Source of the DNA: a virus
Length of the DNA stretch: 32,059 bases
Reading direction: 5' to 3' (one strand)
Virus record (IMG/VR): IMGVR_UViG_3300027709_000045
Span: 1-32,059 of that record
Shown here: one piece after another, positions 1-32,059 of the stretch
Position numbering within the stretch: position 1 is the stretch's first letter
How the letters are laid out: every line of letters begins with the position of its first letter
Program-made: the position numbers and the translations under genes
The notes under the pieces: generated by a model
What the model saw: the letters and a program-made list of their open reading frames with translations, nothing else
The model's database searches: none
Told to the model about the DNA's origin: nothing

Positions 1-380
1 TGTTGTGCTGTCGTCCATTCTAAATTACTAGGATGAGAATTTGTATGACAATGATCAATATGATTTACTTGCCATACATTACGTAACATTTTCTTTACGC
101 TCTTAGGTGTACGTTTCCATTCTTTGTTAGTAATACCTGGAGGTATTGGTAAGTTAGGATTAAGTGTTTCGTGTACTGCTATGTGTTGTACAATACATTT
201 TTTAATGTTCTTCTTGGTGTAATAAAAATAACTATGTGGATAGGGTGACTTTCCACTTACAGCAAATGCCATCTTTTTCCATCGACCGAAACGATTGCTG
301 TAGATATCACCTGTTTTAGAATCTACACCATAGTCATTCCATTTTTCCTGATTGTAAATTAAGGGTGTTCTAATATCCAT
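1..380 (-). CDS. HNH homing endonuclease, N-terminal part (cut by window edge)
   Basis: An open frame runs on the minus strand from the ATG at 378-380 to the window edge, about 126 codons without a stop. GGAGG lies 6 nt before the ATG. The residues VNHIDHCHTNSHPSNLEW near the cut end are the classic first half of an HNH nuclease motif (NHIDH followed by NxxNLEW-type spacing). The N-terminal part, with a GDIYSNRFGRWKKM stretch, resembles the DNA-binding module that precedes HNH in phage homing endonucleases. Such enzymes nick or cut DNA to spread their own gene and are often free-standing in T4-like phages. The C-terminus lies outside the window, so integrity cannot be judged. Confidence 0.85.
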   Translation of the reverse strand, partial: MDIRTPLIYNQEKWNDYGVDSKTGDIYSNRFGRWKKMAFAVSGKSPYPHSYFYYTKKNIKKCIVQHIAVHETLNPNLPIPPGITNKEWKRTPKSVKKMLRNVWQVNHIDHCHTNSHPSNLEWTTAQ

Positions 381-476
381 TGTAACCTCCAAATTATTTA
401 ATAATAAGAGTACATAAGTTGATTGTAACTGGTTTTAAATAATAATGCAACTTGAAGTTATCCAAAGGAGGGTTCA

Positions 477-725
477 ATGCCTCTTACAAATGCTGAATGG
501 CGTAAGCTCAAGAAAGATGCGCCGAAAGTCCCCGACATCACGTGTCCTGCGATCGATGATGTGATTAAACGCTTAGATAAAATGATTGAAACTAATAAAG
601 TACTTACAGAATACCAACACGGTGTTTTATGTAGGCGCTTAGAAAAACTTCGTACTGCTAACGAATTGCTTCGCGATAGTGGTGTGTATTGGTATAATAT
701 TTCTAAAGATCACTTAAAAAAATAA
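477..725 (+). CDS. Small phage protein of unknown function (82 aa)
   Basis: An 82-residue, Lys-rich, probably helical protein (MPLTNAEWRKLKKDAPKVPD at the start). AAAGGAGGG stands 6 nt before the ATG, an almost ideal ribosome binding site, which makes the call secure although the product is not recognised. There are no membrane segments or cysteine motifs beyond two isolated Cys. It is transcribed away from the HNH gene and towards the membrane protein that follows 30 nt later. Confidence 0.75.
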   Translation: MPLTNAEWRKLKKDAPKVPDITCPAIDDVIKRLDKMIETNKVLTEYQHGVLCRRLEKLRTANELLRDSGVYWYNISKDHLKK

Positions 726-729
726 TTAA

Positions 730-737
730 CTAAATAT
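730..737 (+). promoter_or_regulatory. Possible late promoter box CTAAATAT
   Basis: CTAAATAT lies 19-26 nt before the ATG of the following membrane-protein gene. It matches the TAAATA-type box seen repeatedly in this window in front of genes. Here it is close to the start codon, so the call is weak. Confidence 0.35.
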
Positions 738-755
738 TAGCATTGAGTGGGAAAG

Positions 756-1349
756 ATGGTTTTTGGGCATATATCAACTGTTGCGTTTCTAATACTTGGT
801 TTTGCGTTTGTTAGAATAATGACAAGCATGACTAGTTTAATAGCAATTAACAAATCAGACAGCAATGAAAAGGTCACGTTTTATTGGCCTCATACAACAT
901 TCTGCTTTATAACAGTCTTCACTATGATACTGTTTTGGTGGACTGCAACACCCCTCCAAGATGTAACGTTTTTTCCAGACAGCGATTGGAACTTATTTAC
1001 ATACATACTATTCCTTGCAGTACCAATGCTTATGTTCGTTATAAGCGAAGTTGCTATACCATATGACCACGACAAGAAAAGCGTAAACCTAAAAGAATAT
1101 TATTACAAATACCACCAAGTAATTCTAGGACTTGCTTGGGTACTTCAGCTATTCTTAATAGCTAACTTCTTTGTGTTTTATAATCAAGGTGATATAATAA
1201 GTGCTAAAGTAATTGGGCGAGTTATTATGTTGTTAATAATGCTACCTATGGTGTTAAGTGCTAATGAACGCATACATAAAATAGGTATGAGTATATTCTT
1301 TTTAGGCTTTGTTTATACTATTATAAAATACCATATCATATTAGCATAA
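756..1349 (+). CDS. Polytopic membrane protein of unknown function (about 197 aa)
   Basis: The protein has about five to six hydrophobic segments (for example ISTVAFLILGFAFVRIM near the N-terminus and VIGRVIMLLIMLPMVL near the C-terminus), separated by short polar loops, so it is an integral inner-membrane protein. No family is recognised. The frame is open from a GTG at 747, but the ATG at 756 follows a purine-rich GGGAAAG and is preferred. The gene ends just before the bidirectional hairpin at 1353-1374, which may also serve as its terminator. Confidence 0.72.
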   Translation: MVFGHISTVAFLILGFAFVRIMTSMTSLIAINKSDSNEKVTFYWPHTTFCFITVFTMILFWWTATPLQDVTFFPDSDWNLFTYILFLAVPMLMFVISEVAIPYDHDKKSVNLKEYYYKYHQVILGLAWVLQLFLIANFFVFYNQGDIISAKVIGRVIMLLIMLPMVLSANERIHKIGMSIFFLGFVYTIIKYHIILA

Positions 1350-1352
1350 AAA

Positions 1353-1712
<360 letters not shown>

Positions 1713-1718
1713 TTGTTA

Positions 1719-1747
1719 TTTATAACATACTATAATAGAAAGGTCAA
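1719..1747 (-). promoter_or_regulatory. Sigma70-type promoter of the tmRNA
   Basis: On the minus strand TTGACC (1742-1747) and TATAAA (1719-1724) are separated by exactly 17 nt. Start of transcription is expected near 1712, at the beginning of the acceptor piece. Confidence 0.8.
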
Positions 1748-1754
1748 GTGCTGA

Positions 1755-1910
1755 TTAGAAAGGTACACCGTAAACGGCAAGATAAATTATGCCAGCCAAA
1801 AGAGTAATGTCAGCTATTATACTCCAAAGTATATAAGCCTTAAACATCCAAGGCACTAATGGTTTCACTTTACCTAATTTTTCCTTGCACCATACTCGCA
1901 GGCTCTTCAT
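1755..1910 (-). CDS. Small single-span membrane protein (51 aa)
   Basis: A 51-codon frame starting MKSLRVWCKEKLGKVKPLVP, basic and amphipathic, is followed by a long hydrophobic stretch (WSIIADITLLAGIIYLAVYG) and a short tail. GGAGG lies 7 nt before the ATG at 1908-1910. The start overlaps the end of a 23-codon frame in another register, suggesting translational coupling. Function is unknown. A positively charged N-terminus followed by one membrane span is typical of small phage envelope-acting proteins. Confidence 0.6.
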   Translation of the reverse strand: MKSLRVWCKEKLGKVKPLVPWMFKAYILWSIIADITLLAGIIYLAVYGVPF

Positions 1911-1941
1911 CTTGAGCCTCCAACATAAATTCAATAATCAT
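1870..1941 (-). CDS. Tiny overlapping ORF (23 aa), possible leader peptide
   Basis: ATG at 1939-1941 is preceded at proper distance by AGGAG and encodes 23 residues, MIIEFMLEAQDEEPASMVQG followed by KIR. It overlaps the first 41 nt of the 51-residue membrane ORF in a different frame and contains that ORF's ribosome binding site. It may be a real micro-protein or simply a coupling device. Evidence is the ribosome binding site, the upstream late-promoter box and the layout only. Confidence 0.4.
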   Translation of the reverse strand: MIIEFMLEAQDEEPASMVQGKIR

Positions 1942-1974
1942 ATCAAATCTCCTATAGCTGTCTAATTTCACCTG

Positions 1975-1982
1975 TATTTATG
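1975..1982 (-). promoter_or_regulatory. Late promoter box CATAAATA
   Basis: On the minus strand CATAAATA stands 33 nt before the start of the 23-codon frame, matching the T4-type late consensus TATAAATA at seven of eight positions. Confidence 0.55.
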
Positions 1983-2016
1983 TGTATGTGGATAACTATA
2001 CATTAAAAAGGACTCA

Positions 2017-2397
2017 ATGTCAAGTGAATTAGATACGTTAGTGAAACAGTTAGGCAACTTAAATGTTGTTGAAGCGGGCGAACTGGCTAAGAAATTAGAA
2101 AAGGCATGGGGGCTAGATTTGGATGCTTTAATGAGTCAACCGGCTCAAGTACAAGCACCAGTTGTAGAAGAAAAAGATACAGCAACGGTAATGTTAACAG
2201 GATATGCCGCTGATAAGAAAATTGCTGTTCTTAAAAAGGTCAGAGAGTTTATGGACCTTGGATTACTAGAAGCCAAAAACTTTGTTGAAGGTTGTGTAGA
2301 CGGACCAAAAGCTGTACTAGAAGAAGTAGACAAAGATAAAGCTGAAGCGTGTAAAACTGCTTTAGTTGAAGCTGGCGGAACAGTTCAAATGAAATAA
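2017..2397 (+). CDS. rplL: Ribosomal protein bL12 (L7/L12) encoded by the phage
   Basis: The 126 residues follow the bL12 plan. An N-terminal helical dimerisation segment (MSSELDTLVKQLGNLNVVEA, about 1-32) is followed by a flexible Ala/Pro/Gln hinge (about 38-52) and a C-terminal domain from about 54. That domain contains DKKIAVLKKVREFMDLGLLE, AKNFVEG and ALVEAGGTVQMK, matching the factor-binding helices and final strand of bacterial L7/L12. bL12 forms the ribosomal stalk that recruits EF-Tu, EF-G and IF2. A phage copy could replace the host subunit, which is exchangeable on assembled ribosomes. Phage bL12 genes are known from surveys of viral genomes (from memory). Two small genes follow on the same strand. 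Confidence 0.92.
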   Translation: MSSELDTLVKQLGNLNVVEAGELAKKLEKAWGLDLDALMSQPAQVQAPVVEEKDTATVMLTGYAADKKIAVLKKVREFMDLGLLEAKNFVEGCVDGPKAVLEEVDKDKAEACKTALVEAGGTVQMK

Positions 2398-2405
2398 GGA
2401 GATTT

Positions 2406-2603
2406 ATGTTTGAAGATTTAAGAAAAATGGTTAAAGATGTTGCTAAAAAGGCAACTACTACAACTGTTGATAAAGCAAGTGAATTAGGTAGTGGAACAAA
2501 GGACATGGCTAAACAAGCCTCTGATGCGACACTAGGTGTAGCCAAAAAGGCTACTGATAAAACACTTGAAGTTGCAAGTAAGTTTACTTCTATATTCAAG
2601 TAA
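2406..2603 (+). CDS. Small amphipathic-helix protein (65 aa), LEA/apolipoprotein-like
   Basis: The 65 residues form nearly continuous amphipathic helix built from Lys/Ala/Thr/Asp-rich repeats (KDVAKKATTTTVDKASELG, KDMAKQASDATLGVAKKATD), with no Cys and few aromatics. The pattern resembles LEA-type or apolipoprotein-like helices that bind membranes or stay disordered until bound. It starts 8 nt after rplL with AAGGAG before the ATG, so the two are probably co-translated. Function is unknown. Confidence 0.7.
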   Translation: MFEDLRKMVKDVAKKATTTTVDKASELGSGTKDMAKQASDATLGVAKKATDKTLEVASKFTSIFK

Positions 2604-2620
2604 ATTAAAAAGAGGGCAAA

Positions 2621-2809
2621 ATGGCAGGGATTAAAAAACGAGGGTTCGTTTCAGAAAATAATAAACGCTACTACCAAGGGCATGAAATCAAACCAACAAT
2701 GTTCGTAAACACTAATGGTAAGAAATTACTATGCGGGTCAGCCAACGACGAATTGATCCTTGATTCAGAAGGAAGACCAATTCCATTTCGTAGTATCAAT
2801 TGCGATTAA
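2621..2809 (+). CDS. Conserved small marine-phage protein (62 aa)
   Basis: A 62-residue protein starting MAGIKKRGFVSENNKRYYQG and ending with a short segment containing SEGRPIPFR. AGAGGG precedes the ATG. It appears to be a compact beta-rich fold; I recall similar short proteins in T4-like cyanophages without an assigned role. It is the last gene of the rplL group and ends exactly where the convergent cold-shock gene ends. Confidence 0.7.
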   Translation: MAGIKKRGFVSENNKRYYQGHEIKPTMFVNTNGKKLLCGSANDELILDSEGRPIPFRSINCD

Positions 2810-3034
2810 TTATCTGTTGAAGCTGTCAGGTTGGGTGACATTTCCAGCAATCTCACGTCCACGATTATCTACTAGTTCAAATTCTAATAGCATTTTATCG
2901 CGGATGTTTGTAATGTGAGCTTGTTCGAATGCCGATATGTGGATAAAAACATCTTTGCCGCCGTCTTCTGGAGTTATAAATCCATAGCCCTTTTTAGCGT
3001 CAAACCATTTTAGTGTTCCTGTGATTTTACTCAT
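2810..3034 (-). CDS. Cold-shock domain protein (CspA family), copy 1
   Basis: A single cold-shock domain of 74 residues: TLKWFDAKKGYGFITPEDG (RNP1, KGYGFI) and DVFIHISAF (RNP2-like, VFIHI), followed by a divergent second half. Csp proteins bind single-stranded RNA or DNA and melt RNA structure, which can favour translation. The C-terminal half (DKMLLEFELVDNRGREIAGN) differs strongly from the neighbouring copy, so these are old paralogues or separate acquisitions. The gene is preceded by a GATAAATA late-type box. Confidence 0.93.
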   Translation of the reverse strand: MSKITGTLKWFDAKKGYGFITPEDGGKDVFIHISAFEQAHITNIRDKMLLEFELVDNRGREIAGNVTQPDSFNR

Positions 3035-3076
3035 ATGTATTTTGTTTCCTTGTTAGTAAAATGATTTTACTACAAA

Positions 3077-3084
3077 TATTTATC
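3077..3084 (-). promoter_or_regulatory. Late promoter box GATAAATA
   Basis: On the minus strand GATAAATA stands 42 nt before the start of the first cold-shock gene. Confidence 0.5.
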
Positions 3085-3107
3085 AGTATAATGAGTTTTT
3101 AAGTGAT

Positions 3108-3311
3108 TTAAACCGACGTTAAATTTACTGCTGTAAGTCCTTTAGGACCTTCTTGAGTTTCAAATGTTATTGCTTGACCTTCAACTAGGTCATTCATACC
3201 TGCATCTCTTACTGCTGATGAATGTACAAAAATATCTTTACTTCCATCTTCTGGTGTAATGAATCCGTAACCTTTTACGCCATTAAACCATTTTACTTTT
3301 CCGTTACTCAT
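3108..3311 (-). CDS. Cold-shock domain protein (CspA family), copy 2
   Basis: A 67-residue canonical Csp: GKVKWFNGVKGYGFITPEDG carries RNP1 and DIFVHSSAV carries RNP2, ending GPKGLTAVNLTSV as bacterial Csps usually do (GPQAxNV-like). It is the more typical of the two copies and probably acts as an RNA chaperone. It lies 73 nt upstream of copy 1 on the same strand and has its own CTAAATA box. Confidence 0.95.
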   Translation of the reverse strand: MSNGKVKWFNGVKGYGFITPEDGSKDIFVHSSAVRDAGMNDLVEGQAITFETQEGPKGLTAVNLTSV

Positions 3312-3404
3312 AGTCTTTCTTTGTTTCCTTTTGTTTCATTTTAAATTGCTACTAAGAAACATAGCACAATTCAATATTGTACTATGTTCATTAAGTAGTC
3401 TGTT

Positions 3405-3411
3405 TATTTAG
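3405..3411 (-). promoter_or_regulatory. Late promoter box CTAAATA
   Basis: CTAAATA on the minus strand stands just after the stop of the histone-like gene and 94 nt before the second cold-shock gene. Confidence 0.45.
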
Positions 3412-3412
3412 T

Positions 3413-3589
3413 TTATAGAGAGTTTTTTCGATCTTGGATTTCTTTTCGTCTAGCTTTTGATAACTTGCCTAGATTCCCTAATGCCTTACGAGCCCTCGCC
3501 GCCGCCGCTTTTACGTTTTTAGTTTCAAACGATTCAGACTCTTTTAAGTAAGCGTCATACGCCGCAACTATTTCATCATGATTTGACAT
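3413..3589 (-). CDS. Small basic histone H1-like protein (58 aa)
   Basis: The 58-residue frame starts MSNHDEIVAAYDAYLKESES and continues with a Lys/Arg/Ala-rich half (NVKAAAARARKALGNLGKLS, then KARRKEIQDRK). An acidic N-terminal helix followed by a basic AARARKAL segment is what I recall for the short histone-like proteins of T4-like cyanophages, which resemble chlamydial Hc1 and bacterial H1-type proteins. It may bind DNA in the infected cell or in the capsid. AGGAG stands before the ATG at 3587-3589. Confidence 0.75.
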   Translation of the reverse strand: MSNHDEIVAAYDAYLKESESFETKNVKAAAARARKALGNLGKLSKARRKEIQDRKNSL

Positions 3590-3680
3590 AATTTTATTTC
3601 TCCTAATATTAGTATGTACTATAATTTATAACTTATAACTATTGGTTATAATAAAAGTGGCTTTAAAGTATCTAAAATAG

Positions 3681-4826
3681 CTATGTAATCTTTTTTGGAC
3701 GGTAAACTTTGATTAAATTGGTATTATGTCTGGTACCATTGTAGTAATAAGCACCTTTTCCACCTTCTTTCCCATTAGGATTCATAGGACTTTTGGCTGA
3801 TCCTTTCCATGAATGGGTAACTGCTCCGCCTGATGGATTATTATCGTTTCGTGCTTTGTCACTTTGGTTTCCACCAACAAATGACATACGCCCGCCTTCG
3901 TTTGTGTATATAAAGTTCACGTGTGAAAACTTCCACAAGGCAATATCACCACACTTTGCGTCTTCGAATGAAACTTCAACTGCTTCATATTTTGCTGTCT
4001 TATCTCTTATATCAAATGCTCTAGCACTTTGAAGATACTTGTAACCAGCTTTCTTTAAAACATGATTAACAAATCCCATACACCAAGGTGTTTGGTCAGT
4101 TTCCCAAACCTTGCTACCTCTAAATCCTATATCATCCCATATATTTAAAATTTTAGGGTTACTTGGTTTCTCGTATGCTCCATTGGGATATGTACCAATG
4201 TATTTTCCCTTCATACCTGTTTCATCCCATAAGTCTTGTGATGACTCTAAAAGGTATTGGTCTAGTACACCATCAAATGGGTGACATATATCTTCGTGTG
4301 TTTTAGCTTCTGGTTGTTCTAGAGCCGCACCTTCAATTGGTGGCTCTTCTTCTAAAATTTCATCTGGTGTAGGAATGAACTCTACTTCTACTTGTTCTTC
4401 TACATCTACTTCTGCCGGAGGCGGAAGTTGTGGTGGATAATCTGCAGGATCATATGGTTCGGCAATATATACTTTCAGCCTTGTTTCCATCTTTTCTATT
4501 GTAACTGGAGGAATAAACACCGTTGGTGCACCGTTTGGATCACCTGTGAATACGTTAGGAGATCCTTGATCTGTATCTGGATTACAATGTGGTGGAATAG
4601 GGCATAAGGCATCTGGTGCCGCAGTATCATTTGTATGATTTACTGAAAGAATATTATCAGCAAACACTTGATTTGAATGTGCCGCTAGTGCGCCTCCGCC
4701 GTGTGTATTAGGATCGCCGTCAACTGATACTAGCAAATTATTAGCATAAACATCTACATTGCCAGCGACAGTAGTTGCCGCCCCACAGACACGAGCATCT
4801 GTATCTCGATGTACTGGTATTGTCAT
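3681..4826 (-). CDS. PAAR-like spike fused to a cysteine peptidase-type cell-wall hydrolase (381 aa)
   Basis: Residues 1-100 look like a PAAR/spike-tip domain, with short beta strands rich in Gly, His and Cys (VHRDTDARVCGAATT; PNTHGGGALAAHSNQVFAD; CPIPPHCNPDTD). Residues 125-178 are a Pro/Glu-rich linker. From about 180 a C-terminal amidase or NlpC/P60/CHAP-like domain follows, with likely catalytic Cys249 (TPWCMGFVNHVLKKAGY), His302 (FSHVNFIY) and Asn320 (VGGNQSD). In T4 the spike protein gp5 carries a lysozyme; this fused protein would combine the membrane-piercing tip with a peptidoglycan-cutting enzyme. It therefore probably belongs to the baseplate hub. An AATAAATA late box lies directly upstream. 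Confidence 0.85.
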   Translation of the reverse strand: MTIPVHRDTDARVCGAATTVAGNVDVYANNLLVSVDGDPNTHGGGALAAHSNQVFADNILSVNHTNDTAAPDALCPIPPHCNPDTDQGSPNVFTGDPNGAPTVFIPPVTIEKMETRLKVYIAEPYDPADYPPQLPPPAEVDVEEQVEVEFIPTPDEILEEEPPIEGAALEQPEAKTHEDICHPFDGVLDQYLLESSQDLWDETGMKGKYIGTYPNGAYEKPSNPKILNIWDDIGFRGSKVWETDQTPWCMGFVNHVLKKAGYKYLQSARAFDIRDKTAKYEAVEVSFEDAKCGDIALWKFSHVNFIYTNEGGRMSFVGGNQSDKARNDNNPSGGAVTHSWKGSAKSPMNPNGKEGGKGAYYYNGTRHNTNLIKVYRPKKIT

Positions 4827-4831
4827 ACTAG

Positions 4832-4839
4832 TATTTATT
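4832..4839 (-). promoter_or_regulatory. Late promoter box AATAAATA
   Basis: On the minus strand AATAAATA ends only 5 nt before the ATG of the spike/peptidase gene and overlaps the end of the upstream Sm-like gene. If used, the transcript would be almost leaderless. Confidence 0.5.
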
Positions 4840-5150
4840 TAAACTATAAGTGATGGTTTTTTGGGTAATTGTATTGCTGATGTTTGCTTGGTATAAGCGT
4901 CTGCAAATTCTGGTCTAGTTTGAACAATTAATGTTATAGCTTCGTGTTTAATAACAAAAGAACTATTAATATCAGCAGTAAATAAGAATTGCTGTAGTCC
5001 TATACCTTTATCACTAGCAACCAAAGTTAACGGAGTGCTAACTTTAATAGCTTTGTCATCATCTGCTTCAACTCTACCTACTAGCTCTTCGCCAGATTTT
5101 AGTTTAATTGTAACAATGTCGTTTATTTTGTAAGGGTTTTCAATTAACAT
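4839..5150 (-). CDS. Sm/Hfq-fold-like small phage protein (103 aa)
   Basis: Residues 8-50 (INDIVTIKLKSGEELVGRVE, then KAIKVSTPLTLV) have the shape of the Sm1 motif of LSm/Hfq proteins: a strand, then SGEELVGRV, then a following strand. The rest (FVIKHEAITLIVQTRPEFAD) could supply the later strands. Similar proteins occur in T4-like marine phages as conserved unknowns. It might bind RNA like Hfq, or the fold may serve in the virion; the sequence does not decide. Its start overlaps the glutaredoxin stop (TAATG), so it is co-translated with the nucleotide-metabolism genes. Confidence 0.65.
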   Translation of the reverse strand: MLIENPYKINDIVTIKLKSGEELVGRVEADDDKAIKVSTPLTLVASDKGIGLQQFLFTADINSSFVIKHEAITLIVQTRPEFADAYTKQTSAIQLPKKPSLIV

Positions 5151-5416
5151 TATGTATCGTGTCGTCCTAGTTCACAGTTTTCAAAGTATTGTTGGAGTTC
5201 TGTAAAGCCTCCTATATACTTACCGTGTAAGATTATTTGTGGTGCAGATTTCGGTTGCGCCATACCATTTAGTTCAAACTCTTCAAATAGTTTTGCTACT
5301 GTTATATCTTTTCCAATTACTACTTCTTTATATTTAATTTGGGTTTTATCTAATAATGCTTTTGCTTTAGTACAATAAGGACAATGTGGTTTACTGTAAA
5401 TTACTGATTGTGTCAT
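5150..5416 (-). CDS. Glutaredoxin (CPYC type, 88 aa)
   Basis: The typical glutaredoxin start SVIYSKPHCPYCTKAKALLD has the dithiol active site Cys12-Pro-Tyr-Cys15, followed by QPKSAPQIILHGKYIGGF, which includes the cis-Pro and the GG glutathione-binding turn. It would supply electrons to ribonucleotide reductase; T4 uses NrdC in the same way. It overlaps the end of nrdB by 4 nt (ATGA), so it is translationally coupled to the enzyme it serves. Confidence 0.95.
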   Translation of the reverse strand: MTQSVIYSKPHCPYCTKAKALLDKTQIKYKEVVIGKDITVAKLFEEFELNGMAQPKSAPQIILHGKYIGGFTELQQYFENCELGRHDT

Positions 5417-6519
5417 AGTTTAAATCCTTTTAATGCATCTTCAGAAACATCATGTTTGATACCGCCAACGATATACGATTCAACTTCAGTTTCTTGTGGT
5501 GCTACTTGCATTCCTGAGCTTGATAACCAATGTTGTGTCCATGGTAATGGATTTGTATTTAATGGTCGATCGTATATTGCGTCATACCCTAATGCTTTTA
5601 ATCTTCTATTAGCAATATATTCAACGTAAGCGTGTAATAAGTTTTCGTTTAGTCCAATGATAGATCCATCTTTAAATAGATAGTTAGTCCAAGTCTTTTC
5701 TTCTTCTACACAACTTTTCCACATTTCATAAACTTCGGCTTCACATTCTTTAGCAATCTTTTTCATTTCAGGATCATCGTCGCCCTTCATCCAATGTTTA
5801 AGGACATGACTTGTAAGATTTAAATGTGTTGCTTCGTCTCTAGCAATTAACGAAATAATTTTAGCAGAGCCTTCCATCATTTTTAATTCACCAAACGCAA
5901 ACGTACAAGCAAAAGATACATAAAAACGTAAGCCTTCTAAGATATTAACATTCATCATTGCAAGAAACATTTTCTTTTTAACTTCACGCATTGTACCTTT
6001 TTTATTATGAAAAAATTTGTCAGCAACTGTAGTAAAATTATCATAATGTTTAGTAACAGAAACAGCTCGTTTTAAAATTTCCTTGTCATCTAAAATTTTA
6101 TCTAACACTTCTGATGGATTTGCATAAACATTTTTCATAATGTGTGTATAAGAACGTGAATGGATTGTTTCAAAAAAGTCCCAAGTAACAATACAACCTT
6201 CAAGTTCAGGTAATGATACATAAGGTAAGAAAGCTAACGCTGGTCCTCTACCTTGTACGCTATCCAATAGTGTTTGGTATTTTAGATTAGCAGTAAAGAT
6301 ATGCTTTTGTTCAGGTCTAAAATTTGCATAGTCTGAACGATCTTTTTGTAAACTTACTTCTTCCGGTCGCCAAAAGTATCCAAGCATTGTTTGATTAAGT
6401 TTATCAAACTCTGGAAATCTAAATACATCATATCTTTGTGTGTTTTGGTCTTTTCCAAAAAACATATTTTGTTTTGTGAAATCAACTTTCTCTCTATTAA
6501 AAACTGTTTTTATTGTCAT
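5413..6519 (-). CDS. nrdB: Ribonucleotide reductase class I, beta subunit
   Basis: A 368-residue class Ia beta subunit, normal length. FFETIHSRSYTHIMKN carries metal ligands Glu117 and His120 and the radical Tyr124, corresponding to E115/H118/Y122 of the E. coli enzyme; ARDEATHLNLTSH supplies the second set of ligands. It houses the di-metal tyrosyl radical that activates NrdA for making deoxynucleotides for phage DNA. The gene lies between nrdA (21 nt upstream) and the overlapping glutaredoxin. No intron or intein is seen. Confidence 0.98.
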   Translation of the reverse strand: MTIKTVFNREKVDFTKQNMFFGKDQNTQRYDVFRFPEFDKLNQTMLGYFWRPEEVSLQKDRSDYANFRPEQKHIFTANLKYQTLLDSVQGRGPALAFLPYVSLPELEGCIVTWDFFETIHSRSYTHIMKNVYANPSEVLDKILDDKEILKRAVSVTKHYDNFTTVADKFFHNKKGTMREVKKKMFLAMMNVNILEGLRFYVSFACTFAFGELKMMEGSAKIISLIARDEATHLNLTSHVLKHWMKGDDDPEMKKIAKECEAEVYEMWKSCVEEEKTWTNYLFKDGSIIGLNENLLHAYVEYIANRRLKALGYDAIYDRPLNTNPLPWTQHWLSSSGMQVAPQETEVESYIVGGIKHDVSEDALKGFKL

Positions 6520-6540
6520 TTCATATTGCTCTACATTATT

Positions 6541-8877
6541 TTAAATTACGCAAGTTTCACATTGGTCTTCATCTTTTGGGGAGTCTAATTCTACTTGTGG
6601 CTCGAATGAGTTAGGTGTGCTTTCTGATCTTACTTCTACTTCTTCTGGAGTATCTGTTACATCAACTTTTAAATCGTATGTGTTTTGATAATATGATGTT
6701 TTCCATCCTAGTTTATATGTCATTAGCATATCTTGTATCATTGTACTCATTGGCACTTCGTTATTATCAAAGTGTGTTGGATTGTAACTCCAGTTACCAC
6801 TAATAGCTTGATCAAAGAACTTCTGCATTACAGCAACAATGTTAATGTAACCTTCGTTGCTTGGCATATCCCATAACAAAGTATAGTGATTTCTTAATGC
6901 TTGATACTGCGGAACAATCTGCTTAAGAGGTCCTTTTTTGGATTTCTTAACAGACAAGTATCCGCGAGGTGGTTCGATTCCATTTGTTGCATTCGACACG
7001 ATGGAACTGCTTTCTGATGGCATCTGTGCAGACAATGTTGAGTGCCGTAGGCCATGTTCCTTAATATCTTTGCGTAAAGAATCCCAATCATATTTTAATG
7101 TAATATTGCAAATTTCATCAAGATCTTTTTTATAATGATCGATGGGCAATAGTCCTTGGGAATATTTGGTTCGACTAAAGTACTCACATTTACCCTTTTC
7201 AGCCGCAAGGTGACATGATGCAGATAAAAGATAATATTGGAATGCTTCTGTTAATTCGTGTACTTTTGTTAATGCTTTTTTATCGGAATATTTTACTTGA
7301 TTCTTTGCTAGATAATGTGCTAGGCCAATATACCCAACACCTAAAGATCTACGTGCTTTAGTGCTTAATTCAGCCGCTTTTACAGGATATCGTTGATAAT
7401 CTATAATTTCGTCTAAAGATCTAACAGCTAAATCACATAGGCTTTCTAGTTCTTCTAGTTGATTAATTTTGCCAACATTAATTGCTGAAAGAATACATAA
7501 TGCAATTTCACCTTCTTTATCATCAATATGTTGTAATGGTTTTGTAGGTAGTGTAATTTCTTGACATAAATTACTCATATAAACAGTATCTGTAAAAGAA
7601 CTATGTGTATTACAATGATCAACATTCATAATATAAATGCGACCTGTTTCTGCACGTTCTTTGATTAAAGACGTGAAAAGATCCATTGCAGGAATTTTAT
7701 GTTTTCTTAGTGATGTTTTTCTTTCATACTTTTCATAAAGTTCTTGGAATAAATCTTGGTCAGTAAAAAATGCTTCATATAAGTCTGGAACATCATGTGG
7801 TGAGAAAAGAGTAATTTCTTTATTCTGTAATAATCGCTCATACATTAGTTTATTAATTTGAATTGAATAATCTAATTTACGAACTCTATTATCCTCAGTT
7901 CCTTTGTTATTTTTTAATACTAAAATATCTTCAATTTCGTAATGCCAAATAGGGAAGTGCGTTGTAGCACTACCTCCTCGTACTCCATTTTGAGTACAGC
8001 ATCTTACAGTCGACTCGAATTTTTTGAGGAACGGAATTATGCCCGTGTGTGCAACTTCGCCTCCTCTTATTTTAGAATTAATTGCTCGTATTCTGCCTGC
8101 GTTAATTCCTATGCCGGCTCTTTGTGCAGTATATCTACCAATCGACATATCACTAGCGAAAATACTATCAAGGGTATCGTCACTATCAACAAGAACACAC
8201 GAAGCAAATTGCCTAACAGGGGTACGCACCCCGGCCATGACTGGCGTTGGGATATTGATTTTAAAAAGTGAGGTCGCATCATAATATCTCCTTACATAAG
8301 CTAAACGATTTCTTTCTGGATACTCAGCAAATAATGTTGCCGCAATCATCATGTACATCATTTGTGGAGACTCAAAAATTTCTCCACTACTTCTGTCTTG
8401 ACAAAGGTACTTGTCAACAATTTGTCTTAGTCCTGCGTAAGTAAAATTTTCATCTCGTTGATGTTTAATATATTTGTCTAGTGTTTTGATCTCATCAGCA
8501 GAATATTTTTCTAGTATGTTAGGATCGTAAACCCCACGTTCAATATTTTTATCAATCATTTCTTGTAATGTAATAGGTTTGAAATGACCAAATGCTTCTT
8601 TATAGATTGGATATAGTAAAAGTCTTGCCGCGGCGTATTGATAATTTGGTATATCTAGGGAAATTAAATCATTTGCTGACCTAATTAAAATTTCTTGAAT
8701 TTCTTGTGTACTCATGCCATCATAAAATTGAATGTTTGCGTTCATTTCAATCTGTGATGCACTTACATTTGCTAATCCCTCACAGGCTTCTTCTACTACA
8801 AAATGAATTTTATTAACGTTTAATGGAACTAATCGACCATTTCGTTTTTGAATCTGTATTCCTACGCCATTTGACAT
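6541..8877 (-). CDS. nrdA: Ribonucleotide reductase class I, alpha subunit
   Basis: The 778-residue large subunit reduces NDPs to dNDPs. It starts with an ATP-cone (IQKRNGRLVPLNVNKIHFVV, about 8-95), the allosteric activity site. The barrel follows, with FASCVLVDSDDTLDSIFA carrying the first redox Cys and MSNLCQEITLPTKP around the second. MPSESSSIVSNATNGIEPPR is the typical loop of NrdA, and the C-terminal tail ends CETCVI, a CxxC that passes electrons from glutaredoxin. All motifs expected for an active class Ia enzyme are present and uninterrupted. An AATAAATA box lies 54 nt upstream. Confidence 0.98.
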   Translation of the reverse strand: MSNGVGIQIQKRNGRLVPLNVNKIHFVVEEACEGLANVSASQIEMNANIQFYDGMSTQEIQEILIRSANDLISLDIPNYQYAAARLLLYPIYKEAFGHFKPITLQEMIDKNIERGVYDPNILEKYSADEIKTLDKYIKHQRDENFTYAGLRQIVDKYLCQDRSSGEIFESPQMMYMMIAATLFAEYPERNRLAYVRRYYDATSLFKINIPTPVMAGVRTPVRQFASCVLVDSDDTLDSIFASDMSIGRYTAQRAGIGINAGRIRAINSKIRGGEVAHTGIIPFLKKFESTVRCCTQNGVRGGSATTHFPIWHYEIEDILVLKNNKGTEDNRVRKLDYSIQINKLMYERLLQNKEITLFSPHDVPDLYEAFFTDQDLFQELYEKYERKTSLRKHKIPAMDLFTSLIKERAETGRIYIMNVDHCNTHSSFTDTVYMSNLCQEITLPTKPLQHIDDKEGEIALCILSAINVGKINQLEELESLCDLAVRSLDEIIDYQRYPVKAAELSTKARRSLGVGYIGLAHYLAKNQVKYSDKKALTKVHELTEAFQYYLLSASCHLAAEKGKCEYFSRTKYSQGLLPIDHYKKDLDEICNITLKYDWDSLRKDIKEHGLRHSTLSAQMPSESSSIVSNATNGIEPPRGYLSVKKSKKGPLKQIVPQYQALRNHYTLLWDMPSNEGYINIVAVMQKFFDQAISGNWSYNPTHFDNNEVPMSTMIQDMLMTYKLGWKTSYYQNTYDLKVDVTDTPEEVEVRSESTPNSFEPQVELDSPKDEDQCETCVI

Positions 8878-8930
8878 GAAACTGTAATCTCCCCTTGCAT
8901 AATATTCGTTTTAGTAGTTGAATGATATTG

Positions 8931-8938
8931 TATTTATT
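8931..8938 (-). promoter_or_regulatory. Late-type promoter box AATAAATA upstream of nrdA
   Basis: On the minus strand AATAAATA lies 54 nt before the nrdA start. Its placement before an early/middle-type gene is a reason for caution. Confidence 0.4.
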
Positions 8939-9359
8939 GTAACCGTGGCATCCTGTAAATTCGTTGTGGTACAATATGTGTGGGTATCTCGGTCTTTTGA
9001 GTAACCAACCTGTGGTTGTAACACAAAACATCAGACTCAACGTGCAAAGGGTATAATAATTCTTCATTCACTCTGTCTATACTGATATGTATCTCAAACT
9101 TACTATCTTTAAACCTGTCGGTTAACTGTAGCGTGTAACATGATCCTAGCGTTAACATTAGGTCACAATAGCGATCATTCTGTAATAGTTCCCAAGGGCC
9201 TGGCCAAATTGCTTTGTCCCAAGGGTTAGTGCTTAATTTACACCGTTTTTTGCTGTTGTAAAAATTAATTACTTCGTTGAAAGGGTTAGTACTTGTTTCA
9301 AGCCGTGCTCTAAGGCTTGACCATTTTTTTAATTTAGTTGCATAATTTTCTTTTAGCAC
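8934..9359 (-). CDS. Conserved marine-phage protein of unknown function (141 aa)
   Basis: The 141-residue protein has a basic N-terminus and a central NPWDKAIWPGPWELLQNDRY segment, Trp-rich, which I recall from conserved unknowns beside tail-fibre genes of T4-like marine phages. LTDRFKDSKFEIHISID suggests a beta-rich C-terminal half. It starts with GTG at 9357-9359, overlapping the tail-fibre stop (TAGTG), so it is translated after that gene and may help with fibre folding or attachment; this is inference from position. Confidence 0.7.
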   Translation of the reverse strand: MLKENYATKLKKWSSLRARLETSTNPFNEVINFYNSKKRCKLSTNPWDKAIWPGPWELLQNDRYCDLMLTLGSCYTLQLTDRFKDSKFEIHISIDRVNEELLYPLHVESDVLCYNHRLVTQKTEIPTHIVPQRIYRMPRLQ

Positions 9360-10987
9360 TAGGACTTATAGTTCACCTTAAATAACAAATTCGCTGTATC
9401 ACTAGTTGTAGTGTTTATCATTTCAACGATTATAGTATCAACTATAGTGTTACCATCTTCGTCTGTTAAAGAAGCTCTAAATTGAAGGTTAGTTTCATAT
9501 AATGAACTACCCAAATAACTATGTTCATCAGTTAATGTAGCTGTGCCTAAAGATCTGTTAACTAGAATTTCAAGTGTTCCTTGTCTTACAGCATCAACGG
9601 CTGTTGATCTATAAATGTAGTCGATTCGAACAGTTCTATCTGTATCTCCAGGAGCTCTTAATACTCTAATATATGAATTTTGTTGTACAACATTAATACT
9701 ATAAGAATGTTCCATATCATAAATTGCTGGACCTTCAACTTCTGGAACATAAACTGTACCACTTATTAATGCTTGATTAAATGTTAACTCAGCTGATCTA
9801 TCAAAATAATCACTAGTTGAAACGTTACTTAATGCTGTTCCAAATGAATACTTAATACATGAATACGTTGCATTGGCTTCAACACCACCGTCATTACCTA
9901 CACCATGAAATATATTATGAGAGCTAGTATTAAAGTTTCCTATGTGAATCCAAATGCCTTGTCTGTCAATAGCTTGGAATTTACAATTCGTAATATAATT
10001 ATTAATAGGTCCTGTTAACATTCCAGCATTGTTTATTACTGTACCGTCGCCAAACACAAAGCCATAACCTGATACTTCAAATACACATTTGTCCCATAGA
10101 TTATTTTCTATATCATATTTAGATTCAACAGCTCTTGTAAATCCTGTAACCTGTACATTTCTAAAAGTATTTCTAATTGTATTAACAGCCGTACTTAAAC
10201 AAGCCATTCTAATTCCAATTTGATCAACAAGGTGTGCTGAACCACTTGTCCAGATACCTTCAATAATTAAATCTTCAAAAGTACTTTCACGACAACTTTG
10301 TAATAATACTCCGCAATGAGTTGAAGTATGCTTTAAAGTTAATCCTTTAAGTACAATATGCCTAGCTTGATTTAAAGTTGTGCTTGTAGCATCTAATGCC
10401 GGACTTCCGGGAGTACTTGCACTATTAACAGTTTCAATAATTGGAGCATTTGCTGTTTGTGTAATAACAACTTTGTCACTACCAGCACCAACAATAGTTG
10501 CGTGTGGAGGAACTTTTAAACTTGCTGACAAAGTATATTCACCAGCTGGTATTCTTAAAGTAACTCTACTAGCTGTACTTCCTTTTGTAGCAGTATTAAT
10601 ATAAAGTTGATCAATTGCTTGTTGAAGCTGTGTTGTTTGGTCTACGCCATCGCCTAATGCACCAAAACTTCTAACACTAACTACTTCGTCTAATCTATCT
10701 TGTAATGTTCTAGTAACAGGCGTTGTAGGTGTAACACCGGTCTGCATTGTAGCATCGTCTTTTGCGTATGTATATTGATCAGCAAAAGAGAATAAGTTAT
10801 CGTGTTGTGTTAATATTTTACTATTACCAACTGCTGGCGATCCTTCAGATACAGAACCATTACCTATGTAAAGTTCGCGAGTATCTACTGCCCAACCTAG
10901 TTCTCCGCCTGCTAATTGCGGAATTCCAGATCCTACGAGCTTCTGTCCTCGTCTAATTTGTATCCTAGAAATTTGTACAATTGCCAC
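9359..10987 (-). CDS. Tail fibre or tailspike with beta-helix (542 aa)
   Basis: The N-terminus (ISRIQIRRGQKLVGSGIPQL, then AGGELGWAVDTRELYIGNG) is the attachment module common to many marine phage fibre proteins. From about 95 (VVSVRSFGALGDGVDQTTQL) the sequence enters the pectate-lyase-3/beta-helix fold typical of tailspikes, with regularly spaced turns (for example ESTFEDLIIEGIWTSG and HNIFHGVGNDGG). The C-terminal 120 residues look like a separate beta domain. It probably binds or trims host surface polysaccharide. A CATAAATA box and AAGGAG precede the ATG at 10987. Confidence 0.88.
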   Translation of the reverse strand: MAIVQISRIQIRRGQKLVGSGIPQLAGGELGWAVDTRELYIGNGSVSEGSPAVGNSKILTQHDNLFSFADQYTYAKDDATMQTGVTPTTPVTRTLQDRLDEVVSVRSFGALGDGVDQTTQLQQAIDQLYINTATKGSTASRVTLRIPAGEYTLSASLKVPPHATIVGAGSDKVVITQTANAPIIETVNSASTPGSPALDATSTTLNQARHIVLKGLTLKHTSTHCGVLLQSCRESTFEDLIIEGIWTSGSAHLVDQIGIRMACLSTAVNTIRNTFRNVQVTGFTRAVESKYDIENNLWDKCVFEVSGYGFVFGDGTVINNAGMLTGPINNYITNCKFQAIDRQGIWIHIGNFNTSSHNIFHGVGNDGGVEANATYSCIKYSFGTALSNVSTSDYFDRSAELTFNQALISGTVYVPEVEGPAIYDMEHSYSINVVQQNSYIRVLRAPGDTDRTVRIDYIYRSTAVDAVRQGTLEILVNRSLGTATLTDEHSYLGSSLYETNLQFRASLTDEDGNTIVDTIIVEMINTTTSDTANLLFKVNYKS

Positions 10988-11008
10988 GTTTCAACTCCTT
11001 GTTTTATA

Positions 11009-11016
11009 TATTTATG
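11009..11016 (-). promoter_or_regulatory. Late promoter box CATAAATA of the tail fibre gene
   Basis: On the minus strand CATAAATATATAAAAC lies 21 nt before the tail-fibre ATG, with AAGGAG in between. It overlaps the end of the exonuclease gene. Confidence 0.6.
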
Positions 11017-11686
11017 CGAAACGGTCATAGTACTGGTACACCCTATCCCACCATTTAGCTTCCCAATCGGCAAAAGTGTCAGGATAAATGTCAAATTGTT
11101 GATATGTAAGGTCTCTACAACACATAAAAATATGGCCTTCTTTAATAGTAGTTCCGAAAATTTCATTATGTGCTAGAGCATAGGCTACTAACTGCATTTT
11201 ATAGTCATCAACCCATTCTTCTTTTTTAGGCTTGTTTGATTGCTTAAAGTCCATGATGCAATTTTGCCCTTTAAAGACGCCTACGAGGTCTGTAGTGCCT
11301 GCATATATCTTAGGATGGTATAATGACACTTCACTACCCCATATTTCACTTACAAACGTTAGTGCTTCTTCTTTTACTACTTTAGCCATATCATTAGCTT
11401 GTTGACTAAAAGGATTTGATCCAGCGGCTGGCCAATCACCTGTATCTATATAATCTTCTAGAAACTTGTGCATACGTGTACCAACACTTGCGGCCTCAGT
11501 TACAATTTCTTGTGCTTTCTGTTCACCAACTCTTTTACGCCATAAGTTAAGTTGGGTTTTATCTTTTGTTCTATCTAAGATTGTTGTAACACTAGCTACA
11601 GCATTACCGTCAGGACAAGAGTATAAACGTCTACCATCTACTGACTCCTTTTTAAGTGTTTTATAATCAAATTTTTGAGTAATCAA
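11012..11686 (-). CDS. PD-(D/E)XK exonuclease (Cas4/RecB/MGME1-like, about 224 aa)
   Basis: The nuclease core is visible: VGTRMHKFLEDYIDTGDW (helix with the conserved His), AGTTDLVGVF (first acidic residue), then CIMDFKQSNKPKKEEW, the D-x-K of the PD-(D/E)XK site, and QLVAYALAHNE, the Q-x3-Y motif of RecB-like exonucleases. Such enzymes degrade single-stranded or flap DNA during replication and recombination. The open frame extends up to 11782, but the best start is TTG at 11684-11686, which has GGAG 7 nt upstream; that overlaps the preceding oxygenase by 20 nt. It is the last gene of the haem operon. Confidence 0.85.
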   Translation of the reverse strand: MITQKFDYKTLKKESVDGRRLYSCPDGNAVASVTTILDRTKDKTQLNLWRKRVGEQKAQEIVTEAASVGTRMHKFLEDYIDTGDWPAAGSNPFSQQANDMAKVVKEEALTFVSEIWGSEVSLYHPKIYAGTTDLVGVFKGQNCIMDFKQSNKPKKEEWVDDYKMQLVAYALAHNEIFGTTIKEGHIFMCCRDLTYQQFDIYPDTFADWEAKWWDRVYQYYDRFA

Positions 11687-12293
11687 TTGTCGGCTCCATT
11701 GTAATATATTCAAACTTAAAGTTAACCACAAAGCACCTTCTTGGTGCTTTACAAGGGTATGTTCCATGAAATACGTTTCCATCCATTATAATAACTTTTC
11801 CTGGATAAGGATTAAAATGTAAACATATTTGGTTACCATCAGAATGAGGCATCAGCGTATAGGTACAACCATCTGTTGGTTGTACTTTTTGTTCATCTGT
11901 TATTGCATCAAAAAATATTATCATACTAATTAGACTAGGTTGTTGTGTATGATTATGTACTGCTTGATAGCCCCCATCTTTATATTCAATTGCCCATGCT
12001 TCATGAGGCGTTATGCTAATACCATAATTTAGATGTTGTTTTAGTTTTTTGTCTACCCAACTTGTTGGAACTAATTGGGATTTTGGATCAATGCTATATT
12101 GTACACGATCAGGAAACTCAGTCCTTTGGAAAGCATTAGCAAACACACCTATAGGCAATTCAGGGTGTTCAGTTTCTAAAACAAATTGATTAGTATTTGT
12201 AATGTAGAAATTATCTCCAGTAAAGTTTTCAGCTTTACTGTTCTCAAGAAAGTCTACCCATTCTATAGGATTTTTAATTGATTCATCTATCAT
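11667..12293 (-). CDS. 2OG-Fe(II) oxygenase-like protein, copy 4 (208 aa)
   Basis: The second half has the double-stranded beta-helix pattern of 2-oxoglutarate/Fe(II) oxygenases: YQAVHNHTQQPSLISMIIFF with an HxH metal-binding pair, then GKVIIMDGNVFHGTYP with the distal His, then RRCFVVNFKFE with an Arg suited to bind 2-oxoglutarate. These enzymes hydroxylate proteins, nucleic acids or small molecules; the substrate is unknown. The next gene upstream (12290-12904) is a clear paralogue, sharing the MDGxVFHGxYPxxxxRR block. ATGA overlap with that gene shows coupling. Confidence 0.78.
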   Translation of the reverse strand: MIDESIKNPIEWVDFLENSKAENFTGDNFYITNTNQFVLETEHPELPIGVFANAFQRTEFPDRVQYSIDPKSQLVPTSWVDKKLKQHLNYGISITPHEAWAIEYKDGGYQAVHNHTQQPSLISMIIFFDAITDEQKVQPTDGCTYTLMPHSDGNQICLHFNPYPGKVIIMDGNVFHGTYPCKAPRRCFVVNFKFEYITMEPTIDYSKI

Positions 12294-12904
12294 ACCTTTT
12301 CCTCCGGATCTAGCCAGTCAAAGTTTATATCAATTACAACTGTTCGTCTTGATCCTGTTACAGGATATACTCCGTGAAATACTTTACCATCCATTATAAC
12401 ACATTTGCCAGGCTCTGGTATATGATTTTTGAGTACTTGCGTACCATCAGGACAAGGCATTATTGAATAAAGCATACCATGAGTTGCTTGTGGCGTTTCT
12501 TCAATTGGTGGTTGTCCATCAAGGTGAATAACAACTGTAAGTTCTTGTGGGCCATGACAATGTAAGTGTTGGTATCCACCTTCATGATAGTCAACACACC
12601 AGGACATATTTACTTTACAATTTTTAATTGGTATTTTTTGTTCACGGCATTTATCTTCTGTCCATTTAGCAATTTTGCTAAAGTCTTTTTTCATTCGCTT
12701 TGATACATCCCATTGATGTCCTTTGAATGTAGTTTTATGATCGCTTTCGTCAAGACCCTTTTCTGTTTCTGTAAATAGATATTCAAACTCATCAAAGAAT
12801 GGACAGTATGTTTCAATTATAAATTGATTCATAGATGTAGTCATAAGGTCAGTAGCTGGAGTAGTTGTTACTACATTTGTATTAAATGCTTTAGGTAATG
12901 TCAT
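12290..12904 (-). CDS. 2OG-Fe(II) oxygenase-like protein, copy 3 (204 aa)
   Basis: Shares with copy 4 an N-terminal NQFIIETYCPFF-like segment, a metal motif YQHLHCHGPQELTVVIHLDG and the block GKCVIMDGKVFHGVYPVTGS followed by RR. This gives the HxH, distal His and Arg of a 2-oxoglutarate/Fe(II) oxygenase. Substrate unknown. It starts in an ATGA overlap with the stop of hemC, so it is translated with the haem genes. The pair probably arose by tandem duplication after entering the phage lineage. Confidence 0.78.
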   Translation of the reverse strand: MTLPKAFNTNVVTTTPATDLMTTSMNQFIIETYCPFFDEFEYLFTETEKGLDESDHKTTFKGHQWDVSKRMKKDFSKIAKWTEDKCREQKIPIKNCKVNMSWCVDYHEGGYQHLHCHGPQELTVVIHLDGQPPIEETPQATHGMLYSIMPCPDGTQVLKNHIPEPGKCVIMDGKVFHGVYPVTGSRRTVVIDINFDWLDPEEKV

Positions 12905-13731
12905 TGTAATATTTCCATTAATTTATCAGCCATAGCATAGCCCCAATCTTCTGGTCTGTTATAGACTCCTTTTCTTATTTTAACTATGCCTGTATGTTTA
13001 CCTTCTAAAAACATTTCAGCTATAAGTAGATTGTTCTGTACATTTCCTGCTAGTGCAGTATGACAGTCTCCACTTATCCTTTCTAACAATGCTCGTTCAA
13101 CTTGTGAATCAAAGTATGTTGGATAATGATTCATGCGTGAAATTAATTCATTTGTTTTAGTATCGTCTGTTCTAGTTTGTAATGCAATAATTCCTTGACA
13201 TACCGCAGGTACATTGTTTATTACTACTTGGTTTACGTCAATATTTAATAAATCTAGTCCTGCACCAGCTAGAACTATGGCATCATAATCTCCATTTTGT
13301 AACTTGGCTAATCTAGTTTCAATGTTACCTCTAATATCTTTTGTTTGCACCCACTCAAACATATTTTCTATTTGAGCTTTACGTCTTGGTGAACTAGTAC
13401 CAACAGTTGGAGATGCTTTACTAGTAATGTCACCTATCATATAATCTTTACAATTATTTCTTGGTAATACAACATTTACTGTTAAGCCTTCTGTTTTAAC
13501 ACCTGGCATATCTTTATAGCTATGAATAGCTACATCAATTTTTCCATCTAGTAATTCTTTTTCAATAGTGCTACAAAATACAGCCTTGCCACCCATTTCA
13601 GCTATAGGTGTTTTTTGATCTTTGTCACCTTCTGTATGTATAATACTTTGTTCCCATACTTTGCCATACTTTGCTTGGGCTAACGTCGCCTGGGCTAATG
13701 ATAATGAACTGCCTCTACATCCTACTTTCAT
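12901..13731 (-). CDS. hemC: Porphobilinogen deaminase (hydroxymethylbilane synthase)
   Basis: Joins four porphobilinogens into hydroxymethylbilane. Visible motifs are KVGCRGSSLSLAQA at the start; DVAIHSYKDMP with catalytic Asp66; VGTSSPRRKAQ and RGNIETRLAKL, the substrate-binding Arg segments; and SGDCHTALAG with Cys223, the attachment site of the dipyrromethane cofactor. Length is 276 residues against about 310 for bacterial enzymes, with the shortening mainly in the C-terminal domain. All catalytic residues I can place are kept, so it is probably active. It starts after GGAAG and 1 nt after the hemF stop. No HemD follows, although hemC and hemD are often adjacent in bacteria. Confidence 0.96.
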   Translation of the reverse strand: MKVGCRGSSLSLAQATLAQAKYGKVWEQSIIHTEGDKDQKTPIAEMGGKAVFCSTIEKELLDGKIDVAIHSYKDMPGVKTEGLTVNVVLPRNNCKDYMIGDITSKASPTVGTSSPRRKAQIENMFEWVQTKDIRGNIETRLAKLQNGDYDAIVLAGAGLDLLNIDVNQVVINNVPAVCQGIIALQTRTDDTKTNELISRMNHYPTYFDSQVERALLERISGDCHTALAGNVQNNLLIAEMFLEGKHTGIVKIRKGVYNRPEDWGYAMADKLMEILQ

Positions 13732-13732
13732 A

Positions 13733-14548
13733 TTACTTCCATTTCACCTCAGGTGGTAATGACATTAATATAGCATCCATATTACCTCCAGTTTTTAAAC
13801 CAAATTTAGTTCCTCTGTCATACATTAAATTAAATTCAGCATACCTGCCTCGTTTTATTAACTGGGTTTCTTTATCTGCTTTTGTATAATCTTTTCTACA
13901 GTTTAGTAAAACAGTATCAGTCATAATTAATAAAAATTGTTTGCCTACATCTTTTATAAAATCAAAGCTCATATGTTCAGGATCATTGTATTCAAAAAAT
14001 AGTCCACCAATCCCTCTTGTTTCTTTTCTATGTGGCAAATAAAAATATTCATCACAGGCTTTAGAAAACTTATCGTAGTATGCTGGATCATACAAATCAC
14101 ATACATCTTTACATTTAGAATGATACCAATGTTTATAAGCATCATCTTGTATACAAGGTGTTACGTCAAAGCCTCCTCCGTACCATGTTTTTCCAGTTTG
14201 AATCATTCTTGTATTAAAATGCATAGCTGGAACCATAGGGTTTTTAAAATGCAATACTACTGATATACCAGTTGCTTTATACTTACGGCTTTCTTCTGTG
14301 CCTGGTATTTCTTTTGCAAATTCTTTATTAAATTCTCCTGTAACATATGAAAAGTTTACTGTACCTTTTTCAAATATATTTCCATACATTACTCTGTGTT
14401 CTTGATGCCACCCTTCACGTGTTGTTTTATTAGGTGATATCATTTTTTTTCCAGGATAAAAACTTGAATCATTTTCTAACTCTTCGATTTTATCACATAG
14501 TTGTTGTTGTAGTTCTCTAAACCATAAATTCGCTGAAGTTATATTCAT
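13733..14548 (-). CDS. hemF: Oxygen-dependent coproporphyrinogen III oxidase
   Basis: Converts coproporphyrinogen III to protoporphyrinogen IX using O2. The HemF signature block is intact: NTRMIQTGKTWYGGGFDVTP, then YHSKCKDVCDLYDPAYYDKF, then LPHRKETRGIGGLFFEY, then the C-terminal RGTKFGLKTGG and LMSLPPEVKW. GWHQEHRVMYGNIFEKG and AMHFNTR supply the expected His residues. Length 271, slightly short of the usual 290-300. The start overlaps the hemE stop (TAATG), with GAGAGG upstream. Choice of the aerobic enzyme rather than radical-SAM HemN fits an oxygenated surface ocean. Confidence 0.97.
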   Translation of the reverse strand: MNITSANLWFRELQQQLCDKIEELENDSSFYPGKKMISPNKTTREGWHQEHRVMYGNIFEKGTVNFSYVTGEFNKEFAKEIPGTEESRKYKATGISVVLHFKNPMVPAMHFNTRMIQTGKTWYGGGFDVTPCIQDDAYKHWYHSKCKDVCDLYDPAYYDKFSKACDEYFYLPHRKETRGIGGLFFEYNDPEHMSFDFIKDVGKQFLLIMTDTVLLNCRKDYTKADKETQLIKRGRYAEFNLMYDRGTKFGLKTGGNMDAILMSLPPEVKWK

Positions 14549-15447
14549 TATGCAAACCTCTCTCGTATTGTATCTATAAAAGTGTGTACGTTATATTCTG
14601 GTGTTGTCTTATTAATGCCGTGCCCTAATCCACATATCCAACCTGTTCTATTAACTTCTTGTAGTTGGTCGCAATACATATTAAGTTGCATAACAAGTTT
14701 ATTTGGCGGCAGTAATAATAGTTGTTCATCAAAATTACCTTGTACAAAGCCTCTATCCGCTTCATTTAGCAACGTTTGTAAATTTTGTGTACTATCTATA
14801 CCTACACCGGCCCAATGGTAATGTTTAACTGCATTAACATCTTGTCCTTTGCAATAATATCCTACGTCTTTGTTTACTAATGGCTCTAAGAGTTTAACAT
14901 AAGCTGACCAATTGTTTACAGTTGCTACTCCACTATCAAAGATCATTACTTTCTCTGCACCTGCTTTTAATTGTAAATCTATATTTGCTTTTAATAAAGG
15001 AATTAATGTTAGAAGATCAACATCACCATACTGTTTAATAGTATGCGGTCCGCCAACAAAGCCAATTAAACTTACATTGTTAGGTAACATTTCTCTTGTT
15101 ATCTTTAATGCGTCTGCTTGAAACTCCATATGTTCAATGGCGGCATCTATATCTCCGTGTGTACTCCCTTCTAATTGTGGACCTGGGTTATATCTTAAGT
15201 CCATACCTAAACCCTCTAATGGAAATAAAATATCTGAAAACAAAATAGCAACATCTAAATTAAACTCTTTTACTGGCCCACACGCCACTTCGGCGGCAAG
15301 CTCTGGCTCTTTACATAACTGTTCGAATGTATATTTTTCTTTTAGCTTTTGATAATGACTATGGTATCTTCCTGCTTGACGCATAAACCATATTGGAGGA
15401 GTTGCTTGAGCAATTCGTCCACACGCATTATTAAATAGTTCATTCAT
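14548..15447 (-). CDS. hemE: Uroporphyrinogen III decarboxylase
   Basis: Removes four carboxyl groups from uroporphyrinogen III to give coproporphyrinogen III, which commits the pathway to haem rather than B12 or sirohaem. PPIWFMRQAGRYHSHYQ holds the two substrate-binding Arg; ILFSDILFPLEGLGMDL holds the catalytic Asp; WICGLGHGINKTTPEYNV near the end holds the conserved His. The ATG at 15445-15447 is chosen over an upstream in-frame start because it places the MRQAGRY motif about 20 residues in, as in bacterial HemE, and overlaps the Nfu stop. That gives 299 residues, shorter than the usual 340-350. Confidence 0.96.
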   Translation of the reverse strand: MNELFNNACGRIAQATPPIWFMRQAGRYHSHYQKLKEKYTFEQLCKEPELAAEVACGPVKEFNLDVAILFSDILFPLEGLGMDLRYNPGPQLEGSTHGDIDAAIEHMEFQADALKITREMLPNNVSLIGFVGGPHTIKQYGDVDLLTLIPLLKANIDLQLKAGAEKVMIFDSGVATVNNWSAYVKLLEPLVNKDVGYYCKGQDVNAVKHYHWAGVGIDSTQNLQTLLNEADRGFVQGNFDEQLLLLPPNKLVMQLNMYCDQLQEVNRTGWICGLGHGINKTTPEYNVHTFIDTIRERFA

Positions 15448-15811
15448 CTTTTGGTGGTTTTTGCCATAAGTCATAATCATAAGACATATAAGGATCTACT
15501 TGTGAATTAATATCTTCTTCACCATGCACTACTTTTACTTCTGGAATGTAATGCATAAGTGTACGTTCAACACCCATCTTTAAAGTTTGTGTTGACATAG
15601 CACATCCAGAACAAGCACCTGACATAAAGATAGTTGCAATTCCGTTAGCATGATCCCATTCTTTTAAACTTATTGATCCGCCGTGTTGGGCAACACTTGG
15701 TTGTAGTTTTTCTTCTATAATAGTTGCTATTGCAACTTCAATTTCTGCCGCAGTTTTTTCTTTATCTGCTGTACTGTCTGTTGAGTCTACTGTTTTATCT
15801 AGGTCCGTCAT
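15440..15811 (-). CDS. Nfu/NifU C-terminal-type Fe-S cluster scaffold (123 aa)
   Basis: After a Thr/Asp/Lys-rich head of about 22 residues comes a complete Nfu domain: IEEKLQPSVAQHGGSISL, then GACSGCAMSTQTLKMGVERT with Cys67-x2-Cys70, which binds a 4Fe-4S cluster at a dimer interface. Nfu proteins carry Fe-S clusters to target enzymes. Placed between oxygenase genes and hemE in overlapping frames, it suggests attention to iron cofactors during infection, or delivery to an Fe-S client elsewhere. None of HemC, HemE or HemF needs an Fe-S cluster, so its client is not in this operon. Confidence 0.93.
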   Translation of the reverse strand: MTDLDKTVDSTDSTADKEKTAAEIEVAIATIIEEKLQPSVAQHGGSISLKEWDHANGIATIFMSGACSGCAMSTQTLKMGVERTLMHYIPEVKVVHGEEDINSQVDPYMSYDYDLWQKPPKDE

Positions 15812-16533
15812 AGGTTCATGTTTCCTTCTAATTGTGGGCGTGGGGGTTCAGGATGTTCTATTTGGCTCTCGCGAAAGCTACCCAATTCCTCATCGCCATA
15901 TGTTGTTGTTTCTATTTCTTTTGGTATTGATGATGTTACAGCTATAAAGTTAATTGTAAAGACTATTCTATTTTCACTTACATTAGCATTAGGTTGTGTT
16001 TTATGTGTTATCCATCCAGGAAATAAAACTACATCATTTTGTTCTACAGTTACTTCTTGCCAGTAATCGTGTATTGTTTCACGATCGACTCCAAGAACTG
16101 CTCCAGATATTCTAGAATAAGATGTCCATCTATCTCTTAGCAATCTTTCAAATAAAATATTGCCTCCAAGCTCAGGTTGTTTAACATAAATTGATGCAAC
16201 AACTGAGGTGCCGCCGTGTTCGTGTGGTTTGGTCCAACTTCCGTGTGTATGTTTGTTAGCCCAACTCATTGAAACATAAACATGATCATATAAGATATCC
16301 CAATCTTCTAAACAAACTTTTACTTTAGGTTGCAACCAATCTAAGAAAGGTACTAACGAAGGCCAATTATGTGGATCGCCACCTCCACCTGCTGTAGTAA
16401 TACCGCCGTCTGCTTCTGAAACTCCTTGTTTAGAACCATACTTAAAAATATGATCTTCAAAGGATTTAATATCAAAACCTGGCTCGTAATTATATTTTGT
16501 AATTATGTCTGGAGTTGTTTTAATTGTTTTCAT
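15808..16533 (-). CDS. 2OG-Fe(II) oxygenase (TIGR02466-like), copy 2 (241 aa)
   Basis: Residues 10-30 (IITKYNYEPGFDIKSFEDHI) match its upstream paralogue. The metal site is THGSWTKPHEHGGTSVVASI with an HxH pair; DVVLFPGWITHKTQPNANVS holds the distal His, and RIVFTINFIAV the 2-oxoglutarate-binding Arg. This is the pattern of the phage-common family with PxWLxHxVxPN. A C-terminal extension of about 40 Glu/Pro-rich residues is absent from the paralogue. Substrate unknown. ATGA overlap couples it to the Nfu gene below. Confidence 0.82.
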   Translation of the reverse strand: MKTIKTTPDIITKYNYEPGFDIKSFEDHIFKYGSKQGVSEADGGITTAGGGGDPHNWPSLVPFLDWLQPKVKVCLEDWDILYDHVYVSMSWANKHTHGSWTKPHEHGGTSVVASIYVKQPELGGNILFERLLRDRWTSYSRISGAVLGVDRETIHDYWQEVTVEQNDVVLFPGWITHKTQPNANVSENRIVFTINFIAVTSSIPKEIETTTYGDEELGSFRESQIEHPEPPRPQLEGNMNL

Positions 16534-17105
16534 TGTGCAAAATAATTTAGTGTAAACACTAACCTTTCATCGTCTGATTTACTTGGTTGAGCTCTGTGCG
16601 ACATCCAACCAGGGAATATAAGCACATCATTAGTTTTTATAGGTACTTCGCTATAGTAGTCGTGCATATTTCCTGGAACATCTCTTCGCATATACGACAT
16701 CCATTCACGACGCATAAAGTTTTCAAATTCAACGTTGCCACCATTTTCAGGTTGTTTAATATATGTTGAAACTACTAAATGAGTTGAACCATGATCGTGT
16801 GTTCTAGTTGAGCCACCTTTTGGATGAGTGTTAACCCAACTTTTAGTAACAAAGTATTGAGACCAATTTACTTGCCATTCGTTTAATGCTATCTCTATTT
16901 TTGGCTGTAACCAAGTTAAGTAAGGAACCAAACTAGGCCAATCGTGGGGGTTTTCGCCTCTGCCAGCAGTAGTTAAGCCGCCATTGGCTTCGTAATTGCC
17001 TTGGATTCCTGTCCTATCCAAACATTCTTTGAAAGGTTTTAAATCAAATCCTGGCTCATAATTGTACTTCCACATTAGAGTGGGAAGGAATTTATACTCG
17101 CTCAT
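16530..17105 (-). CDS. 2OG-Fe(II) oxygenase (TIGR02466-like), copy 1, first gene of the haem operon (191 aa)
   Basis: Paralogue of the next gene: KYNYEPGFDLKPF near the start, EANGGLTTAGRGENPHDWPS, metal motif TRTHDHGSTHLVVSTYIKQP, distal His in DVLIFPGWMSHRAQPSKSDD, and Arg in RLVFTLNYF. It is the first gene after a near-consensus sigma70 promoter whose predicted start of transcription falls on, or within a nucleotide of, the ATG at 17103-17105. No Shine-Dalgarno sequence is seen, so the mRNA may be leaderless. Alignment with the paralogue supports this ATG rather than the Met at residue 11. Substrate unknown. Confidence 0.82.
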   Translation of the reverse strand: MSEYKFLPTLMWKYNYEPGFDLKPFKECLDRTGIQGNYEANGGLTTAGRGENPHDWPSLVPYLTWLQPKIEIALNEWQVNWSQYFVTKSWVNTHPKGGSTRTHDHGSTHLVVSTYIKQPENGGNVEFENFMRREWMSYMRRDVPGNMHDYYSEVPIKTNDVLIFPGWMSHRAQPSKSDDERLVFTLNYFAQ

Positions 17106-17112
17106 AGCATAT

Positions 17113-17141
17113 AGTATATAACAGTTTTTTGCTTATGTCAA
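17113..17141 (-). promoter_or_regulatory. Strong sigma70-type promoter of the haem operon
   Basis: On the minus strand TTGACA (17136-17141) and TATACT (17113-17118) are 17 nt apart. The predicted start is about 17106, next to the first ATG. It is host-type and presumably early, unlike the late boxes before virion genes. Confidence 0.88.
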
Positions 17142-17145
17142 GTAA

Positions 17146-17430
17146 TTACTGAGCGTTAGCAGTGGCACGTTTTGCCATTTGGTCTACTGTGTCAGCATTT
17201 GAATCGGCTTGTGGTATTTGTGCGTCTGATGGTGCTTCAACTTTGGTATTTAATGTAATACCTTTATCATCAAAGTTTTTAATGTATACTTGTAAATCTG
17301 GATTGGCATCATAGACAGCTTTGAATCCTTCATAGTCAAAATGTGTTTGACCTATGTTAGTCATAATTTTATTGATGGCGTCAAAAGAAAGATAGGCAGG
17401 CTGATTTTTATTGTCAGCACCGCCTATCAT
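17146..17430 (-). CDS. Phage protein of unknown function (94 aa)
   Basis: A 94-residue soluble protein starting MIGGADNKNQPAYLSFDAIN, with a folded-looking first half (YEGFKAVYDANPDLQVYIKN) and a disordered Ala/Asp/Gln-rich tail. No family is recognised. It ends just before the haem-operon promoter and follows the 305-residue gene by 41 nt, so it is probably co-transcribed with the virion-type genes upstream rather than with the haem genes. Confidence 0.6.
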   Translation of the reverse strand: MIGGADNKNQPAYLSFDAINKIMTNIGQTHFDYEGFKAVYDANPDLQVYIKNFDDKGITLNTKVEAPSDAQIPQADSNADTVDQMAKRATANAQ

Positions 17431-17471
17431 ATTTCGGAAAACCGAGATTAATTGATTTTTAAAATTACCTT

Positions 17472-18389
17472 CTAAGACTTTTTTTTTGAAGTAGCCTCGC
17501 TACTTAAAATATTTCCGAGCCTGCGTGATCGTTCAACACTTTCACGTTTTTCTCTGTCTGCAACCTCTTCGCCGCCTGTTGCTGGTTCACTTGCACCGAA
17601 TTCATCATCTACTGGAGCTTCAGCACCTATGTCTCCTTCAGCGCCTGGTTCTGCGTCAACTGGTTCCATCCCTGTATCATCTACTGGCATTTCACCTTCT
17701 TCGCCACCTGGCATTACTTCCGGTCCACCTTCGCCTGTTATGATGGCTACGCCACCTGTTAGTGCTTCTCGTGTTGTTTCAAAAACTGCATATAAATTTT
17801 CTAGTGCTGGTTTTACAGTATTAATGAATTGTTCGCTCATTTCACTGCCTAACTCGTCACGTATAGAATCGCCTAGTTCTAGCATAGATTCTGTTTGCAT
17901 TTCTGCTGTATCTTCCATCCAACCTGTAACTCTATCAACCATGTCCTTTGCGGCCATAGTTAATTGGGCTGACTCTTCTGCGCCTTCTTTAACTGGTTCT
18001 TTTTTCTGTGCTTGAAATTCTTTTGACATTTTAGTATATTCGTTACCTTTAAGTTCTCTTATGCCTTTGCCCTTTTTGTCTTTAAGCCATTTCGTAAAAC
18101 CTGTTTCTGGGTCTTTGTCAGCTTCAGTAACCCATTCGTCACGTTCGTCAATTTCTTTGTTGATAGTGTCTAAGAACAATTTGCCCTTTTGATAGGCATC
18201 ACTGTTATGTACAGTTTCGAAACTTTCATTAGTTTCAACATCTGCTAGTTGAGTTCTTAGTCTATTTCGTGCGTCTTCCAACTGGGAAAGTGTGAAGGCT
18301 TCCAATCGGAGCCTTTGCCCGAAGTTTTTACCTAGACTTTCGTTCAACGCATTTGCTGTTAATGGTTTCGATAGTTCATTTATTTTCAT
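17472..18389 (-). CDS. Probable virion/internal protein with acidic tail (305 aa)
   Basis: The N-terminus MKINELSKPLTANALNE is followed by S, giving L-N-E/S at residues 15-18, a good T4 gp21 prohead-protease site. The middle is helical and charged. Residues 215-280 are a low-complexity Gly/Glu/Asp/Pro segment (for example GGEEGEMPVDDTGMEPVD), and the C-terminus is basic (RSRRLGNILSSE, then KKKS). Acidic repeats occur in T4-type scaffold and internal core proteins, so a head-internal role is plausible. No sequence family is recognised. A GATAAATA box lies upstream. Confidence 0.62.
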   Translation of the reverse strand: MKINELSKPLTANALNESLGKNFGQRLRLEAFTLSQLEDARNRLRTQLADVETNESFETVHNSDAYQKGKLFLDTINKEIDERDEWVTEADKDPETGFTKWLKDKKGKGIRELKGNEYTKMSKEFQAQKKEPVKEGAEESAQLTMAAKDMVDRVTGWMEDTAEMQTESMLELGDSIRDELGSEMSEQFINTVKPALENLYAVFETTREALTGGVAIITGEGGPEVMPGGEEGEMPVDDTGMEPVDAEPGAEGDIGAEAPVDDEFGASEPATGGEEVADREKRESVERSRRLGNILSSEATSKKKS

Positions 18390-18420
18390 ATCAGTATGTT
18401 CCCATCCTAAGTGTTATAGT

Positions 18421-18428
18421 TATTTATC
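18421..18428 (-). promoter_or_regulatory. Late promoter box GATAAATA
   Basis: On the minus strand GATAAATA lies 31 nt before the ATG of the 305-residue gene, overlapping the intergenic gap. Confidence 0.55.
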
Positions 18429-18429
18429 A

Positions 18430-18855
18430 TCAATCGTCAAAGATGTACTCGTCTAGTTGGCTAATATAATGCCAGGTATGGTCCTTCGCTATATCAAAAC
18501 GTACCATTGCAGAGTCTGTTCTAGCGTCATCTTTGCTTTTTTCGATAGTATTTTTAGCAAATAAGCTGTCCATATAGTGTTTTCCTAACTTCATATCCAA
18601 TTCTAATATCTCATCTAAGCGATTTGGTTTGTTTTTAGCTATTGCATGAGCATAAGCAATTGCTCCACGTTTACTAAATGTTTCAGCTATACGTTTGCTG
18701 TTCTTTACATCAAACACCAAATAGCCCTGTTTAGATTGTCTAATAACTGTATTCTTAAGACGTATGCTTTTACCTTTAGCATATGGAAAATAGATATCCT
18801 GAAGCCCAGCTTCCATAATATCATCTAATTCTTTAACAAGTTTAGTCTGGTTCAT
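18430..18855 (-). CDS. Probable internal/virion protein, unknown (141 aa)
   Basis: Starting at the ATG at 18853-18855 (an upstream in-frame TTG is less likely), the protein begins MNQTKLVKELDDIME and continues AG, which gives I-M-E/A, a strong match to the T4 prohead-protease consensus. The rest is an alpha/beta sequence (GYLVFDVKNSKRIAETFSKR; AIAYAHAIAKNKPNRLDEIL) resembling conserved unknowns of T4-like marine phages. The start overlaps the end of the upstream 70-residue gene by 14 nt. Confidence 0.62.
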   Translation of the reverse strand: MNQTKLVKELDDIMEAGLQDIYFPYAKGKSIRLKNTVIRQSKQGYLVFDVKNSKRIAETFSKRGAIAYAHAIAKNKPNRLDEILELDMKLGKHYMDSLFAKNTIEKSKDDARTDSAMVRFDIAKDHTWHYISQLDEYIFDD

Positions 18856-19054
18856 TAGCAACTACCAATACCATGTTGTTATTGACTACTTTACTTACCA
18901 GAGCTTTTCGAATGAGCCCTTCAATAACGAATTGGTCTCTCTCAGTGAAACTTATTAATGGTAATGGAGAATGACGTTCTACTTTTTGTAGAACATTTGC
19001 TTCTTCATTACTCATTGCAATTGTGAATTCGCTTATTAATTCGTTAATTTTCAT
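18842..19054 (-). CDS. Small virion-cluster protein with shared N-terminal motif (70 aa)
   Basis: Begins MKINELISEF, identical in its first six residues to the 305-residue protein two genes downstream although the rest is unrelated. LISFTERDQFVIEGLIRKAL and VVNNNMVLVVAN suggest a small alpha/beta domain. I-S-E/F at residues 7-10 could be a prohead-protease site. Its stop overlaps the next gene, and its start overlaps the stop of the 155-residue gene, so all are translated together. Confidence 0.6.
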   Translation of the reverse strand: MKINELISEFTIAMSNEEANVLQKVERHSPLPLISFTERDQFVIEGLIRKALVSKVVNNNMVLVVANEPD

Positions 19055-19521
19055 TATACAACCTGTCCACCTTTATCCACATTACCTTTACCAGCAATTG
19101 CATCTGCTTTTGCTTTAATAATTGGATCTAGTTCTTTTTTACTGTATATAAATGCTTGGGGTTCACCTGGTTTAGCTTTTGGATTTGCTAACGTAACCAT
19201 GTCACCCTTAACGTCTTGAATACTAAATTCTTGTTCTTTTCCACCCTGAGAGGGCATTGATAGTTCGGAGCCTTTTTTTAGAACTGCTCCTGCAACTTTG
19301 TCTTGTGCTTTACCTATAGTTTTTGCGGCGCCTTTGGCCACTTTGCCTGCCACGCTGGCGGCTTTCGAGCCCATCTTGACAGCTTGTCCTGCCATCTTTC
19401 CGACGCCCTTTGCGACTGCTCCACCCATCTGAGCTCCCACACGACCAATGGCCGCTATTGCAGGAATTATTTCAGTAATTTCTTCTTCTTTTACTGGATG
19501 TTTGAATTCATTAAATCGCAT
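19054..19521 (-). CDS. Probable internal protein, Ala/Gly/Lys-rich (155 aa)
   Basis: The N-terminus MRFNEFKHPVKEEEITE holds the shared M[KR][IF]xE[LF] motif and an I-T-E site. Residues 20-85 are an Ala/Gly/Lys-rich stretch (AKGVGKMAGQAVKMGSKAAS; VAGKVAKGAAKTIGKAQ), basic and amphipathic, resembling nucleic-acid- or membrane-binding segments. Residues 95-145 look like a small SH3-like beta domain (SIQDVKGDMVTLANP; PQAFIYSKKELDPI). No family is recognised. Confidence 0.62.
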   Translation of the reverse strand: MRFNEFKHPVKEEEITEIIPAIAAIGRVGAQMGGAVAKGVGKMAGQAVKMGSKAASVAGKVAKGAAKTIGKAQDKVAGAVLKKGSELSMPSQGGKEQEFSIQDVKGDMVTLANPKAKPGEPQAFIYSKKELDPIIKAKADAIAGKGNVDKGGQVV

Positions 19522-19525
19522 AACT

Positions 19526-19954
19526 CTATTTAATCCTTTTTGACTTTAATCTTTTAGGCTTGAATGCTTTAGTTAAAGTCTTTGAAACGTTTCTTTTAGG
19601 AATTTTTCTACTACCTTTTGAAGTAGTACTCTTTCTTCTTTGTGATGCTTTGTCATATCTCTTTTGACTTCTGCCTATGTTAGCTTTTGCTATTCTCTGT
19701 GAAGCCGCACCTGCTCTTTTTGTTCTGCTACTTTTAACTTGTGATACTGCTGAACGTTGCCGTCTAGCTTTTTTCATTGATATCATACTTCCAATTCTTT
19801 TAGGAGCATTACAAGTTTCAGGTTTAGAAACAATCCTACTTTTTCTAGAGCCCGTAGTACATCTGTACTTTTTAACAATTTTACCTTTTTTTCTACCCCA
19901 GATTTGTACAACACCTTCTGTTAAAACTTCTGGAACTATGTCAGCTATACGCAT
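19526..19954 (-). CDS. Very basic DNA-condensing-type protein, paralogue A (142 aa)
   Basis: The N-terminus MRIADIVPEVLTE followed by G has a perfect L-T-E/G prohead-protease site. A short ordered block follows (VQIWGRKKGKIVKKYRCTTG, then RKSRIVSKPETC), shared with the next gene, and then about 90 residues made almost only of Lys, Arg, Ser, Ala and Gln. The composition is that of a protamine or histone tail, so the protein probably binds phage DNA. Similar proteins occur, from memory, in T4-like cyanophages. The two Cys in the shared block are conserved. Confidence 0.72.
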   Translation of the reverse strand: MRIADIVPEVLTEGVVQIWGRKKGKIVKKYRCTTGSRKSRIVSKPETCNAPKRIGSMISMKKARRQRSAVSQVKSSRTKRAGAASQRIAKANIGRSQKRYDKASQRRKSTTSKGSRKIPKRNVSKTLTKAFKPKRLKSKRIK

Positions 19955-20304
19955 TATTTTCTCGTCTTCTTAGGCTTCTTAGGTGTAAACGGCTTCATAC
20001 CTGCACTTGTTTTTGTATTAGTTGATCTAGAAGCTTTGTTTAATGCTTGTACTCGTTTGGATGCTGGGTTTGTACGCATAGTCTTACGTCTTTTACGCAT
20101 CATTTTAGCGCCTACCCTAGCTCTAGTACGTTTCATTGTAATCCTAGCCTTCATATTAGGGGCGGCAAAACATTGTGCTATTTTAGCCACAATTCTACCA
20201 CGTCGGCGACCTACAGTACAGCGGAACTTTCGAACCACTTGCTTACCGCGTCGGCCCCAAATTTGTTTCTCTTCTAGAGGTTTATAGATCTCACGTAGTA
20301 GCAT
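19954..20304 (-). CDS. Very basic DNA-condensing-type protein, paralogue B (116 aa)
   Basis: Paralogue of the next gene. After MLLREIYKPLEEK comes QIWGRRGKQVVRKFRCTVGR, then RRGRIVAKIAQC and an Arg/Lys/Thr/Met-rich tail ending TPKKPKKTRK. The common core QIWGRxGKxVxKxRCTxGxR and the two spaced Cys identify a duplicated family. L-E-E/K is a weaker cleavage site than in paralogue A. A perfect TATAAATA late box lies 6 nt before the ATG. Confidence 0.72.
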   Translation of the reverse strand: MLLREIYKPLEEKQIWGRRGKQVVRKFRCTVGRRRGRIVAKIAQCFAAPNMKARITMKRTRARVGAKMMRKRRKTMRTNPASKRVQALNKASRSTNTKTSAGMKPFTPKKPKKTRK

Positions 20305-20309
20305 ACGTG

Positions 20310-20317
20310 TATTTATA
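20310..20317 (-). promoter_or_regulatory. Late promoter box TATAAATA
   Basis: Exact T4 late-promoter consensus on the minus strand, 6 nt before the ATG of the basic protein at 19954-20304. Confidence 0.68.
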
Positions 20318-20332
20318 AGTTTTGTAAGGGGA

Positions 20333-20581
20333 TTAGTTAAAATTCATTAGTAACACAACAAGGGTAGAAAGTAAACCTGCAATTATAGTACCTGTGGCAC
20401 CTATAATTACTTTCATCATTGATTTGTTACCGTGGATGATGTCGGAGTGTATATGCTCGACTTTGACTTCTATAGCTGATAAGCGACGTTCCAGAACCTC
20501 ATACCGTTGATGGCATAAAGCCACATGGGCCTCAAGGTTATCTTTTTCTACATCACTTTTTACAATGGCACTCTTTGCCAT
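20333..20581 (-). CDS. Coiled coil plus C-terminal membrane anchor protein (82 aa)
   Basis: Residues 12-50 form a heptad-rich coiled coil (YEVLERRLSAIEVKVEHIHS) and residues 57-80 a single membrane span (VIIGATGTIIAGLLSTLVVL), with only a few residues after it. This is the plan of XhlA/haemolysin-like and holin-associated phage proteins, but it is also seen in tail tape-related proteins. The topology would place the coil in the cytoplasm. No specific family can be claimed. Confidence 0.65.
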   Translation of the reverse strand: MAKSAIVKSDVEKDNLEAHVALCHQRYEVLERRLSAIEVKVEHIHSDIIHGNKSMMKVIIGATGTIIAGLLSTLVVLLMNFN

Positions 20582-20698
20582 AATTATCTCTCCATTCCTT
20601 TATATCGTGGAAGGGGCCTAACTGGGTTAATCGCCTTAATGCTCTTTTTAAGTGCCTGGTGTACAGTAAGAATCTAACAACTTATCTGTCCACGTTAA

Positions 20699-20706
20699 TA
20701 TTTATC
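20699..20706 (-). promoter_or_regulatory. Late promoter box GATAAATA
   Basis: On the minus strand, overlapping the stop of the 139-residue gene and 118 nt before the coiled-coil protein gene. The roughly 120-nt gap it heads shows no other gene. Confidence 0.45.
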
Positions 20707-21124
20707 ATTGTGCCAGTTCTTCTTTATCTGCTAACTTAAACACAATATTTTGCGCCGTAGAGTCTCTAGTTCTAAAGGCGTCATTATTATTTAGTATAGT
20801 TTCTGTAAGGCTGGTTACAACTGGAACCAGATCAAAATCAGTTGCCAACAACTCTTCTGAAAGTGCTAATTCCCTTTCAGTTTCAAAGGTAAATGTCCAT
20901 ACATTATGTTTACCTTCATAGTCTTTACCAAAACCAAGTCCTTCAACGTCGGCTTTACTAACTGTAGGAGCATTTTCAAATAAGGGATTAACTCGCATAC
21001 TTAATACCTGTAAGAATGTATTCCAATTAGCCTGCTGATTAATTAATAATCTATCTTTGCTTTTAAATTTAGATTGGCCAGTTTGGGTAATATCAATTAA
21101 TGTTTTTATTTCAAAAGAGTCCAT
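20705..21124 (-). CDS. Conserved phage protein of unknown function (139 aa)
   Basis: A 139-residue soluble protein: FEIKTLIDITQTGQSKFKSK, NQQANWNTFLQVLSMRVNPL and YEGKHNVWTFTFETERELAL suggest a mixed alpha/beta fold. It resembles, from memory, uncharacterised proteins next to virion genes in T4-like marine phages. It lies directly downstream of a strong terminator hairpin that separates it from the abundant-type 112-residue gene. Confidence 0.65.
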   Translation of the reverse strand: MDSFEIKTLIDITQTGQSKFKSKDRLLINQQANWNTFLQVLSMRVNPLFENAPTVSKADVEGLGFGKDYEGKHNVWTFTFETERELALSEELLATDFDLVPVVTSLTETILNNNDAFRTRDSTAQNIVFKLADKEELAQ

Positions 21125-21146
21125 AGCTAATATACTTATCGGCCAT

Positions 21147-21180
21147 AAAAAAAGGGTCCAGTAAAAACTGAACCCTTTTT
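21147..21180. terminator. Bidirectional rho-independent terminator
   Basis: AAAAAAAGGGTCCAG and CTGAACCCTTTTT flank a TAAAAA loop. The stem has A- and T-runs on both sides and so works in either direction. On the minus strand it ends the transcript of the 112-residue gene. Confidence 0.85.
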
Positions 21181-21214
21181 CGTATTGTGTTAATAGTAAA
21201 GTGTAATTAAATAA

Positions 21215-21553
21215 TTACGCAGATACTATAAATTGTCCACCTTTGGTTGCCGCAGATGCAGAAGCGTTATAGTTTCCTGATCCTACTGCTGTACCTAGGT
21301 TTTGAATTACGGCGTCTAATGAATCAGCGTCCCATTGTGAATCGTCAACTACAACGTTAACTAATCCTGATGTTCCTTCTGAATCAAAAGCTAGTGGGTT
21401 AATCGCTTGAGCTACTGCTTCAAGTGCCTTACCAATTCCGCCTTCAGATGCTAAATTAGAACCTACATTAATTGTGTAAAATCCTAAGTTTGCTGTTGAA
21501 TATAAGGTCTCGTGTGCGTGACCTATTCCGTTTGTTCTTGCTACTCCAGCCAT
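21215..21553 (-). CDS. Small probable virion decoration protein (112 aa)
   Basis: A 112-residue Gly/Ala/Ser-rich protein (ARTNGIGHAHETLYSTANLG; VNVVVDDSQWDADSLDAVIQ; ending TKGGQFIVSA), with no Lys-rich patches and only short side chains, a composition typical of abundant capsid or tail surface proteins. It has its own exact TATAAATA promoter and its own terminator, as expected for a highly expressed monocistronic structural gene. No family is recognised. Confidence 0.68.
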   Translation of the reverse strand: MAGVARTNGIGHAHETLYSTANLGFYTINVGSNLASEGGIGKALEAVAQAINPLAFDSEGTSGLVNVVVDDSQWDADSLDAVIQNLGTAVGSGNYNASASAATKGGQFIVSA

Positions 21554-21614
21554 TTTATTTCTCCTATGTTCTCTAATGACTTAAGATACGTTTCTCTTGT
21601 ATCCTAGTTGTATA

Positions 21615-21622
21615 TATTTATA
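21615..21622 (-). promoter_or_regulatory. Late promoter box TATAAATA
   Basis: Exact T4 late consensus on the minus strand, 62 nt before the ATG of the 112-residue gene. Confidence 0.7.
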
Positions 21623-21630
21623 TAATTTGG

Positions 21631-22503
21631 TTATTTTTTACTCATTAAGGCACGTTTTTGAAGATTTTTCAACATCATGATGTACCCTGGGCCAGCTGTT
21701 ACTATATCATCTAGCATTTTAACAGCAGGAAAGTAAGCCTGAATGAATGGGGAAGGAACACTTCTTCCTAGTTTTGCCGCGTCTAAAAACTTTTTAGTAC
21801 CTACTAAATTACGTGGGCCTACAACATATCTATAATACATTAAGTCTTTACCTGTTGTAGGTGTTGTATCAGGAACACTAACTGTAGGTTCATGATCTTT
21901 AACTAATGATGTTTCTAAATCTCTTTGTGATGCTACTTGTTCTAAGTGTGGAATTAAATCACTGTTTCTTAATTTAGCTCTAGAGGCATATAATAATTGT
22001 GTTGTTATTTTCTTTCTATCACGTGTACCGGCACTACCATAGTTAACAAGGTGGCGTCTAATTGATTTGTATTCGGAAGGTATGCGTAATGCATTTTCTA
22101 TTCTAATAAACAGTTCTGAATTAGATCCTGTAAATCCAGTTGCCACTTTATGAAGCCAACCATTTAAGGCCATAAGTGGTAATGATGTTGTTTGTCTAAG
22201 TTTTAATGCTGATGCTGGATCTTTTAATTTATTAACTGCTTCGTCAGGACCAGCAACAAAGTATAATAAATTGTATAAGTCTGTACCATGTATACGGAAA
22301 TGCTTATAGTTTTGATTATCTACAGTCTTTTTAGCATAGCCATTAGCTGTACCTCTAAAAGCCGGATACTGTCTTAACAGTTCAAGTATTAAAAGAGACA
22401 GATAGAGACGTTCACGGCAATCAGTATAAGTTAACTTACGATTGTCCGTTGAATTACGAGTCATCCTCGCTTCATGAATTTCTTCTAAAAAGTCTAGTTT
22501 CAT
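21631..22503 (-). CDS. Probable internal/virion protein, unknown (290 aa)
   Basis: Begins MKLDFLEEIHE followed by A, giving an I-H-E/A prohead-protease-type site within the first 12 residues. The remainder is mostly helical (YLSLLILELLRQYPAFRGTA; LFIRIENALRIPSEYKSIRR) with a conserved-looking C-terminus (YFPAVKMLDDIVTAGPGYIM). No known family. Two related features, the N-terminal motif and adjacency to the ligase-like gene 7 nt upstream, suggest that it belongs to the set of packaged proteins. Confidence 0.62.
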   Translation of the reverse strand: MKLDFLEEIHEARMTRNSTDNRKLTYTDCRERLYLSLLILELLRQYPAFRGTANGYAKKTVDNQNYKHFRIHGTDLYNLLYFVAGPDEAVNKLKDPASALKLRQTTSLPLMALNGWLHKVATGFTGSNSELFIRIENALRIPSEYKSIRRHLVNYGSAGTRDRKKITTQLLYASRAKLRNSDLIPHLEQVASQRDLETSLVKDHEPTVSVPDTTPTTGKDLMYYRYVVGPRNLVGTKKFLDAAKLGRSVPSPFIQAYFPAVKMLDDIVTAGPGYIMMLKNLQKRALMSKK

Positions 22504-22509
22504 AATACT

Positions 22510-24054
22510 CTACGCATTCATATATTTACTAGCATATATATCTATCATTTCTTTTGGATCGCTTGTAGATAGAAATGGTGCCAATCCTGCTGAATTTTGT
22601 ATAGACTTTGTAAATTTTACTCTGACGTCTGGTTTAACTTTATCAGTAGTAGCCATCATTCTTAATGTTTTGGCTTGTGGTACTGTAACTTTAAACTTTT
22701 TACCATCATCCGTTTCAACAGTATCTCGTTCAACTGGATTACCTTGCGAGTCTAAAATTTTACCTAACTGGTCAAATATAGTATCGTTTTTAAATCCAGG
22801 TCCGATTCCACCATCGTCAACGTCTGCAGGATCAACATCTCTTTTTTGCATAAAGTCAATTTCACCTGGATCAAAGTCCCCGGCTTCTTTAACAAATTCT
22901 TTTGCTTTCATAGTTTTTCCTTCACGTTTAATTGCTCTATTAGCCGCACTAAAATTACCGCGGTTAACTAGTTTCATGTCGCCACCTGGATGAGCTAATA
23001 CATAACCTTCTCCACCTGGCTTATTACCTATTGATGCTTTTACATCAGCAGGTTGTTGTTCCAACTGTCCAATGATATCATCTTTAACTCGCATAATACC
23101 TGATACAGTTTGCCAAAGGGCATTCATGCCCTTCATGTTTTGTTTTATATATTCAATTATCTTGCCTTGTTTTATTCTACTAACTTTGCTACCACTTAAC
23201 CATTGTACAAAGTCTTTGCCTAAATTAGTTAAACAATTATCATCTACACATCTATTTGTATACGTATATAGTATGTTAGAGAAATCACTTACTTTCATAT
23301 TTTGTAATGTACTTTTATTTAATAATGCATCAATGGCCGCGCCATTTTTATTAATAATGCCACTTAAATTTTTAATACTTGTTGTGTCTACTTGTGGTGC
23401 TTCTTGTGTAGTTACTGGTGGTAATATTAATACTTCATGCCCTTCAAAGCTATAGTCATCGTGCGATAACGGACCTTCCGTTCCATCTGGACCTACAACT
23501 CTATGAATAACAATTCCTGATTTACTTTTAGCTATACGTTTACCTAAGTCGCTGTCTGCTTGAACAGTATATTGTACTAGGTTAGGTTTAAATCTATATG
23601 CTCCACTTACTAGGTCTGGCTTATTAAAATATAATAAGTCTCCTTTAAAATATCCTCTATGTTTTTTAGGTACAGCTTTTTCATATTCATCAAACACGTC
23701 TTTCATGTTAGCCGCAAATGCTTTATAACTATCTGACTTGTCACCACCTTTGCCTCTAGTTAATAACATATTTTCTAAGTCGTCGCCACTCTGTGTTTTG
23801 CCAGCGTAACCTTTTGCACCAAAGCCTGACTTATCTGTAAAGACAAACTTACCTTTTTCATCACGTCCAAATATTACTGCTGGTGATCCGTCCCATTTAA
23901 TTGTAACGTCTTTGTGTCCACCTTTGGCCATATTAGCCAATGCCTGTAAGGCACGTTTGGCTCCAGCACTTCCTTCCCAGAAGATGACATCTTCTGCGTG
24001 TTGGATACGAGCTTCTACTTCTTGTAGTTGTTGTTTGAATTCAAAGAATCGCAT
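22510..24054 (-). CDS. Ligase-like covalent nucleotidyltransferase domain protein (514 aa)
   Basis: The N-terminus MRFFEFKQQLQE carries the shared motif and L-Q-E. Residues 50-64 (VTIKWDGSPAVIFGR) look like motif I of ATP-dependent DNA/RNA ligases and capping enzymes: Lys53 as the nucleotidylated residue in KxDG, and an Arg (64) as in motif Ia. RGYFKGDLLYF (about 133-143) resembles motif III, and SGIVIHRVV (about 179-187) resembles motif IV. No OB-fold ligase domain is obvious. From memory this matches a domain of unknown function (DUF6267) common in marine T4-like phages. A nick-joining or RNA-joining activity is possible but unproven. Confidence 0.72.
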   Translation of the reverse strand: MRFFEFKQQLQEVEARIQHAEDVIFWEGSAGAKRALQALANMAKGGHKDVTIKWDGSPAVIFGRDEKGKFVFTDKSGFGAKGYAGKTQSGDDLENMLLTRGKGGDKSDSYKAFAANMKDVFDEYEKAVPKKHRGYFKGDLLYFNKPDLVSGAYRFKPNLVQYTVQADSDLGKRIAKSKSGIVIHRVVGPDGTEGPLSHDDYSFEGHEVLILPPVTTQEAPQVDTTSIKNLSGIINKNGAAIDALLNKSTLQNMKVSDFSNILYTYTNRCVDDNCLTNLGKDFVQWLSGSKVSRIKQGKIIEYIKQNMKGMNALWQTVSGIMRVKDDIIGQLEQQPADVKASIGNKPGGEGYVLAHPGGDMKLVNRGNFSAANRAIKREGKTMKAKEFVKEAGDFDPGEIDFMQKRDVDPADVDDGGIGPGFKNDTIFDQLGKILDSQGNPVERDTVETDDGKKFKVTVPQAKTLRMMATTDKVKPDVRVKFTKSIQNSAGLAPFLSTSDPKEMIDIYASKYMNA

Positions 24055-24758
24055 TAGGGTAGCTCTAGTCCGTCCTTCTCAAACCATTCTTTAGCATCTG
24101 CTACTAGGTTCTCGTAGTTAGGATCTGCTTTAATTTTGTTGTTAATTGATTCAACACTTTGTAAGTCTTTAGCTGATGCTGTTGGACCCATCAAAGTTTT
24201 AGCAATAAATTCTGGGTCTTTAGCTTTCTTTAACGGTTCGTTGGTTAGTCTATCTACTAATCCATTTCCGGGGCTCCACTTGTACCCTTGTGCTTTTGCA
24301 AGTGAGGCGATCATAATCATACGGTGCTGTCCTTTAAAGTTGCTCTTTGCATCCATACCACCTAAAGCAAATTTCATAAACTTTTGGTCACCAAACATTA
24401 AGTCAGTTTGGACAAAGCCGTTCTTAGGATTACCGTTAATAGGAGTTTTAAAATGTACTGATATGCCTGATTTCTTTACCCATTGTTTTAAGTCTTCACC
24501 AGGATAGTTTTTATTAACCCAAGCACCAAGTAATGCTACTAACTCATCTTTATTAACTTTTTCTTTATCAATAGCAACATCTAAGTCACCACTAGTATCT
24601 TTAACACCAGTACTACCTAGCATATGGCCTCTATGATCTAGTTTAGTTATTTTTTCTAGCCAAGATAGCGTAGGTTTAACATCAGCTTTATTAATACGTT
24701 GTGTAGCTGGTTCGCCTTCGGCGTTTTTGAATATGTTTCCACCCTCATTAAGAATCAT
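24054..24758 (-). CDS. Pol-beta-type nucleotidyltransferase (234 aa)
   Basis: HMLGSTGVKDTSGDLDVAID has the signature of the polymerase-beta nucleotidyltransferase superfamily: G48-S49, then Asp58-x-Asp60. The third acidic residue is likely Asp119 in GFVQTDLMFG. The enzyme would transfer a nucleotide to an RNA, protein or small molecule; the target is unknown. The ATG at 24756-24758 is preferred over the GTG one codon earlier and has AGGA upstream. The N-terminus MILNE followed by GG contains an L-N-E/G site. It is coupled by TAATG to the ligase-like gene, suggesting joint action. Confidence 0.78.
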   Translation of the reverse strand: MILNEGGNIFKNAEGEPATQRINKADVKPTLSWLEKITKLDHRGHMLGSTGVKDTSGDLDVAIDKEKVNKDELVALLGAWVNKNYPGEDLKQWVKKSGISVHFKTPINGNPKNGFVQTDLMFGDQKFMKFALGGMDAKSNFKGQHRMIMIASLAKAQGYKWSPGNGLVDRLTNEPLKKAKDPEFIAKTLMGPTASAKDLQSVESINNKIKADPNYENLVADAKEWFEKDGLELP

Positions 24759-25014
24759 CACTAGTCCTTTTGGATTCTACAATCCTATCAATACCTCGTT
24801 TAAATTTACGTGGATCTCCACTTCGTATGCTGTTAATAAAGCGTCTTTCCAATTCAGAAGCTGTAGTAGGGTCATAGCTTTCAGTAATCCTATTCAGTAA
24901 ATTAATAGAACTTTCTATTAAATTATGCCCTGTAGACTGTATTAAAGCATCATTATCGGTAGTCCGATGTATGCTATTCAGCTCTTCCAATATTGATCGT
25001 GTGCGTTTTTTCAT
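24748..25014 (-). CDS. Small basic helical protein, first gene of the minus-strand virion cluster (88 aa)
   Basis: MKKRTRSILEELNSIHRTTD and NLLNRITESYDPTTASELER are helical and charged. ILEE offers a possible cleavage site, but the N-terminus lacks the MKINEL pattern. It overlaps the start of the nucleotidyltransferase gene and so is coupled to it. A CTAAATA box lies 22 nt upstream. Function unknown. Confidence 0.6.
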   Translation of the reverse strand: MKKRTRSILEELNSIHRTTDNDALIQSTGHNLIESSINLLNRITESYDPTTASELERRFINSIRSGDPRKFKRGIDRIVESKRTSDDS

Positions 25015-25035
25015 GGCTTCGGTTTCCTATACTTG

Positions 25036-25042
25036 TATTTAG
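25036..25042 (-). promoter_or_regulatory. Late promoter box CTAAATA
   Basis: CTAAATACAAG on the minus strand, 22 nt before the first gene of the 17.4-25.0 kb cluster. Confidence 0.5.
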
Positions 25043-25076
25043 TGAGTTTTGCGTAAATAAATTACAGACAAGAGAC

Positions 25077-25105
25077 TTGACATTTCACTCAACTGAACAT
25101 ATAAT
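25077..25105 (+). promoter_or_regulatory. Consensus sigma70 promoter of the tRNA genes
   Basis: Perfect TTGACA (25077-25082) and TATAAT (25100-25105), 17 nt apart. The predicted start is a few nt before tRNA-Gly. Confidence 0.93.
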
Positions 25106-25113
25106 AAGATAAT

Positions 25114-25187
25114 GCGGGGTTCGTATAGTGGTAATACCTCAGCCTTCCAAGCTGATGCTGTCGGTTCGATTCCGACACTCCGCTCCA
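25114..25187 (+). tRNA. tRNA-Gly (anticodon TCC)
   Basis: GCGGGGT pairs with ACTCCGC. The anticodon stem TCAGC/GCTGA holds loop CTTCCAA, so the anticodon is TCC. T-arm GTCGGTTCGATTCCGAC; CCA is encoded. Confidence 0.95.
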
Positions 25188-25190
25188 TTT

Positions 25191-25265
25191 AGGGGAGAAG
25201 TGTTAATGGTTGCACGTCAGATTCCAAACCTGAAAGACAGGGTTCGATTCCTTGCTCTTCTGCCA
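25191..25265 (+). tRNA. tRNA-Trp (anticodon CCA)
   Basis: AGGGGAG pairs with CTCTTCT with two G-T wobbles. The anticodon loop TTCCAAA gives CCA. The top pair of the anticodon stem next to the loop is an A-C mismatch. CCA end encoded. It starts 3 nt after tRNA-Gly. Confidence 0.85.
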
Positions 25266-25340
25266 GGTTCCAGTGACAGAGTGGTTATGTAGAGGACTGC
25301 AAATCCTTGTACGGTGGTTCGATTCCGCCCTGGAACTCCA
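25266..25340 (+). tRNA. tRNA-Cys (anticodon GCA)
   Basis: GGTTCCA pairs with TGGAACT (one G-T wobble). Anticodon loop CTGCAAA gives GCA. T-arm GGTGGTTCGATTCCGCC; CCA encoded. It starts directly after the CCA of tRNA-Trp, with no spacer. Confidence 0.93.
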
Positions 25341-25348
25341 CTCCCAAG

Positions 25349-25356
25349 CTAAATAT
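25349..25356 (+). promoter_or_regulatory. Late promoter box CTAAATAT
   Basis: Plus strand, 52 nt before the VOC-protein gene and just after the tRNA cluster. Confidence 0.5.
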
Positions 25357-25408
25357 ACATAGCATCTAGATAGAAACCTAGTAAAAAGTTCTTTTCTAGG
25401 AGCATAAG

Positions 25409-25876
25409 ATGAGTTCGACATTTCATTTAGCACTTGAAGTGGGGGACATAGATTCTGCCTTAAAGTTTTATGTTGATATGTTAGGATGTGAATCAGCAGA
25501 TAAAGAACTTCCTAATTGGATTGACATTAACTTCTTCGGTAACGAATTAACCCTTCACGCAAGTGACCCAACTAACAAACCTAAATTTGAAGCACATCAT
25601 GTAGATACTATGAACGATGTAATGGTTCCGCACTTTGGGGTGCATCTAAGTCGTAAAGACTATAATGATATGAAAAGCCGTATAGAAGAAAATAAGATTG
25701 GATATCTTCTTAAACCTTTTATACGATTTGAGGGCAAGATGCTTGAACAAGAAACGTTCTTCATTAAAGATCCCCATTGTAATATTTTAGAAATTAAAAG
25801 CTACAGCGATAGCGAAGTAACATATCCAGAAACTATGCCTGAGATTACAGGACGACCTGATTGGGGTTGCCCATAA
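25409..25876 (+). CDS. VOC-superfamily protein (glyoxalase/dioxygenase-like, 155 aa)
   Basis: Two beta-alpha-beta modules typical of the vicinal-oxygen-chelate fold: STFHLALEVGDIDSALKFYV followed by DMLGC, and VPHFGVHLSRKDYNDMKSRI. The end, ETFFIKDPHCNILEIKSYSD, has the DPxGNxxEI-type ending that supplies a metal ligand (Glu). His6, His76-region and the C-terminal Glu could form a metal site. Family members include glyoxalase I, ring-cleaving dioxygenases and antibiotic-binding proteins; the substrate cannot be told. AGGAG stands before the ATG. Confidence 0.82.
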   Translation: MSSTFHLALEVGDIDSALKFYVDMLGCESADKELPNWIDINFFGNELTLHASDPTNKPKFEAHHVDTMNDVMVPHFGVHLSRKDYNDMKSRIEENKIGYLLKPFIRFEGKMLEQETFFIKDPHCNILEIKSYSDSEVTYPETMPEITGRPDWGCP

Positions 25877-25909
25877 TTAAATAATCGCTTAATTCACCTC
25901 TCTCAACAT

Positions 25910-25917
25910 CTAAATAT
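25910..25917 (+). promoter_or_regulatory. Late promoter box CTAAATAT
   Basis: Plus strand, 21 nt before the ATG of the 107-residue gene. Confidence 0.55.
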
Positions 25918-25938
25918 ATTATCTAACTGAGGATATAT

Positions 25939-26262
25939 ATGAAGGACAAGGATAAAGATAGACACGAATTTAGCGATCAGTCAATGATTTCTATTCCTTT
26001 ACGTAACTTAATTGCAATCATAGTAGCTGTAGGCTTTGCTGTAACTGGTTACTTTAACGTAACAGGTAGAATATCTTTCTTAGAACATAATTTAACAATG
26101 CAAGGTGTCCATGTGGATCTGAACAGTGAGTTCAGAGTCAAATGGCCAAGGGGTGAGCTAGGTGCTTTACCTGATGACGCAGAACAAAATATGCGACTTA
26201 ATCAGTTAGAAAAGCTGGTTGAAGAATTGATGGACGCGGCAAAAGAAAAACGTACTAATTAA
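25939..26262 (+). CDS. Single-span membrane protein with coiled coil (107 aa)
   Basis: A charged head (MKDKDKDRHEFSDQSM), then SIPLRNLIAIIVAVGFAVTG as a membrane span, then a soluble part ending in a helical coiled coil (MRLNQLEKLVEELMDAAKEK). The SIPxRNLIA motif before the span is what I recall in conserved unknowns of T4-like marine phages. The charge pattern suggests N-in, C-out topology, reminiscent of spanin or virion-membrane proteins. The exact role is unknown. Confidence 0.7.
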   Translation: MKDKDKDRHEFSDQSMISIPLRNLIAIIVAVGFAVTGYFNVTGRISFLEHNLTMQGVHVDLNSEFRVKWPRGELGALPDDAEQNMRLNQLEKLVEELMDAAKEKRTN

Positions 26263-26270
26263 ATAAATAC
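26263..26270 (+). promoter_or_regulatory. Late promoter box ATAAATAC
   Basis: Plus strand, 18 nt before the lipase ATG, with CGGAG in between. Confidence 0.55.
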
Positions 26271-26288
26271 TACTATAACGGAGTAGTA

Positions 26289-27128
26289 ATGTTTAGTGCA
26301 AAACTTAAAACAAAAATTAAAGACTTACCTTTTCACGATCAGGCTTTACTCTTTGCAGAGTTAAGCAGGGTTGCTTATTTTACTGAATATCACGCAACAC
26401 GATTAGCAAAGAAGTTAGGCTTCACTACAGTAGAATATTATAATATTAATGGTGCAGAAGCATATCGCTTTATGAATAAGCACGATATGGTTTTTGCTTG
26501 TCGTGGAACTCAACCTAAACAATTTAATGATATTAAAGCAGATGCTAGGTCATGGCCGATTGTATCTGAAACTGTAGGGCGAGTACATAGTGGCTTTAAG
26601 GGCGAAGTTGACAAGCTATGGGATAAGATTAAAGAAGATATTGTTAGAGAACAAAAGACACGACATCTTTATTTTATTGGACATTCGTTAGGAGCGGCAA
26701 TGGCAACAATAATTGCAAGCCGTTGTAATGGTGATCAAATAATTAAATCTCCAGTTGCCCTGCATACATTTGGATCACCGAGAGTAGGTTGGCCAAGTTA
26801 TATTAATAACTTTCCAATGATACACTATCGTTGGGTTAATAATTCAGATATAGTAACTAGAGTACCTTTTTATTTTATGGGTTATAGACATCACGGAGTA
26901 TGTATGTACTTTAATCACTGGGGTAACTTACGAAATATTGATGGATGGCAACGAACTAAAGATGTATGGCGTGGGATCATTAAGGGCATACAAAACTTAA
27001 AGTTTGATTCTGTTTCTGATCATAATCCTAAAGAATATATTAAGCATATAAAGAAGTTAAGAGATGGCGAAGAAACTCACCAGCCGACCTTTGTTGATAA
27101 TTATGCGAGTATGTATGACCGTTATTAA
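26289..27128 (+). CDS. Class 3 lipase-family alpha/beta hydrolase (279 aa)
   Basis: Lipase_3 hallmarks are present. FACRGTQPKQFNDIKADA is the oxyanion region (the usual FRGT). YFIGHSLGAAMATIIASR holds nucleophile Ser133, followed by LHTFGSPRVGWPSY. VNNSDIVTRVPF holds the likely catalytic Asp187, and GYRHHGVCMYF the likely His (201 or 202). No signal peptide is visible, so it acts inside the cell or relies on lysis or virion delivery. It could attack host membrane lipids late in infection, in line with its late promoter. AMG-like and rarely annotated in phages. Confidence 0.88.
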   Translation: MFSAKLKTKIKDLPFHDQALLFAELSRVAYFTEYHATRLAKKLGFTTVEYYNINGAEAYRFMNKHDMVFACRGTQPKQFNDIKADARSWPIVSETVGRVHSGFKGEVDKLWDKIKEDIVREQKTRHLYFIGHSLGAAMATIIASRCNGDQIIKSPVALHTFGSPRVGWPSYINNFPMIHYRWVNNSDIVTRVPFYFMGYRHHGVCMYFNHWGNLRNIDGWQRTKDVWRGIIKGIQNLKFDSVSDHNPKEYIKHIKKLRDGEETHQPTFVDNYASMYDRY

Positions 27129-27280
27129 AGTTTAGCTAAGACGCCCATCAAAAAGATTATTCCTATAATTGAACAAATACCAATAACACAGTCTCTTAGT
27201 TTTTCCCAATCACTCATAAGGCTCCATTTCTTGTCTTTTAATGTAACTAGTTCCCACTCTCTACCAAATACGTCTTTCAT
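27125..27280 (-). CDS. Small single-span membrane protein (51 aa)
   Basis: A 51-codon frame starting MKDVFGREWELVTLKDKKWS, then a hydrophobic stretch (CVIGICSIIGIIFLMGVLAK). Its ATG lies 1 nt after the stop of the phosphate-permease gene (TAATATG), so it may be translated by reinitiation. It ends in a 4-bp convergent overlap with the lipase. No ribosome binding site of its own. Function unknown; could be a partner of the permease. Confidence 0.5.
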   Translation of the reverse strand: MKDVFGREWELVTLKDKKWSLMSDWEKLRDCVIGICSIIGIIFLMGVLAKL

Positions 27281-27281
27281 A

Positions 27282-28268
27282 TTAATGTAAATTGTTTGGT
27301 ATTATTACATAATGGATTGTTAAGACAATACCAACTGATACAATTAATCCTAACATCATTTTTAAGAAGTCTCTTCCAATTATTGGAAACACATACTTAA
27401 ACTTATAGTTTTCCATAAGTGTTGAGATAGCAAGTTCACGTCCACATAACAATCCAACAAAGACCCAAGTAGTACTCATTGGTATATCATTATACTCTCT
27501 AAAGAACATTAATATAAATGCATAGACTAGATTAATTAATGTTGCTGAACGTACATATCTAGTACCTGTCTTTTCTAAAACAATATGTTGAATCTTTCCT
27601 CCACGCTCATAAAATGTATATCCTAAGAATACTATAAACACAACAGATATAAAAAGCATCCATTCAACGGACAATGCTCTAGGAAGGAATACAGCAATAT
27701 TGGCCATGTCGTGTGATAACCAAGTGTACCATAAGAATGCTGTAGTGGCCCAACTACCAACACGCCAATAAATTTTATGTGTTTCAGGAACCTTATCTGC
27801 TTTCTCATCTATGACACGTTCAACTATCAACCATATGGAGTAAGCCACGATTGCCGCCAACGCATAGCCTATAATAGATTTGACTAACATCTTTTCTAAT
27901 ACAAATGTACTAGCAAATGCAGACAGGACTAAGAAACTTGTTGAAACTGGTACGCCAACTCGTGTTAATAATAAAAGTACAAGTGGAGCAGTAGCATGAT
28001 ACCATCGGACTTCTTGGAATGGTATTTGATTTAAGCGTCCAAAGGATATATCTCCTCCATTAACATACCAGCCATACCATAATGTAAACAGTAAGACTGC
28101 CGTTGCTGATAACCAAAGTGTTCGCCAATGAAACCCTGGCTCAGTATTATCTGGGTGGTCTGAGTTACAAGCTATCCACGGCCCAAGGGTTTGTACACTA
28201 TCATTAGCTACAACAGAGTAAGCCGCAAGGATAAATCCCACGCACATATAGAGTAAAGTAAGATCCAT
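27282..28268 (-). CDS. PiT-family-like phosphate permease (328 aa)
   Basis: Integral membrane protein with about nine hydrophobic spans. Near the N-terminus VVANDSVQTLGPWIACN matches the (A)ND signature of PiT/PHO4 inorganic phosphate transporters, and LTRVGVPVSTSFLVLSAFAS matches their second conserved segment. It is shorter than cellular PiT proteins (usually 400 or more), and I do not see a clear second ND repeat, so a reduced or diverged transporter is possible. Marine phages often carry phosphate-related genes because phosphate limits phage DNA synthesis. It has its own sigma70-type promoter. Confidence 0.72.
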   Translation of the reverse strand: MDLTLLYMCVGFILAAYSVVANDSVQTLGPWIACNSDHPDNTEPGFHWRTLWLSATAVLLFTLWYGWYVNGGDISFGRLNQIPFQEVRWYHATAPLVLLLLTRVGVPVSTSFLVLSAFASTFVLEKMLVKSIIGYALAAIVAYSIWLIVERVIDEKADKVPETHKIYWRVGSWATTAFLWYTWLSHDMANIAVFLPRALSVEWMLFISVVFIVFLGYTFYERGGKIQHIVLEKTGTRYVRSATLINLVYAFILMFFREYNDIPMSTTWVFVGLLCGRELAISTLMENYKFKYVFPIIGRDFLKMMLGLIVSVGIVLTIHYVIIPNNLH

Positions 28269-28290
28269 AAGTTCTCCTGAATTTTATCTA

Positions 28291-28319
28291 ATTATTACAT
28301 ACTTCTTCAGTAATGTCAA
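28291..28319 (-). promoter_or_regulatory. Sigma70-type promoter of the phosphate permease
   Basis: On the minus strand TTGACA (28314-28319) and TAATAAT (28291-28297), 16-17 nt apart. AGGAG follows before the ATG at 28268. Confidence 0.8.
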
Positions 28320-28335
28320 GTTTTTTCTCATTCAA

Positions 28336-28343
28336 TATAAATA
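28336..28343 (+). promoter_or_regulatory. Late promoter box TATAAATA
   Basis: Exact T4 late consensus on the plus strand, about 107 nt before the small basic ORF at 28450. The stretch between holds no other recognisable gene. Confidence 0.6.
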
Positions 28344-28449
28344 GGTGTGCGGAACCCTTTCCACATTAAATTTAGGTGACACTGGAAGAGACTAGGGTAT
28401 TGCTATTCCTTAAGCATTAGTTTAACAATAATCGCTATAGGATATTTCG

Positions 28450-28578
28450 GTGGCATACAAAGTAAAAAGACTAATTTGCAGACTGCGAATGTGGTACGCT
28501 GAGTTGCGTGGCCATAAGGGCAGAAGATGGAACTATGAACCATCTCAACACTACATGGGTCGCTCCAAAAAGCACTAA
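28450..28578 (+). CDS. Small basic protein (42 aa), start GTG
   Basis: The frame reads VAYKVKRLICRLRMWYAELR then GHKGRRWNYEPSQHYMGRSK and KH, with GTG at 28450-28452 and AGGA 8 nt upstream. The aromatic/basic composition and the MWYAELRGHKGRRWNYEPS stretch look like real coding sequence, and I recall similar KGRRWxYxPS micro-proteins in marine phages. Function unknown; an RNA- or DNA-binding role would fit the charge. Confidence 0.55.
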   Translation: MAYKVKRLICRLRMWYAELRGHKGRRWNYEPSQHYMGRSKKH

Positions 28579-28614
28579 TTGAACATTTTAAACCACTTTT
28601 AGCACGATATTCTC

Positions 28615-28644
28615 TTGACCTGATAAGTATGAGTGTGTTATAGT
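28615..28644 (+). promoter_or_regulatory. Sigma70-type promoter (leader/small RNA)
   Basis: TTGACC (28615-28620) and TATAGT (28639-28644), 18 nt apart, on the plus strand. The predicted start is near 28651. Confidence 0.7.
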
Positions 28645-28650
28645 AGTCAC

Positions 28651-28817
28651 TAAACATAAGCGTTACGTCACACGCATTCTTACATAAACGAGTATTAACA
28701 ATGGATTTCACTTAACAAGAAGTATAATATGATAAAGCGTGGCATAGCCCGTATATAAAGGATTTTAGATAGCGAGCCCCTAGTATCGAATTCGGTCCTA
28801 GGGGTTAATCTTTTTTT
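28651..28817 (+). ncRNA. Candidate small RNA or hemA leader between promoter and terminator
   Basis: About 165 nt lie between a sigma70-type promoter and a strong terminator. The only frames inside are a few codons long. The product would be either a free-standing small RNA or a leader whose terminator controls readthrough into the small ORF at 28833 and hemA. I see no match to a riboswitch family that I can name. The promoter-terminator pairing is the evidence. Confidence 0.5.
28777..28817 (+). terminator. Rho-independent terminator ahead of the hemA genes
   Basis: CCCCTAG (28777-28783) pairs with CTAGGGG (28798-28804) around a 14-nt loop. TTAATCTTTTTTT follows. It ends 16 nt before the next ATG, so it may act as an attenuator. 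Confidence 0.82.
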
Positions 28818-28832
28818 GCTATATACTTTTAT

Positions 28833-29075
28833 ATGTTTAAGAAAATGTTTAAAAATATCGGTAAATTTTTAGACTCGTTGACTGAATTCGACAGAAAGAT
28901 GGCTGAAGAAGGCTATATTATACATTACCCACCCCCAGGTGCTGGATCTATGGGAGGTTGTTTTGTTACTTACATAGGCAAACCACCAAAAAAACATTCT
29001 AATAAAACTACGCACATAAATAAGAGTAGACATGATAAACCTGGTACCATTTCAGGAGACGATCCAAGAGCTTAA
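28833..29075 (+). CDS. Small protein overlapping the hemA start (80 aa)
   Basis: [20 protein letters not shown] at the N-terminus is an amphipathic basic helix that could lie on a membrane; [20 protein letters not shown] is a Gly/Pro-rich middle; the tail is polar. It overlaps the start of hemA by 44 nt in another frame and would couple translation of the two. Little Shine-Dalgarno sequence is seen. Function unknown. Confidence 0.6.
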
Positions 29076-30225
29076 AGATAACGGTAACTACCGCGTCTTT
29101 AACGATATCCTTCGCACTTGCGGAGAGTATCCCAACGCTATTTGGTATGGCAAATATAATATAAAAAATATTGTCAATTGGTGCTCCAATGATTATCTCG
29201 GAATGGGACAGCATCCAGTTGTCTTAGACTCTATGCGTACTGCACTCGACCAAGTTGGTGCTGGAGCAGGAGGAACTCGCAATATTGCGGGAACAACTCA
29301 TTATCATGTTGCTTTAGAGCACGAGTTAGCTTCTCTGCATAGCAAGGAGTCTGCTCTGCTCTATACATCGGCTTATGTTGCAAATGAATGGACATTAATT
29401 GCTCTTAAACGAATTATTCCCGACATTGAGTTCGTAAGTGATTCTAAAAATCACGCTTCCTTAATACAAGGAATACGACACAGTGGTGCTAAGAAACATA
29501 TTTTTCAGCACAATGATCTGGAGCAATTAGAAAACGTACTGAAAACTGTCGAAGGCACACCTTGTGTGGTTTTCGAATCCGTGTATAGCATGGATGGATA
29601 CACTAGTAAGTTAAATGATATCGTTGACCTAGCCGAAAAGTATAATGCCATAACGTATCTTGATGAAGTCCACGCCGTTGGCCTGTATGGTGAAACAGGT
29701 GCTGGTTGGTCAGCAAAGCAAGGATCACAGGATAGAATTGATATACTAAATGGCACGTTAGGTAAAGCCTTTGGTGTACAGGGCGGATACATAGTAGGAC
29801 ACAATGATGTCATTGATGCTATTCGTTCTATTGCTTCAGGCTTTATTTTTACAACCGCATTATCACCTGTAGTTTGTGCTGGCGCTTTAGCTAGTATTAA
29901 ATATCTTAGGGCGAATAATGAATTACGTATTAAACATCAAGAAAGAGCACAACGACTAAAAACATTGTTAACTGAAGCAGGTTTAAACATTATGGAAAAT
30001 GAAACTCATATTGTTCCAGTACTAATTGGCGATGCTAAAAAGACTAAACAATTGAGTGACGATTTAATAAACGATTACGGAATTTATTGTCAAGCAATTA
30101 ACTATCCTACTGTTGCAGTAGGTACTGAACGTTTACGTTTTGCTCCGACTCCATATCATACTGATGCAATGATGCATAATTTAGTTGACGCTCTTAAAAC
30201 TATAGGTGAGAACTATGAATATTAA
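29032..30225 (+). CDS. hemA: 5-aminolevulinate synthase (ALAS)
   Basis: The 397 residues are a full-length ALAS, the PLP enzyme that condenses glycine and succinyl-CoA to 5-aminolevulinate, first step of the Shemin pathway used by alphaproteobacteria. [20 protein letters not shown] is the usual N-terminus. [33 protein letters not shown] and [12 protein letters not shown] (Asp211, PLP) follow. [18 protein letters not shown] holds Lys245, the Schiff-base lysine, and [13 protein letters not shown] is ALAS-type. TLGKAFGxxGGYI and IFTTALSP separate it from the relatives KBL and BioF, which have TLGKALG-type sites. The start ATG at 29032 gives the standard N-terminus. Shemin-type phage genes have been reported from aquatic sources (from memory). 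Confidence 0.95.
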
Positions 30226-30631
30226 AAAATATCTTTATCAAGCATTAGGTCTTCTTTGTGTAGGAATGGCATACATAGGATTTGTTGTTCCTGGAATACC
30301 ATTTTCTATATTTTTAGTAATCGCCGCTTGGGCATTTGCTAAAAGCTCTCCAAAAATGGAGGCGTGGTTATATAATCATCCATGGTTCGGTGAATTCTTA
30401 ACTAATTGGAATCATCATAGAGTTTTCCCAACCAAAGCTAAGATAGGAATGATAATTGTAATGGCATCAACATTAGCTGTTACATTTCATATAACTCATA
30501 ATATGAATATGCTTTTATGGACAGGAGCCTTTATGGCTGGCGTGGCTATATGGGCATGGCGTTACCCACCAACGAAAGCTGAACACGATCTTAGAATCAA
30601 AGAAGGTCGAAGGGTTGCATGGTTGAAGTAG
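30215..30631 (+). CDS. DUF454 (YbaN-like) inner-membrane protein
   Basis: The family pattern is clear: [20 protein letters not shown], then [20 protein letters not shown], then [16 protein letters not shown], then [15 protein letters not shown] and a last span with AIWAWRYP. About three to four membrane spans. The function of DUF454 is not known to me; members are sometimes found near haem-related genes. The ATG at 30215 after AGGTGAG is preferred over an in-frame GTG at 30206; it overlaps the hemA stop by 11 nt, so the two genes are coupled and probably serve the same task. Confidence 0.9.
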
Positions 30632-30795
30632 ATCCAAGTTGGAATGGCGTTGAAGTTCTTGTATATCTTTTAAAAAATGACCCTGCATTGTGGTTTATTA
30701 TCGGTTTAGGTTTAGCAATTTTATTGATAAGTATAATAGTTGACTATCATGTCGACGATGCTACATATAGTAGTAATATAGATTATCCCTTATAA
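30619..30795 (+). CDS. Small single-span membrane protein (58 aa)
   Basis: The frame from ATG at 30619-30621 encodes [20 protein letters not shown], then a span (ALWFIIGLGLAILLISIIV) and a polar tail ending SSNIDYPL. It overlaps the end of the DUF454 gene by 13 nt and ends 14 nt before the next ATG, filling the gap exactly as other coupled genes here do. Codon and residue content look coding. Function unknown. Confidence 0.65.
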   Translation: MVEVDPSWNGVEVLVYLLKNDPALWFIIGLGLAILLISIIVDYHVDDATYSSNIDYPL

Positions 30796-30809
30796 TCGGA
30801 GAGGACGAT

Positions 30810-31286
30810 ATGAGTCGTCTAAAACTCAAGTTAGTCTTGACTGGTATCCTTGTGATAGTTGGTCTTTTTTTTGCTTCAATGTTAGTTACGAAGGCAACTG
30901 CCGCCGATCTTAAAGAAGGTCCTGGTATGGATGTACCTAAGAAAGGTACAACTAATGAATACTGGGCTGAATGGTTTGGTCCACACCCATACATAAAAGA
31001 ACCTTCTCCTAAATTTATATTCAGGTGGGAAATTAATGAAGTACCAAGGAACGTAACTGTTTATTATGATGTTAATGGCGATGGGTTTGCTGATATTGTT
31101 TTTGCACATCCTATCGTAGCTGAAAATCATGCACCATCCTGTGCTCATCCTCGCCCTGAGCAAAAACAACATTGGATGTTTACAACTTGTCCATTGGCTC
31201 GAGCCGCAGATTATTTTGTTGTACACGAATATACAATGTTTAGAATACTTAATCAACATACCTGCAGTGGTTGTCCTGACAAATAA
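30810..31286 (+). CDS. Exported protein with signal peptide and conserved Cys (158 aa)
   Basis: Residues 1-32 are a signal peptide or membrane anchor (KLKLVLTGILVIVGLFFASM, then LVTKATAAD with A-x-A before residue 33). The mature part has YYDVNGDGFADIVFAHPIVA, a DxNxDGxxD calcium-binding-like loop, and Cys residues in PSCAHPRPEQKQHWMFTTC and HTCSGCPDK, with several His. A periplasmic domain binding a metal, or with disulphides, is likely; the CxxC tail could bind metal or haem-type ligands, but no CxxCH motif is present. GGAGAGG stands before the ATG. Confidence 0.75.
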   Translation: MSRLKLKLVLTGILVIVGLFFASMLVTKATAADLKEGPGMDVPKKGTTNEYWAEWFGPHPYIKEPSPKFIFRWEINEVPRNVTVYYDVNGDGFADIVFAHPIVAENHAPSCAHPRPEQKQHWMFTTCPLARAADYFVVHEYTMFRILNQHTCSGCPDK

Positions 31287-31337
31287 TTATAGTAGCATTT
31301 AACTATTTTTAATATATCAACAATATTTTACCATACA

Positions 31338-31346
31338 GATAAATAC
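31338..31346 (+). promoter_or_regulatory. Late promoter box GATAAATAC
   Basis: Plus strand, 66 nt before the 182-residue exported protein, inside a 125-nt gap that has no other gene. Confidence 0.55.
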
Positions 31347-31411
31347 TTATATAACATAATAAGAATAAAAGTTGGGCACAACTCTACCAGGAAAGCGAGG
31401 GATTTGAGGGC

Positions 31412-31960
31412 ATGAGTATTACGAAATTCGCAATTGTCTTAATGACGTTGCTTCTTTTTACATCAACTGCAATAGCAGAAAATACTGTAACATCCACTGT
31501 TACAGGAACTACTACTGTAGATAGAACCCCTCCTACGGCTTCAGCACCTAACGTAATGATAAACAATCAAGATGTTTGTTCTACAGGCACAAGTGCCGCA
31601 ATACAAACTCAAGTGTTTGGTATAGCAGGCGGAACTACTATCAGAGATTTAAATTGTGAAAGACTAAAACTATCAAGATCATTATATGGTATGGGCATGA
31701 AGGTCGCGGCAGTAAGTTTACTATGCCAAGACGCAAGAGTATTTAATGCTATGGAAATGGCTGGCACACCTTGTCCTTACAAAGGTAAAATTGGAATTGA
31801 TGCGGCGAAGGCATGGGCAGAGAATCCAGAAAAACGTCCTGATTACGAAGAATGGTTAAAAACAAATGAACTTGAAGAAACTGAAAAAGAGTGGAACAAC
31901 AAGAAAACTACTTGGAGCATTGGCATCGGTAGTATTGCTATGTTGCTTTTCCTCTTATAG
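31412..31960 (+). CDS. Exported protein with C-terminal hydrophobic end (182 aa)
   Basis: Signal peptide at 1-22 (FAIVLMTLLLFTSTAIA followed by E). Then a Thr/Val-rich segment, a central domain (NQDVCSTGTSAAIQTQVFGI; LNCERLKLSRSLYGMGMKVA; CQDARVFNAMEMAGTPC) with four Cys likely in disulphides, and a charged helix. The last residues (WSIGIGSIAMLLFLL) are a hydrophobic anchor. I recall similar exported proteins in T4-like marine phages, possibly virion or envelope-exposed. Its C-terminal coding overlaps the start of the next gene by 95 nt. Confidence 0.75.
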   Translation: MSITKFAIVLMTLLLFTSTAIAENTVTSTVTGTTTVDRTPPTASAPNVMINNQDVCSTGTSAAIQTQVFGIAGGTTIRDLNCERLKLSRSLYGMGMKVAAVSLLCQDARVFNAMEMAGTPCPYKGKIGIDAAKAWAENPEKRPDYEEWLKTNELEETEKEWNNKKTTWSIGIGSIAMLLFLL

Positions 31961-32059
31961 TCTAGCATACGATCAACAATATACAGTTGGCGGTACAGGC
32001 CCTAATGGTGGGACTGTAACTTCTGTATCTGTTGCTAGTGAAGTTACAGGAACTTCTAC
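31866..32059 (+). CDS. Exported protein, N-terminal part, cut by window edge
   Basis: In a frame different from the previous gene, the ATG at 31866-31868 begins MNLKKLKKSGTTRKLLGALA, then SVVLLCCFSSYSLA (basic head, hydrophobic core, S-x-A end: a good signal peptide), then YDQQYTVGGTGPNGGTVTSV and on to the edge without a stop. The first 95 nt lie inside the previous gene. No clear Shine-Dalgarno is seen; coupling is likely. Family unknown; the Gly/Thr/Val repeats suggest a beta-rich extracellular or structural protein. Confidence 0.72.
   Translation, partial: MNLKKLKKSGTTRKLLGALASVVLLCCFSSYSLAYDQQYTVGGTGPNGGTVTSVSVASEVTGTS

Follow-up and report, generated by a model that had tools for sequence, protein, structure and literature searches.

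Analysis of a 32,059-nucleotide viral contig (IMG/VR record IMGVR_UViG_3300027709_000045, positions 1 to 32,059; here the window) revealed that nfu, hemE, hemF and hemC lie close together on the minus strand, in a compact phage operon and with 2OG-oxygenase genes on either side. Judged from the sequence, these four genes are likely to constitute a functional, virus-adapted tetrapyrrole cassette within a resident oxygenase operon which, with an AlaS encoded on the same contig, would raise flux into a pathway finished by the host. The sequence data show what the genes are and how the operon is laid out, that the active sites are kept under purifying selection, that the genes are of viral ancestry, and that they were inserted at a site otherwise empty. 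The features are as follows, L341 denoting a collinear sister contig.

11012..11686, minus strand: PD-(D/E)XK exonuclease, ninth gene (PHROG 298, 9.5e-55; 74% to the L341 homologue)
11667..12293, minus strand: oxyD, 2OG-oxygenase-like (PHROG 81, 1.3e-9; collinear L341 homologue)
12290..12904, minus strand: oxyC, 2OG-oxygenase-like (PHROG 81, 2.8e-9; collinear L341 homologue)
12901..13731, minus strand: hemC, porphobilinogen deaminase, 276 aa (PF01379, 193.5 bits; Porphobil_deam, 4e-57)
13733..14548, minus strand: hemF, oxygen-dependent coproporphyrinogen III oxidase, 271 aa (PF01218, Coprogen_oxidas, 276.7 bits, 1.9e-82)
14548..15447, minus strand: hemE, uroporphyrinogen decarboxylase, 299 aa (PF01208, 181.8 bits, cut-off 23.9, 2.4e-53)
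15440..15811, minus strand: nfu, NifU-like Fe-S carrier domain (PF01106, 74.8 bits, cut-off 27, 5.9e-21; CxxC is CSGC)
15808..16533, minus strand: oxyB, 2OG-Fe(II) oxygenase (PF13759, 39.1 bits; 62% to the L341 gene)
16530..17105, minus strand: oxyA, 2OG-Fe(II) oxygenase, tandem copy of oxyB (PF13759, 52.6 bits; PHROG 81, 2.7e-25)
17113..17141, minus strand: sigma70-type promoter TTGACA-N17-TATACT (top score in the region, 11/12)
29032..30225, plus strand: alaS, 5-aminolevulinate synthase, Shemin-pathway entry enzyme (TIGR01821, 573 bits, cut-off 338.6)
30206..30631, plus strand: DUF454 (YbaN-like) membrane protein gene, adjoining alaS (PF04304, 104 bits)

The initial annotation had described nine overlapping or abutting genes behind one strong sigma70 promoter, and re-examination of the window bore this out: all nine ORFs of 11012-17141 lie on the minus strand, the junctions from oxyA to oxyD, hem genes included, are -4, -4, -8, -1, +1, -4 and -4 nt, and the promoter, which ends only 7 nt before the oxyA ATG, is kept 5' of the homologous oxygenase in the sister contig and in other kin. 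The ninth gene is an exonuclease outside the haem module, with a TTG start at 11686 set by the 224-aa L341 homologue. The hemE start, formerly placed at 15480, was corrected to 15447, the start common to all relatives.

Regarding enzyme identity, HemF and HemC exceed their NCBIfam equivalog cut-offs (NF003727, 309.1 against 297, and TIGR00212, 224.6 against 164, respectively). HemF has relatives in the PDB with matches to 1.3e-54, and its signature residues are present in 32/32 viral sequences. HemC, which has a short third domain, is by family and residues a porphobilinogen deaminase; its predicted structure matches solved enzymes at TM 0.86-0.89, and D84, the cofactor-binding C242 and five arginines are found in all 120 viral sequences aligned. 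HemE falls below its equivalog cut-off (TIGR01464, 181.3 against 302.95 bits), is about 40 aa shorter than that model and shows a deletion of about 12 residues following Tyr164; its predicted structure nonetheless matches solved URO-D at TM 0.83 (Foldseek), and the window protein keeps Arg37, Arg41, Asp86, Tyr164 and His339 in the alignment, with D86 and H339 conserved in 92/92 viral sequences and Tyr164 in 89 of them. HemE-like matches of 28-30% identity (L092, L334-L336) were taken to be a different URO-D-type protein and excluded. The active-site motifs of all three enzymes are thus intact, as had been claimed; the identification of three successive haem enzymes stands as to identities and catalytic residues, but the steps do not strictly follow one another, since that of HemD comes between those of HemC and HemE.

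The shortening of HemE and HemC and the low equivalog score of HemE could be taken to mean that the block is decaying, or that its porphyrin enzymes have been repurposed as binding proteins. This is very unlikely, since the catalytic residues are completely conserved across as many as 120 sequences, the folds match solved enzymes, and median dN/dS among viral pairs is well below 1 (0.065 for hemF, 0.12 for hemE and 0.16 for hemC).

Comparison with the collinear sister (L341/L330) revealed an empty site, where the oxygenase genes are direct neighbours with no nfu-hemE-hemF-hemC between them; a single L341 gene matches oxyA as well as oxyB, and the gene matching oxyB abuts the oxyC homologue. 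It follows that the oxygenases are residents of the phage operon and that the hem block was inserted among them. A second copy of the exact junction was not detected in IMG/VR. The oxygenase pairs noted earlier at both ends are present, but that they frame a designed haem unit is not supported, and membership of the oxygenases in such a unit was rejected on the ground of the empty site. All four match the PHROG 81 2OG-Fe(II) oxygenases known from marine T4-like phages; here they are the residents that surround the insertion site, and nothing in the data ties them to haem. Of the four, oxyC and oxyD match PHROG 81 at about 1e-9 and score 20.9 and 21.1 bits in the Pfam family 2OG-FeII_Oxy_5 (PF13759), under its cut-off of 27 bits. 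Nfu does lie inside the operon, between oxyB and hemE, as annotated, without reaching the NCBIfam equivalog cut-off for full-length NfuA. In L011-L013 and L015 nfu likewise adjoins an oxygenase, and it is absent from the sister contig (37.7 kb). Nfu may serve Fe-S proteins, and its membership of the haem module is not required.

The phage is probably marine, T4-like and likely SAR11-infecting, the host being assigned from similarity alone. The nrdB of the window is nearest to cyanomyoviruses, and collinear kin occur in IMG/VR. Of the bacterial HemE proteins sampled, that of SAR11 is closest to the viral clade. HemF occurs in 92 of 100 Pelagibacterales genomes. A SAR11 hem locus (L163) encodes the same three activities, also close together, but in the order hemC-hemE-hemH-hemF-hemJ, including hemH and hemJ and adjoining a cytochrome b561 gene; its HemC is a divergent 502-aa protein, whereas that of the phage is stand-alone and of the common type. 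The identity of HemE (51-53%) and HemF (44-50%) to their SAR11 counterparts might raise the suspicion that a host fragment was misjoined to the phage contig, or that host DNA was passively captured not long ago. HemF, HemE and HemC, however, fall in virus-only clades (support 100/100, 98 and 95, respectively), and HemC is only 29% identical to SAR11 HemC and on a separate branch, and the SAR11 host was rejected as its source. The phage gene order also differs from that of SAR11, the block overlaps phage genes by 1-8 nt, the sister has the empty site, and the hemE-hemF-hemC synteny was found in 18 further viral contigs. Host contamination is ruled out by the clades, the empty site and the recurring gene order, so that the region is genuinely phage, and the wider reading of misjoining or passive capture is extremely improbable.

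The alaS gene at 29032-30225 had been overlooked in the earlier sequence-only reading. AlaS has the PLP lysine (in NGTLGKAFG, aligned to R. capsulatus AlaS, 2bwn) and lacks the haem-feedback residues of the R. capsulatus enzyme, His342 being replaced by Lys and the C-terminus being without Cys. It is 85% identical to the AlaS of the sister contig and is present in 15 of 33 viral records, the window and sister included. The DUF454 gene adjoins alaS in many viral contigs. With AlaS also on the contig, pathway steps 1, 3, 5 and 6 are covered. HemB was not detected in the window, the contig does not hold a complete haem pathway (HemB, HemD, HemJ or HemG, and HemH), and none of the 208 viral loci has HemD, HemH or HemJ of SAR11 type; the absence of HemD is less sure, as HemD is divergent and PF02602 missed the SAR11 controls too. 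The window covers a 32 kb fragment, so further pathway genes may be encoded beyond its ends.

The best reading of these sequence data is an assembled tetrapyrrole-supply module that would lift flux past the controlled steps of the host; expression, the flux increase and the identity of the host are what we infer. AlaS without feedback residues would provide extra 5-aminolevulinate, phage HemC would form hydroxymethylbilane, and host HemD would close the ring. HemE would then pull uroporphyrinogen III from the sirohaem/B12 branch and HemF would yield protoporphyrinogen IX, with haem completed by host HemJ and HemH; HemB, HemD, HemJ and HemH would thus be required from the host. Counting against the flux model, hydroxymethylbilane made faster than host HemD closes it would yield the useless isomer I.

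Single-protein searches of IMG/VR with HemC and HemF gave no matches; alignment searches yielded 136 loci (80 retained) and 57 loci, respectively. One or more of hemB, hemC, hemE and hemF is present in at least 168 viral contigs, in the orders EFC (19 contigs), FCEB, FCE, FBC, CE and EC, and 36 have hemC, hemE and hemF together. Matches in phage collections were rejected as phage haem genes, being 26-40% identical and in records resembling pieces of host genomes (Salmonella, Acinetobacter and similar).

As to the use of the product, the extra haem might support host cytochromes and keep up the energy supply through a long infection, a purpose that is quite conceivable though somewhat less than an even prospect. 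SAR11 is an obligate aerobe. The cytochrome b561 gene beside the SAR11 hem locus and the feedback-free phage AlaS are consistent with this purpose, which has also been proposed for phage AlaS (PMC11480375). Cytochrome, ccm or ferrochelatase genes were, however, not recognised in the window, and several relatives encode haem-degrading enzymes. It is also possible, if rather doubtful, that the cassette feeds haem to a phage haem oxygenase (hemO) and ferredoxin-dependent bilin reductase encoded in the unsequenced rest of the genome, a use that the initial annotation had not considered. Fourteen contigs with hemB, hemC, hemE or hemF also have hemO and/or bilin-reductase genes. The contig with the closest HemE (61%) and HemC (57%), L002, has a contiguous hemO-bilin reductase-hemE-hemC, a 107 kb contig combines alaS, hemB, hemC, hemE, hemF, hemO and bilin reductase, and in many phages the gene immediately upstream of bilin reductase is alaS. 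Activity has been published for a phage hemO and a phage bilin reductase (PMC11480375). Against this, hemO was not detected in the window, the sister G405 (37.7 kb) or G014 (45 kb), all of them fragments, nor in G032, G055, G056 and G057, which at 79-116 kb do have hem genes. The gene content suggests conversion of haem to bilin by phage enzymes in several relatives. Marine T4-like phages may, as a tentative extension, have built gene by gene a near-complete pathway that starts at glycine and succinyl-CoA, passes through haem and ends in bilin (AlaS, HemB, HemC, HemE, HemF, HemO, bilin reductase), with only ring closure and the final two steps of haem synthesis left to the host; the window would be one state of it, with a pigment rather than cytochrome haem as end product.

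Earlier papers have reported AlaS, HemC and a coproporphyrinogen oxidase from phages. AlaS, hemO and pcyA-pcyX cassettes were described in 2024 on pelagiphage-like contigs (PMC11480375); they concern the same kind of phage and pathway, with AlaS also lacking the haem-feedback residues and, as in the window, on the contig. They comprise the entry enzyme and two haem-to-bilin enzymes, whereas the window has the middle of the pathway as an operon; in the text available, hemB, hemC and hemF are not named, and uroporphyrinogen decarboxylase is not named as a phage gene. That work found it enigmatic that haem oxygenase and bilin reductase occur together. The T4-like SAR11 pelagimyophage PMP-MAVG-4 was reported in 2020 to have coproporphyrinogen oxidase, porphobilinogen deaminase and GMP reductase (PMC7029224), named in one sentence with no hemE, nfu operon, AlaS or cassette anatomy described; a GMP-reductase-like gene also occurs in L010, which has hemC-hemE. 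No published account of phage HemE, HemB or a hemE-hemF-hemC cassette was found. The present data show that phages also carry the middle steps that had been missing from this pathway: the genes occur in shuffled orders on at least 168 viral contigs and in one case are contiguous with hemO and bilin reductase. This makes the question of what the phages produce from haem directly testable, and it suggests that selection has acted strongly and repeatedly on tetrapyrrole flux in phages whose hosts are probably very abundant bacteria of the ocean.

Investigation of the minus strand of the window, a virus record of 32,059 bases in IMG/VR, from 17105 down to 11012 revealed nine consecutive genes (window ORFs; Pfam, PHROG), and a gene for 5-aminolevulinate synthase (AlaS), an enzyme additional to the HemE, HemF and HemC of the initial annotation, is present on the same contig:

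17105-11012, minus strand: two 2OG-Fe(II) oxygenases, nfu, hemE, hemF, hemC, two oxygenase-like genes and an exonuclease, in 5' to 3' order
29032-30225, plus strand: alaS, 5-aminolevulinate synthase (TIGR01821, 573 bits; cut-off 338)

The initial annotation of a tightly packed nine-gene operon behind a strong sigma70 promoter was borne out, the junctions being, in order, -4, -4, -8, -1, +1, -4 and -4 nt, and the TTGACA-N17-TATACT directly upstream outranking every other sigma70-type site in the region, with a counterpart (TTGACT-N17-TATACT) in the equivalent position of the sister contig IMGVR_UViG_3300026200_000139 and similar sites in further kin. As only 7 nt separate the -10 box from the first ATG, the first message of the operon may be nearly leaderless. 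The hemE gene starts at 15447, as in every relative, and overlaps nfu by 8 nt; the ninth gene encodes an exonuclease of PHROG 298.

HemD catalyzes the step between HemC and HemE in the haem pathway, and the three enzymes, all present, are thus not successive as had been proposed. With AlaS added to HemC, HemE and HemF, the phage encodes steps 1, 3, 5 and 6 and, on the evidence of these 32 kb, relies on the host for steps 2, 4, 7 and 8. AlaS has a Lys aligned with the feedback residue His342 of R. capsulatus and its C-terminal tail lacks any Cys, changes of a kind also reported for other phage AlaS (PMC11480375). A gene for a DUF454 membrane protein (30206-30631, plus) overlaps the end of alaS, a pair repeated across many viral contigs. 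A class 3 lipase gene (26289-27128, plus) and the gene of a 328-aa protein (27282-28268, minus; conserved at 92% in the sister contig, its sole match being weak and phosphate-transporter-like) also recur near alaS in many viral contigs.

HemF and HemC score above the cut-offs in both Pfam and NCBIfam, while HemE, shortened by about 12 residues behind the active-site tyrosine, is above the Pfam cut-off but below the NCBIfam equivalog cut-off. The active-site motifs, described earlier as intact, are kept across the viral set (HemC 120/120; HemF 32/32; HemE Asp86 and His339 92/92) except for HemE Tyr164 (89 of 92). Median dN/dS among viral pairs is 0.12 for hemE, 0.16 for hemC and 0.065 for hemF, and the predicted structures match solved URO-D (HemE, TM 0.83) and porphobilinogen deaminase (HemC, TM 0.86-0.89). 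Members of the main viral HemC clade (L079, L081, L085, L090 and other viral loci) have only about 245-250 aa, with the third domain cut down and the cofactor Cys retained.

In trees including SAR11 and other bacteria, HemE, HemC and HemF each form a viral clade of their own (support 98 and 95 in quick trees without bootstrap, and 100/100, respectively), with the HemE-like protein of viral locus L092 (29% identity) outside the viral HemE clade. SAR11 HemE is the branch partner of viral HemE, whereas viral HemC is separate from SAR11 HemC, a divergent 502-aa protein. The SAR11 locus has the order hemC-hemE-hemH-hemF-hemJ, differing from that of the phage, which together with the non-SAR11 HemC rules out a cassette lifted whole from SAR11; HemC, at least, has a different origin. 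The SAR11 HemC (L163 1484-2992) carries about 270 extra C-terminal residues past the Pfam domain, without a HEM4 match, and is possibly a HemC-HemD fusion.

For most of its length the sister contig (L341, L330, L342, L423) shares the gene order of the window (identities of 92% for nrdA, 78% for the tail-spike-like protein and 85% for AlaS). One of its oxygenase genes (11436-12080) directly overlaps the homologue (12064) of oxyC, a downstream oxygenase gene, with nfu, hemE, hemF and hemC missing in between; no hemE or hemC was found on this contig, and its own hemF (51%) lies between nrdB and glutaredoxin (L330 6311-9079). The suggestion that the oxygenase pairs frame a haem module is therefore not supported; the oxygenases are residents of the phage genome, whereas the hem genes are movable parts. 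The lone hemF at the nrdB/glutaredoxin site of the closest backbone relative shows that one and the same genome plan takes up hem genes at more than a single place. IMGVR_UViG_3300028197_000029 (L015) has nfu-oxygenase-hemE-hemF-hemC-exonuclease in the same place, and AlaS too. Nfu, which has a NifU domain with CxxC (Pfam), is not present in the sister contig, where the hem genes of this site are missing too; as nfu adjoins an oxygenase in several relatives with hem genes located elsewhere, it more probably belongs to the lineage than to the haem unit.

Among the fetched loci, hemB, hemC, hemE or hemF, alone or combined, was detected on 168 different viral contigs, the window among them; several are near-identical strains, so that independent events are fewer.

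Orders of hem genes in fetched viral loci (number of contigs)
EFC: 19
CE: 15
FCEB: 12
EC: 11
FBC: 8
FCE: 4
FC: 3

HemC was found in at least 136 and AlaS in at least 473 viral stretches. A 107-kb viral contig (L068/L338) has an uninterrupted hemF-hemC-hemE-hemB run (L338 7980-11509) with AlaS 8 kb off, and also encodes haem oxygenase (hemO) and bilin reductase. Phage AlaS together with hemO and pcyA/X has been published (PMC11480375), and coproporphyrinogen oxidase and porphobilinogen deaminase are mentioned in a single sentence for one pelagimyophage (PMC7029224); no published description of phage HemE, phage HemB or the hemE-hemF-hemC cassette was found in the literature searched, which excluded subscription papers and preprints. 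The window also carries consecutive tRNA genes (Gly-TCC, Trp-CCA, Cys-GCA; 25114-25340, plus) and a ribosomal protein L7/L12 gene (2017-2397, plus; TIGR00855, 83.1 bits, slightly below the cut-off of 84.4). Phage-borne ribosomal proteins are already known.

Regarding the destination of the haem, haem oxygenase was detected in 18 of 39 viral records searched. In 10 of the 11 stretches fetched around its genes a bilin reductase lies no more than about 1 kb away, the eleventh being cut by the contig end. Conversion to bilin is suggested by the contig with the HemE and HemC closest to those of the window, the 96-kb L002, in which hemO, a ferredoxin-dependent bilin reductase, hemE and hemC are contiguous (8705-11807). 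Neither hemO nor bilin reductase was seen within the 32-kb window, and hemO was not found in four hem-bearing contigs of 79-116 kb. In L002 an Asp/Asn hydroxylase-like gene follows hemC, and HemE has Gln at the active-site Tyr position. Delivery of haem to cytochromes is tentatively put forward as the somewhat more plausible use, though at less than even odds, with bilin slightly behind. Given relatives with hemO and bilin reductase but a window and four large contigs without hemO, we assign the cassette a probable function in haem supply, with its end use left between cytochromes and bilin.
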